Source: Chloroflexota bacterium (lineage in GTDB: Bacteria; Chloroflexota; UBA11872; VXOZ01). Taken from it: 47,587 bases of DNA. The translations under genes were made by a program, and so were the position numbers. The stretch covers positions 1-47,587 of the forward strand of contig JAPOQA010000022.1 in NCBI GenBank assembly GCA_026710945.1, written 5' to 3'. Every line of letters starts with the position of its first letter. The first letter of the stretch is position 1. Positions 1 through 47,587 of this stretch are shown piece by piece. The notes under the pieces are model-generated. The model was not told where the DNA came from. It searched no databases and worked only from the letters and a program-made list of their open reading frames with translations.

Positions 1-135
1 AGACGGCTCCGTGTGGGCAGGGCCTTCACCCACCAACAGGTCGCCCTTAGACCCACCCCAACCGACGGCGTTTGGAATGTATACTTCTCAATACAACGCA
101 TAAAATCCATAGACCTCAGAGAACAAAATGTGTAA
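1..135 (+). CDS. IS481-like transposase, C-terminal fragment (cut by window edge)
   Basis: Frame 1 is open from the first base to a TAA at 133-135 and gives 44 residues. They include the stretch VALRPTPTDGVWNVYFS followed by IDLREQ, which resembles the extreme C-terminus of IS481-type DDE transposases (pattern VALRPT..DG.W.V.F..Q.I..IDLR). The catalytic core lies outside the window. The stop codon sits inside the first of two tandem repeats that form the element end (131-176), as is usual when a transposase gene runs to the end of its IS. Family assignment is by recognition of this short tail only, so it is moderately secure. Confidence 0.6.
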   Translation, partial: RRLRVGRAFTHQQVALRPTPTDGVWNVYFSIQRIKSIDLREQNV

Positions 136-180
136 CCTATCTACCCGAACACCTGTTACCTATGTCCCCGGTCTGTACAC
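131..180. mobile_element. End of IS481-like element with tandem 23-bp repeats
   Basis: TGTAACCTAT at 131-140 recurs as TGTTACCTAT at 154-163, 23 bp later, and the following bases (ACCCG / CCCCG) also match. Tandem ends of this form directly behind a transposase stop codon look like transposase binding sites. The outer boundary is probably near 180 (CTGTACAC); no target duplication can be checked because the other end is outside the window. Confidence 0.5.
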
Positions 181-208
181 TCCCAAGGAGAGGGAGAATT
201 TCTCGCGC

Positions 209-238
209 CGTTTGCCAACGTTAAGCCGTTGGCAAACG
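209..238. promoter_or_regulatory. Perfect 12-bp inverted repeat upstream of moaE
   Basis: CGTTTGCCAACG (209-220) and CGTTGGCAAACG (227-238) are perfect inverted copies around a 6-base loop. It lies 120 bp upstream of moaE. It could be a repressor operator or a terminator for transcription leaving the IS; only a short T run follows (TTTC), so the terminator reading is weak. Confidence 0.45.
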
Positions 239-358
239 TTTCAAGGAAGTCGCCTGGGGAGTAGGATTGGGTAAGAGGTGATTCCTTGTCGATGCTGCCT
301 GTCCCGCCAGCTTGGCGGAATTGCGCACAGGCCACATATCTTTGGGAGAAGCTAACAA

Positions 359-835
359 ATGTCCATAGCCAAGACTACGGCAGAGAAAGTCGAGACCGGT
401 CACTTCCGCATCCTCGAGCGCCCGATCACGGCTGACGAACTCATCCCCCATGTGCTCACCGACGCCTACGGCGCCGTGGCGACGTTCTCCGGCACGGTGC
501 GCAACCACGCCCGCGGCAAGCATGTCACCTGCCTGACCTACGAGGCCTATCCGGAGATGGCAGAGGCCGAGATGCGCAAGATCGCGGTGGAGGTCTATGC
601 GCAGTGGCCGGAATGCAAAGTGGCCATGCTGCATCGCATCGGCAAGCTGGAGATCGGCGACGTCTCGGTTGCGATCGCGGTGGCAACACCTCACCGCAAG
701 GAGTCGTTTGAGGCTTGTGAATTTGCCATCAACCGGCTCAAAGAGACCGTACCCATCTGGAAGAAAGAGGCCTACGCCGACGGCGAGGTGTGGGTGGAAG
801 GCGTCTCCCCCGGCGCAGACGGCAACGCGGGCTAA
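359..835 (+). CDS. moaE: Molybdopterin synthase catalytic subunit MoaE
   Basis: 158 residues, the normal size for MoaE, the large subunit that transfers sulfur from MoaD thiocarboxylate to precursor Z to make molybdopterin in the cytoplasm. Visible family motifs are GAVATFSGTVRNHARGK (about residues 37-53), the YEAYPEMAE block, HRIGKLEIGDVSVAIAV, and the lysine-rich active-site stretch RLKETVPIWKKE near residue 125-136. GGGAGAAG stands 9 bases before the ATG. No moaD or other molybdenum cofactor gene is in the window, so its partner is encoded elsewhere. It is convergent with the nitrilase gene. Confidence 0.93.
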   Translation: MSIAKTTAEKVETGHFRILERPITADELIPHVLTDAYGAVATFSGTVRNHARGKHVTCLTYEAYPEMAEAEMRKIAVEVYAQWPECKVAMLHRIGKLEIGDVSVAIAVATPHRKESFEACEFAINRLKETVPIWKKEAYADGEVWVEGVSPGADGNAG

Positions 836-920
836 GTCTCACGCGCCTTAAACTACTGCATTGCGGAACTAAATCATCAACGCCTTGGCGTGCACACCCA
901 CGCTACGCTTCTGCCGCACG

Positions 921-1856
921 TTACGAGCCTACCGCGCTTGGCTCCCGCATCGGGACCATGTTTTCCTTGTGCGGCGCGATATCCGCGTAGGCGCGGGCGT
1001 AGAGATCGGCGCGATTCTGGCGCAGCATGGTTCGCCGGTGGTCGTACTTCGTGCACCAGCTCGTCCAGCGCTCTTCGTCCAGGTCGAGCGTCGCGGTCGC
1101 GTGGCCGGCGCGGTGTCCGGTCTCAGCCAGGGTAAAGCCGTTGTAGTCATAGATCGTCGCATGACTCTGGCGGTACTGCCACCCGAGCGGCCTGTCCTGG
1201 AGAAACGTAGACGTGACCAAGAAGCAGGAGGCATCGTGGGCACGGGTGCGCAGCATCTCCGAGCGAATGGTCTCGGTCGGCCCGGCAGCTTGGGTGGGAT
1301 GGAGCAGCACGTCCGTGCCCTTCAAGCCGTAAATCTGGCAAACCTCCGGGAATGCTTGATCGTTGCAGATGAAGACGCCGTAGCGGACGCCGTCCACTTC
1401 GATGGGCTCGATCGCGTCCCCAGGCGTGATTCCCTTCACTTCGTACTCGTTCTCGGTGGGTTGTACCTTCCGATAGCGTCCCAGGATGTGGCCCTGCCTG
1501 CCGTAGAAGGTCGCCTGGTTGTACAGGGCTGCGCCATCTCGGGTCAGATTGTTTGAGACCACAGTAACATTGTGGCGCGCGGCAAACTCCAGGAAGCGCG
1601 CCGCAACCGGACCATCTTCCGTCATGGCGAGTTCAAGCGCCCCGGCGAAGCGCGCCTCCGGTTCGCTCCGCTCCTGAATGTGCCGCCACTCCATGCACCC
1701 CATGGTCTCGAACATTTCCGGCAGGAGGATCACGTCGGGTTGGTCTGCCAACGCCGCTTCCAGGTAGCGAAACGCCTGATCGTAGCGAGCGGCCTGGGTA
1801 GCCGCTTCGCTGCCGAGAAGAAAGGAAATGGTGGAAATTCTCACGCGCCGCGCCAT
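921..1856 (-). CDS. Carbon-nitrogen hydrolase (nitrilase superfamily)
   Basis: 311 residues from the ATG at 1856; the frame stays open upstream but the homologous part begins at MARRVRIST. The Glu-Lys-Cys triad of the nitrilase superfamily is visible: E47 in LLPEMFE, K130 in GRYRKVQPTE and C164 in GVFICNDQAFPE. Members hydrolyse amides or nitriles, or act as N-carbamoyl amidases; the substrate cannot be read from sequence. The C-terminus (DLYARAYADIAPHKEN) is as seen in stand-alone amidases. It ends facing moaE and has no close operon partner; 314 bp of repeat-bearing DNA lie upstream. Confidence 0.9.
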   Translation of the reverse strand: MARRVRISTISFLLGSEAATQAARYDQAFRYLEAALADQPDVILLPEMFETMGCMEWRHIQERSEPEARFAGALELAMTEDGPVAARFLEFAARHNVTVVSNNLTRDGAALYNQATFYGRQGHILGRYRKVQPTENEYEVKGITPGDAIEPIEVDGVRYGVFICNDQAFPEVCQIYGLKGTDVLLHPTQAAGPTETIRSEMLRTRAHDASCFLVTSTFLQDRPLGWQYRQSHATIYDYNGFTLAETGHRAGHATATLDLDEERWTSWCTKYDHRRTMLRQNRADLYARAYADIAPHKENMVPMREPSAVGS

Positions 1857-2170
1857 GGCTGCCTCACTTTCCCAAGTTAACAGAATCCATCGTTTGCCAA
1901 TGCTCTTGCAGCTTCTACCTTCCCCGGGGAGAACTTTGCAAAACCCTCGTCGGAATCGCAAGATCGACCCACTCTCCTAAAGGCTTTCCCCTGCTCCTAA
2001 GACTTTCTCCTTCTCCCTGGGAGGCCTTTGCGTACCTAGAACCTGAGGGAAATGCAGTACTCCCTCTCCTCGGGGTGAGGGGAATCTTCGCCAATTCTAC
2101 CCAGTCCCGCCAGTTTGGTCGGGCTTATCCGCAGTCCCCAGCCACGTGAAATCCGTGGCGCAACGTTCGC
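1857..2170. repeat. Intergenic gap with a decayed CCCTCTCC-type dispersed repeat
   Basis: No gene is visible. About 2013-2085 holds a copy of a dispersed repeat: TCTCCCTGGGAGGCCTTTGC, then CTAGAACCTGAGGGAAATG, then CCCTCTCCTCGGGGTGAGGG. The same blocks recur near 23630-23720 and 32700-32760. Confidence 0.55.
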
Positions 2171-2965
2171 CTAGAGTACCGCGAGGTGGGCGTCCTGCAG
2201 GTCCGTCAGAAACATGTGACCCGCCGCGTGGGTGATCATCAGGGGCGGTTTGCTAGCCAGCGCCACTGCCTGCGGGGTGACGCCGCAGGCCCAGAAGACG
2301 GGCACTTCGCCGTCGTGCACGTCGGTGCGCGCCCCCCACTGCGGTTCGTCGAGGTCTGTGATGCCGATTTCCCCTGGGTCGCCGATGTGTACCGGCGCGC
2401 CGTGGACGCCTGGAAAGCGCGAGGTCGTCTGTACCGCGCGCACGACTTGCGTGTGGTGGATCGGGCGCATGCTCACTACCAGCGGCCCGGAGAAGGCTCC
2501 CGCAGGCGTCGTGTCTCGATTGGTCACGTACACGGGCACGTCGTTGCCCGCCTGCAAGTGGCGCAGCGGTATGCCGGCGGCGAGCATGGCGGATTCGAAA
2601 CTAAAGCTGCACCCGAGCAGGAACGAGACGAAATCATCCTGCCAACGGTCCGCGATATCTGTGACTTCAGCCGCGAGCTCGCCGTTCTCATAGATGCGGT
2701 AGCGGGGCACGTCGGTGCGAATGTCCGCGCCGGGCGCCGTCTCGCGGGGCTCATAGGAGCCCGGTTCCATGACCTCCAACACCGGACACGGCTGGGAATT
2801 GCGCTGGCAGAAGAGGAGAAAGTCAAACGCCAGATCTTTAGGCACAATGGCGAGATTCGCCTGCACGTAGCCGGGCGCCAGACCCTCCGTCGTGGTCTGC
2901 CACTCTCCGGCGCGTATGATCTCCCGTAACGCGTGCGGCTGTTTCGGTAACGCTGCTCTATCCAT
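2171..2965 (-). CDS. DUF1445 / D-glutamate cyclase-like putative hydro-lyase
   Basis: 264 residues, the usual size of the DUF1445 family (YcsI-like; the mammalian homologue is a D-glutamate cyclase). Typical segments are visible: APGYVQANLAIVP near the N-terminus, DFLLFCQRNSQPCPVLEV, the central SFLLGCSFSFESAML, then SMRPIHHTQVVRAVQ, HGAPVHIGDPGEIGI and the C-terminal VFWACGVTPQAVAL. AAGGAA lies 9 bases before the ATG. In many genomes such genes accompany 5-oxoprolinase or LamB/YcsF genes, but none is here, so the substrate is unknown. 138 bp separate it from the HAD gene upstream. Confidence 0.88.
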   Translation of the reverse strand: MDRAALPKQPHALREIIRAGEWQTTTEGLAPGYVQANLAIVPKDLAFDFLLFCQRNSQPCPVLEVMEPGSYEPRETAPGADIRTDVPRYRIYENGELAAEVTDIADRWQDDFVSFLLGCSFSFESAMLAAGIPLRHLQAGNDVPVYVTNRDTTPAGAFSGPLVVSMRPIHHTQVVRAVQTTSRFPGVHGAPVHIGDPGEIGITDLDEPQWGARTDVHDGEVPVFWACGVTPQAVALASKPPLMITHAAGHMFLTDLQDAHLAVL

Positions 2966-3103
2966 GTTCTGTTTCCTTACCTCGCGATTCTCAGCAGCCT
3001 TACGGCAAAGTTTACTAGAATCCTTTTGGATGCAGTGTAGCAGAACCCAATTGGTAAGAGGCTATCCACCCACGGACGTCAGCGCCAAGCTCTCTGGTCT
3101 GCA

Positions 3104-3757
3104 TCAAACCTCGTTTGCGCTCCACTCTTGCAGCACGTCTATGGCCGTGAGCAACGACTCGCATGCGGCATCGGCTGCCGCGATCATCGTTTCGCCTTCC
3201 GGCACGGCGATACACCGCATGCCGGCCGCTTTCGCCGACCTCACGCCGCGGGGGCTATCTTCCAGCGCCACACACTCGCCCGGCTCCACACCCAACCGCG
3301 CCGCCGCCAGCAGATAGAGCGCCGGGTCCGGCTTACCCTCTACGACCTCATCTCCTGTCGCCACAGCCTGGAAATAGGTGCGGATACCCAGCACCTCGAG
3401 CACCACGTCAATGTAGACCTTGTCTCCGGATGAGGCCGACCCGCAGCACCATCCCCGGTCGCGCACCCACTCCAAGGCCTCTCGGAGACCGGGCTTCGGC
3501 CCCAGACGTTCTCGGATGAGCGCGATCAGGATTGCGTGGTAGCGGTCCAGCATCTCCTCCGGCTCTGCGGCAAACCGGCCCCGCGCATGATGCAGCCGGA
3601 AGATATCGATGCTGCGCTTCCCCAGGCTCTCTGCCGCGTCGGTAGGATAGGTTGGAAAGCCGCACTCGCGGCCGAGCTCATGCCACGCGGCGCGGTGGAG
3701 CGGTTCGCTGTCTGCCATGAGACCGTCTACGTCGAAGATGACGCCAGCAATATTCAT
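3104..3757 (-). CDS. HAD-superfamily phosphatase, beta-phosphoglucomutase-like subgroup
   Basis: 217 residues from the ATG at 3757. HAD motif I is FDVDGLMADSEPLH (nucleophile D9, acid/base D11), motif II is GSASSGDKV, the motif III lysine is in VVEGKPDPALYLLA, and motif IV is CVALEDSPRGVRSAKAAG. The cap follows motif I directly (subfamily IA), as in beta-phosphoglucomutase and small sugar-phosphate or 2-deoxyglucose-6-phosphate phosphatases. Glucoamylase is encoded nearby, which is only a hint at a sugar phosphate. The start is 7 bases after the stop of the acetyltransferase gene, so the two are likely cotranscribed. Confidence 0.88.
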   Translation of the reverse strand: MNIAGVIFDVDGLMADSEPLHRAAWHELGRECGFPTYPTDAAESLGKRSIDIFRLHHARGRFAAEPEEMLDRYHAILIALIRERLGPKPGLREALEWVRDRGWCCGSASSGDKVYIDVVLEVLGIRTYFQAVATGDEVVEGKPDPALYLLAAARLGVEPGECVALEDSPRGVRSAKAAGMRCIAVPEGETMIAAADAACESLLTAIDVLQEWSANEV

Positions 3758-3764
3758 CGGCAGC

Positions 3765-4883
3765 CTAGAAGTGGTCAAGGTTCCACATGTACGGATGTCC
3801 TCCTGGAAAGAGTATGTCGACAATAGCAACATCTTGCTCCGCAACACAGGACGGGAACTCCAAGCGCAACTCCCCAAGGGTGCGGTAGCCCATCAAGAGC
3901 TGCAGTAGATTTTCCTGTGGCAGGTTAATTGTGATTGTGCAGCCAGCGCCGATTTCCATCTCCGCCCGCTCGGCATCGCAGACGAATGCCACCTTGCCGA
4001 AACTACCCTCCAAACCCGATGATCGCATGCGCTCTCCCAAAGTTTCTTTGAGCGCCACGGCGAGGCCGCCCAGATCCACGATGCGGCCCATGCCTCCCTG
4101 ATTGTGCGAGTACTCGATTTCCTGGCGAAAGCCGATTGACCGCAAAACTGCCAACATCGGCGCATCCGGCGGCATCTCAAGGTCGATCCACTCCGCTCGC
4201 TGCCGGACTGCCTCAGCTACAAGCGCTCGGATGAGACTTGATCCGGCAGTTGCCGCAGCTATCCCAGGCGCCACGAACTCATACGGGCGTGTATACCACA
4301 TAGATGCCGAGCGCCATCCATGCTCACCCAAGGCGTATGCGACCGGTTGACCATTCTCTTCTGCGACCAGAATGCGGCTCGGCTCTTGAAACCACTCTTC
4401 CGTGGCATCACGCCAGGGCAGGAATGCACTTTCTGACCGCTTGGCGGCCCCGTTTCGCCCGCGAGTCTCCTCAGTGTAGATAGCCAGGAGCGCTTTCTCG
4501 TCAGCTTGCCTGGCTTCACGCACCGGCGACAACTCGCCTAATGCTTCAGCCGCTTGCGTTCTTACTCGTATGAGACTTTTCGCCGGCAGCACGGTTGCGT
4601 AGCCAATGCGGTGGTAGAAGCCAGGGATTCCAAAAAGAATCGAGACCAGATACCCTTCCCGGCGCATATACGCAACGGTATCTTCCATGAGCCGCCGCCC
4701 ATAGCCTCTGCCACGGTGCGCAGGACTAACCCGGACGCTTGCCACTCCTCCCATGCGCACCCACGTTGATCCCAAGCGCATTTCCCGGTCCTCGATGGTT
4801 AGCCGGGCTACCTCTTCACCGTCTGCAACCAGGGCTAATTTCTGGCGATTCCCCTCTGGCGTAGACCGCAGTGACGTCTCCAT
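3765..4883 (-). CDS. Eis-like GNAT acetyltransferase
   Basis: 372 residues from the ATG at 4883, which has a strong GGGAGG 6 bases upstream; the longer open frame lacks support. The N-terminal GNAT domain carries the acetyl-CoA loop VSPAHRGRGYGRRLM. A second, degenerate GNAT half follows (about 140-270). The C-terminal domain from about 275 ends in HPYMWNLDHF, as in the SCP2-like tail of Eis/COG4552 proteins. Such enzymes acetylate amines, in some cases at several sites of aminoglycosides or on lysines; the substrate here is unknown. The gene is the first of a likely two-gene unit with the HAD phosphatase. Confidence 0.87.
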   Translation of the reverse strand: METSLRSTPEGNRQKLALVADGEEVARLTIEDREMRLGSTWVRMGGVASVRVSPAHRGRGYGRRLMEDTVAYMRREGYLVSILFGIPGFYHRIGYATVLPAKSLIRVRTQAAEALGELSPVREARQADEKALLAIYTEETRGRNGAAKRSESAFLPWRDATEEWFQEPSRILVAEENGQPVAYALGEHGWRSASMWYTRPYEFVAPGIAAATAGSSLIRALVAEAVRQRAEWIDLEMPPDAPMLAVLRSIGFRQEIEYSHNQGGMGRIVDLGGLAVALKETLGERMRSSGLEGSFGKVAFVCDAERAEMEIGAGCTITINLPQENLLQLLMGYRTLGELRLEFPSCVAEQDVAIVDILFPGGHPYMWNLDHF

Positions 4884-5545
4884 GTGAGTCCTCCCAAACC
4901 TCTCCCGACCTGCGCCGGCAGCTATCTCAGCGGGAACCTCTTGGGGCAGTGCTGTCTCATGCCGGCATGCTGAGGGCACACCATAATCTCTGTACGCGGA
5001 CCCTTTGCCGTATTGGACCTTGCCCTTTACGGTGCCAAGACATTTTACCCGCCTGGAAGCAAGGTTACTAGCAGGAGATTGACTTGGATTCTGGCTGAGA
5101 AAAGATAAATTAAAAGACTATAATCATCATCTTCATAAGGCCTGTTGAGAGTGGGGAAAAGGCCAGAAATCGCTGCGCTGGGGCGCTGTGGCAGGCAGGA
5201 TAAGTTCATGGGAAAACAGTCTGAATTGCTGGGAAAAACCGCGAATCCAGGAGAGAGTATGGGGTATCTTTCGCAGGTGGGGAAAAGCCCCAAACTTCTC
5301 CCCAAGGTTTAGTACGGCACAGGGCGCGATTAGCGCCTTTTAACCGGAGATTGTCAGTGTTTAACTCACCAAACGGTCAAGTAGTCTGGAAGGCGGATTC
5401 TTGGCTCTAGACCTAGGATATCCCCATTTCGGCTAATTTATCCACTGGTTTAGGGCGAGTTATCCACAGCAGGGCGTTCTTGGGCGCTCATCGGCAAAGA
5501 ACATTGGATTATGTAGAGGCAGTAGTCCACTTATGTCAGCACTTT
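4884..5545. other. 660-bp gap with DnaA-box-like sites, TGGGAAAA motifs and an AT-rich tract
   Basis: No convincing gene. TTATCCACT (5438-5446) and the consensus DnaA box TTATCCACA (5460-5468) lie 22 bp apart on the same strand. Four related motifs, TGGGGAAAA or TGGGAAAA, begin at 5152, 5209, 5230 and 5278. An AT-rich tract covers about 5095-5135. This is origin-like in layout, but no dnaA, dnaN, gyrB or rpmH is near, so a DnaA-regulated promoter, a titration site or chance are alternatives. Confidence 0.4.
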
Positions 5546-5560
5546 CTAATTAAGTGCTGA
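5536..5560 (-). terminator. Hairpin overlapping the GH15 stop codon
   Basis: TCAGCACTT (5536-5544) and AAGTGCTGA (5552-5560) are perfect 9-bp arms around a 7-base loop that contains the TAG stop of the glucoamylase gene. No U tract follows on the minus strand, so it may stabilise the 3' end rather than terminate. Confidence 0.4.
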
Positions 5561-7558
5561 ATTCGGAGTGGGGATTGCGGACTCTTCGAAGGATTCCAGG
5601 TGGCGATACTTCTCTATATACGCATTGACGGTCATTACGACGGTAGCGTGGCTCCAGGTAAGCGGAGAGACACTGAGAGGCGCGTTTGTAAAGGGATGAA
5701 CCTGTTCGGCGAGACAGCCGCTCTCAAGGCGTCGTTGCTCCACCCAAAGCAGGACTTCCTTTGCAGGCTGTAGTTCTTCAAGTGAGGTCGCTTTCGCGAT
5801 GTACCACTCCGCCAGCCAGAGGGTACAAATGAACCACGGGTTCCCAGGAACGACGGCAATATTGTTGCTAATTTGATGGTAGTAGTCGTTCTCGTACCGC
5901 GCGATGCCACCCACATCGGTCTTCACCCACAAGCGCTCTCGTACCGTCTCCATCATCTTGACCACCAGCGGATCGTCAGGCTCGAGCATGCCGAAATACC
6001 AGAGGGCGTAGGTCGCGCTGTCGATGGTCGTGTCATGGCGAACGGTACCGTCGGGCAGAGGCGTTACCATGCGGGAGAAGAGGCCGGTGTCGGGATTTAT
6101 CATGTGCGTGAGAGCCGCTAGCTTAAGTTCCTCCGCGGTACGGCGGTAACTGTCGGTATAGGTGCTCTCGCCAAACGCCTCCGTAAAGTTAGCCGCTGCC
6201 TGGAGACCGGCATAGACGGTGGCTACCGTATGCGCGTGAACCCCGTGGCGTTCTTCCCAGAGATCGTACGACGGTACCGGCAGGCCGGTGGTAAGGTCGC
6301 GGTAGAGGCTCATGAACTGGGCGGCGGGCTTAATGAAGGACGCATAGAACGGCTTTACAAACTCTACGTCCCAGTACTTCTCAAAGTGCTGCCACAGCGC
6401 CCAGATAACCAGGGCGGTCTCGTCCTCCTGGATCGGGTGCTGGCGGGAACCGTCCGGCGCCGCCCAGGGATGCCAGGAGGAACCGACCGATCCATCCGGA
6501 TTATACTTGTGCATCATGTAGCCCTGGGGCGTGATGGTGCGCAAGCAGAAGCTGAAGAAGCGGCGCGAAATCTCGCCATAACCGGCGCGGCTCAGCGCGT
6601 ACGCAACCAGCGCGCCGTCGCGCGGCCACATGTAGGAGTAGGTGTCGCGGCCGAACTGGGCAATGTCGTTATCGTTGGCGGCCAGAATCGCGCCCTCGTG
6701 GTCCGTTTGGGTCTGGATCGTGAGGAGACTCCGATTGAAGAGCGCGCCAATTTCGGGCGGCAGGTCGGCTAACGAAAAACCCTCTTTGCGCACCCAATGC
6801 CGCCAGTACTCCTGCGTGCGGTAGAGCACCGCCGCGGGCCCCACCTGGCGGATGTGGCGCTCGATGTCTTCCACAGCCATAGCATCAGAGCCGACTGCCA
6901 TCCAGTAGTAGACGGTAGCGGATTCGCGCGCGGGAACGGTAACGCATATCGCGCCGGTACTATCCACAGAGCCTTGCGCGATTGGGTTTCCTTCCAGGCG
7001 GCCGTCCTCGGCATCGCGCCAGGTGCCTTCCAGCCCGCCAACGTTCTTGGTGCCGGTCGCGTATGAATCCAGGCCGATGTCGGTCCCACTCATCGCGTTC
7101 ATCCAGAAGAAGGTCTTGCCCTTATAGTGAATGAGCGCACGGTGGCGCGGATCGTAATATGCCGTGTCCCCAATGCTGATACCGCCGAGAGAGAAGTTAT
7201 GGTGGAAGAAGAGGCGCACCTCGCGCTCGGAATCCGCCTGGTTCTCCACCGTTATGCGCCGCAGGAAGACATTCCGGCTATAGTCAACGGCATCGTTGAG
7301 GTTGAGCTTTATGCGGAGGCGGTCGTTCTGCGCCGTGACGTCGGTGACGAGCGTATCTTCCTTGTACCGCAGCGACTTCTGCCAGGACCGGTCGTGGATC
7401 CACGCGAAAAGTCCATCCACCCAGACGCCGAATTGGAAAGGGTGCCCCTGTGCGTGGTCCTCTTGCCCGACGTGGGGGTAGTACACGTCACGGATACGGT
7501 AATCGCTATCGAAGCAGACGAGCAGGCGGCCGTTTCCTACTGGTAAGTCACGTGGCAT
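5546..7558 (-). CDS. Glycoside hydrolase family 15 (glucoamylase-like)
   Basis: 670 residues. The N-terminal part (to about 270) is the beta-sandwich seen in bacterial GH15 enzymes. The (alpha/alpha)6 barrel begins near FGRDTYSYMWPRDGALVAY, the family signature. The general acid Glu is in QHPIQEDETALVIWALW and the likely base Glu is in SGCLAEQVHPFT, followed by SPLTWSHATVVM. GH15 enzymes release glucose from alpha-1,4/1,6 glucans, or hydrolyse trehalose or isomaltose. There is no signal peptide, so it is probably cytoplasmic and acts on glycogen-type polymers or trehalose. Spacing of a weak TTAGG to the ATG is about 9. No other glucan gene is adjacent. Confidence 0.93.
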   Translation of the reverse strand: MPRDLPVGNGRLLVCFDSDYRIRDVYYPHVGQEDHAQGHPFQFGVWVDGLFAWIHDRSWQKSLRYKEDTLVTDVTAQNDRLRIKLNLNDAVDYSRNVFLRRITVENQADSEREVRLFFHHNFSLGGISIGDTAYYDPRHRALIHYKGKTFFWMNAMSGTDIGLDSYATGTKNVGGLEGTWRDAEDGRLEGNPIAQGSVDSTGAICVTVPARESATVYYWMAVGSDAMAVEDIERHIRQVGPAAVLYRTQEYWRHWVRKEGFSLADLPPEIGALFNRSLLTIQTQTDHEGAILAANDNDIAQFGRDTYSYMWPRDGALVAYALSRAGYGEISRRFFSFCLRTITPQGYMMHKYNPDGSVGSSWHPWAAPDGSRQHPIQEDETALVIWALWQHFEKYWDVEFVKPFYASFIKPAAQFMSLYRDLTTGLPVPSYDLWEERHGVHAHTVATVYAGLQAAANFTEAFGESTYTDSYRRTAEELKLAALTHMINPDTGLFSRMVTPLPDGTVRHDTTIDSATYALWYFGMLEPDDPLVVKMMETVRERLWVKTDVGGIARYENDYYHQISNNIAVVPGNPWFICTLWLAEWYIAKATSLEELQPAKEVLLWVEQRRLESGCLAEQVHPFTNAPLSVSPLTWSHATVVMTVNAYIEKYRHLESFEESAIPTPNSALN

Positions 7559-8035
7559 GTTCTACAGCCTAAGCAACAGATGATGAGGCGATACCAACAA
7601 ATCAAGGGTTTTCACGCAATGCCCGCGCGCCACCGTGAACGCGCCGGCAAACCCCGCCGGGAAAACGCGACTGCACCGGCGGTGAATTCGCAGAATTCGG
7701 ATAGAGCGATTCTTGCCGGGGTGTTCCCAGCCTGACGACTCCCATTGTACAGACCAATGCGCCACACGCAACCTTGGCGCGTCTGCAAATGACCTGCAAC
7801 CGAAATACCTCTTGCGCCATGCTATCATGGGATGGTGTTGCGTCTCGCCGGGGCGCATGGTGCGGCGCGAAACGAGGCGGGACGCGAAGAGGGCGACAGC
7901 CCTGCCTTCACCTGCGTATTCACGCAATCGACAGCCGTCGGAGCCTTGGTAGGCGGGCTAAGCGATGCTGGCAGCGCAGGCTCTGCAGCCTGCAAGCGGG
8001 ATACCCTCTGGGACAAATGTACACGAAGAGAGAAG
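7559..8035. other. 477-bp gap between divergent GH15 and cca genes
   Basis: No gene is supported on either strand. A short inverted repeat GCAGGCTCTGCAGCCTGC lies near 7976-7993 and resembles the GCAGGTTGCAGACCTGC repeats at 32985 and 40076. A GGGCGACAGCCC hairpin lies near 7890-7902. Promoters for both genes must be here, but I cannot place them. Confidence 0.4.
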
Positions 8036-9457
8036 ATGAATACGAGTATGGAAGCGTCCGTGCGCGGTACAAGCGTAGTGCAAGATCTCGTAGATGCGCC
8101 GGTTCTGCGCGCCCTGGCGGCGCATTTTGCGGAAGCCGGGTACGAGCTCTACCTGGTCGGCGGCTCGGTGCGGGACGCGCTGCTGCACCGCCCGACCCAC
8201 GACCTGGACCTGGCTACCGATGCCCATCCTCCCGAAATTAAGCGGCTGCTTGCGCTTGCGGGGCCGGACTCCCGTTACGACGTGGGGGAGAAGTTCGGCA
8301 CCATCGGCGCGACCTTTGGCGAATGGGTGGTGGAGATTACAACCTACCGCAGCGAACAATATGCCTTCGCCAGCCGCAAGCCCGCCGTTACCTTCGGCAC
8401 GAATTTGGAGGACGACCTGTCGCGGCGCGACTTCACCATCAACGCGATTGCCCAGGAACCGGCTGCCGGCGGCATGCTCGATCCCTTTCACGGGCTACAG
8501 GACTTGCAGCGGGGCCTTATCCGCGCCGTGGGAGATCCTGCGGAGCGATTTCAGGAAGACCCGTTGCGCATGTTGCGGGCGGTGCGGTTTGCGGCAGAAC
8601 TCGATTTTCGCATCGATCCGGCTACCCGCGAGGCACTGCAACAGCAGGCTGGCGCGCTGGAGCACGTGAGCACGGAACGTATCGCCGCCGAGATGACCCG
8701 CATGCTCACGGCGGACCAAACAGTGGTTGGACTCGAAATCCTGTGCGACTCCGGCCTGGCGTCATACGTTATCCCTGAGCTGCTGCCGCTGCGCAGTACT
8801 GGCCAGGACGGGCGCCACAAGGACGTGTTCGGCCATACACTCAAAGTCGTGGAGAACGTGCCCGCCACGCCGGTGCTGCGCTGGGCGGCGCTGCTGCACG
8901 ACATCGGTAAGCCGAAGACGAAGACGGTGCAGGACGGCAAGGTGCACTTCTTCCGGCACGAGATGGTGGGCGCGCGCATGGCGCGGCGCATTCTGCGGCG
9001 GTTGCGCTTCGACCGGGAAAGCAGCGAGCGCATTCAACGTCTGGTGGCCGAACACCTGCGTCCAAACCTCTACACGCCGGAGTGGACCGACGGTGCGGTG
9101 CGCCGCTTCCTGCGGGAAACGGAAGGCGTCACGGACGATCTCTTCGCCCTCTCCCGCGCCGACATTACCAGCTACCGCCGCTCCCGCGTGGAGGCGGGCG
9201 TGGCGCGCGTTAACCACCTGGAAGCCCGCTGCCGCGAGCTCCAGGCCCAGGAAGACGTGGCGCAACTCAAGAGCCCGCTGGACGGCAACGACCTCATGAC
9301 CATGTTCGATCGCAGCCCGGGGCCTTGGATCAAGCCGATCAAAGATCATCTCCTCAACCACGTCATCGACGGCGACCTGGGTCAGGACGATACGGAAACT
9401 GCTGCCAGACTAGCGAAGGAGTTCGCGGAAAAGCACCCGGAAGTACTTGCGGAATGA
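8036..9457 (+). CDS. cca: CCA-adding enzyme / poly(A) polymerase family tRNA nucleotidyltransferase with HD domain
   Basis: 473 residues from the ATG at 8036 (GAAGAGAGAAG upstream; another Met is codon 5). The class II nucleotidyltransferase head has YLVGGSVRDALL (GGSVRD 42-47) and the catalytic pair in HDLDLATD (D56, D58); RRDFTINAIA follows, and the RNA-binding neck has DPLRMLRAVRFAAEL. An HD domain follows with LLHDIGKPKT. The enzyme adds or repairs the 3' CCA of tRNA. The HD domain suggests additional 2',3'-cyclic phosphodiesterase or phosphatase activity, as in E. coli Cca. Some family members add only A or only CC, which cannot be settled here. It is followed after 111 bp by the toxin-antitoxin genes. 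Confidence 0.92.
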   Translation: MNTSMEASVRGTSVVQDLVDAPVLRALAAHFAEAGYELYLVGGSVRDALLHRPTHDLDLATDAHPPEIKRLLALAGPDSRYDVGEKFGTIGATFGEWVVEITTYRSEQYAFASRKPAVTFGTNLEDDLSRRDFTINAIAQEPAAGGMLDPFHGLQDLQRGLIRAVGDPAERFQEDPLRMLRAVRFAAELDFRIDPATREALQQQAGALEHVSTERIAAEMTRMLTADQTVVGLEILCDSGLASYVIPELLPLRSTGQDGRHKDVFGHTLKVVENVPATPVLRWAALLHDIGKPKTKTVQDGKVHFFRHEMVGARMARRILRRLRFDRESSERIQRLVAEHLRPNLYTPEWTDGAVRRFLRETEGVTDDLFALSRADITSYRRSRVEAGVARVNHLEARCRELQAQEDVAQLKSPLDGNDLMTMFDRSPGPWIKPIKDHLLNHVIDGDLGQDDTETAARLAKEFAEKHPEVLAE

Positions 9458-9517
9458 GGCGGTACTGCAGGCGCGTGGTAGCGTCAATGAGCACATAGCC
9501 TCCCTGGCGTGGCAACA

Positions 9518-9567
9518 TGTACAAGCGTGTGATACATTGTACAAAGTAGTATACACACTAGGAGGGG
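9518..9567 (+). promoter_or_regulatory. Operator-like repeats and strong RBS before the Phd/PIN module
   Basis: TGTACAA occurs at 9518-9524 and 9538-9544, 20 bp apart (two helical turns); the second is within the palindrome TTGTACAA. A GTATAC palindrome and a TATACA -10 candidate follow at about 9549-9555. AGGAGGGG is directly before the ATG at 9569. Phd-type antitoxins repress their own operon through paired palindromes, so these are the likely operators. Confidence 0.5.
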
Positions 9568-9568
9568 A

Positions 9569-9889
9569 ATGGTGGCAAGTCTCCGCACAGTCAAGGCGTC
9601 TGAAGCGCGACAAAATCTCAGTGGTCTGATCAATGAAGTCTTCGACCGGAAGAACCGGGTTATTATCGAACGAAGCGGCATCCCAGTGGCCGCTGTCGTT
9701 TCTCCAGCCGACCTTGCCTATCTTGAGAAGATGGAGGCAGAAAGAGAAGAACGATTCAGGGTGCTCTCCGAGATGCGAGAGCCTTTCGAAGGTGTGCCTA
9801 GCGAGGAGATCGAGAGTGAAGTTGAGCGCGCGATTGCGGAAGTGCGCCGAGAGAAACGGGCCAAGGCGAGTGCTGGCGAGAGCACGTGA
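9569..9889 (+). CDS. Phd/YefM-family antitoxin
   Basis: 106 residues. The N-terminal DNA-binding fold reads VKASEARQNLSGLINEVF, then a beta strand RVIIERSGIPVAAVVSPADL, the classic Phd/YefM layout. The C-terminal part (about 60-106) is highly charged and helical and would wrap the toxin. The protein should neutralise the PIN nuclease encoded just downstream and repress the shared promoter at the paired TGTACAA sites. Its stop overlaps the toxin GTG start by 4 bases (GTGA), so expression is coupled. ATG at 9569 is only 3 bases from AGGAGG; the GTG at the second codon would have better spacing. Confidence 0.9.
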   Translation: MVASLRTVKASEARQNLSGLINEVFDRKNRVIIERSGIPVAAVVSPADLAYLEKMEAEREERFRVLSEMREPFEGVPSEEIESEVERAIAEVRREKRAKASAGEST

Positions 9890-10314
9890 TTCTTGCCACG
9901 TTGGATACGAATGTCCTAGCGTCTGGTGCGCTTGACACACGTAGTGCCGTGGCGCAGGTAATCGAAGCGTGGTTTCGCGCTGAGTTCGTCGCCGTTCTCT
10001 CTCCTTACATACTCGGCGAGCTAGACAGCGCGCTGATGAAACCCTACTTTGCGCGACGCTTGCGCGCAGAATCTATTGCGAGATACATTGCGCTTGTGCG
10101 CCAATTTGCCAGGGAAGTTCCCGTTACAGATTCCTTTCCCAAGGTCGCTTCCCACCCAGAAGATGACCGTGTGCTTGCAACGGCGGTGAATGGGATGGTT
10201 GACTACTTGGTTACCGGCGATAAGGGCCTGCAGGTGCTAGGCAAATGTCAGGAAGTTACCGTTCTCAGCCCGCGAGAATTCCTGCGTGTCCTCATTGGGC
10301 AATCGTTGCGTTGA
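9886..10314 (+). CDS. PIN-domain toxin (putative ribonuclease)
   Basis: 142 residues from a GTG start in the GTGA overlap with the antitoxin. It is a COG1569-like PIN protein. The acidic active-site residues are visible: D7 in LDTNVLASGAL, E45 in LGELDSAL, D93/D94 in HPEDDRVLATA and D112 in VTGDKGLQVL. PIN toxins cleave specific RNAs when free of antitoxin. Pairing with the Phd-type protein and the coupled start make this a complete toxin-antitoxin module. The RNA target cannot be inferred. Confidence 0.9.
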   Translation: MILATLDTNVLASGALDTRSAVAQVIEAWFRAEFVAVLSPYILGELDSALMKPYFARRLRAESIARYIALVRQFAREVPVTDSFPKVASHPEDDRVLATAVNGMVDYLVTGDKGLQVLGKCQEVTVLSPREFLRVLIGQSLR

Positions 10315-10326
10315 GATAGAGAAGCA

Positions 10327-10638
10327 ATGGCGACTGAGTATCGAAATAGTACGACAATCGCTGTAGCAGGTATTCGGGAGAAAGTTCTGCCCGTGCTGCG
10401 CCGGCACGGCATAAAGCGCGCGGGTATCTTCGGGTCTGTCGTGCGGGGTGAGGCTACGCCGGAAAGTGACGTCGATATCCTAGTAGAGCTTGACAGTCAG
10501 GCAAGCTTATTCGACTTTATCGGGATTAAGCTTGAACTTGAAGAGGTCTTAGAACGACGGGTTGATCTAGTGCAGTACGCTGCCATAAAGCCGCTCCTGC
10601 GCGACCGCATACTTAGCGAAGAGGTGCCTCTCGTATGA
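10327..10638 (+). CDS. mntA: MntA-like nucleotidyltransferase antitoxin
   Basis: 103 residues. The minimal nucleotidyltransferase motif GSX10DXD is exact: G36-S37, then ten residues, then D48-V-D50 (FGSVVRGEATPESDVDILVE). In studied HepT/MntA pairs this enzyme neutralises the HEPN toxin by transferring AMP to its tyrosine. The stop overlaps the start of the HepT gene by 4 bases (ATGA), so the pair is translated together. The gene begins 12 bases after the PIN toxin stop, so all four toxin-antitoxin genes may be one transcript. Confidence 0.9.
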   Translation: MATEYRNSTTIAVAGIREKVLPVLRRHGIKRAGIFGSVVRGEATPESDVDILVELDSQASLFDFIGIKLELEEVLERRVDLVQYAAIKPLLRDRILSEEVPLV

Positions 10639-10991
10639 GTGAGGAGCGGGACGTCGGTCTATTCGTGCAGGACATGCTGACGAGCATTGAAAAGGTAGAG
10701 AGTTACCTTGCCGGCGTGGACGCAAATGGCTTTGAAGGGGACTCTCTTCTGCAGGATGCGGTGTTCCGTCGTTTAGAGATAGTGGGTGAGGCCGCAAAGC
10801 ACATTCCTCCAGCAGTCCGCGAAAGGCATCCTGACATTCCTTGGCAAAAGGTCGCTGGCTTGCGTGACGTGCTGATTCACAGGTATCACGGGATTATCGT
10901 GGCACAGGTATGGAAGATAGTCACTGTAGATCTGCCTGCTGTGAAAAAGCAGCTGGTGCAAGTGCAGACTGACTTGGAGCATTCAGAATAG
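10635..10991 (+). CDS. hepT: HepT-like HEPN-domain RNase toxin
   Basis: 118 residues, all-helical HEPN (DUF86) family. The catalytic RX4HXY motif is exact: R77-DVLI-H82-R-Y84. In this family R and H form the RNase site and Y is the residue AMPylated by MntA. It also has the conserved FRRLEIVGEAAKHIP helix. It is translationally coupled to the upstream mntA. All key residues are intact, so the module looks functional. Confidence 0.92.
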   Translation: MSEERDVGLFVQDMLTSIEKVESYLAGVDANGFEGDSLLQDAVFRRLEIVGEAAKHIPPAVRERHPDIPWQKVAGLRDVLIHRYHGIIVAQVWKIVTVDLPAVKKQLVQVQTDLEHSE

Positions 10992-11073
10992 AGGGTTTTG
11001 CGGGAAGCTGCCCGCGTGGCGCTTCCAGGGTACAAGTGTTGCGGGGTAAACAAAGAGTGAAGGCTTAACCGCA

Positions 11074-11838
11074 ATGATCGCTCCGCGTTCGCGTGTCACC
11101 CCACCGTTCGTTCTCGCCGCTGTTGTGGCGCTGGTGGGGGTATGGGCGTTAGCGGCGATACTGGTTGGCAATCCGATCTTGCCGGTGCCGTGGGTGGTGG
11201 CGGAGGCCTTCTGGCGCGAGTGGACGAACGGCTTGTGGGAAGACCTGCTCGTCAGTGCCTACCGCGTGGTGCTGAGCATCATCATTGCCGTGATCCTGGC
11301 GGCGCCGGCGGGCATGGCCGTGGGCCAAGCGCCCATGATAGACCGCATTGCCAGCCCGCTCATCTACCTCATCTACCCCGTGCCCAAGATCGTGCTGCTG
11401 CCCATCATCATGCTCTTCCTGGGTATCGGCGAGACCTCCAAGATATTCATTATCAGCCTCATCCTGTACTTTCAGATTCTCGTGCTCACCCGTGACGCCG
11501 CCTACGCCGTGCGGCCCGAGCTCGTGCTCTCGGTGCGTTCGCTGGGCGCGCGCCGCCGCCATCTGCTGCGCTACGTCTACTTCCCGGCGGTGCTGCCGTC
11601 TATCCTCAGCGCGCTGCGCATCACTAGCGGTACGGCCATAGCTGTGCTGTTCTTCACCGAAACTTTCGCCACACAGAGCGGACTGGGGTACTTCATCGTG
11701 GTGCAGTCATGGGGACGCGTGGACTACCCCGCCATGTACGCGGGGATTGTGGCGATGGCCGCGCTCGGTCTCAGCCTGTACGCCGTCATCGAGTTCCTCG
11801 ACCGCCGCTTCTGCGCCTGGGTGCAAGCAGGGGTATAG
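11074..11838 (+). CDS. ABC transporter permease, SsuC/TauC/nitrate type (orphan)
   Basis: 254 residues with about six hydrophobic segments. The cytoplasmic EAA loop is SVRSLGARRRHLLRYVYFPA, followed by LPSILSALRITSGTAIAV, typical of the BPD_transp_1 permeases for sulfonates, taurine, nitrate or thiamine precursors. A functional importer needs an ATPase and a substrate-binding protein; neither is adjacent, since the toxin-antitoxin genes lie upstream and repeats downstream. It may use subunits encoded elsewhere or be a remnant of an operon broken by the insertions around it. Confidence 0.88.
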   Translation: MIAPRSRVTPPFVLAAVVALVGVWALAAILVGNPILPVPWVVAEAFWREWTNGLWEDLLVSAYRVVLSIIIAVILAAPAGMAVGQAPMIDRIASPLIYLIYPVPKIVLLPIIMLFLGIGETSKIFIISLILYFQILVLTRDAAYAVRPELVLSVRSLGARRRHLLRYVYFPAVLPSILSALRITSGTAIAVLFFTETFATQSGLGYFIVVQSWGRVDYPAMYAGIVAMAALGLSLYAVIEFLDRRFCAWVQAGV

Positions 11839-11908
11839 GGCTAACGTGGTGGGCGACGGCAAAGTATGCGGATAGTTCCTACAGAACGCCGATCGGTACT
11901 AACATTCC

Positions 11909-12368
11909 TGTAAGTGTTGAATAATTCGTTGACAGAATCCGCTTTCCCGTAGAAAGCGCTACAAGGCCTTGTCATTCCGAGCGTAGCGTCGAACAGGGTT
12001 CGCGGAATCTAGGGTCCCTGCTCAACGCACTTTCACGGCCTCAGCACTCTAGATTCCGCGCTAAGAGCGACACTCCGCTACGCTCCGTTCGGAATGACGT
12101 GCATGCAGGCAAGCACAGAGTTCTGCTTCCATGATTCTTCTACCAAGTCTGTCAACAAATTACCTGACATTTACAATTCAGAACGGAGCGTCGAACAGGG
12201 TTCGCTGACTTCGTCAAAGACGCGGAGTCTGGGGTCCACGCGGCATGTCGCCTAATAGGCTCAGCATCTTAGATTCCGCGCTCTTAGCGACACTTCGCTG
12301 CGCTCCGTTCGGAATGACATATGTACCAGTCTTGCATAGTACTGCGTTCAGTTACTTTTGTTTTCAAT
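11909..12368. repeat. MITE-like element plus adjoining GTCATTCC inverted repeats
   Basis: 11909-12175 is bounded by inverted ends: TGTAAGTGTTGAATAATTCG at the left and the complement of TGTAAATGTCAGGTAATTTG at the right (22 of 29 match by eye), flanked by ATTCC and ATTCA. Inside is an inverted pair of GTCATTCCGA arms (11971 to about 12099). Beyond 12175 lies a second copy of the GTCATTCC core (to about 12320), then a tail to 12368 that is the reverse complement of sequence near 31795-31840. No protein is encoded. Confidence 0.65.
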
Positions 12369-12440
12369 CAATCCCGGCGCAAGCCGGAATCCAGCGCCTG
12401 CGGCCGCATGATGAACAATGACGCCACCGTGCGCCTAAGC

Positions 12441-13238
12441 TCACTTCCTGATGATAAAGACTTCGGCCACCAGATAGGGGCGCATCGTTTCGAGCGTTTC
12501 TTCACCCGCAGGCTGCGCGCGCACCCACGTCTGAACCTCTGCCAAGATGTGGTCATACGCTCGGTCAGGCACCGCCCAGAACTCCGAATGGAGCTTTAGC
12601 CGCAGGTGTTCTAGCGCTGTCCCGTACGTGATGGTCTTTTCCCAAGTCAGGTCGTGGGTGTCGACGGCGAGCGACGTCGCACTCTTTGCAAGCAGATATT
12701 CGCCGAGTTCACTGCGGTCTTTGATACCTACGTAGAGATCGGTATAGCCCCGCTCCCGACAGCGGGTGGAAAACTGCCTTCTTACCGCATGTTTGAAGGC
12801 GCCTTTTTCGTTGATGTGCATGAACAGGCCGCCATTCCTCGTCACCCGGATAAGCTCATCAACGGCCGATTGCCAGTTGCCGACGTGTTGAAAGAGCTTG
12901 GAAACCACAACCGCATCATAGGAATCTCGTGGGTCTTCTAGTGCACGCACGTCGCCCAGCCTGAACTCTGCACTGTCACCGGGTTCCAGTTTCTGCCGGG
13001 CGATTTCCAGCATGGCCGGCGACACGTCCACACCTACCACGCTATGGCCAGTCTTTATCAGCGGAAGGGAGACTTGTGCGGTGCCGCAGCCGGCATCGAG
13101 TATGCGGCCCAGATCGGGGAAGCCAGCTTTCACGAAAATGCGTTCGAAACACGTGTGTAAGAGCCCAAAGGGAATGGTGCGCGTTGCATCATAGTGCGAC
13201 GCGACCGAAGTGTAATCAGAGGTGTCTTGAAATCCCAC
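12441..13238 (-). CDS. Class I SAM-dependent methyltransferase (small-molecule type)
   Basis: 265 residues from a GTG start with AAAGG 6 bases upstream. SAM motif I is RILDAGCGTAQVSLPL, the acidic end of strand 2 is VVGVDVSPAMLEIA, and motif II/III regions are AEFRLGDVRALE and YDAVVVSKLFQHVGNW. This is the Methyltransf_11/25 fold that methylates quinone or other small metabolites; no substrate-specific motif is recognisable. It is isolated between two repeat-bearing gaps and has no operon partner. Confidence 0.87.
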   Translation of the reverse strand: MGFQDTSDYTSVASHYDATRTIPFGLLHTCFERIFVKAGFPDLGRILDAGCGTAQVSLPLIKTGHSVVGVDVSPAMLEIARQKLEPGDSAEFRLGDVRALEDPRDSYDAVVVSKLFQHVGNWQSAVDELIRVTRNGGLFMHINEKGAFKHAVRRQFSTRCRERGYTDLYVGIKDRSELGEYLLAKSATSLAVDTHDLTWEKTITYGTALEHLRLKLHSEFWAVPDRAYDHILAEVQTWVRAQPAGEETLETMRPYLVAEVFIIRK

Positions 13239-13540
13239 GTGATGCCTTTCGCCGGCCTAAGCGCCTAGGCTGAGCTAGTGGTTTCTTTGGGCACCAAGAG
13301 CGGGGGACAAGCCCCCGCGCTACGACTGAGCTGCTGGCAGCGGGCGTGCAAGTTGTAAGTGAACAGCGGAGTAGCGTGGCGAACAGAATGTCGCTGCTCG
13401 CACTCACCGGGCGCCTTTTCGGACAAATATCAAATGCGGGACGATATCGCAATACGAGAAGGAGGAGCAAGGCCAAATACAGAAGGGAGAGTCTGTTCCA
13501 AGGCGGGAGCAAGAAAGGGATGAATCCCCCTGCCCTTGTT
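13239..13540. repeat. Gap with a GCGGGGG hairpin repeat
   Basis: AGCGGGGGACAAGCCCCCGC (13299-13318) followed by GCTAC is a hairpin of the family seen also at 32907, 40263, 44962 and 45147. No gene is supported in the rest of the gap. Confidence 0.5.
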
Positions 13541-13834
13541 CTAGAAAGGTATGATCTCGAAAACTCTCCCTACGATCAGGAGGTTGAGGGCGAATAGGAG
13601 ACCAAGTACCCACCTGTGAATGCGGAACTCACCGCGCATTTCATTAGCAATCGCGTTCACGATGCCTTCGAGCGCGCTCACTCTTGCTTCAACAGCTATC
13701 ACTTTGCCCTCTACAGCAATCACTTTGCCTTGAAGCGCGACAATTTCATTCTTTGTGCCCGCTATATCTGCCTTTGTCGCTAGGTGATCGTAAACGCCTG
13801 CAAGGCGAGATAGCCGCTCCTCAGTCGTTGCCAC
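13541..13834 (-). CDS. Small coiled-coil protein with C-terminal membrane anchor
   Basis: 97 residues from the GTG at 13834, chosen because AAGGAGG stands 6 bases upstream; the longer frame from 13876 would put this RBS inside the gene. After TTEERLSRLAGVYDHLATK comes a run of heptads (IVALQGKVIAVEGKVIAVEA), with a near-exact 7-residue duplication GKVIAVE. The C-terminus is one hydrophobic helix (WVLGLLFALNLLIVG). Such proteins are found as DUF1640-like or haemolysin XhlA-like membrane coiled coils. The function is unknown; it is probably oligomeric at the inner membrane. Confidence 0.6.
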   Translation of the reverse strand: MATTEERLSRLAGVYDHLATKADIAGTKNEIVALQGKVIAVEGKVIAVEARVSALEGIVNAIANEMRGEFRIHRWVLGLLFALNLLIVGRVFEIIPF

Positions 13835-13961
13835 TGCCCTCCTCCTTCTCCCTAGACTATAGCACGAATGAAACAATTACGGCAGAATGAAGTATTCGCG
13901 ATACAGCGCATGGTCAGGGACTCCCTCATGGAGTTGCGTCGTGGGCGCAATGGTGCTGTTG

Positions 13962-15164
13962 CTAGTCTGTTTCGCCAGCACGTACGGTCAGCACCGGTTC
14001 CCACACGCCGCCTTGGCGCTCATTACCCGCGGCGTCGCGGTGGGCTTGCGGCGCGTCGTGCCAGCGGAGCACGGCCAGGTCGGCACAGGCGCCGGGCGTC
14101 AGCGCCCCAATCTCGTGCTCCAAGCCGAGGAGCGCGGCGGGACGCGATGTCACGCGGGGCCAGATGTCGGCCTCCTGCATGCCGGCGGCGCGGAGCTTGG
14201 ACATCACCAGCGGCAGGTGGTGGCGCGGATTTGCGCCCACATGACGGACGTAGACGTCGCTGGAGATCGTGTCCGGCAGAAAGCCCTCGGCAATTGCGGC
14301 TGCGGCAATATCAAAGCTAAACGAGTCATAGCCGTGGCCGAGATCGAAGAGGATACCGCGCTCGCGAGCCTCCCACACGCAGTCGAGCACGCGGCCGTCA
14401 GCCACAGGACTCCCACCCCGCGCGTGAAAGCAGTAGGTCACCACGTCGCCGGGACGCAGTAAAGCGAACTGCTCCTCCAGCGACCAGTCGTCGTGGCGGC
14501 CCTGGCCGACAAGGAGGGGTTTGCCCGTGCGTTCGGCTGCCTCGAGAGCGCGGGCCATGATCTCGCGGGGATCGTTGCCGCCGCAGTTGGTGGGGCCAAC
14601 ATTCAGAGCAATGCCCCAGATGTTATCGGGGTCCCCAAGCACGGTCTCCACGCAGGCGTCCACGTCGGCGTCGGCCAGATCGGCAAAGCAGCCTTCTTCG
14701 TTGGATTCGCCGGAGGCCGAGAGATTGAGGGCCATGAGAATGCGGGTGCGGCTGCCGGCAATGGTCTCTTCTTTGTAACGTGCCCAGTTGTTCGCTCCCG
14801 CGTCACCCTGCGAGAGCAGCGTGGTGGAACCATACGGCAAAATGTGCGTATCGGGCGCGATTCCGTACTTGGAGCCCGAGAGCGCCGGATGCGCGTGGGC
14901 GTCCACGAGGCCAGGCAGCAAGATGCCATCGGGCAAGGAGAGCGTCTGGAGCGCCGAGTCGAGCGGCAGAGCAGCGCCCTCCGCGGCGTCCGGTGACGAA
15001 GTCGGCGTCTGCGACGAAGTCGGCGTCTGCGAGAGTAGCGATACCGCCGCGATGCGGTCGCCGCGCACCGCCACGGCGCCGGGGCCATCCCGTCCCGTGG
15101 CAGGACATAGAACGCGCCCGGCGTGGATTACCAGATCGTACGGAGTGGCGGAAGGTGTGCTCAT
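13962..15164 (-). CDS. Amidohydrolase / deacetylase-type metallohydrolase
   Basis: 400 residues from the ATG at 15164 (AAGGAG 4 bases upstream). It starts with the beta-sandwich strand YDLVIHAGRVLCPATG, and the metal-binding motif GLVDAHAHPAL marks the TIM barrel. Further likely ligands are the His in VVTYCFHARGG, FDLGHGYDSFSF, and the Asp in TISSDVYVRH. The C-terminal sandwich strand is IGALTPGACADLAVL. This is the dihydroorotase/EF_0837-like amidohydrolase group, and the reaction is hydrolysis of a cyclic or N-acyl amide. An 18-bp tandem duplication (about 14995-15030) gives SQTPTSSQTPTS in a surface loop. Confidence 0.87.
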   Translation of the reverse strand: MSTPSATPYDLVIHAGRVLCPATGRDGPGAVAVRGDRIAAVSLLSQTPTSSQTPTSSPDAAEGAALPLDSALQTLSLPDGILLPGLVDAHAHPALSGSKYGIAPDTHILPYGSTTLLSQGDAGANNWARYKEETIAGSRTRILMALNLSASGESNEEGCFADLADADVDACVETVLGDPDNIWGIALNVGPTNCGGNDPREIMARALEAAERTGKPLLVGQGRHDDWSLEEQFALLRPGDVVTYCFHARGGSPVADGRVLDCVWEARERGILFDLGHGYDSFSFDIAAAAIAEGFLPDTISSDVYVRHVGANPRHHLPLVMSKLRAAGMQEADIWPRVTSRPAALLGLEHEIGALTPGACADLAVLRWHDAPQAHRDAAGNERQGGVWEPVLTVRAGETD

Positions 15165-15451
15165 GTTTCTCCTTGGGACCAGTGGGTGGGTGACGTGCAC
15201 CCTTGAAGCTACCTGTATGATGCCGCCGCCCGGCGGAGCGGTCAATTTACGCCCTCGCCTCCATCTCAAGAATCGGGATTGCGGATTAATCTCCTTCAAT
15301 CTACCCCGTTTTCACCGGTCTGGTACAGGTAGTTGCTCCCAGGGAGGGCGACAGAAGGAGCAGGGTGCCCCCTCAGCCCCGTGTAGAAATTCCAACTGAT
15401 GAATAAACTAAGTCCCCGCACACCTGTAAAGTCTGTGTCAGGTCAATCAAC

Positions 15452-15945
15452 CCTCTCCCTGGAGAGGGCGTAATTCCCGCACATTCGGCCTAAGGTATGT
15501 AGAGGTCTCCTAGCAAGAGGGATTGATTGCTGTGCCGCCGGCTGAAGTAGCGTAATGGTCTCAAGGGGAGAGGGGGCAATTGCTGCGCTGCCGGCCGAGG
15601 CTATGAAGTGGACTCATTTGGGGGAGATGGCTAGTGCCAGCCCCGTGCCCCGGAGGGCGGGGATTCCCTCTCCGGGGCATCCTCAGCGATTTGGCAATGT
15701 TTGAAAGGGTCCAACAGGCAAGAAGAGGGCAGTATAGGCAGGAATCCCCTCACCCCGGCCCTCTCCCCAGGGAGAGGGAGTAATCGGCGGGCTGCTGGTC
15801 GAATTTCCACAGCATACGCTTGGGGGAGAGGGTGTAATCGGTGGGCTGCTGGTCGAAGTTTCACAGTAGACTCTCGGGGGAGAGAGAGTAAGTGCTGCGC
15901 TGCTGGTCGAGATAATGTAGAGGTGACCGTGAGGACTCCCTGCAC
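15452..15945. repeat. Decayed tandem array of about 55-70-bp units
   Basis: At least five units share the order GAGAGGG-GTAAT, then GCTG(C)GCTGCTGGTCGAA, then ATGTAGAGGTCTCC or a drifted form. Units start near 15462, 15565, 15773, 15825 and 15880. The last three are adjacent and most alike: GAGTAATCGGCGGGCTGCTG, GTGTAATCGGTGGGCTGCTG and GAGTAAGTGCTGCGCTGCTG. The rest of 15165-16200 holds no gene I can support. Confidence 0.6.
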
Positions 15946-16204
15946 GTCACGCAGGGCGCGCGTCACGAGAGGTTGTTTGCAGGCTGCATGCCGCCGGCTG
16001 GAGGAAAAGCACGTTTGGAGGTGCGTGACGAATCACAGAGCACCCCGCCTGACCGACCAGTTTAGATGAAGGACCGAGCATATTCGCAGGGCGCCTTCTT
16101 TGGGATTCCCGGCAGGCCGGTCAACCTCGCTCTTGCGGGAGGTGGGCGCAGTCCGCGAACTCTGCGACGGACCGTTGGTTTTCGCAAGCTGCGAGGACAT
16201 TTGA

Positions 16205-16251
16205 GAGAAACAATAAGGAGGAGGGTGACGGCTTCGTCATCCTCCTCCTTA
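16205..16251 (-). terminator. Long hairpin downstream of the dksA-like gene
   Basis: TAAGGAGGAGGGTGACG (16214-16230) pairs with CGTCATCCTCCTCCTTA (16235-16251), a 17-bp stem with one wobble and a 4-base loop. On the minus strand the stem is followed by TTGTTTCTCTC. It is 75 bp beyond the stop of the DksA-like gene and is a good intrinsic terminator for it. Confidence 0.65.
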
Positions 16252-16325
16252 CGGAGTGAGAGGGTAAGAGACAGCAGGTAAAATTCTGCTTAGCGTACGC
16301 CGAACGTTCAGCGTGCGCTCTTGGC

Positions 16326-16712
16326 TCAACGTGCCCCGAACCAGGCGCGCTCGCGCCGGGTCTGGCACGCGACGCACAACGTAGCTTCCGGCACAAACTC
16401 CAGGCGTTCCGCAGATATGCCCTCTCCGCAGTCTTCGCAGACGCCGTAGGTGCCGGCCTCGGCTTTCTGCCAGGCCTGATCGAAGGCCCTCAGGTCGCGC
16501 CGCAGCACATCAAGCACTGCTTCACGATCCTCTTGGATGGCGACTTCCTGCGCCAAGTCCACAAAATCATCATCGTCTGCCGAAGCATCACTGCCACGTT
16601 CACGTTCCCGCAAGTCGGTTGCGATTGAGTTTGCAAGGAGCGCTGCCAGGGCGTCCCTCGCCTCTTGCAACCGCTGCACGCGGTCTACTCTATGCTCTAG
16701 CTCTCTGGCCAT
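16326..16712 (-). CDS. DksA/TraR-family C4 zinc-finger protein
   Basis: 128 residues. An N-terminal helical hairpin (about 1-75) has an acidic tip region GSDASADDDDFVDLAQE. The four-cysteine zinc finger is YGVCEDCGEGIS with LCVACQTRRE (C-x2-C, 17 residues, C-x2-C). DksA proteins insert the coiled coil into the RNA polymerase secondary channel and act with ppGpp; the acidic tip residues fit that. It is shorter than E. coli DksA (151) and closer to the YocK/TraR group, so the exact role is uncertain. It is followed by a strong hairpin terminator. Confidence 0.88.
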   Translation of the reverse strand: MARELEHRVDRVQRLQEARDALAALLANSIATDLRERERGSDASADDDDFVDLAQEVAIQEDREAVLDVLRRDLRAFDQAWQKAEAGTYGVCEDCGEGISAERLEFVPEATLCVACQTRRERAWFGAR

Positions 16713-17211
16713 GGTGTACCTCCTTCACTGCACTCCGGCGGCCTTGTGGGCGGCGCCGGTGCCGTGCCACGATGTGGGCTAGGTGGGACGCGATGTAACT
16801 CCTTTGTTACGTTTCTGCGGCCCACCGGGTCGCTACGAGCTATTTCTGCCAGCATACCACCGGATTTCAAGACTGTGAAGCGATTCTAAGGAACTTCTTA
16901 GGATATTTGCCAATTATTAAGGATATTCTAAGAATCAAGCTTCTATTCTAATAACTATAGTCTTTATAGTAACGGATGTGGGGCATGGATTTGAAAGATT
17001 CTCTTAAGTTGCCACTAAAAGGGTTGCAGTCCTGATGAAGAAGGATTAAGAAAAGTGACGTTTGGCAGGAGACAAATCTCACCCACTCTGATCTTACATT
17101 CCCCGGCAGGAACACCAATCTGCGCTCGCAGGGCACTATCAGCAATGCCGTTTGGCGGCACAGAACGCAACATGGCACAATGACGTATACATAGCGAGGA
17201 GATCACCTTCA
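16713..17211. promoter_or_regulatory. AT-rich divergent intergenic region with repeated ATTCTAAG / GGATATT motifs
   Basis: Between divergent dksA-like and oxidoreductase genes. ATTCTAAG occurs at 16883-16890 and 16925-16932, and TTAGGATATT (16898-16907) recurs as TTAAGGATATT (16917-16927). ATTCTAAGAAT at 16925 is nearly palindromic. ACTATA (16954-16959) and TATAGT (16965-16970) are inverted. The tract is much richer in A+T than its surroundings, as expected for promoters with bound regulators. No protein is supported here. Confidence 0.45.
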
Positions 17212-18258
17212 ATGAGGACGCATCGGATTGCCGTTGCCGGTCTGGGTTCCTTTACGCAACGCGTCCTGCTGCCCGGCCTCTTGAGTTGTGACCGCGTACA
17301 CGTGGTTGGCGCCTTCACGCGGAGTCAGGAGCGCGCCGCAGAAATGCAGTCGCAGCACTCGAGTTTGCCGATACACACAGACTTCTCGCGGATGTTGGCT
17401 GTTGCCGAGCCGGACATCGTATTAGTCGGCACCCCAAATGCCGCACACGCGCCCATGACCATCGAGGCCGCCCAACGGGGCTGTCACGTCATCTGCGAGA
17501 AACCCCTTGCGCCAACACTGCAGGGAGCCGAGGCGATGGCGGCGGCTGTAGCCAAGGCCGGCGTGCGCACGGCGGTCAACTTTACCTTTCGTTCAATTGG
17601 CGCCGCGCGCTACGCCAAGCACCTGTTGGACGAAGGTCGCGTGGGGCGGATTTCTCATGTTACCGTACTGTACCTGCAAGACATTCGGCATGGCGCGGAC
17701 CGCCCCAAAGTATGGCGCATGGATGGTGAAGTAGCCGGGGCCGGCGCGCTCGGCGACGTGGGCAGCCACGCTATCGATCTGGTGCGGTGGTGGTGCGGTG
17801 AGTTTGCTAGTGTAACAGGTCACACCTTCACACACAACGTGGAGCGCGACGGCGGCGCGGTTAGCAACGACGATACGGCAGTCTCGCTCGCGCGGCTGGA
17901 ATCGGGTGTGCCGGTCACGCTGCACATCAGTCAGGCGGCGGCCGGTCGCTCAAACTCGCTGCGCGTGGAAGTCTACGGCGAGGAAGGAAGTTTGATCTTC
18001 ACGGCAGAACGCGGCGTGGAGCCCACGGTGCGGGTGGCTGAACCGGGTGAAATTGGCTTTATGCAGTTGCCGGTTCCTATGGAATTCACCGTGGCGTATG
18101 AGGACTTCCCTGCGTATCACGCCGCGCGGCTGGTGGGCACCATTCTCGGTACGGACTTTGTGGCAGACTTTGCCGACGGTCTGGCGGCACAGCGCGTGAT
18201 TGATGCAGTGCAAAGAGCGGCCGCCGACAACACCTGGACCGATCTCCTCCTAGCCTAG
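17212..18258 (+). CDS. Gfo/Idh/MocA-family NAD(P)-dependent oxidoreductase
   Basis: 348 residues from the ATG at 17212 (GAGGAG about 10 bases upstream). The Rossmann nucleotide-binding loop is IAVAGLGSFTQRVLLPGL. The family EKP motif with its catalytic Lys is GCHVICEKPLAPT, and the DVGSHAIDLVRWW helix carries the usual catalytic His region. Such enzymes oxidise or reduce sugars, inositols or aldoses. The substrate is unknown. It converges on the AI-2E-type gene with 17 bp between stops, and its promoter probably lies in the AT-rich tract upstream. Confidence 0.9.
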   Translation: MRTHRIAVAGLGSFTQRVLLPGLLSCDRVHVVGAFTRSQERAAEMQSQHSSLPIHTDFSRMLAVAEPDIVLVGTPNAAHAPMTIEAAQRGCHVICEKPLAPTLQGAEAMAAAVAKAGVRTAVNFTFRSIGAARYAKHLLDEGRVGRISHVTVLYLQDIRHGADRPKVWRMDGEVAGAGALGDVGSHAIDLVRWWCGEFASVTGHTFTHNVERDGGAVSNDDTAVSLARLESGVPVTLHISQAAAGRSNSLRVEVYGEEGSLIFTAERGVEPTVRVAEPGEIGFMQLPVPMEFTVAYEDFPAYHAARLVGTILGTDFVADFADGLAAQRVIDAVQRAAADNTWTDLLLA

Positions 18259-18275
18259 TGTACGGTGCAAGACGG

Positions 18276-19484
18276 CTAGGTCCGTGAGGTCTTGGGATCG
18301 GATGCAGGTGTCTCTGGGGCTTCGTGGGCGGGCGCAGATTCGTCTACAGCGCTCCCTTGGCTTCTTGGTAACCCATCCCCAGTTGCATGTGTCTTCGGGT
18401 CATCTTCTGTAGCCATTTGTGCGATGAGCCAAGGCAACGCGAGGCGCATGACGAGCACCTGCATCGCTGCCACGAGCGGTACGGCAATCACAATGCCGAG
18501 TATCCCGTACAGCACGCCTCCCGCCAACACGCCAACCATTACGAGAATGGGGTGCAGACCCACGGCGCGCTCCATCACTTTGGGGACGAGTATATTGTTC
18601 TCCAACTGTTGAATGATCACGTACAGGATTGCCGTGGCCAACGCCAGCCAGGGGGAGATTATGAGCGCAACGAGTACTGCCGGAATGGCCCCCAGAAACG
18701 GTCCGATGATGGGGATGATCTCCATGAGGCTGGCCCATGTCGCCAGGGCAAGCGGATACGGCACTCCTAGCACAAAGAGGCCGACAAACGTCACGGTGCC
18801 GATGAATACCATGAGAATGACCTGGCCGCGCACCCACCCGCCGGCGCGTTGGGAGAGTTCGGCGGCCAGGTTGCGGACCGCCGTCGCGCGCTTTGGCGGC
18901 AAGAGCGCGATCACCGAACGATTGAGCCGTTCCGTGGCGCTCATCCAGAAAAAGCCAATCACGAGCACAGACACCACACCGAACAAGAACCCTAAGACCT
19001 GAAACGGTACAACAGCCAAGGTACCGATGAGCTGCGTGATTGTGCTGGTGAGATCCGAGCCAAGTTCCCGCACTTCGTCGTCGAAACCAAAGTCTACCGA
19101 TATCTGGTAGAGCCTTGGGACTTCGTCCCGCGCCCAGTCGGCAAGCTCCAATGTTATGTCGTCTACTTCACGTACCTGCACCACAAGTGGAGGGACGAGA
19201 ATCAGGCCCAGTCCTGTTAGTACTAACGCCAACAGGAAATAGACGATCATAACAGCAGCGCCGCGGGGGATCTTCCAGGTCCGCAGCTTGTTGGCGATCG
19301 GCCGAATTGATTCCGCCAGGAGGATGCCGAGAAACAGCAGCACCAGCACGCTGACGATGCGCGTGGCAATGATGGCGATGAAAACCACAATTAAAACCAC
19401 GCCTGCGCCAAGCACAAAGCTCATAGGCGTGATGCGGATATCGCGTGATTCGGGAAGGTTGTCCATAGCAGTGAAATACAGCAT
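18276..19484 (-). CDS. AI-2E family (PerM/TqsA-like) membrane transporter
   Basis: 402 residues with about eight hydrophobic segments: one near 25-47, a pair near 50-105, then a soluble loop rich in acidic residues (about 110-165), and the C-terminal block. The conserved segments GVPYPLALATWASLMEIIPI, IGPFLGAIPA and VMERAVGLHPILVMVG are the family signature. Members export autoinducer-2 or act as Na+(Li+)/H+ antiporters; which applies is not visible. The hydrophilic tail after residue 360 is poorly conserved. The start could be the first Met (19484) or codon 7 (19466); neither has a clear RBS. Confidence 0.9.
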   Translation of the reverse strand: MLYFTAMDNLPESRDIRITPMSFVLGAGVVLIVVFIAIIATRIVSVLVLLFLGILLAESIRPIANKLRTWKIPRGAAVMIVYFLLALVLTGLGLILVPPLVVQVREVDDITLELADWARDEVPRLYQISVDFGFDDEVRELGSDLTSTITQLIGTLAVVPFQVLGFLFGVVSVLVIGFFWMSATERLNRSVIALLPPKRATAVRNLAAELSQRAGGWVRGQVILMVFIGTVTFVGLFVLGVPYPLALATWASLMEIIPIIGPFLGAIPAVLVALIISPWLALATAILYVIIQQLENNILVPKVMERAVGLHPILVMVGVLAGGVLYGILGIVIAVPLVAAMQVLVMRLALPWLIAQMATEDDPKTHATGDGLPRSQGSAVDESAPAHEAPETPASDPKTSRT

Positions 19485-19862
19485 AGCACGCCGCCAACTC
19501 TGTTAGCAAAGCGGCTTGTCCGGTTCTAGGGGACACTACGACGATATCCGCTTGTGTCGCCTTTAACGCTGGCCGTTAGCTTCACGGAGGGCCGCGGCTT
19601 GTCGTGAGCCGGTCGTGACGCGTAATGACCCCAAAACAATCTGATTCCAGAGGATCACTAAAGGCTATCTCATGAACAGATTCGAAATGCCGTTTCATGC
19701 TTCGACCCTTCGTCACAGCCTGTCGAAGTGCTCAGGACAGGCAAGGGTCTCGCGCAGCACTCAGCACGAGCGGATCTTTCGCTTTCCCGTTCGCCCCCGT
19801 ATCAAGTACGGGGCAGGCTCTGAGCCTGTCTAAGGGCGGGTCTGCGCAGAACTATACATTTA
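19485..19862. repeat. Gap holding a CTTCGAC...CTCAGGACAGGCAAG repeat
   Basis: 19697-19837 carries a dispersed repeat: CCTGTCGAAGTGCTCAGGAC, then CGCCCCCGTATC, then CAGGCTCTGAGCCTGTC. Related copies are at 31341-31440, 37168-37215, 37392-37430 and 45022-45055. The IS1595-like element begins just downstream. No gene is visible. Confidence 0.55.
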
Positions 19863-19884
19863 CGGACTTATGCGATGTGGGCTT
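19855..19884. repeat. Target duplication and left inverted end of the IS1595-like element
   Basis: TACATTTA (19855-19862) followed by the 22-bp inverted end 19863-19884. Confidence 0.85.
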
Positions 19885-20003
19885 ATAGTGCTCCAGTTAT
19901 TGCGTGTGGGACGAGTTCTTTGTATTCTTTCTTAGGGATCGTCGGTTCACTTAGCAGCGCGCCGGCGATCTCCTCTTATTGCAGTTGAATAGGCCAACAC
20001 TTG

Positions 20004-21443
20004 TTATGCTATGGGAAGCTTTGGCTGCGCATCATGCCTACCAGCCGCGATATTAGGCGTGCTAAACCTCTTGCCTTCTAATATCTCTTCAACAGTCAAT
20101 ATTTGCATGCGCGGGTAATGAATCCCGTGTACATCAATGCTACCCGCTTGCGCCATTTCGCGATTGAAATTGCGCTCTTTTGCTGCACTTAGTGGTGCCA
20201 TGATGATAAGCCCGGCCATGAGTGCATCATCCCTCTCAAGCACTCCCCTGAGATCACGAATGATACTGACATTAATATTCTTGCCACCTTTGACTTCCAA
20301 TACCATGCTCTGAATATTGAGGTTATTTGGCAAGTAAAAGTAAAGCCGCCCATCAATTCCTCCGTCGTTAGTTCGTCGCGTGGTCACAAATCCTTCGATT
20401 TGCTCAACTGCCCACTTCTGGAAGTGATATTTGTCCCGCTCCCACAAGTCTTGAGCGCCCTCCAAGTTGCGCGGCACTCCTTCCACAGTGTAATCTCTTC
20501 CTTCTATCAGCCCGCAACGGTCGCCAAGACGGACCTGGGCAACTCGCTTGACAGCGTGTATCGCTATATCAATTCCAATCCACTGTCTTTCTAGTCTATG
20601 GGCAGCCTCAAGTGTCGTCGCGCAGCCCGCAAATGGGTCTAGTACGAGATCTCCAGGATTGCTTGACGCCTTGATTATGCGAGTCAGCAAGGCAATAGGC
20701 TTCTGCGTTGTATAACCAAGCCGTTCTTTCGATGTTCGCCCGATAGCATTGATTTCCCAAATGTCACGCATTGTTGCCATTGTGTACCAATTTCCATTTT
20801 CGTCTTGATACTCTTTTACACCCTTGAAGCGGTATGGTTTACAGTCTCGATTGTACGATTTCTCTTTTTCAACATGAAACGTCGCATGCTTGGATGCTTT
20901 CACGTAGAAGAGTATTACGTCATGTTTTCTGCCAAACCAGCGCTTGCTGACACCACCAGTACGGTACCCCCAAATGACTTCATTTCTAAAATTCCCGTGA
21001 CCAAATACAGCATCCATAATCACTTTTATGTAGTGGCTCGCTGTGGGGTCGCAGTGGAAATAGATGCTCCCTGTTGGCTTCAGAATGCGTTGCATAACAA
21101 TCAATCGCTCCGTCATATAAGACAGGTATGCAAGCAAGCGGGGTTGTGTATTTCGCAATGCATTCATCCAAAGTTGCCAAAGCCTTGCAGCAGAGTCATC
21201 AATCCCGGCTTCACGCATCAAGACGGGCATTGCCCGTATAACGCGCTCGCGCTCTTCATCTAGTTCCCACGCGTCACAGAACGCCTCTATTTGGTCGGGA
21301 AGAGGGTTGCCCGTTTCGTCTTTGTAAATGGCATTGTAGGTTCGATTAGAGTTGAAGGGAGGGTCAAGGTATATGAGGTCTACGCTACCTAGAGGCATGT
21401 CCTGCATGATGGTCAAGCAATCGCCATAGTAGAGCTTGTTCAT
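20004..21443 (-). CDS. DNA N6A/N4C methyltransferase fused to a PD-(D/E)XK (Mrr-like) nuclease domain
   Basis: 479 residues. Residues 1-300 are a beta-class amino-methyltransferase: catalytic motif IV LIYLDPPFN (D27-F30) comes first, then a target-recognition region (about 160-240), and SAM motif I LVLDPFAGCATTLEAA at 267-281. Residues 330-479 look like a restriction nuclease: FQKWAVEQIEGF, then NDGGIDGRLYF (D364), then MVLEVKGGK (E383-V-K385), giving the D...EXK site of Mrr-like enzymes. One protein could thus both modify and cut. It starts within the ATGA overlap with the upstream transposase gene, inside the transposon ends, so it is cargo. The target sequence is unknown. Confidence 0.87.
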   Translation of the reverse strand: MNKLYYGDCLTIMQDMPLGSVDLIYLDPPFNSNRTYNAIYKDETGNPLPDQIEAFCDAWELDEERERVIRAMPVLMREAGIDDSAARLWQLWMNALRNTQPRLLAYLSYMTERLIVMQRILKPTGSIYFHCDPTASHYIKVIMDAVFGHGNFRNEVIWGYRTGGVSKRWFGRKHDVILFYVKASKHATFHVEKEKSYNRDCKPYRFKGVKEYQDENGNWYTMATMRDIWEINAIGRTSKERLGYTTQKPIALLTRIIKASSNPGDLVLDPFAGCATTLEAAHRLERQWIGIDIAIHAVKRVAQVRLGDRCGLIEGRDYTVEGVPRNLEGAQDLWERDKYHFQKWAVEQIEGFVTTRRTNDGGIDGRLYFYLPNNLNIQSMVLEVKGGKNINVSIIRDLRGVLERDDALMAGLIIMAPLSAAKERNFNREMAQAGSIDVHGIHYPRMQILTVEEILEGKRFSTPNIAAGRHDAQPKLPIA

Positions 21444-22309
21444 GAGACTGTCGCCTGAATGAAGTCGCCAAACGCATTCTCATTGCGCCGGATATTGTAC
21501 TTGTAGCAGGCTTCGGCAACGTACGCTGCGGCATGGCGCGTGGTGTAGTGGTGATGCTGTCCGAACAATGCCCGCTTGAGCAATGCCCAAAAGCCTTCAA
21601 TGGTGTTGACGTGGGTTATGCCTTCAACGTAACACTTGCCGTGATCAACTGTAGCATGGCGTATCCAGTCACCCATGCGGCCATAGGCGGGGAGTTGGTC
21701 GGTCATTAGCAATGCGTCGGAACTTACGCGGCGTGTGAGAAAAGCCTTAAGCGTCTTAGCAGTCACACGTGGCGTGGGCTGTGCTGACACTTTGCCGCCG
21801 CGCTCTACTGCACCAAGCACGGGTAGCTTCTTGGTACCGCGCCCACGAGGATTTTTGCCTCTAGGCTTGGTGTTGTTGCCCTTACGTGGCTTGCCGCCTA
21901 TGTAGGTTTCGTCGGCTTCAACGATGCCGGTTAGCAATGCGCTATCGGTGACCATGCCGTTGCGGATTTTCATTGCCAAACGCCATGCCGTTGACTGAAC
22001 CATGTCTAGGTCACGCGCTAGTTGACAACTACTGAGAGACTTCTTAGCATTCAGCACTATGGAGATAGCTAGAAACCACTTTTGCAGCGGTACCTTAGTG
22101 CCTTGAAAAATCGTACCGTGCAGTACGTTGTAGCTATTGTGGCAAGCATGGCAATTCCAGCGGCCTACGCGCTCACCGTCAGCTTTACGCGCTACCTGTG
22201 TACTCCGGCAAAACGGGCATTCGGGATCATCAGCCCAGCGCACCTTTTCAAGATGCTCGATGCAAGACTCGTGGTCGGGAAATCGTTGAAAGACTTTGAT
22301 TATATCCAT
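21440..22309 (-). CDS. IS1595-family (ISXO2-like) transposase
   Basis: 289 residues. An N-terminal zinc ribbon has CPFC (31-34) and CHAC (53-56). The DDE-like core has the DDNK pattern of IS1595: D133 in IVEADETYIGGKPRKG, D204 in LLMTDQLPAYG, then N235 in HVNTIEGFWALLKR with K245. A helix-turn-helix stretch SCQLARDLDMVQSTAWRLAM lies between ribbon and core. All catalytic residues are present, so the element may be active. Its stop overlaps the start of the methyltransferase-nuclease gene (ATGA), so the cargo is translated with the transposase. Confidence 0.93.
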   Translation of the reverse strand: MDIIKVFQRFPDHESCIEHLEKVRWADDPECPFCRSTQVARKADGERVGRWNCHACHNSYNVLHGTIFQGTKVPLQKWFLAISIVLNAKKSLSSCQLARDLDMVQSTAWRLAMKIRNGMVTDSALLTGIVEADETYIGGKPRKGNNTKPRGKNPRGRGTKKLPVLGAVERGGKVSAQPTPRVTAKTLKAFLTRRVSSDALLMTDQLPAYGRMGDWIRHATVDHGKCYVEGITHVNTIEGFWALLKRALFGQHHHYTTRHAAAYVAEACYKYNIRRNENAFGDFIQATVS

Positions 22310-22355
22310 TTCACTACCTCCTACAAATATGGTAGCAAAAGGCTAATCAGAAGTC

Positions 22356-22385
22356 AAGCCCAAATCGCATAACTGCGTACATTTA
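22356..22385. repeat. Right inverted end and target duplication of the IS1595-like element
   Basis: The inverted end is 22356-22377, followed by TACATTTA (22378-22385). Confidence 0.85.
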
Positions 22386-22766
22386 TGAGATGAGTACTAC
22401 TCACGCTGTTGGAGCGACTTGGCGCCAATGGTTCGGAAACCGGTAAGGTGGCAGGGAGAGTACATATGTGCTGCTAGTGAAGTATTATATTACTGTTATC
22501 TTTATTGTGTAGTGTTGATATGAGTAGCCTCAATCCGTGTGCACGAGACTTTCAGCATGAAACGCGAGCGGGCCGGCGGGAACGTCTTTTCCCAAGCGTG
22601 GAAACTCTCGGGCTACCGGCGCGGCAGCCCGGCATGGCTGAACATCCAGTCGCTATAGATTGCGCCGCAGCTCTCGCCGTGTATACGGGGCAAGCGCTTT
22701 GCATTTCGCTCTCGATGCAAGGCAAAGTCAACATACCGGCCGCGCCCGATACCAGAGGTTGAAACG
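22386..22766. other. Gap upstream of the comEA-like gene
   Basis: No supported gene. 22470-22515 is AT-rich (TATTATATTACTGTTATC) and may hold the promoter. A short frame at 22505-22762 lacks any family likeness. Confidence 0.35.
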
Positions 22767-23384
22767 GTGATCGACGGCGAGCAACAGCCAATTCCGGGAC
22801 AAGGCGCTGGGGATTCCGGCGGTTCGCTCCAATGGCTGGAACGAAACCGCTTGAGCATTGTGCTCTTGCTGGTCGTGCTCACTGCTGTTGCGCTGGGCCT
22901 GTACGCCTTGCAGTTGCGCAATACCGCGCCGATTACGGTGACGCCGGTGCAGACGGAGTTGCGCGATGTCAAGGTGTACATCACGGGCGCCGTGGCGCAA
23001 CCGGGCGTCTACCCTGCCACGTCCGGCGAACGGGTTGGCGACGTGGTGGCGCGCGCCGGGGGTTTTACGACGGAAGCCGATCCCGTAGCGATCAATCTGG
23101 CGCGGCGCATACGGGACGAGTTGCACGTTCACGTTCCCGCTAAGGGAGATACGGCGCAATTAAGCGTGTCCGGCACGGACCCGTCCACCCTCAGGCCGAT
23201 TAACATTAATACGGCAACGCAAAGGGAACTTGAAGCGCTGCCCGGCATCGGCGAGGTGACCGCCCGCCGCATCCTCGCCTCCCGCGAGGCCGACGGTCCG
23301 TTTGCCAACGTGGACGATCTGCGCCGCGCGGGCGTGCGCGAATCCGTGATCGAGCAGATTCGTAGTTTGGTGGTCGCCGAGTAA
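22767..23384 (+). CDS. ComEA-like DNA-binding protein (SLBB + helix-hairpin-helix)
   Basis: 205 residues from a GTG start. One N-terminal membrane helix (LSIVLLLVVLTAVALGLYAL, about 29-48) would anchor it outside the membrane. An SLBB domain follows (VKVYITGAVAQPGVYPA to about 125). The C-terminal pair of helix-hairpin-helix motifs begins ININTATQRELEALPGIGEV and continues ARRILASREADGPFANVDDL. ComEA binds incoming duplex DNA in natural transformation. No comEC or other competence gene is adjacent, though comEC often follows comEA; the next gene here is an oxidoreductase. Confidence 0.88.
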   Translation: MIDGEQQPIPGQGAGDSGGSLQWLERNRLSIVLLLVVLTAVALGLYALQLRNTAPITVTPVQTELRDVKVYITGAVAQPGVYPATSGERVGDVVARAGGFTTEADPVAINLARRIRDELHVHVPAKGDTAQLSVSGTDPSTLRPININTATQRELEALPGIGEVTARRILASREADGPFANVDDLRRAGVRESVIEQIRSLVVAE

Positions 23385-23890
23385 GCCGGTGTGAGGGCTT
23401 GGGTGTTGCCCCCGGGCACGGGACTGTTCATTGGCGCTGCGAGGGAACGAACTCGACCGCAGAACCCACTTGGTGGGCACAGGTTCCAATCCTGTGCTAC
23501 CCTCTCCAATCAAGGAGACTCTGGTACATCGCAGGCAAGTAGGCAACTAAAACGCTTGCCAGCAAGAGGGATGACCGCCGTCCATTACGAGTCCATCGCA
23601 AAACCCCAACCAGAATCCTAAGATAACTCCCTCTCCCTCGGGAGACCTTTGCGTAACTAGATCCAGAAGGAACTGTTTTGCCCCCTCTCCCTGGGGAGAG
23701 GGTTGGGGTGAGGGGGACATTCCCATGAGGCTAACCCTATCGCATTGCACTAACAATGTCGCGCAATAGGACCCTGTAGAGGCAGTATGCCCTGTAGGGA
23801 GGCGTACTAGGTGGGGAATGTCAGAATCGATATGTCTTGGCTCCACGAGTAAACGCCGGAAAAGCTCAGTGAAGAAACGAGAGTTTAGCC
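23385..23890. repeat. Gap with a tRNA T-arm-like hairpin and a CCCTCTCC repeat
   Basis: GCACAGG-TTCCAAT-CCTGTGC (23477-23497) followed by TACCCTCTCC looks like a tRNA T arm and acceptor strand, but no 5' half is found. 23625-23720 holds the dispersed repeat with CTCCCTCTCCCTCGGGAGAC, CCTTTGCGTAACTAGATCC and CCCTCTCCCTGGGGAGAGGG. Confidence 0.5.
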
Positions 23891-25060
23891 ATGGATGACA
23901 TACGCGTCGGTCTGGTCGGATTGGGGCATCGCGGGCTGCACTGGCTGCGCATGCTCGAGCGCATCGAGGGCTACCGCATTACGGCCCTATGCGATCCGAT
24001 TGTGACTCTGCACGAGCGGGCGCTGGATGCCCTGGAATCGCGCGAGGGCGTGAAAGCCTACGCTAGCTATGAGGACATGCTGGGCGATTCCCAGGTGGAC
24101 GCGGTGGCGGTGACGGTGCGCTGCAAAGAGCAGGGCGCGCTGGCGGCCATGGCGTTGGAAGCCGGCAAGCACGTGAATACAGAGGTGCCGGCGGCGCATA
24201 CGTTGGAAGACTGCTGGCGCATCGTGCTGGCGCAGGAGCGGTCGGGGCTGGTCTACCAGCTTGGCGAGCAGACGCGCTTCTGGGGCTACATCGACGCCTG
24301 GCGCGACGTGGTGCAGTCGGGAAAGTTGGGACAGATCACGTTCTGCGAAGGACAATACATCGGTTACTACGGCACGCGGCAGTTCTTTCAGGATCCGGCT
24401 TCCGGTGAATTCGCGTCGGTGGATGAGCTATATGAAAAACCGGGGGCGCAGCCGACGTGGCTGCACACCATGCCGCCGATTCACTATCTGCCTCACGAGC
24501 TGAGCCCGCTTTTGAAAGTGCTCGACGACCGGGTGGTAAACGTGACCGCCATGAGCACCGGCGCGCCCAGCTACTCGCACCCCGAGATCGGCCAGCCGGA
24601 TATCCAGGTAGCGCTGATGAAGACGGAGAAGGACGCTATCCTGCGGCTGGCCTGCGGCTTCACGCAGCCGGTCTCCCACGGCATGGGCCACCACTGGTTT
24701 CACATCAGCGGTACCGGCGGCGTGCTGGAGTGGAAGCGCAGCGGCAGCGGCAAACCGCTCATGTGGCTGGCCGACGGCCAGATGCACGACTTGGCGCAGA
24801 TGGACTGGGGCCACGCCCGCACCGACGCGCCGGCCGCCGCCCGCGGCAGCGGTCACGGCGACGCCGACTACTACGTCCACGTCTCGTTCCGCGACGCCGT
24901 GCTCGGCACAACCCCCCTGGAATTCGACGTCTACCAAGCGATGGATACCGCCGCCCCCGCCATCCTCGCCGCCGACTCCATCGACCAAGGGACGGAACTG
25001 CTTGAAGTCCCCAACTTCCGCCCGGGATTAGAACGGCAGAAAGGCGAACCGACCACCTAA
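23891..25060 (+). CDS. Gfo/Idh/MocA-family oxidoreductase (second copy, distinct)
   Basis: 389 residues. The Rossmann loop is IRVGLVGLGHRGLHWLRML and the second-strand end is ALCDP. The usual EKP motif position reads HVNTEVPAAHTLEDCW, so the catalytic Lys of EKP is replaced (EVP), as in some glycosidase-like or non-redox branches. GHHWFHISGTGGVLEWKR is the C-terminal sheet region. The Lys replacement makes a simple dehydrogenase role doubtful; family 109-type NAD-dependent hydrolases and oxidoreductases both use this fold. It is unrelated in detail to the copy at 17212. The strand is high in G+C, unlike the island that starts right after it. Confidence 0.88.
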   Translation: MDDIRVGLVGLGHRGLHWLRMLERIEGYRITALCDPIVTLHERALDALESREGVKAYASYEDMLGDSQVDAVAVTVRCKEQGALAAMALEAGKHVNTEVPAAHTLEDCWRIVLAQERSGLVYQLGEQTRFWGYIDAWRDVVQSGKLGQITFCEGQYIGYYGTRQFFQDPASGEFASVDELYEKPGAQPTWLHTMPPIHYLPHELSPLLKVLDDRVVNVTAMSTGAPSYSHPEIGQPDIQVALMKTEKDAILRLACGFTQPVSHGMGHHWFHISGTGGVLEWKRSGSGKPLMWLADGQMHDLAQMDWGHARTDAPAAARGSGHGDADYYVHVSFRDAVLGTTPLEFDVYQAMDTAAPAILAADSIDQGTELLEVPNFRPGLERQKGEPTT

Positions 25061-25160
25061 GTCAACATGCGGCAAGGAACTTCAAGCCAGTTAGGCCAGG
25101 TTGCCGTCCAATACTGCCAAGCAATATACTGACTTGGAAAGTGTGAAACTAGCAAAGAGA

Positions 25161-25424
25161 ATGAATTTGATACCTTATGCGGTGGGAGCAGGTTCCTTGC
25201 CTAAGCAACAGCAGTCACCGACAATTCGAGAATTGATCAGGTCATTTCTTGCAAACAAGCAGGATTCTGCATCTTTTAGCGAGATCTGCGAGTTTGTAAA
25301 CCAACGTGCATCATTATCATCTAAGAGGCCAAGGGCATCAATATTCTCAGTGCTAACTCGAATGCCAGATGTGCAAAGAGTAGCACGAGGCCGATATTCC
25401 CTTCTGACCAAACCTCAGCGGTGA
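25161..25424 (+). CDS. Small winged-helix protein of the restriction-modification island
   Basis: 87 residues from the ATG at 25161; GTG at 25143 and TTG at 25101 are other possible starts and none has a clear RBS. The body reads TIRELIRSFLANKQDSASFS, then EICEFVNQR, then ASIFSVLTRMPDVQRVARGR with a final YSLL, a winged-helix layout like HARE/HTH domains tied to restriction enzymes. It lies 59 bp before the adenine methylase gene in the same direction. It may be a controller of the module or a DNA-reading subunit. The function is inferred from fold and place only. Confidence 0.6.
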   Translation: MNLIPYAVGAGSLPKQQQSPTIRELIRSFLANKQDSASFSEICEFVNQRASLSSKRPRASIFSVLTRMPDVQRVARGRYSLLTKPQR

Positions 25425-25483
25425 CCGTAGATTAGCTTGTTCCCTTAGGGATTTCTCCGGTTACGCCAGTGAGGAGATTTCTT

Positions 25484-26422
25484 GTGAGCGTCCCCCACCC
25501 CATACCGTATCAGGGCAGCAAGCGGTCAATCGCAAAGTTCATCTTGCCCTTCTTTCCTCCAAACGACTTGAGCGTGAGACTGATAGAGCCATTTGCGGGT
25601 TCAGCAGCTATTTCGTTGGCAGCGACGCACTACTGCAAGGCGCAAACAGTCGTACTCAATGATGTCAACAGTGCTCTTATGAGCCTGTGGGATGAGATAT
25701 TGTTGCGCCCCAATGTCTTGGCAGATCGATATGAAGAATTGTGGAATGCCCAACTCGGACGCGAGAGAGAATACTACAACCTCATACGGGAAAGATTTAA
25801 CAGGTCTCCAAGCCCGGAGTGCTTCCTGTACTTGCTCGCTCGTTGTGTGAAAGCCTCAATTCGCTATAACTCGAATGGCGAGTTCAACCAAAGCCCCGAC
25901 AACCGCAGAAAAGGCGCTAATCCTACAACAATGAGACGACACCTAATAGGGGCTTCGTTGTTGCTGAGTGGCAGGACAACTGTTTCATGCGCTGATTATC
26001 GGGATGTACTTGACGGCGTACTGAGTTCGGATATTGTCTACATGGACCCTCCTTATCAGGGAGTGTGTAATGATCGTGACCCGCGTTACGTCGAGGGTAT
26101 AGATAGAGATGAATTCGTAGAGACGTTGCAAAACCTCAATCAGCGAGAGATTTCGTACGTTGTCAGCTACGACGGTAGAAGCGACGAAAAGAGTTACGGC
26201 GAGGAACTGCCAGAACACTTGGATTTAAAACGCCTAGAGATCGATGCCGGCAGGTCATCTCAGGGGACTCTTCTAGGTAGAGCAACCAAGACATTCGAAT
26301 CACTCTACCTATCATCGGCCTTGCTTGACAGAATCGATGTGATTGCGTCCGGTCAACAACAGGTTGTTTCTAAACAACTTTCTTTGTCAGGAAGTTCTGA
26401 TGTCCGAACCCAACTACCCTAA
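25484..26422 (+). CDS. D12-class (Dam-like) adenine-N6 DNA methyltransferase
   Basis: 312 residues from the GTG at 25484, chosen for GAGGAG 7 bases upstream; GTG at 25469 is possible. Alpha-class order: motif X PIPYQGSKRSIAKFI at the N-terminus, SAM motif I VRLIEPFAGSAAISLAA, and catalytic motif IV SSDIVYMDPPYQG near residue 190. These are the marks of M.DpnII/Dam-type GATC or related adenine methylases, though the recognition site cannot be read. The gene overlaps the HNH gene by 23 bases, which makes a methylase-nuclease pair. Hand count of one line (25741-25800) gives about 47% G+C against 72% for 24841-24900. Confidence 0.9.
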   Translation: MSVPHPIPYQGSKRSIAKFILPFFPPNDLSVRLIEPFAGSAAISLAATHYCKAQTVVLNDVNSALMSLWDEILLRPNVLADRYEELWNAQLGREREYYNLIRERFNRSPSPECFLYLLARCVKASIRYNSNGEFNQSPDNRRKGANPTTMRRHLIGASLLLSGRTTVSCADYRDVLDGVLSSDIVYMDPPYQGVCNDRDPRYVEGIDRDEFVETLQNLNQREISYVVSYDGRSDEKSYGEELPEHLDLKRLEIDAGRSSQGTLLGRATKTFESLYLSSALLDRIDVIASGQQQVVSKQLSLSGSSDVRTQLP

Positions 26423-27137
26423 AGAGTTTCTTGAACGGCTCAAGTCGGTCACGGGGAAACGTCCGAGAACCGTAATCGACCACATTCTTGAGCACGGATT
26501 CATTACAACGGAAGAGTTAGAGGTACTATACGGCTATAAGCATCCACCCAGAGCCGTTCGCGACGTGCGCGAGAGCGGTATCCCTATTGAGACGTTCCAT
26601 GTGCAAAATTCAGAAGGACAACGAATAGCCGCATACCGATTTGGAGATCCAGAGCTCTTAGAAGGAGAAAGGTTTGGTGGCCGCAAGACCTTTTCGAAGG
26701 AGTTTAAGGACAGGCTTCTCAAACAATCGGACAATAGGTGCGGCATTTGTCTGGAGAGATACGAGTCAAGATACTTACAGATAGACCATCGAATTCCTTT
26801 TGAGGTTGCCGGAGATGCCGATGCTGAGCAGAGACGCGCAGACGCATACATGCTGGTGTGCGGCTCCTGCAACCGGGCAAAGTCATGGTCCTGTGAGCAT
26901 TGCGATAACTGGCAAACTTTAAAAAAGCCAGAGAACTGCGCTTCTTGCTACTGGGCTAGCCCTGAATCATACTCTCACGTGGCGCTTGAAGCGGCTCGCA
27001 GGCTTGATATCGCTTGGAAGGGAGACGAGGTTGATGAAATCGATCGCACATCCCGCATTGCCGAGAAAGAGGGAGTCACGACGCCGGAATATGTAAAGAA
27101 GATAGTCAGAAAGCACGTCGGCAAGCGTGAAATGTGA
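26400..27137 (+). CDS. HNH endonuclease, putative restriction partner of the D12 methylase
   Basis: 245 residues from the ATG at 26400 (AGGAAG 5 bases upstream). Residues 20-70 form a winged helix (RTVIDHILEHGFITTEELEV). The HNH core is CGICLERY (C114, C117), LQIDHRIPFE (D129-H130) and LVCGSCNRAKS (C154, C157, N158), with extra zinc-like pairs C165/C168 and C180/C183. This is the classic layout of a zinc-braced HNH restriction nuclease. The 23-base overlap with the adenine methylase gene indicates a type II restriction-modification operon. The cut site is unknown. Confidence 0.88.
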   Translation: MSEPNYPKEFLERLKSVTGKRPRTVIDHILEHGFITTEELEVLYGYKHPPRAVRDVRESGIPIETFHVQNSEGQRIAAYRFGDPELLEGERFGGRKTFSKEFKDRLLKQSDNRCGICLERYESRYLQIDHRIPFEVAGDADAEQRRADAYMLVCGSCNRAKSWSCEHCDNWQTLKKPENCASCYWASPESYSHVALEAARRLDIAWKGDEVDEIDRTSRIAEKEGVTTPEYVKKIVRKHVGKREM

Positions 27138-27290
27138 TCTCGGTCTTTCTGAATCGCGTCACACTTGTGCCACTATCGCCAAAAGTACCAGCCCTTTTCC
27201 CGTCCCAATTTCCGGGCCGGAGCGGAGAATGGGCGAGCCGCCGCGCAGTGCGTGAAACAAGTCAACATATATGGCCTAAGTAGACCGCGT

Positions 27291-27752
27291 TTATGGGGTC
27301 GAGTCAACGGTCACCCGCACTCCTGTAGTTCGCCGTTGCATCTGCTGAAGTGCTTCTTGCTCCTCAGTCTTGACGTACCGCCAAGACTGAGGCACAACAA
27401 AGTCGTCAAAGAGATTCCGCAGCGTATCTAGCCCGATCGGGACTTCATATTCCCAAACATCCTTAATTTCCAAGGCGTGCGCAATTGATGTTCCCCTAAA
27501 ATAGATATCAAAGTCTAGTCTGTCAACCGCTGCAAGTTCGTGTACACTTCGCCAAACTTCCTCCGGCGGCCCCGACCACACCTGACCGATTTGGAACCCG
27601 CCTCTCAATTCCATAGTTGGACTGGACACGTAGACGAACACACAAGCATTCTCTGCCTGAGACACTATTCGCCGACGGAGTTCGACCGTCTTTAGACCTT
27701 CGAACACCAGATTGGCATATTCTGGCTTTAGGGATATGAAGAGTGGTTTCAT
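27291..27752 (-). CDS. ASCH-domain (PUA-like) protein
   Basis: 153 residues. The N-terminus has the ASCH hallmark: SLKPEYANLVFEGLKTVELR with following RR, then VFVYVSSPTMELRGGFQIGQ. The middle GTSIAHALEIKDVWEYEVPI and the late VPQSWRYV are also typical. ASCH folds resemble PUA domains and are thought to bind RNA or modified nucleotides; some cleave acylated cytidines. The AAGGA ribosome site includes the TAA stop of the upstream GNAT-PIN gene, so the two are translationally coupled. It converges on the HNH gene. Confidence 0.85.
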   Translation of the reverse strand: MKPLFISLKPEYANLVFEGLKTVELRRRIVSQAENACVFVYVSSPTMELRGGFQIGQVWSGPPEEVWRSVHELAAVDRLDFDIYFRGTSIAHALEIKDVWEYEVPIGLDTLRNLFDDFVVPQSWRYVKTEEQEALQQMQRRTTGVRVTVDSTP

Positions 27753-27760
27753 AGTGTTCC

Positions 27761-29797
27761 TTAGTGAGCCGGAAATCCTATCTGATATATCCTGTGGAAT
27801 ATCTCCACTGGCACTCTGGTCGGCCCCCGCAAGACAACATCCAGCCCATCCTCTTTGTATACCGCCCTGAGTCTACTTAGTGGAATCCGCTCCCTGAAGA
27901 GGAAAGTGTGAGAAAACTGCAACGCCATCAGTTCCGCTGATATGTTGCGGTTACACATCTCATAGAGGTCTTCCCACCTAAGTACGCCGAATTTCCTGAA
28001 TCTTCTTATGAGATTCTTGGGAGTATCAATGTCAACACTGTCGAGATGCGACACAGCAACGATCTGTTTTAGAGGATCGCTGACGTACCAGAGAAGACGT
28101 GCAGGAGGTTTGAGGAGCCTATTTCGTCTTTTCTTACGGTAGTACACGTTGTTCCAACGCAACAACACCTTAGGGTCGCCTCCAATGAGATCGTTAGCCG
28201 AACGCTGTCTATCAAACAGACTAAGCGCATAGCCTGGACGAATTGGGACGAGAAAGAAGCTTTGCTCAGCAGCTAAACTCAAGGGCGAGCAATGTTGCTC
28301 TAGCTCCAGGTCCGACATATCTTCATAGGCAGATATTATTTCTGGCGAGAGTTGGGCAATCCTGTCAAGAGCCTCTGAACGGCTGAGGACACTGGAAAAG
28401 CAGAACCTTACAAATCCATCGGGATGTGCTGTGAATCCCATATCCAAGAGAGCCGGTCTCAGGTAAGGAGAGATAGCGGTGGCTTTGATCTCTACAATGT
28501 CCTGATTCATGTCGACCGCTTTGGCAAGCGTGTCGGCGATCAAGAATCTCCCGTATAGTGTCCGGTTTGGTGAGTTTGCTACTCTAGCCAATGGCATGCT
28601 GATTGTCCCAGGTGAATCATTCCTAATGGTTCGGACAATAGCAACGTCATCACCGTCTTTTAGCAGGTCACAGGTATAAAGATTGGGACTCCCCAGGAAT
28701 TGGCTTAGAGTCTGCCTGAACTTCTTTTGCCCCTCACCTTCATTGAGAAAAGCGTCGTGGGGAAAAACCGGAAAGTCTTCTTTGCTAAAGCGATGCCATC
28801 CGAGTTGGAGACCGGCAACCCGGTCAGCGCTATACAACTGGGCCTCAGAGAGTTGATGGACTTGGACTATCAGCTCGGTTGGAGACAGTACTTGAAGGCT
28901 TACGAGGTTGGCAATAGCTGGAGCCTTACTTAGCAAGCCTTGATCTCTGGTAACAAAGACGTTTACTTCGGAAGCCGCAGCCTTTGCCAAGTGCCTAATG
29001 TCGGACTCCTGACTGGTACTACTGCTAGGCAAGATCTGCTTCAATCGTTCGGCGCAGTCTTCGACCAATTTTGGGGATGGCTGAACTTGCGGAAACTTCT
29101 GAACACTTGCTCGGTTTTGCCTTCGTTGCTCATGATCATCGTTGCGATTTATCTCGTTGAGTAACTCGTCGGTAATCCAAATCTTAAGTGAATCGACCAG
29201 AAAGTCGGCAAGGAGAGCTTTGGATGCTTCAGTCTCAGTACTGTCCGGCTCAAAAAAATGGAAGAATACTTGGGCATCAATGACGACGTCAAGTGCTTCA
29301 TCTGAGGTTTGGGCCTTGAACAACTCCAATTCCGGCTGATGATCCGAATGCAAGGCGAGATGCCAATGTGTCAAGAGATGCCCAGCTATGGAACGTCCTG
29401 GCTTCTCGCCAATAGGTACGAAGCCCAATTTCGGCCACATAGCATTGGCAGGAAAATCGCGGCGACAGTTAAGCTCTATGGAAGTTTGCGTAGTGGCGGA
29501 GTCCTTTAGCCTTTCAAGTAGTTGTCTGGCGACACCCTCACCTCTGAATCTTTCCGATACACAGAGTTGAGTAATGCGAAAGCGTTTAGGATTAGACCCA
29601 TAAAGAAGGTAACCAACCAGACTATGACTAACCTTAGCTCCTAGTACGCCACCCCTAGCGAGGTGATCACGTAGAGCTTCAGTCGGCAGAAAGCCGAGAG
29701 TCTGGCTGTGTCGCTTCATCAGGGCATCTACTTCAACCAGATCAGTTATCTCTAGCAGTGATATTTCTATCTGCATACCTTGGATGCTTTCGTTCAA
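27761..29797 (-). CDS. Multidomain GNAT - PIN - GNAT-like - PUA/ASCH-like fusion protein
   Basis: 678 residues from a TTG with GGGAG 4 bases upstream (ATG at codon 8 is an alternative). Residues 8-150 are a GNAT acetyltransferase with acyl-CoA loop SERFRGEGVARQLL and late MWPKLGFVPIG. Residues 168-315 are a PIN nuclease: D174 in VVIDAQVFFHFF, E211/E215 in TDELLNEIN, D266 in ESDIRHLAKAA and D285 in FVTRDQGLL, all four acidic positions kept. Residues 330-470 look like a second GNAT half (AISPYLRPALLDMGFTAHPD). Residues 545-678 look PUA/ASCH-like (PPARLLWYVSDPLKQIVAVS). With the ASCH partner it suggests an RNA-targeting toxin or defence unit; function is inference. Confidence 0.82.
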   Translation of the reverse strand: MNESIQGMQIEISLLEITDLVEVDALMKRHSQTLGFLPTEALRDHLARGGVLGAKVSHSLVGYLLYGSNPKRFRITQLCVSERFRGEGVARQLLERLKDSATTQTSIELNCRRDFPANAMWPKLGFVPIGEKPGRSIAGHLLTHWHLALHSDHQPELELFKAQTSDEALDVVIDAQVFFHFFEPDSTETEASKALLADFLVDSLKIWITDELLNEINRNDDHEQRRQNRASVQKFPQVQPSPKLVEDCAERLKQILPSSSTSQESDIRHLAKAAASEVNVFVTRDQGLLSKAPAIANLVSLQVLSPTELIVQVHQLSEAQLYSADRVAGLQLGWHRFSKEDFPVFPHDAFLNEGEGQKKFRQTLSQFLGSPNLYTCDLLKDGDDVAIVRTIRNDSPGTISMPLARVANSPNRTLYGRFLIADTLAKAVDMNQDIVEIKATAISPYLRPALLDMGFTAHPDGFVRFCFSSVLSRSEALDRIAQLSPEIISAYEDMSDLELEQHCSPLSLAAEQSFFLVPIRPGYALSLFDRQRSANDLIGGDPKVLLRWNNVYYRKKRRNRLLKPPARLLWYVSDPLKQIVAVSHLDSVDIDTPKNLIRRFRKFGVLRWEDLYEMCNRNISAELMALQFSHTFLFRERIPLSRLRAVYKEDGLDVVLRGPTRVPVEIFHRIYQIGFPAH

Positions 29798-29908
29798 TAG
29801 ACTCCCGCCAAGTCATAGGTTGCAAGTATACGATGTCACTTAAGTCGACTGGCCGATCGTTCTGCGCTCAGAATTCGTCTGTACTGACATCAGGGGTTTC
29901 ATACAAGA

Positions 29909-31123
29909 TTACTCGCTTACCTTACCAAACTTCCGCTTGCCGACTTGGAAGACTTGGCCCGGTTTGGCGGAGTACGGCGTGTTGGTATCGGTGATGCGGG
30001 TGTTGTCCAGGCGGACGCCGCCTTGTTGGACGAGGCGGCGGGCTTCGGAACGGCTCTTGGCGAGGTTGGCGGCGATGAGCGCGTCGACGATGGTCTTTGC
30101 ATCCCGTAGAGCGTCGTTCAGGGGGATTTCGGGGATGTTGCTGGGCAGCGCGCCCTGGCGGAACATGCGCACGAACTCGGTTTCGGCGGACTGCGCGGAC
30201 GCCTCATCGTGGAACTGGGTTACGATCTCGCGGGCGAGGTGGGCTTTCACGTCGCGGGGATTGCGCTTTTCGGCTTCCATCTCCGTAAACATCTCTTCCA
30301 GTGTTGGCGTCGGAATGTCCGTGAGCGTTTCAAAGTAATCTCGCATAACGTCGTCGGAGAGCGACATGACCTTGCCGTACATGTCATTGGGCGCATCGGT
30401 GATGGCCACGTAGTTGTCGTAGCTCTTGCTCATCTTGCGCGTGCCGTCGGTGCCGACGAGCAGCGGCCAGGTGAGAAACTGTTGCGGCGGTTGGCCGTGG
30501 GCGGGCATGATGTCGCGGGCCACCTGGAAGTTGAAATACTGGTCGGTGCCGCCCAGCTCCACGTCGGCCTCGATCGCAACCGAATCGTACGCCTGCAACA
30601 GCGGATATAAGAATTCCACCACCGAGACGGCCTGACCGCCGCCGTAGCGGGTGGAAAAGTCGGCGCGGTCGAGCATGCGGTTCACGGTGTACTTGGCGCA
30701 GAGGCGCACCACGTCTTCCAGGGAAAAGTCCTCGAACCACGACGTCTGCCAGGCCACCTCGATCTTGTCCACGTCCACGATCTTGCCCATCTGGTCAAGG
30801 TACGTCTGGGCGTTGGCGTGCACTTCCGCGGCGCTGAGCATCTGGCGCGTGTCGGAGCGTCCCGATGGATCGCCGATGCGGGCGGTCCAATCGCCGATGA
30901 TGATGATAACGTGGTGCCCTAACTCCTGGAACTGCCGGATTTTGCGAAAGCCGACGGCATGGCCCAGGTGCAGGTCGGGCCGGCTGGGGTCCACGCCGAA
31001 CTTGATGCGCAGCCGCTTGCCAGACCGCAGCATGCGTTCCAGGTCGGCCCGCACCACCGCATCCACCACGCCGCGGTTTAGTAATGTTTCCAACGCCTCT
31101 TGTGACGTTTGCACCGTTGCCAT
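29909..31123 (-). CDS. tyrS: Tyrosyl-tRNA synthetase
   Basis: 404 residues from the ATG at 31123 (GAGGAGAG about 5 bases upstream). Class I signatures: the HIGH-like motif in FGVDPSRPDLHLGHAVG and KMSKS in DGTRKMSKSYDNYVA. VELGGTDQYFNFQVARD is the tyrosine/ATP site region. The C-terminal S4 RNA-binding domain is SRSEARRLVQQGGVRLDN. It is the TyrZ-like branch with HLGH and a short connection. It charges tRNA-Tyr. No T-box leader is seen upstream. The lower-G+C island ends about 110 bp before this gene's 3' end. Confidence 0.95.
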   Translation of the reverse strand: MATVQTSQEALETLLNRGVVDAVVRADLERMLRSGKRLRIKFGVDPSRPDLHLGHAVGFRKIRQFQELGHHVIIIIGDWTARIGDPSGRSDTRQMLSAAEVHANAQTYLDQMGKIVDVDKIEVAWQTSWFEDFSLEDVVRLCAKYTVNRMLDRADFSTRYGGGQAVSVVEFLYPLLQAYDSVAIEADVELGGTDQYFNFQVARDIMPAHGQPPQQFLTWPLLVGTDGTRKMSKSYDNYVAITDAPNDMYGKVMSLSDDVMRDYFETLTDIPTPTLEEMFTEMEAEKRNPRDVKAHLAREIVTQFHDEASAQSAETEFVRMFRQGALPSNIPEIPLNDALRDAKTIVDALIAANLAKSRSEARRLVQQGGVRLDNTRITDTNTPYSAKPGQVFQVGKRKFGKVSE

Positions 31124-31340
31124 CAATCTCTCCTCGGGTCTCGAAGTTTTCAAACTGGTTACAAGTCCTGTGAAGGTATTACGTGCGATTATATACCGTG
31201 CGCGGAGATTGGTTGTTGCCGGCACTAAGCCCCAAGCAGTGATGGCTACCTATACAATGCCGTAGCCAATTGGATTGCTCTGTCACCGTTAGTGGCAACC
31301 CCTGTTGAAGTACGTACGGCCATTCGCCAGCATAGTGTGG

Positions 31341-31572
31341 CCTCCTTTCACCCTTCGATCCATCGACAGGCTCAGGACAGGCAAGCTCAGAGCCTGCCCC
31401 GTACCCGATACAGCGTATCGCACGATACGGGGGCGAACGCTGCGCGCCCAGGCAAGAAGATTGTAAACAGGCTCAAAGGCGTATTCGGTGAGCGGCACGA
31501 AAATCGTCACTCCGGCGCAGGCCGGAGTCCAGGGGGCGTAGCGCGGATGGATTCCGGCGTACGCCGGAATTG
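31341..31572. repeat. Dispersed CGACAGGCTCAGGACAGG repeat and a GGATTCCGGCG palindrome
   Basis: 31341-31440 carries CATCGACAGGCTCAGGACAG, AGAGCCTGCCCCGTACCCG and CGATACGGGGGCGAAC, the same family as 19697-19837. 31505-31572 holds CTCCGGCGCAGGCCGGAG and GATTCCGGCGTACGCCGGAAT, palindromes seen also at 32089, 34330 and 36802. Confidence 0.55.
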
Positions 31573-32015
31573 TATGTGTTGAGTTTTTCGTTGACAGAAA
31601 TCGATTTCCACCAGGAAACGTCGATCAAATATGTCATTCCGAGCGCAGCGTCGAACTGGGTTCGCGGAATCTGGGGAGCCTCGCAGCATGTAACCCATTA
31701 AGCTCAGGGCCTTAGGTTCCGCGAATAGGGTTTGACACTCCGCTGCGATTCGTTCGGATTGTAAATGTCAGGTAATTCGTTGACAGACTTGAGAACAAAA
31801 GCAGCTGAACGCAGTACTCTACATGAACAGTACACATGTCATTCCGAACGGAGCGCAGCGAAGAGAGGAATCTAAGATGTTGAGCCTATTGGGCGACACG
31901 TTGCATGGGCCCTAGATTCCGCGAACATCGTTCGACGCTCCGCTCGGAATGACATGATCTGTCAACACTGCCAATTTGGGAGAGAATTCTGTCAACGAAT
32001 TACTCAACACTTACA
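31571..32015. repeat. MITE-like element (nested), inverted ends matching 11909-12175
   Basis: Left TGTATGTGTTGAGTTTTTCG continuing TTGACAGAA, right end complement of TGTAAGTGTTGAGTAATTCG continuing TTGACAGAA: 26 of 29 match. GGAAT flanks both sides (31566-31570 and 32016-32020). An internal end (TGTAAATGTCAGGTAATTCG) at 31760 shows a second element nested inside. Both halves carry the GTCATTCCGA core as inverted arms. No protein is encoded. Confidence 0.65.
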
Positions 32016-32234
32016 GGAATGACATGTGAAGTCAACTATAGAATACATCCCCCTGTCAGGGAGTCCAGGGGGGTGTAGCGCAGATGGATTCCGGCGTGCG
32101 CCGGAATGACGGCGTTGAACGTCTTCTCATTGGAATGGCATTAGCCGGATTGACGAGTCTGCTTACGAATCTTTCAGAGCTTACATTTACGACAAGAGCG
32201 CTTGCAGGGGTATTCAGAAACTGCGCCGGTTCCT

Positions 32235-32654
32235 CTAGTTCAGTTCTTCCCTCCGCGACTTGCGTGCTGCAAGACCGCCAAGATAGGTGGAGGCCATAAA
32301 CGCCACGAGCATCCCAATGGGGAACCACAGCCGCGCCGGATAGAAAACATAGAATGAATAGGCGGCCCAAATTGAAAGGAGCCCGCCGATGGCGCCGGTG
32401 ACCGCGACGACTTTGCCGCGTGCAACTTTAGCCCCAACAAAGCCACCCACCAGTCCGCCCAGGGCGCCGGCAAGTATCACCAGCACCAGGCCGTTGGTCT
32501 CAGCGGAAGCCACGCGTAGCGCGGTGGCTTCAGGCGTTTCGGGGTCCATCAATTCCGCCGGCGTGGGATAGAACCGGTCTGCCGCCACGCTGCCCAGAAA
32601 GAAAACAACGTTGGCGACGATCACGCCGAGGACTACTGCAAGGATGTTACGCAT
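32235..32654 (-). CDS. Small integral membrane protein, unknown function
   Basis: 139 residues from the ATG at 32654 with GAGG 6 bases upstream. There are four hydrophobic helices: about 4-23 (ILAVVLGVIVANVVFFLG), 54-72 (GLVLVILAGALGGLVGGFVG), 79-102 and 108-126. Between helices 1 and 2 lies a 25-residue polar loop rich in Pro and Glu (PTPAELMDPETPEATALR). The Gly-rich second helix resembles small DUF-type membrane proteins and glycine-zipper families. It has no neighbour within 500 bp in its direction. I do not recognise a specific family. Confidence 0.65.
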   Translation of the reverse strand: MRNILAVVLGVIVANVVFFLGSVAADRFYPTPAELMDPETPEATALRVASAETNGLVLVILAGALGGLVGGFVGAKVARGKVVAVTGAIGGLLSIWAAYSFYVFYPARLWFPIGMLVAFMASTYLGGLAARKSRREELN

Positions 32655-33154
32655 GAGGGCCTCTTTTCCCGATGGAAGTAGCTTCCTCCATTATATCTGT
32701 TGCAGGCATCTCCCCTTTGAGACCCTAGCGTATCTAGCTCCTGAGGGAAATATGTTTATCCCGTAGCGGGTGCATCTCGAAGGTACCCTCGGACAGCCTG
32801 GTTGCCAAGCGGGGGACTAGACCCTAATACGGCACAATTCCCGTTACGAGACAGTGACCGGGTGGTGCTGCCACTTTCGCCAAAGCACCGGGCTCGGTGA
32901 GACAGAGCGGGGGGGGGGGGCAAGCCCCCGCGCTACAAGACAGAGAGGTCTTTGCGATGGTGTAGTCCTTCGACATGCAGGGTTCTTTGGCGCAGGTTGC
33001 AGACCTGCGCTACCCCGAATCGGACTGCCCGGAGCCACACGCGTACAACTGATGGAGCGCCTGAGCCAGTTATATCTATGAGAAGGACTGAAACTGCCAT
33101 AGCTAGCGTACTGCGCCTGCACCGCATGACTTCAAGTTTAGGACAGAACCCTCC
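32655..33154. repeat. Repeat-bearing gap with a run of 12 G
   Basis: 32700-32760 is a decayed CCCTTTGAGACCCTAGCGTA / CCTGAGGGAAATA repeat. 32905-32937 is a GCGGGGG...CCCCCGCGCTAC hairpin copy whose left arm holds 12 consecutive G (32909-32920). 32985-33011 is GGCGCAGGTTGCAGACCTGC, another hairpin family. No gene is visible. Confidence 0.55.
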
Positions 33155-34225
33155 TCACACTTCGCGCAGCGCCTGCACCACAGCGTCGGTGACATCCTGG
33201 GTGGTGGCGGTCCCGCCCAGGTCGGGGGTGCGTACCGTGCCGTTGGCCGTAACCGCTTCCATGGCGTCCATCACGAGTTGTCCGGCTTCGTGCTCGCCCA
33301 GGAAGTCCAGCATCATCGCGCCCGCCCAGAATGCAGCGAGTGGATTGGCGATGTTCTGGCCGTGGATGTCCGGCGCGGAGCCGTGCACCGGCTCGAACAT
33401 GGCCGGATAGCGCCGCGTGGGATCGATGTTCGCGCTGGGCGGCAGTCCCAGGCTCCCCTGCAGCGCACCGCCGAGGTCGGTGAGAATGTCGGCAAAGAGG
33501 TTCGAGGCGACCACCACGTCAAACGACTCAGGACTGGTCACGAACCGCGCTGCGGCAGCGTCCACATGGTACTTGCTCGTTGCGATATCGGGATACTCCT
33601 GGGCCACAGACGCAAAAACTTCGTCCCAGAAGACCATGTTGTACTGCATGGCGTTCGACTTCGTGATGCTCGTGACGCCGCTGCGCCCGTGGGACTGGGC
33701 GTAGTCGAAAGCGTAGCGGATGATGCGCTCCACCGCCGTGCGGGTAAAGACGATATTCTGCAACGCCACCTCGTGGTCGGTGCCCACGTGCACGCGCCCG
33801 CCCACGCCGGAATACTCGCCCTCGGTATTCTCCCGCACGCAGACGAAGTCCACTTCCTCCGGCCCCTTGTCCCGCAGCGGGCCGTCAATGCCCCGCAGCA
33901 GCTTGATCGGGCGCAGGTTGACGTATTGCCGAAAGGCCTTGCGGATTGGCAGCAACAGACCCCACAACGAGATGTGGTCGGGCACCGTGGGATAGCCCAC
34001 CGCGCCGAGATAGATGGCTTGGAACTGTTCCAGTGTCTGTAGCGCGTCGGCAGGCATCATCAGGTCGTGCTGCAGGTAGTACTCGCAGCCCCAGGGGAAG
34101 TCGGTGTAGTTGAGCCGATAACTGCCGGTCACGTCACCGGCGGCAGCGAGCACCTGCTGGCCGGCCGCGATTACGTCCGGCCCAATGCCGTCGCCGCCGA
34201 TGACGGCTATTTCGTACGTCTGCAT
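33155..34225 (-). CDS. Tartrate/D-malate dehydrogenase-like (TtuC/DmlA) beta-decarboxylating dehydrogenase
   Basis: 356 residues from the ATG at 34225 with GAGGAGG 10 bases upstream. The start EIAVIGGDGIGPDVIAAG and the loop with NLRPIKLLRGIDGPL, FVCVRENTEGEYSGVGGR and SITKSNAMQYNMVFWDEVF are those of the isocitrate/isopropylmalate dehydrogenase superfamily. The Asp-rich metal site is in ASNLFADILTDLGGALQGS. GPLRDKGPEEVDFV and ENTEGEYS favour tartrate/D-malate dehydrogenases over LeuB. These use NAD+ and Mn2+ to oxidise and decarboxylate 2-hydroxy diacids. No leu genes are near, which fits a catabolic role. Confidence 0.88.
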   Translation of the reverse strand: MQTYEIAVIGGDGIGPDVIAAGQQVLAAAGDVTGSYRLNYTDFPWGCEYYLQHDLMMPADALQTLEQFQAIYLGAVGYPTVPDHISLWGLLLPIRKAFRQYVNLRPIKLLRGIDGPLRDKGPEEVDFVCVRENTEGEYSGVGGRVHVGTDHEVALQNIVFTRTAVERIIRYAFDYAQSHGRSGVTSITKSNAMQYNMVFWDEVFASVAQEYPDIATSKYHVDAAAARFVTSPESFDVVVASNLFADILTDLGGALQGSLGLPPSANIDPTRRYPAMFEPVHGSAPDIHGQNIANPLAAFWAGAMMLDFLGEHEAGQLVMDAMEAVTANGTVRTPDLGGTATTQDVTDAVVQALREV

Positions 34226-34285
34226 ACGGGGTAGTCCTCCTCATCAGGTTGTTGGACGGTACTCAGAATCGTTTCAAAAGCCATT

Positions 34286-34355
34286 GTCATTCCGTCGCAA
34301 GCGGGAATCCATCTTCGCCACGCACACTCTGGATTCCGGCGAAAGCCGGAATGAC
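34286..34355. repeat. GTCATTCC...GGAATGAC palindromic repeat
   Basis: GTCATTCCGTCGCAAGCGGG at 34286 and GGATTCCGGCGAAAGCCGGA with ATGAC ending at 34355 are inverted copies separated by about 30 bp. The same units are in guaA (41841-41916) and at 47432. Confidence 0.55.
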
Positions 34356-34488
34356 GTTCAGAAAGCTGACCACACACGAGGCAGCGCATAATTCCAGCGC
34401 ACATCACTGCGTCGGTCAAATCAGTCCATGCTATTCTATACGAGACATTGAACCGCCCGATCACGTTAGGCCCATTTGCAGCCGCCCT

Positions 34489-35166
34489 ATGGATAAACAC
34501 ACTCCCTATTATGAACTCTTGGAGGCCATCCGTGACTCCGGTTGTCCTATCTGTCGTTTGGCGATTCGCAGCGGCGACCGTTTCCTGGAGACGTACTCTT
34601 ACGAACACGTCAACGACATAGAGATCCGGGACCTGGTGCGCGCGGCTAAGGGCTTCTGCCACAATCACACCTGGCGGCTCTTCCACGAACACAGCCCGCT
34701 GGGCACCGCATTGACCTACTATGACATTCTCGGCGAAGCCTCGCAGCAAATCGCCGCAGTGAAGGAACAGCAGGGCTTTCTAAGCAGCCTGGCCGGGCGC
34801 GTGCGCAAAGCGCTCACGCCGCAGGGCACGTGTCTCGGCTGCGACGCGCAGAGCAATGCCGAGCAACGGCACATGGGACTGCTGCTGGAAACGCTGCGCG
34901 GCGACCGGGAGGCCCAGGACACGTATGGGATGTCCGACGGCCTCTGCTTGCTCCACTTGCGGGCCGCTTTGCGGTCCCGCCCCCCGCGCGACGCGACGGA
35001 GATCCTACTGCGCGTGCAAGAGCAGCGCATCGCCGCCGTGCGTGAGCAAATGAGCGAGATCGTGCGCAAGGCCGATTATCGTGTGAAAGACCGCGTGACG
35101 CCGGAGGACATCGACAGCTTGCCCGCCGCTCTGGCGCAGGTAGTGGGTAAAGAAGCCTTGGAATAA
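34489..35166 (+). CDS. DUF6062-like protein with duplicated Cys/His motifs
   Basis: 225 residues from the ATG at 34489; upstream frame is repeat sequence. Two similar metal-type sets are visible: C19-P-I-C22 with C57-H-N-H60, and C115-L-G-C118 with C153-L-L-H156. The rest is helical. The pattern fits DUF6062, a family known in Firmicutes and Chloroflexota without a known function; a structural zinc or an iron-sulfur site are both possible. The gene lies 40 bp before a creatininase-family gene in the same direction and could share its transcript. Family naming is from memory of the CPIC...GFCHNH pattern. Confidence 0.7.
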   Translation: MDKHTPYYELLEAIRDSGCPICRLAIRSGDRFLETYSYEHVNDIEIRDLVRAAKGFCHNHTWRLFHEHSPLGTALTYYDILGEASQQIAAVKEQQGFLSSLAGRVRKALTPQGTCLGCDAQSNAEQRHMGLLLETLRGDREAQDTYGMSDGLCLLHLRAALRSRPPRDATEILLRVQEQRIAAVREQMSEIVRKADYRVKDRVTPEDIDSLPAALAQVVGKEALE

Positions 35167-35206
35167 AACCGCCCTGGCTTGCACCCACAAGAGAAAGGAC
35201 CGCACC

Positions 35207-35893
35207 TTGAAATATGAACGGATGTTTCCCGCGGAAGTGGAGGAACAACTCAAGACGCGGCCTATCGCCATTCTGCCGTGGGGCGCCTTGGAGTGGCACG
35301 GCTACCACCTGGCGATCGGCCAGGACGCGCTCAAGGCACAGGGCATCGCCGACCGTTGCGCCGAGGCGGCCGGCGCCATCTCGCTGCCGGTCGTGTGGTG
35401 CGGCTTCCAGACCATGAAGCCCCACGCCGGTTTCAAACATACGCTGGAATTCCGCGATGAGACCGTGCGCACGCTGGCGCGGGAGTACCTGGAGCAACTG
35501 GACGATGAGGGTTTCAAGGTCATCGTCATCATCACGGGACACTACGGCGGGCTGCACGTGCGGGGATTGAAAGAGGTGAGCGAGTGGTACCAGCAACGAC
35601 ACCCGCACCTGAGAGTATGGGCCCTGCCGGAGCATGAGGTGGTGCACGACCTGGGTTACACCGGCGATCACGCCGGTAAATGGGAGACCTCGATCTTCTG
35701 GCACCTGCACCCCGAACTCACCGACGTTAGCCGCTACCGCACGGACCTTACCATGAAGGAGCAGGGCGTCGGCGGCGAAGACCCTTCCGTGCACGCGTCG
35801 CCTGAGCTTGGCGAGATGATCGTGAACGCAATCGCTGAGCGGGTGGCTGCCAGGTGCGGCGAGTTGCTGGCGGAAGTAGTGACCGACACATAG
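35207..35893 (+). CDS. Creatininase-family amidohydrolase (copy 1)
   Basis: 228 residues from a TTG with AAGGA 7 bases upstream. The metal motif is GALEWHGYHLAIGQDALKA (Glu, His and Asp ligands of the family's binuclear site). IITGHYGGLHVRGL and GDHAGKWETSIFWHLHP carry the later His and Glu. Creatininase-type enzymes open cyclic amides (creatinine) or act on formamide-like and lactam metabolites. It differs from the copy at 40620 at most positions, so the substrates are probably different. It ends 5 bp from the convergent SNase gene. Confidence 0.88.
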   Translation: MKYERMFPAEVEEQLKTRPIAILPWGALEWHGYHLAIGQDALKAQGIADRCAEAAGAISLPVVWCGFQTMKPHAGFKHTLEFRDETVRTLAREYLEQLDDEGFKVIVIITGHYGGLHVRGLKEVSEWYQQRHPHLRVWALPEHEVVHDLGYTGDHAGKWETSIFWHLHPELTDVSRYRTDLTMKEQGVGGEDPSVHASPELGEMIVNAIAERVAARCGELLAEVVTDT

Positions 35894-35898
35894 ACGCG

Positions 35899-36450
35899 CT
35901 AGAACTCGCCGTTGCACGTCTCAGCGGCCCAGAGCCCGCGCCCCGCGGCGCGCGCCTCCGCCTCCGCCGCTTTGAACGTCGCCTGGTACCGATACGGCGC
36001 GCTGTAAGTAAACTCGCGCGCGTAACCCTGGCGGATTACCCACTCGTTGTAGAGCACGTCGTCCACCCACGCGTACGCCAGCAGACGGTCGAAACGATCA
36101 CGCCGACCCTGCGACTCATCATATTCCAGCCGCACGGCCTTGCCGGCCAGCAAGTCCTTGGCTTTGGCGGTGGCTTCCTGTCCAAAGCACTGTACGGGCC
36201 GCCCCGGCGCATTCGTTTCCGGCGCGTCTATGCCGATGAGGCGCACGGACTCGAGCCTGCCGCTCATACGCACTTTGATGGTGTCGCCGTCTACGACGGA
36301 GACGACCGGGTAGCTGCCGTCGGCATCGCCCCACGTGGTGAATACCCTGCCAAGCAGAATCCCTGCGATGAGAACGAGGAGCAAGAACCGCCAGCCGAAG
36401 AGCCGTCCTTTGCTCCTTGGCGCAAAGCGCCGTCTGCGTGTCACTGGCAC
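35899..36450 (-). CDS. Membrane-anchored thermonuclease (SNase) family protein
   Basis: 183 residues from a GTG (GGAAAG 8 bases upstream). A basic N-terminus and one hydrophobic helix (FLLLVLIAGILLG, about 22-35) would anchor or export it. The SNase fold follows: VVSVVDGDTIKVRM, VRLIGIDAPETNAPG, then RFDRLLAYAWVDDVLYNEWV and GYAREFTY. Catalytic Arg/Asp/Glu positions (VRLIGIDAPE; RFDRLLAY) are kept. It cleaves DNA or RNA with Ca2+. It could serve nutrient or DNA uptake at the cell surface, but no partner gene is near. Confidence 0.9.
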   Translation of the reverse strand: MPVTRRRRFAPRSKGRLFGWRFLLLVLIAGILLGRVFTTWGDADGSYPVVSVVDGDTIKVRMSGRLESVRLIGIDAPETNAPGRPVQCFGQEATAKAKDLLAGKAVRLEYDESQGRRDRFDRLLAYAWVDDVLYNEWVIRQGYAREFTYSAPYRYQATFKAAEAEARAAGRGLWAAETCNGEF

Positions 36451-36559
36451 TCGCTACTCTTTCCACGACGTCATTTCACCTGCCAATACTAGCAGCACTC
36501 CCCCCTGAAGACGTGACTTCGCCGCGATAGCTCCAGCTTAGAATCCGGCATAGCCCGGA

Positions 36560-36830
36560 TTGCGGGTATTTCCCCCTCACCCCGACCCTCTCCCGCCGGG
36601 AGAGGGAGTAATTCTTGCGCATCCGGCCCGGGGCTAGGCAAAGATCTCCTCCAGGAGAGGGAGGTTTACTCGCCTGCAGGTGAGTTATGCAAAGGTCTTC
36701 TGGGGAGACCTTTGCATAACTCTTCACCTTTGAGGGGGAAGGTTGGGAGGGGGGGTGAAATGACTTGACATCATGCTGTCTTTAGTAGTAAAGGCCCTCT
36801 GGATTCCGGCTTTCGCCGGAATGACGGAGT
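36560..36830. repeat. CCCTCTCC-type repeats and a GGATTCCGGC palindrome
   Basis: CCCTCACCCCGACCCTCTCC at 36571 and GGGAGAGGGAGTAATTCTTG next to it are the dispersed family. GAGTTATGCAAAGGTCTTC and its complement GAGACCTTTGCATAACTC (about 36681-36723) form a long hairpin. CTGGATTCCGGCTTTCGCCG at 36800 is the palindrome family. Confidence 0.55.
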
Positions 36831-36989
36831 TTCGCAAGGGTCTCCCCAGGGAGAGGGAGGAAGACGTTTCCTTCAGGATATTGTCATACAAGGGTGGCCG
36901 AGGAGGCTGTCAGATGAGTTGACTCTATAGGTCGAATCTTGCTGCAACCGGGGCTTCGCGAAGCCCACCCAGCACGACCGGTAGATGAA

Positions 36990-37431
36990 ACCCGGCAGAT
37001 GCAACAGACCAGAAACTACAGACCTGAAGCAATTGGGCAGAAGCAACAGGGCGGAGTCAACAGGCCAGAACCAGCAGGACAAAACCAGCCGGGCAGAACT
37101 AATAGAGCAGAATCAGCAGGGCATTACCAACTCGGCAGAAACCGCACCGAACTGAAAGAGACCGTATCCGTTCGTCCTGAGCTTGTTGAAGTGCTCAAGT
37201 CAGGCAAACTCAGCACGAACGAATTTGGAAACCCGGCAGAAGCATCAGACCTGAAGCATTTGGGCGGAGTCAACAGAGCAGAAGCAACAGGCTAGAACCA
37301 GCAGGACGGAACCAACTGGCCAGAACTAATAAAGTAGAATCAGCAGGGCAATACCAACGCGGCAGAAACCGCACCGAACTGAAAGAAACTGTATCCGTTC
37401 GTCCTGAGCTTGTCGAAGGATGAACGGATAC
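36990..37431. repeat. 14-bp-period minisatellite in a twofold larger duplication
   Basis: Units such as GCAGAAGCAACAGG, GCGGAGTCAACAGG, CCAGAACCAGCAGG and GCAGAATCAGCAGG follow one another every 14 bp. The array of about 200 bp plus a GTATCCGTTCGTCCTGAGC block occurs twice in direct order (36990-37229 and 37230-37431). A 14-bp period does not fit codons, and a frame across it codes only for low-complexity Gln/Asn/Arg-rich residues, so it is not a gene. Confidence 0.65.
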
Positions 37432-37447
37432 CCTTGGCGCAGCCCAC

Positions 37448-38452
37448 TTAGGCCATCCGGTCGTACGTCTCCTCAGTAATGGGATAGCGCAGCGGTTCGT
37501 TATTGAGGGACCGCTCAAGCTCATCCACCATGGCGGCGCCCTGCCGCAGGCGCGTATCGTCGGACTGCCCGGCCATGTGCGGGGTCAAGAAGACGTTTTC
37601 CATCCCGCGCAGCGGGCTGTCCTCGGTCAGCGGTTCCGGGTTGAACACGTCGAGCACCGCGCGGATGCGGCCGGTAGCCAACTCAGCAATCATGTCATCC
37701 TGGTCCACGGCGCGTGCCCGCGCGTTATTGATGAACACGCCGCCATCCTGGAGCAGCTTGAAGTGCTTTGCCGTCACCATGCCGTCCGTTTCCGGCGTGG
37801 TGGGCGCGTGATTGGCGATGACGCGGCAGGTGCTGAAGAGTTCTTCGAGCGAGACGCGGGTTACGTTGAGCGCGGCGGCGCGTTCGTCCGGCAAGTAGGG
37901 GTCGTAGACCGCAATCGGCATGCCGAAGCCCTGCAGCTTCCGGATGACGCGTTGGGCTACATAGCCGCAGCCGATCAGTCCCACCCGTTGGGCTTCCAGC
38001 AGATTGCCGCCGGTGGCGCGGCACTCCGACCAGGGCTTTCCCGCGTGCATCCAGGCATTTTGCCGGTGCGGCCAGCGCAAGCCCAGCAGCATGCCAAACA
38101 CCGTGAATTCCGCCACGGCTTCCGCAATCATCGGCGCGGCGTGGGTGACGGCGATACCTTGTTCCAGCGCGGCTTTTGGGATGAGTCTTCTAATACTTCC
38201 CGCGCTGTGGGTGATGATGCGCAATTCAGTAGCGGCAGCCAAGACCTCCGGTGTAATCTCCGGCGTTCCCCAGCCGGTAATCAGCGCCGTGCAGCCGCCA
38301 ATCCGACCCGCTACATCCGCGCTCGTTAGCCTTTCGTCGTGATCGCCGCCACACACCGTGAAGAGTCCGTTGAGGCGCTCTTCACTCTCCGACGAGAAGA
38401 GACTCGAACGCAGTGTTTTGGTAATTGCGATGAAGAGTTCTGGTTTCGGCAC
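37448..38452 (-). CDS. D-isomer-specific 2-hydroxyacid dehydrogenase
   Basis: 334 residues from the GTG at 38452, chosen because AAGGGAG is 7 bases upstream; the TTG at 38482 lacks one. The catalytic domain bears ITHSAGSIRRLIPKAAL. The Rossmann NAD site is VGLIGCGYVAQRVIRKLQGFG. FINNARARAVDQDDMI is the region of the catalytic Arg, and the His is in ENVFLTPHMAGQSDD with Glu in DVFNPEPLTEDSPL. This is the phosphoglycerate dehydrogenase / hydroxypyruvate reductase superfamily; the exact substrate is not visible. It is divergent from the substrate-binding protein gene. Confidence 0.88.
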   Translation of the reverse strand: MPKPELFIAITKTLRSSLFSSESEERLNGLFTVCGGDHDERLTSADVAGRIGGCTALITGWGTPEITPEVLAAATELRIITHSAGSIRRLIPKAALEQGIAVTHAAPMIAEAVAEFTVFGMLLGLRWPHRQNAWMHAGKPWSECRATGGNLLEAQRVGLIGCGYVAQRVIRKLQGFGMPIAVYDPYLPDERAAALNVTRVSLEELFSTCRVIANHAPTTPETDGMVTAKHFKLLQDGGVFINNARARAVDQDDMIAELATGRIRAVLDVFNPEPLTEDSPLRGMENVFLTPHMAGQSDDTRLRQGAAMVDELERSLNNEPLRYPITEETYDRMA

Positions 38453-38571
38453 AGGAAGTCTCCCTTTGCATTGCCTGGTCAACTATACCGTCAACTCTCC
38501 CGTATGCTACCAGACCCGATTGTGCGGTGCGGTTTGCCGGTGCTGCGGGGCTGAAAAAGGCTGCGTAAGTC

Positions 38572-38598
38572 TTGACGATACGAATGTACCTTTATAAT
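38572..38598 (+). promoter_or_regulatory. Promoter of the substrate-binding protein gene
   Basis: TTGACG (38572-38577) and TATAAT (38593-38598) are 15 bp apart; TAATAT two bases on would give a 17-bp spacer. The region 38578-38610 is AT-rich. The ATG at 38643 follows with AAGGAGGAAGGG as ribosome site. Confidence 0.6.
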
Positions 38599-38642
38599 AT
38601 ACGTCTAAGTTGGCTTCAAAGTGGAAACAAGGAGGAAGGGTC

Positions 38643-39932
38643 ATGTCTCGAGTATTGCGAGCGTTGTTATTGTTCATTGTGGCTGGTGCACTTGTGCTGC
38701 TTGCATCAGCCTGCGCTACGGAGCCGGCCGCCGAACCGGAGATGGCCGAGAAGGAAGAGATGGCAGCCGCGCCCACGGTGAAGATCGGCGTGCTGTTGCC
38801 CTTTACCGGGCCTTTGGGCGAGTTTGGCGCGGCCTTTGAGAAGGCGGCAGCCCTCGCCGAAGAGCACCTGGCCGCAGGCGGCTATCCGGTAGAGATTGTC
38901 TACGGCGACACCGAGACGAATCCCACGGCGGCCGTCGAGGCGGCTCGCAAGCTGGTGGACGTCGACCAGGTGCACGCGGTCATTGGCGCCGCGGCGAGTA
39001 GTTCCAGCTTGGCCGTTGCCGAGTCGGTAACGATCCCCAAGGGCGTGCCGCAGATTTCGTACGCGTCCACGTCACCGCTGCTCACCATTCTGCCCGCTGA
39101 CGAGGGCCAGGACTTCCTCTTCCGCACCGTCCCCTCGGATGCATTGCAAGGCGTGGTGCTGGCGGGCGTCGCTGTGGAGCAGGGCTACACAAACGTGGCC
39201 ATCCTCTACGTCAACAACCCATACGGCCAGGGCCTGAAGGACAACTTCCAGGCCGCGTTCGAGGCTGCGGGCGGCACCGTGAGCGCCGCGGTCCCTCACG
39301 ACGAAGCGGAAGCCACCACCTACGTGGCGGAGCTGCGCAAAGCGATTGAAGGCGAGCCGGAAGTGCTGCTGGCGCTGAGCTATGCCGGTCACGCCACTAT
39401 CTACTTGCGTGAAGCCATCGAGAACGACTTCATCACGAAGTTCCTCTTCGTGGACGGCACGAGATCGGAAGAGATCATCAAGGCCGTAGGCGCTGAGAAT
39501 CTCGAGGGCATGTTCGGCACGGCGCCGGGTTCTGCCGAAACCCCGTCGCTTGAGCTCTTCACGGCAGACTACCAGGCGAAATACGGCGAGTTACCGCCGC
39601 TGCCATTCATGACCAACGTCTATGACTCCATCATCATCGCGGCGTTGGCGGCACTGGCGGCAGAGGTCTCCGGCGCAGAGGTTACGCCGGCCGCGGTGCG
39701 TGACATGCTGCGCACGGTTGCCAATCCAGACGGTGACACGGCGGCAGCGGGCGCGGCCGGTGTGAAGGCCGCCATTGAAGCGCTGCGCGCGGGCGGCAGC
39801 ATCAACTACGAAGGCGCCGCAGGCGCCCATGACTTCGACTCTGATGGCGACGTGGTCACGCCCATCGAAGTTTGGAAGTATGCCGGCGGCACCATCGAGA
39901 GTGTGCGCACGGAGGAGGTCACGATAGAGTAG
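38643..39932 (+). CDS. ABC transporter substrate-binding lipoprotein, branched-chain amino acid (LivJ) type
   Basis: 429 residues from the ATG at 38643 (AGGAGGAAGGG upstream). A lipoprotein signal is clear: VLRALLLFIVAGALVLLASA followed by Cys in the LASAC lipobox. A Glu/Ala/Met-rich linker follows, then the periplasmic-binding type I fold: VKIGVLLPFTGPLGEFGAAF, TNPTAAVEAARKLVD, VHAVIGAAASSSSLAVA and DFLFRTVPSDALQGVVLA. Such proteins bind amino acids, amides or urea. The gene stands alone with its own promoter and terminator, so no permease or ATPase is encoded beside it. Confidence 0.92.
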   Translation: MSRVLRALLLFIVAGALVLLASACATEPAAEPEMAEKEEMAAAPTVKIGVLLPFTGPLGEFGAAFEKAAALAEEHLAAGGYPVEIVYGDTETNPTAAVEAARKLVDVDQVHAVIGAAASSSSLAVAESVTIPKGVPQISYASTSPLLTILPADEGQDFLFRTVPSDALQGVVLAGVAVEQGYTNVAILYVNNPYGQGLKDNFQAAFEAAGGTVSAAVPHDEAEATTYVAELRKAIEGEPEVLLALSYAGHATIYLREAIENDFITKFLFVDGTRSEEIIKAVGAENLEGMFGTAPGSAETPSLELFTADYQAKYGELPPLPFMTNVYDSIIIAALAALAAEVSGAEVTPAAVRDMLRTVANPDGDTAAAGAAGVKAAIEALRAGGSINYEGAAGAHDFDSDGDVVTPIEVWKYAGGTIESVRTEEVTIE

Positions 39933-39964
39933 TCTTCTCCACAGACCTTGTTGCAGAATGTTCA

Positions 39965-40001
39965 CAGAGGGCTGGCACTACGCCGGCCCTCTGCCTTTTT
40001 T
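39965..40001 (+). terminator. Intrinsic terminator of the substrate-binding protein gene
   Basis: CAGAGGGCTGGC (39965-39976) pairs with GCCGGCCCTCTG (39982-39993) with one wobble, then CC and six T. It begins 32 bp beyond the stop. Confidence 0.9.
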
Positions 40002-40067
40002 GCGGTGCACCAAACCAGCGCGGTTGGTCTCTAAAGTCCTGCAAGTTTGTATTGAACGGCAAGAGCT

Positions 40068-40590
40068 CCGGTAGCGCAGGTTTGCAACCTGCGACATCTT
40101 CCCGTGACATCGGGCGACAACGCCAATGCGTAGGATTGAGCACAGGGTGAGGGCTTCTGTGCGACTTTCTACTCTATTCACCAAGCAGAGGAGCCTTGCT
40201 ACTCGTGCACGTCTGTTGCGAAAGCGTTCCTGCTGCGAACCTTCGCCTACCGCCACACTGTAGCGCGGGGGCTTGTCCCCCGCTCCGTATCGCGTGTGGG
40301 GCAGGTCGCGTGGTACAGCACTGAACACCCCGCAGAGTCTATAATCAAGCGCGGACGCCTGACCTTCGCCTACCGCCAATCCGTAGCGCGGAGGCTTTTC
40401 CCCCACGCCGACGACCCTTGCGCGACTTCGCATGCTCCCTCTCCCAAGACTGGGAGAGGGCTGGGGTGAGGGTTGAGAGTTGAAACTGCCCGTTGCGCGT
40501 GAGGGGCAAGCTATGTGGAGAGAGCAGCCAACACCCCGCAGAGTCTATAATCAAGGGAGGAATACGGGCCCGAAGCCATTTCACCAATTA
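40068..40590. repeat. Hairpin repeats and a 26-bp direct repeat with TATAAT
   Basis: 40072-40098 is GTAGCGCAGGTTTGCAACCT + GCG. 40263-40287 is GTAGCGCGGGGGCTTGTCCC + CCGC, and 40382 is a drifted copy. A perfect 26-bp direct repeat begins AACACCCCGCAGAGTCTATA at 40324 and 40529 and contains TATAAT. 40434-40475 is a CCCTCTCC...GGGAGAGGG repeat. No gene is seen in 40002-40619. Confidence 0.6.
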
Positions 40591-40619
40591 CGGCAGCGCT
40601 ACGGAGGAGAGACCACCGC

Positions 40620-41447
40620 ATGACGACCAAGTACCTGTACGGCAAGATGACGTGGCCGGAAATCAAGGAAGCGGCGGCGCAGGAGCGCGTAGCCCTGCTG
40701 CCTACGGGGTGCATCGAGGACCACGGCCCGCACTTGCCGCTGGACGTGGACGTGCTGCTCCCCACCACCATTTGCGAACGCGCGGCGGAATTGGTGCCGG
40801 ACCAATGCGTGGTGGTGCCGGCGGTTGCCCATGGCTACGATCCGCACCACCTCGACTTTCCCGGCGTGATCCACGTGGATGGCGACGTGTTCGTGCGCTA
40901 TCTCGTGGATATCTGCAAGTCGCTCATCCACCATGGCTTTACGCGCATCATCATGCTGAACGGCCATGGTAGCAATACGGCCTTTACCGAAGTGGCCGCC
41001 CGCCTGGCAGTGATTGAGACCGATGGCGTGGGGCTGGTCTATGCGCTGAATCACTGGGGCATCGCCGAAGTGCGCAAGGCGGTGGCCGAACTGCGAGACT
41101 CGCCCCACGGCGGCATGTCCCACGGCGGCGAATTGGAAACGAGCCTGTACCTCGCCATCGACCCCGACAATGTCTATATGGACAAGGCGGCGGCGGAGAT
41201 TCCGCCGGACGTGCCCATGAGCCTGGGTGGCTGGAACGACCTGGTCGCTGGGCGGTCTGAAGAGGCCAACCACGCGGTGGCCATGCCCTATTGGAGCACG
41301 TTTTCCAAGACCGGCGTGCGCGGCGATCCGACGGTAGCCACCGCTGAAAAAGGCCGCAAATTCCTGGAGGCAGGGGCCCGCGGCCTGGCTCAAATGGTAC
41401 GCGACTTGCGGCAGCTCGAAATCAACCCGCGCGTCGATCACCATTAG
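40620..41447 (+). CDS. Creatininase-family amidohydrolase (copy 2)
   Basis: 275 residues from the ATG at 40620 (GGAGGAGA about 10 bases upstream). The metal motif is LLPTGCIEDHGPHLPLDVDV (Glu, His, Asp), and PHGGMSHGGELETSLYLAI and RIIMLNGHGSN bear the other family residues. The length matches creatininase. The enzyme opens cyclic amides such as creatinine, or mycofactocin and related lactams; the precise substrate is unknown. Copy 1 at 35207 is shorter and much diverged, so this is not a recent duplication. A TATAAT in the 26-bp direct repeat at 40545 could be its -10 site. Confidence 0.9.
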   Translation: MTTKYLYGKMTWPEIKEAAAQERVALLPTGCIEDHGPHLPLDVDVLLPTTICERAAELVPDQCVVVPAVAHGYDPHHLDFPGVIHVDGDVFVRYLVDICKSLIHHGFTRIIMLNGHGSNTAFTEVAARLAVIETDGVGLVYALNHWGIAEVRKAVAELRDSPHGGMSHGGELETSLYLAIDPDNVYMDKAAAEIPPDVPMSLGGWNDLVAGRSEEANHAVAMPYWSTFSKTGVRGDPTVATAEKGRKFLEAGARGLAQMVRDLRQLEINPRVDHH

Positions 41448-41509
41448 TGCCGCCTCAGTCCTGCTATGGCAAAGAGCAGGGCCCACTTCTTGTCCCCTCT
41501 CCCTCTGGG

Positions 41510-41664
41510 CTGACAGGGTATGTATTCTATAATCGACTTCACATGTCATTCCGAACGGAGCGTAGCGGAGTGAGGAATCTCAAATACACCCTTGCCGGGG
41601 CGCATCCGGAGCGGACTCTAGATTCCTCGCTGCGCTCGGAATGACAGTTACAAACTCCTGTCAG
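41510..41664. repeat. 155-bp MITE with 8-bp inverted ends and an 11-bp target duplication
   Basis: It begins CTGACAGG and ends CCTGTCAG (41657-41664). Inside are GTCATTCCGAACGGAGCG (from 41544) and its inverted partner GCGCTCGGAATGAC (to 41644). CTCCCTCTGGG is on both sides (41499-41509 and 41665-41675). Removing the element and one copy restores an ordinary CCCTCTCCCTCTGGGTGAGG repeat, so it was inserted into that repeat. Confidence 0.75.
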
Positions 41665-41794
41665 CTCCCTCTGGGTGAGGGCTAGGGTGAGGGGAAGACG
41701 ATAGAACGAGACTAAGCTGAACAAGAACTACCGCCGTTGCCTGACATAGACCGTGCCTCCAACACGCGCATACAGCTAGAAGGAGAACCGCCAC

Positions 41795-43471
41795 TTGAAG
41801 ACCCCTGCTTCAACTGAGATCTCAGCAGAATCTGTGTCCCGTCATTCCACGGACCAGCCCTCAGTCCGTCATTCCGGCGAAGGGCCACAATCCCGTCATT
41901 CCCGCGAAAGCGGGAATCCATCTTCATCTTCCGCCAAGACCCGCCAGTGCGTCGTCGTTCTGGACTTCGGCTCCCAGTACAGCCCCCTCATCGTCCGCCG
42001 CATCCGCGAGTGCGGCGTCTACGCGGAACTCATGCCCTACGACGCAGACGAGGCAGCCGTGCGCGCCCTCAATCCCCGCGCCCTGGTGCTCTCCGGCGGA
42101 CCGTCCAGCGCCTACGCGCCCGGCGCGCCGCACCCGCAGCCGTACGTCTGGCAGGGCGGGCTGCCGGTCCTGGGCATCTGCTACGGCATGCAACTCATGG
42201 CGCAGGCCTTGGGCGGCAGCGTGGAACCTGCTGACAGGCGCGAGTACGGCCATGCCATGATCCATGCGGAGGACGCCGCCGGTATTTTTACGGACCTGGC
42301 TTCCGACCAAGACGTTTGGATGAGCCACGGCGACCACATCACGGCGCTGCCGCCGGGCTTTGCGGTGCTGGCATCCTCGGCCAATGCGCCCATTGCCGCC
42401 ATGGGCAATGCGCAGGGCATGATCGGCATTCAGTTCCACCCGGAGGTCGCCCACACGCCCCAAGGTATGGCGATCATGCGTAATTTCCTCTTTGAAGTCT
42501 GCGGCCTGCGCGGTGACTGGACGCCTGCCGCCTTCATCGATGAGGCCGTAGCGGAGATTCAGCGGCAGGTGGGCGAGCAGCGCGTCATCTTGGCCCTCTC
42601 CGGCGGCGTGGACTCCACCGTGGCGGCGGCGCTGCTCCATCGGGCTATTGGCGACCGCCTCATTAATGTGTTCGTGGACAACGGCTTGCTACGCCTCAAC
42701 GAACCGGACTGGGTCGAAGAAAGCCTCACGCGCCTCGGCATTCCCGTGCGGCGGGTGGACGCCCGCGCCCGATTTTTAAATGCGTTGGCGGATGTTGCTG
42801 ACCCTGAGAAAAAGAGGCGCATTATCGGCGAGACGTTCATTGACGTTTTCGAGGACGAGGCGCAGCGCCACGCGCCGGTGGACTTCCTCGCCCAGGGCAC
42901 GATCTACTCCGACGTGATTGAGAGCCGCGCGCCGGATTCGAAAGCCGCCGCGCGCATCAAGAGTCACCACAACGTCGGCGGCCTGCCGGAAACCATGCGC
43001 CTCACCCTCGTCGAGCCGCTGCGCAAGCTCTTCAAGGACGAGGTCCGCACCGTCGGCGAGGAACTGGGACTGCCCCACGAGCTTGTGTGGCGGCATCCGT
43101 TTCCGGGGCCGGGTCTCGCCGTACGCGTGCTCGGCGCGGTGACGGAAGAAAAGCTACACATTGTGCGCCTGGCGGATGCCATTCTCACAGAGGAGCTCCG
43201 CGCCGCATCGCTCTATGAAAAATACTGGCAGGTGCTGGCCGTGCTGCCGGACGTGCAGAGTGTCGGCGTGATGGGCGACGAACGCACCTACGACCACCTG
43301 GTTGCCCTGCGCGCCATCGAAAGCCAGGACGCCATGACCGCCAACTGGGCCCGCATCCCCCACGACGTGCTGGCCAGCATCTCCAGCCGCATCGTCAACG
43401 AAGTCCCCCACGTCAACCGCGTGGTCTACGACATCACCAACAAACCCCCAGCGACCATCGAGTGGGAGTAG
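41795..43471 (+). CDS. guaA: GMP synthase (glutamine-hydrolysing) with repeat-derived N-terminal extension
   Basis: 558 residues from a TTG with AAGGAG 9 bases upstream; no later start has an RBS. The class I glutamine amidotransferase begins at [19 protein letters not shown] (about 53), with nucleophile Cys in [17 protein letters not shown] and His/Glu in [15 protein letters not shown]. The ATP pyrophosphatase P-loop is [17 protein letters not shown], and the C-terminal dimer domain ends KPPATIEWE. It makes GMP from XMP. Normal proteins have about 10 residues before LDFGSQ; here 50 come from a 27-bp tandem array of the GTCATTCC repeat (units [27 protein letters not shown]). Confidence 0.95.
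41841..41921 (+). repeat. Three 27-bp GTCATTCC units inside guaA
   Basis: GTCATTCC begins at 41841, 41868 and 41895, exactly 27 bp apart, in frame with guaA. The third unit has the palindrome TTCCCGCGAAAGCGGGAA of the dispersed family. Confidence 0.8.
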
Positions 43472-43860
43472 GCAGTTCCGTCGGTTACCGCTAGTGTTGT
43501 GAGACCTCCGTGCAGTGCTGAGATCCGCCTTTGCCCTAAGTCTTTCCGCAACAGTGAAATAGTCCTCCCGTAGGGGCACGACATGTCGTGCCCCAACTTT
43601 GCCCGTTGGAAAGTCCAGATCAACCCTCACCCCGGCCCTCTCCCAGTCTTGGGAGAGGGGGCTATAAGAGCGAAATGAGAGGGCTTTCGGAGTGGGCCGA
43701 AGGGGTCTCGGAGCGGAAGGTGAGAGATGTCGACGCGGGAAGAAGGACTGTGGAAATCTCCCGCCGGTTTCTAGGGAAAAAAGAGGAGAACACACCTCGC
43801 TATGGTGAACTGCGAGCAAAGAGGAGTGTGTATTCCAAGAATACGTACGTCTGGGCCGTA
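43472..43860. repeat. Gap between convergent guaA and exporter permease
   Basis: CCCTCACCCCGGCCCTCTCC at 43625 and GTCTTGGGAGAGGG at 43648 are the dispersed repeat; CCCGTAGGGGCACGACATGT with CGTGCCCC at about 43567-43592 is a separate hairpin. No gene is visible. Confidence 0.5.
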
Positions 43861-44928
43861 TTACGTCGCAGCCAGGGTGGCTTCCATGCGGCGGCCGAGG
43901 GCGTACACTCCGAAGAGGAACACGGCGCAGATGGCGAAGCCGATGGCGAGTTCCACCCACACGTCGGCGAGGCCCGCGCCGCGGATGGCGATGTCGAATA
44001 GCGGGGAGAGGAAGTAGTAGGTGGGGAAGACTTTCGCGATCCATTGGGGCAGGTTGGGCCAGATGAAAAAGACGACGGGCACGAGCAGCACGATAGCGCC
44101 GGACTTCCAGATGGTATAGAGCGCTTTCGTATCTTTGGCGAAGGAGCCGAGCATCAGGCCGACCTCCACCGCCATGAGCGTGGCCAGCACGAGCACGAGC
44201 AGCAGCGCGGCGGTGTTGGTACCGAGCGCGCCGTTCAGCGCCAGGGTCACGACGCCGGTCGCCATGGCCAGGATGAAGCCCAGCGCGCCCTTGCCGAGCA
44301 GGACGTCACCCAGACTGGTCGGCGTCACGAGCAGTGCGGTGAGCGTCCGTTTTTCCTTTTCTTCCACGAGGCTTGTCGCCGGTGTCAAAGCCCCCGCGAT
44401 GAGCACCGCCATGAGCACGATCAACGGCAGCAGGCGCGAGACGAGCGGCACGGACTCGCCATCGCCGACGGTGACGGTTTCCACCTCAATCGGCGCGGGA
44501 GAGCCCGCCACCTCACGGATGAGGTCGACCATGGTGACCCCCAGCACGACGCGGTTCGCGGCCAGGCTCTGACCGCCGAAAAAGAACTGCACGTTGGGCA
44601 TCTGACCGGCCTGCAGCGCGCCGTCGAAGCCCGTGGGCAGCACGAAGCCGGCGTCCAGGTCGTTGTTCTCCACCATCTGCATTAAGACCGCAGCGGATTC
44701 CGGAAACTCTATATCAATACCTTCAACGTTGCGGGCACTCTGGACGATCTGCGATTCGCCTTCATCCACGATGCCGAGCCGGGGCGCGGGATCGAAGAGA
44801 CTGCCGAACACGACGCGAATGAGGAGCGTGAGGATCACGGGCAGGGCGATGGCATAGAGAAAAATGGGCGAGCGCGGCCCGACGCCCAAGTCTTTGCGCA
44901 ACACGTGCCACGCGTGTACTCCGACCAT
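43861..44928 (-). CDS. ABC-2 type exporter permease (third gene of operon)
   Basis: 355 residues from the ATG at 44928 (GGAG 5 bases upstream). One N-terminal membrane helix (FLYAIALPVILTLLIRVVFG) is followed by a large extracytoplasmic domain (about 45-170) and then five or six helices, the NatB/YhaP-type layout. SLVEEKEKRTLTALLVTPTS is the cytoplasmic loop that contacts the ATPase, a hallmark of the ABC2_membrane_3 family. It pairs with the permease at 45177 and the ATPase at 46401 to form an export system; the substrate (Na+, peptide or drug) is not visible. Confidence 0.87.
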   Translation of the reverse strand: MVGVHAWHVLRKDLGVGPRSPIFLYAIALPVILTLLIRVVFGSLFDPAPRLGIVDEGESQIVQSARNVEGIDIEFPESAAVLMQMVENNDLDAGFVLPTGFDGALQAGQMPNVQFFFGGQSLAANRVVLGVTMVDLIREVAGSPAPIEVETVTVGDGESVPLVSRLLPLIVLMAVLIAGALTPATSLVEEKEKRTLTALLVTPTSLGDVLLGKGALGFILAMATGVVTLALNGALGTNTAALLLVLVLATLMAVEVGLMLGSFAKDTKALYTIWKSGAIVLLVPVVFFIWPNLPQWIAKVFPTYYFLSPLFDIAIRGAGLADVWVELAIGFAICAVFLFGVYALGRRMEATLAAT

Positions 44929-45176
44929 GATGTCTCCGCCTTTCGCTCTAATTCCTTGTAGCGCGGGGGACAAGACCCCGCTCCTATCCCTGTTTCCTAT
45001 TGTTCCAGTTCGGCTTACGCCGTTCACCCTTCGACAGGCTCAGGGCGAACGGTAGGAGCAGCGTTTGACTATAGGCTTTGCTCTTCAGCTGATTCTGCGC
45101 TCTTTCCCTACGCCAAATTCAATCCCATACGGTGTCTTCTCCCCGTAGCGCGGGGGCTTGTCCCCCGCCTCTTCGC
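44929..45176. repeat. Repeats between the two exporter permease genes
   Basis: TAGCGCGGGGGACAAGACCC at 44960 and GTAGCGCGGGGGCTTGTCCC at 45146 are copies of the G-rich hairpin family. TTCGACAGGCTCAGGGCGAA at 45030 is the other dispersed family. They interrupt an operon without a gene between. Confidence 0.6.
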
Positions 45177-46289
45177 CTACAGCGTCTCCACTTTTCTCTT
45201 TAGCACAACCAGCCCCACCGCAAAAGCAATCACGCACCAGCCCAACGCCGTGCCAAGGTGCGGCAGAACCTCCGGCCAACCGGCATTGTAGGCGCTGGAC
45301 TGCACCACTGCCTGCACCAGACCGTACGACGGCAAGATCTTCACCCACGCCGCGGCCGTACCGGGGAAGAGCACGGCAATCGCCGGAATCATGAGCGGAA
45401 TCATGAATGCCATGCCGTAGAAGAGCGTCTCGATGAAGTCCTTGCCCGCTGAACCGGCAATCAGGCCGAAACCGGTCACCAGCACCGCCCCCAGCAGGAT
45501 TGCGGCCAACAGGATGAGCGGCTGGTTGGCGAACGAGCCGATAATGAGCAGCAGGAGCACCGCTTGCACAAAGGCCATGCCCGTGCCCAGGATGCCCTTG
45601 GCCGCCAGGAAGTCCGAAACCCGCGTCGGCGAAACGAGCACAGCCGTCACCGTGCGCGCCTGAATCTCGGTGGCTATGAGCGCACTCAGGGCAAAAGTCT
45701 CGATGACGAGCGCCAGAACCGCAAATAGGGGGCGAATCTTCTCGCGAAACGGTACCTGATCGCCCACGCGATCTTCACCAAGCACGATCACCTCGCGGTC
45801 AGGATCCGCCACCGGCAGCGGGTTGCCCGACAGCGCATAGGCAATCTCGCGGACAAAGCTCTCCATGGCGCTGCGCAACTCTGCCGGCACGTTGGCGTCC
45901 ACGTAGACGCGCACGGTGGTGTGCTCTCCGGCGGCGACGCGCTGCAGGAAGTCGTCGGGGAAGGCCAGTCCTATGGCGAGCGGCGCCTCCGGCTCCGCGC
46001 CGCCCATGCCGAGGGCAGCCTCCAACGCCGCCACGGACTCAAATTGCACGATCTCGATCCCAGCGCCCTGTTCTCCCATGGCCTCAGCGAAAACCGCGTC
46101 CATGCCCGTCTGGCGTATGCCCACGGTGAACGACTCGTCCACGCTGCTGGGCATGAGCCAGAACGCAATGCCGTAGATCACGACGCTAATGACGGTGATA
46201 ACGACAAAGAACCGTTCGCGGCTGTACTCGCGCAGGTCCTTGCGGAGAATCGCCCAGATGATGGCGGCGCGCGATACCTGGGCGCTCAT
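45177..46289 (-). CDS. ABC-2 type exporter permease (second gene of operon)
   Basis: 370 residues from the ATG at 46289 (GAGG about 9 bases upstream), with the first membrane helix at VVITVISVVIYGIAFWLM, then an external domain of about 150 residues, then six helices near the C-terminus. The loop ATEIQARTVTAVLVSPTRVS corresponds to EEKEKRTLTALLVTPTS of the partner permease, so the two are paralogous halves of a heterodimer. It follows the ATPase gene after 111 bp. Confidence 0.87.
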   Translation of the reverse strand: MSAQVSRAAIIWAILRKDLREYSRERFFVVITVISVVIYGIAFWLMPSSVDESFTVGIRQTGMDAVFAEAMGEQGAGIEIVQFESVAALEAALGMGGAEPEAPLAIGLAFPDDFLQRVAAGEHTTVRVYVDANVPAELRSAMESFVREIAYALSGNPLPVADPDREVIVLGEDRVGDQVPFREKIRPLFAVLALVIETFALSALIATEIQARTVTAVLVSPTRVSDFLAAKGILGTGMAFVQAVLLLLIIGSFANQPLILLAAILLGAVLVTGFGLIAGSAGKDFIETLFYGMAFMIPLMIPAIAVLFPGTAAAWVKILPSYGLVQAVVQSSAYNAGWPEVLPHLGTALGWCVIAFAVGLVVLKRKVETL

Positions 46290-46400
46290 GCTAGACGTCC
46301 TCTGTTCATCCACGCTTGCCGTTCTGTACGCGTCACTTTTGCAGTCCCTTGCCTGTCATCCACGTAGTCCCCTGGCAAAGAATCTTCTTCTCTCAGTTCG

Positions 46401-47264
46401 TTATTCTTGCAACCCCCTGCCAGTGAGGGTGATGAACACGGCTTCCAGGGTGGCCTCTTCCGTATGGATCGTAAGCAGGCCTTCCGCGCCCACCACGGCT
46501 TTCAGTTGGTCGCCGGTGTCGCTGGCATCGAGCGGCACCACCTGCTCGCGGATTTTGCCATTCTCGCGGGTGCGCACCCGCACCGACCGCTGGCCGTGAG
46601 CGAGCTTGAGGTTCTCCGGCGTGTCCAAGGCAGCGATCTGGCCGTCGTTGATGAAGGCCACGCGGTCCGAGAGCTTGTCCGCCTCGTCCATGTCGTGGGT
46701 GGTGAGCAGTATCGCCGCGCCGCGCTCGGCTTCTTCCTCGATGACGCGCCGGATGGCCTGCGAGGAGACAGGATCGAGCCCGTCGGTGGGTTCGTCGAGG
46801 AAGAGGATATCGGGATTGTTCAGCAGGCACCGGGCGACCATGAGTCGCTGCTGCATGCCTTTGGAGTAGTCCTTCACGCGGTCGTCGGCGCGGTCGGCCA
46901 GTCCCACCCGCTGCAGGAGCGGCGTGGGATCGAAATCGCGTATGCCAAAGAGCCGGGCAAAGAATCGCAGATTCTCCTTGGCGGAGAGGTTGAGATAGAG
47001 GTTCTTTTCCTCAAAGCAGACGCCGATACGGCCCTGTATGGTGTCACGGTCCTTGGCAACATCCATGCCAAGTATGGCAATCTCGCCGCTCTGCGGGCGC
47101 ATCTGGCCGGTGAGCAACTTAATCGTGGTGGACTTGCCCGCGCCGTTCGGTCCCAGGAAGCCCAAGACCTCACCTTGCGCGACGCTGAAGCTGATGTCAT
47201 CCACCGCTTTCACGTCGCCATAGGCAAAACTGACGCCTGCCACGCGAATGGCTGCCTCACTCAT
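46401..47264 (-). CDS. ABC exporter ATP-binding protein (first gene of operon)
   Basis: 287 residues from the ATG at 47264 (AAGGAG 9 bases upstream). Walker A is GFLGPNGAGKSTTIKLLTG, the Q-loop region is GVCFEEKNLYLNLSAKENL, the ABC signature is the variant YSKGMQQRLMVA in place of LSGGQ, Walker B is PDILFLDEPTDGLDP, and the switch His is in LLTTHDMDEADKLSD. A C-terminal extension (about 215-287) is as in CcmA/NatA-type exporter ATPases. It powers the two permeases downstream. Confidence 0.94.
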   Translation of the reverse strand: MSEAAIRVAGVSFAYGDVKAVDDISFSVAQGEVLGFLGPNGAGKSTTIKLLTGQMRPQSGEIAILGMDVAKDRDTIQGRIGVCFEEKNLYLNLSAKENLRFFARLFGIRDFDPTPLLQRVGLADRADDRVKDYSKGMQQRLMVARCLLNNPDILFLDEPTDGLDPVSSQAIRRVIEEEAERGAAILLTTHDMDEADKLSDRVAFINDGQIAALDTPENLKLAHGQRSVRVRTRENGKIREQVVPLDASDTGDQLKAVVGAEGLLTIHTEEATLEAVFITLTGRGLQE

Positions 47265-47431
47265 GTGCTGTTTCTCCTTTGCCCCGACAAGGGCGGAGCA
47301 TCCTTAGCCGCGGAGGGGCCCAAATCGCCTCGTCACTCACGCGCGAGCCACCCAACGTCCCGTCATTCGTATGTTGAAAGAGGCGGGCATATGGGCGAAT
47401 GTAAGAAAGTAACGCAAGGGGCGCGTCGTCC

Positions 47432-47452
47432 GTCATTCCCGCGAAAGCGGGA
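47432..47452. repeat. GTCATTCCCGCGAAAGCGGGA palindrome at the IS30 fragment end
   Basis: A copy of the same palindrome as in guaA (third unit); it supplies the last codons and stop of the transposase fragment. Confidence 0.6.
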
Positions 47453-47585
47453 AGGTGGATTCACATTTCAAGTGCAACACTTGGTTGATGAATATTTCTG
47501 CTGGCGTTTGGTAGCTGAGGCACTTGCGCGGGGTGTGATTGTACGCTTGTACCAGCTGCGCAAAGCGCTCATCGGGCATTTCCGC
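47433..47585 (-). CDS. IS30-like transposase, C-terminal end (cut by window edge)
   Basis: The minus-strand frame reads in from the window edge: FAQLVQAYNHTPRKCLSYQT then PAEIFINQVLHLK, which matches the C-terminus of IS30-family transposases (YN.TPRK.L...TP.E.F). The natural stop is expected right after LHLK; instead the frame runs on through CESTFPLSRE, encoded by a dispersed palindromic repeat, to a TGA. The IS therefore ends near 47460 and adjoins that repeat. The catalytic DDE residues are outside the window. Confidence 0.75.
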   Translation of the reverse strand, partial: AEMPDERFAQLVQAYNHTPRKCLSYQTPAEIFINQVLHLKCESTFPLSRE

Positions 47586-47587
47586 CA

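Follow-up and report, generated by a model that had tools for sequence, protein, structure and literature searches.

The window, i.e., the whole 47,587-nucleotide stretch of Chloroflexota DNA analysed here, carries at positions 19863–22377 a 2515-bp IS1595-family transposon, which is probably a complete, self-mobilising "transporter IS" (tIS) whose sole cargo is a predicted single-chain, Type IIG-like restriction–modification (RM) enzyme. The source genome is a 3.5-Mb draft in 70 contigs with 1.6% estimated contamination, and the positions of the element were re-read and recomputed. The left terminal inverted repeat (CGGACTTATGCGATGTGGGCTT, 19863–19884), distal to the transposase start, matches the right one (22356–22377, upstream of the transposase; reverse complement CGCAGTTATGCGATTTGGGCTT) at 19 of 22 bp, and the octamer TACATTTA forms an exact target-site duplication (TSD) at 19855–19862 on the left and 22378–22385 on the right. 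A preliminary description, made from the sequence alone, had reported these 22-bp inverted ends and the exact 8-bp duplication, and recomputation returned them identically. Only two genes, both on the minus strand, lie between the ends, and the ATGA overlap of the transposase stop with the methyltransferase start, which had also been described, was located at 21440–21443. The G+C content of the unit is 49.8%, compared with 58.5% for the window. Outside the element, the insertion target (19742–19862) is the tail of a repeat that is dispersed in the genome and has dozens of partial copies across the genus. The unit thus has the inverted repeats and 8-bp duplication of an IS1595 element, and it is an IS-sized unit with a non-transposition passenger gene inside its ends, as a tIS is.

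The transposase (21440–22309, minus strand, 289 aa) scores above the cut-off against three family profiles: Pfam DDE_Tnp_IS1595 (PF12762; 2e-36, 125.7 bits, cut-off 27), Pfam Zn_ribbon_IS1595 (PF12760; 4.7e-9, 36.5 bits, cut-off 25.4) and NCBIfam IS1595 (NF033547; 4e-54, 183.7 bits, cut-off 75). These Pfam and NCBIfam matches bear out the family assignment made earlier, and the protein combines an ISXO2-like DDE domain with an N-terminal zinc ribbon. Residues D133, D204, N235, E238 and K245 are conserved in the transposase alignment. The preliminary description had further stated that IS1595 makes 8-bp duplications and that some relatives carry passenger genes. This agrees with published transporter ISs such as tISCpe8 and MTnSag1/tISSag10, which have a DDE transposase, 25-bp inverted ends, an 8-bp duplication and a passenger inside (PMC5704250), and with the passenger-carrying tIS in PMC3129680.

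The second gene (20004–21443, minus strand) encodes a 479-aa protein, P0001, in which a β-class DNA methyltransferase (residues 1–322) is predicted to be fused to a PD-(D/E)XK nuclease (residues 327–467). The protein matches Pfam N6_N4_Mtase (PF01555) at 2.7e-44 over residues 21–299, and it shows the order of motif IV, recognition region and then motif I that goes with this profile, i.e., DPPF at residues 27–30, the recognition region, and DPFAGC at 269–274, which is the β-class arrangement. In a comparison with the PDB, an AF2 model of the methyltransferase gave Z = 27.3 over 241 residues to M.BceJIV, Z of about 27 to CcrM and Z = 25.5 to RsrI.

The nuclease domain gives a weaker profile match: P0001 scores 0.011 (16.3 bits) against Mrr_cat (PF04471), below the cut-off of 21, and a relative in the same genome, L118, reaches 25.5 bits, above it. 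Because methyltransferases fill the PDB comparison list of the whole protein, residues 322–479 were folded alone, giving a model with pLDDT 88. In VIA-align, this model matched AspBHI (Z = 9.8, 119 residues, 3.1 Å), LlaBIII (9.7), AF1548 (9.5), FokI (8.8), PaqCI (8.5) and MspJI (8.2), a clearer result than that of Foldseek on the nuclease alone, which returned weak E-values only (best 1.3e-3, MspJI). The modelled domain has the fold of the superfamily with its D...(D/E)xK core, D364 being encoded at 20352–20354 and E383-V384-K385 at 20289–20297 (minus strand). These residues, together with DPPF at 27–30 and DPFAGCATTLEAA at 269–281, stand in the protein where the preliminary description had placed them. 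All 40 aligned proteins have D364 and K385. Position 383 is E in 18/18 transposon-linked proteins, all of which thus keep the D364/E383/K385 triad, and S or Q in most outgroup fusions, so that not all members of the family need be active nucleases.

Taken together, the profiles, folds and catalytic residues place methyltransferase and endonuclease domains on one chain, as in Type IIC/IIG enzymes, and the one-protein RM architecture proposed earlier is consistent with the structural models (β-methyltransferase fold, Z = 27; PD-(D/E)XK fold, Z = 8–10) and with the catalytic residues kept in 18/18 copies. The usual Type IIG plan, an N-terminal nuclease followed by a γ-class methyltransferase, is absent from P0001. 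Because its motif order is β-class and its nuclease is C-terminal, we read P0001 as Type IIG-like rather than as a standard member.

Comparison with relatives shows that the unit is mobile as one piece of DNA. The preliminary description had called for empty sites with a single octamer, and these were found: in two genomes of the same genus, copies of the repeat align unbroken across the insertion point and contain TACATTTA only once, e.g., 88% identity over 135 bp in L108, with similar alignments in L109, L110, L111 and L112. In addition, the left and right flanking genes are adjacent, without the element, in 5/5 congeneric genomes searched. A construct of the empty site gave no BLAST match to the orthologous site of these congeners (L113–L117), whose intergenic sequence is too diverged, and the paralogous repeat copies were used as empty sites for that reason. 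The methylase gene was not found without the ends at the homologous locus in any of the five congeners. The genome of the window holds no other full copy of the element, only partial transposase matches. Mobility is evident in the shared ends, exact TSDs and empty sites, and, for related elements, in identical copies at different sites.

Further copies with both genes, matching ends and TSDs, for which a search had also been proposed, occur in several phyla. A scan with the second protein against one genome per species gave 66 loci, at about 25 of which an IS1595 transposase, mostly 50–63% identical to that of the window, lies directly upstream. The two-gene unit was found in metagenome-assembled genomes (MAGs) of Pseudomonadota, Acidobacteriota, Nitrospirota, Myxococcota and Chloroflexota, and with matching ends and TSDs it is present in at least five phyla; L014, from Lentisphaerota, retains a single end and a doubtful trace of the transposase. 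An end motif, in its consensus-like form CGGAATTAGTAGTTATGGGCTT, is common to at least 17 related loci, so the ends are indeed shared with other elements, and at 17 loci the duplication is exact (8/8). Such a combination of ends and TSDs, found 17 times around one and the same pair of genes, is beyond chance. The octamers are 88% A+T. The transposase and the methyltransferase–nuclease form a conserved overlapping pair: 19 distinct elements retain the 4-nt overlap, as expected if cargo translation is coupled to that of the transposase, which the preliminary description had proposed, and exceptions occur in L012 and in the L153/L154 pair. Plasmid relatives of the methyltransferase–nuclease are at most 47% identical; Candidatus Megaera AP017966, the sole listed plasmid with both genes, was rejected, as the two genes are far apart there.

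Some of these copies are identical to one another, and several are broken. One Rhodobacteraceae MAG contains two 3830-bp copies that are identical over their full length, have the exact TSDs ATATTTTT and ATTTTTTT and include a foreign 1.4-kb insertion; the same genome also holds a complete 2597-bp version (L033). Another MAG contains two identical 1031-bp derivatives with internal deletions. Elsewhere, the transposase is frameshifted (L010, L013, L035), or the unit has internal deletions (L044, L045) or insertions (L018, L022, L028, L029, L061). That several copies are broken suggests that the unit is not indispensable.

The fused protein has a history of its own. P0001 matches phrog_67, annotated "DNA methyltransferase", at 3.7e-62, and the wider fusion family includes hundreds of relatives on viral contigs and is very common in phages and in genomes without the transposase. 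In a tree of 62 fusions, nearly all transposon-linked proteins fall in one supported clade of 31 rows (98/92), which spans several phyla and comprises 21 transposon-linked and 10 unlinked members. The transposon-linkage label changes 9 times on the tree, at least 5 times by supported branches, although these counts of gains and losses are rough because the clade tree has many unresolved forks. Five unlinked members of the clade (L006, L007, L011, L020, L023) are intact genes in otherwise chromosomal contexts with no transposase, and the persistence of such stand-alone relatives fits a gene that is useful without transposition. From these sequence relationships, the tree suggests that the transposon captured the gene in one main event, that some copies later survived on their own, and that a few captures took place independently.

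Within the fusion, the target-recognition region (residues 166–239; 20727–20948, minus strand) is hypervariable. Its length ranges from 68 to 155 aa and its mean pairwise identity is 20%, compared with 72% and 74% for the methylase cores and 64% for the nuclease. Distances between transposases correlate with those between methylase cores (Mantel r = 0.37, 77/5000 permutations), whereas they are uncorrelated with those between recognition regions (r = −0.07). The L033/L030 pair illustrates this, with 87% identity in the transposase, 87% in the core and 37% in the recognition region. Since the core tracks the transposase and the recognition region does not, the two genes appear to travel together while specificity is exchanged or evolves fast.

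A census with the transposase alone as query, across 400 genomes of the phylum, shows that such cargo is not confined to one enzyme type. Delimited by their ends and exact 8-bp duplications, 32 elements (including that of the window) were obtained, and 10 of them carry methyltransferase and/or nuclease cargo of unrelated types. Three (that of the window, L154 and L163) have the fusion found in P0001, and a 4386-bp element (L118; TSD CTTAGATT) has another methyltransferase–Mrr fusion. The others carry a 251-aa β-methyltransferase with a 222-aa protein containing a PD...ELK motif (L169; TATTGAAT), a D12 methyltransferase with PDDEXK_11 (L171; TTAAATTA) and a decayed relative of that pair (L189), a C5-methyltransferase with GIY-YIG (L205; TTTCGGGT), a PIN-like gene together with a 942-aa methyltransferase (L177; TAAAATTA) and, in L209 (TATCCAAT), a fusion that has decayed. 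In two further cases, for which the search for ends gave nothing, the link is by adjacency only: L172, with a 996-aa HSDR_N/N6_Mtase/Methylase_S protein, and L207, with D12 and a NotI-family nuclease, each directly behind the transposase. In the genome of the window, all three uninterrupted IS1595 transposases, those of the window, L118 and L169, belong to RM-cargo elements, the other matches being fragments.

Other IS1595 elements carry PIN, SocA/Panacea, a DUF3800-like protein or no cargo, and transposases at least 50% identical to that of the window occur without methyltransferase–nuclease cargo in the same phylum (G001, G002, G004), including 1604-bp copies in G001. The excess of RM cargo is striking as an uncontrolled count within this one IS family, and it seems that RM modules were acquired by IS1595 elements on several occasions. 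It is possible, and we put it forward tentatively, that IS1595 transposons are general natural RM vehicles, in which unrelated RM types have been recruited many times, placed behind and often overlapping the transposase, are needed for spread or retention, and have their recognition module swapped.

The reading that we prefer for the element of the window can be outlined as follows. The transposase would copy the unit into AT-rich targets, and the second gene would be translated by re-initiation at the ATGA that ends the transposase gene, so that the level of cargo would follow transposase translation. The N-terminal β-class domain is predicted to methylate a site that the variable region specifies, and the C-terminal PD-(D/E)XK domain would cut the same site when it is unmethylated, like single-chain Type IIG enzymes. 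When the specificity module of a Type IIG enzyme changes, cutting and methylation both change with it (PMC4081073). One recognition region steering both activities would likewise allow specificity to change in one step without self-killing, which may explain why this region varies freely between similar elements. The likely payoff would be an RM barrier against foreign DNA, because of which hosts may tolerate or keep the element.

Other explanations bear on individual parts of this picture. A chance or assembly artefact, with the ends and TSD lying coincidentally around a chromosomal methyltransferase gene, might be entertained for a contig from a 70-contig draft with some estimated contamination. 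However, exact TSDs surround the same unit in many independent assemblies, and the empty sites and identical intragenomic copies, together with the multi-locus TSDs, refute it; its chance of being right is negligible. Equally, the nuclease might be inactive or a DNA-binding remnant, making the gene an orphan methyltransferase passenger, as the weak Mrr_cat score of P0001 and the S or Q in place of E in outgroups would allow. We consider this improbable, as the triad is conserved throughout the 18 transposon copies; moreover, the nuclease region retains its 64% mean identity, and the PD-(D/E)XK fold is recovered with restriction enzymes as its top matches.

The remaining alternatives concern what the enzyme does for the transposon. 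The cargo might be a device for retention, in which loss of the transposon leaves unmethylated sites to be cut, through post-segregational killing or donor cleavage. RM systems can be selfish elements with post-segregational killing (PMC3031569), Tn3-family transposons carry toxin–antitoxin pairs inside their transposition module (PMC7157771), and PIN and SocA/Panacea-type genes occur in other IS1595 elements. However, a self-copying transposon will rarely be lost as a whole, and intact copies are found alongside broken and internally deleted ones. The two activities of a fused enzyme should also dilute together, so that weaker killing would be expected than from separate R and M proteins. Addiction, which the preliminary description had raised, is thus a possibility that we expect only weakly, the weakest part of the picture and rather unlikely as its main explanation. 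Alternatively, the enzyme might help transposition itself, with the methyltransferase marking the ends or the transposase promoter, or the nuclease freeing or targeting DNA, and restriction would be incidental. Dam, which controls IS10 transposition, would be the model for this role, and the conserved overlap with the transposase gene and the joint inheritance over long divergence are in line with it. However, related elements move with RM cargo of unrelated types or without the cargo (the 1604-bp copies in G001), and orthologues survive as stand-alone genes. The ends also remain alike between elements whose recognition regions differ freely, making it unlikely that the enzyme reads the ends. 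We therefore regard a helper role as improbable too, and favour a mobile, RM-carrying tIS.

The idea of selfish mobile RM systems has long been argued, and in the best-known cases the genes are neighbours of mobile elements or are carried by large ones. In the present case, a predicted complete one-protein RM system sits inside an IS-sized transposon in at least five phyla, with its specificity region changing en route, and the idea becomes directly testable: the parts are defined and amount to no more than 2.5 kb, so that single mutations can tell apart mobility, restriction, addiction and the influence of the RM gene on transposition. The elements are also a source of new candidate single-chain RM enzymes whose recognition regions are diverse, and for annotation, many neighbours now listed as "IS1595 transposase + DNA methyltransferase" are one mobile unit. 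In the literature searched, we found no description of RM cargo in IS1595 elements. Two aspects therefore appear to be new, subject to a possible earlier mention of a methyltransferase passenger: an IS1595 unit with an overlapping β-class methyltransferase–nuclease fusion as its sole cargo across phyla, and the repeated loading of the IS1595 family with unrelated RM types.

Single-chain RM enzymes themselves are already known. Most Type IIC/IIG enzymes have an N-terminal nuclease and a γ-class methyltransferase, and BtgZI has an N-terminal α-class methyltransferase and a C-terminal PD-(D/E)XK variant. Like Eco57I, MmeI, BpuSI and BtgZI, the fusion combines endonuclease and methyltransferase in one protein with one specificity module, and it resembles BtgZI in domain order but has a β-class instead of an α-class methyltransferase. 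It further differs from Type IIC/IIG enzymes in that the transposon proteins are small (473–561 aa), with the recognition region between DPPF and DPFAGC. Phage and chromosomal β-methyltransferase/nuclease fusions of phrog_67 belong to the same protein family, most of them unlinked to a transposase, whereas nearly all transposon-linked copies fall in the one 31-row clade, with E at the E/S/Q position. RM genes on transposons, IS-flanked or IS-moved, are likewise known (PMC3031569, PMC4081073). PaeR7I and composite IS-flanked RM systems are also moved by IS, but there the RM genes lie outside the IS (PMC3031569), whereas here they lie inside an IS-sized unit and overlap the transposase. As in the toxin–antitoxin pairs of Tn3-family transposons (PMC7157771), a potentially harmful, self-protecting module stands beside transposition genes, although the transposon family is different and the module is RM here rather than toxin–antitoxin. 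Finally, the cargo of tISCpe8 is lincomycin resistance, whereas that of the present element is a methyltransferase–nuclease which overlaps the transposase stop and is co-inherited with the transposase across phyla.

The window's own genome, a 3.5-Mb draft in 70 contigs, harbors further IS1595-type elements. The second, L169 (contig C41, locus positions 1940-4386), has terminal inverted repeats matching at 24/24 positions and an 8-bp target-site duplication (TSD), TATTGAAT. It encodes a transposase, a 251-aa beta-methyltransferase (with an ATGA overlap) and a 222-aa nuclease-like gene, the product of which contains a P-D...E-L-K motif. The third, L118 (contig C17, 906-5291 in reverse-strand coordinates), spans 4386 bp with 23/24 matching ends and the TSD CTTAGATT, and carries a transposase together with a 529-aa methyltransferase-Mrr fusion, which belongs to a different branch from the window's fusion.

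Elsewhere, IS1595 transposases are accompanied by other restriction-modification (RM)-type genes. The 3118-bp element L205 (genome G387, contig C18; TSD TTTCGGGT) carries a C5-methyltransferase and a GIY-YIG endonuclease, each overlapping the preceding gene by 4 nt. At L207 (genome G023, contig C67), the genes immediately behind an IS1595 transposase encode a D12 methyltransferase and then a restriction endonuclease of the NotI family; a search for the element ends at this locus, where the transposase lies close to the contig edge, found none. In related genomes, other-branch methyltransferase fusions, HNH-fused in L155, are convergent to window-clade transposases at L155, L164 and L167, and may be cargo there.

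Within the window, the insertion adjoins a dispersed repeat of ~120 bp (19742-19862), dozens of partial copies of which occur per genome in the window's genus. About 3 kb from the element, 25469-27137 (+) is likely another RM locus, judging from by-eye assignments: its first gene (25469-26422, +) resembles a D12-type methyltransferase and has a DPPY motif, and the next (26343-27137, +) resembles an HNH-type endonuclease. The pair is flanked by a small ORF (25101-25424) on the upstream side and an ASCH/EVE-like one (27291-27752, -) on the downstream side.

Two stand-alone methyltransferase-nuclease genes occur in tandem at L006 (2379-8820) of a Cellvibrionales MAG, in surroundings that by eye resemble a methionine/SAM-cycle cluster (metK-like, ahcY-like, the two methyltransferase genes, metF-like).

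IS1595 elements with other kinds of cargo were also observed. Two 2406-bp elements at two sites in the window's genus (L156, 1770-4175; L157, 1741-4146) contain a convergent gene for a secreted-protein-like product of ~311 aa, which has a HELFH motif and no match in Pfam. L186 carries a SocA/Panacea antitoxin-like gene, and the elements L179 and L177 enclose PIN-domain genes, possibly as toxin-antitoxin cargo.
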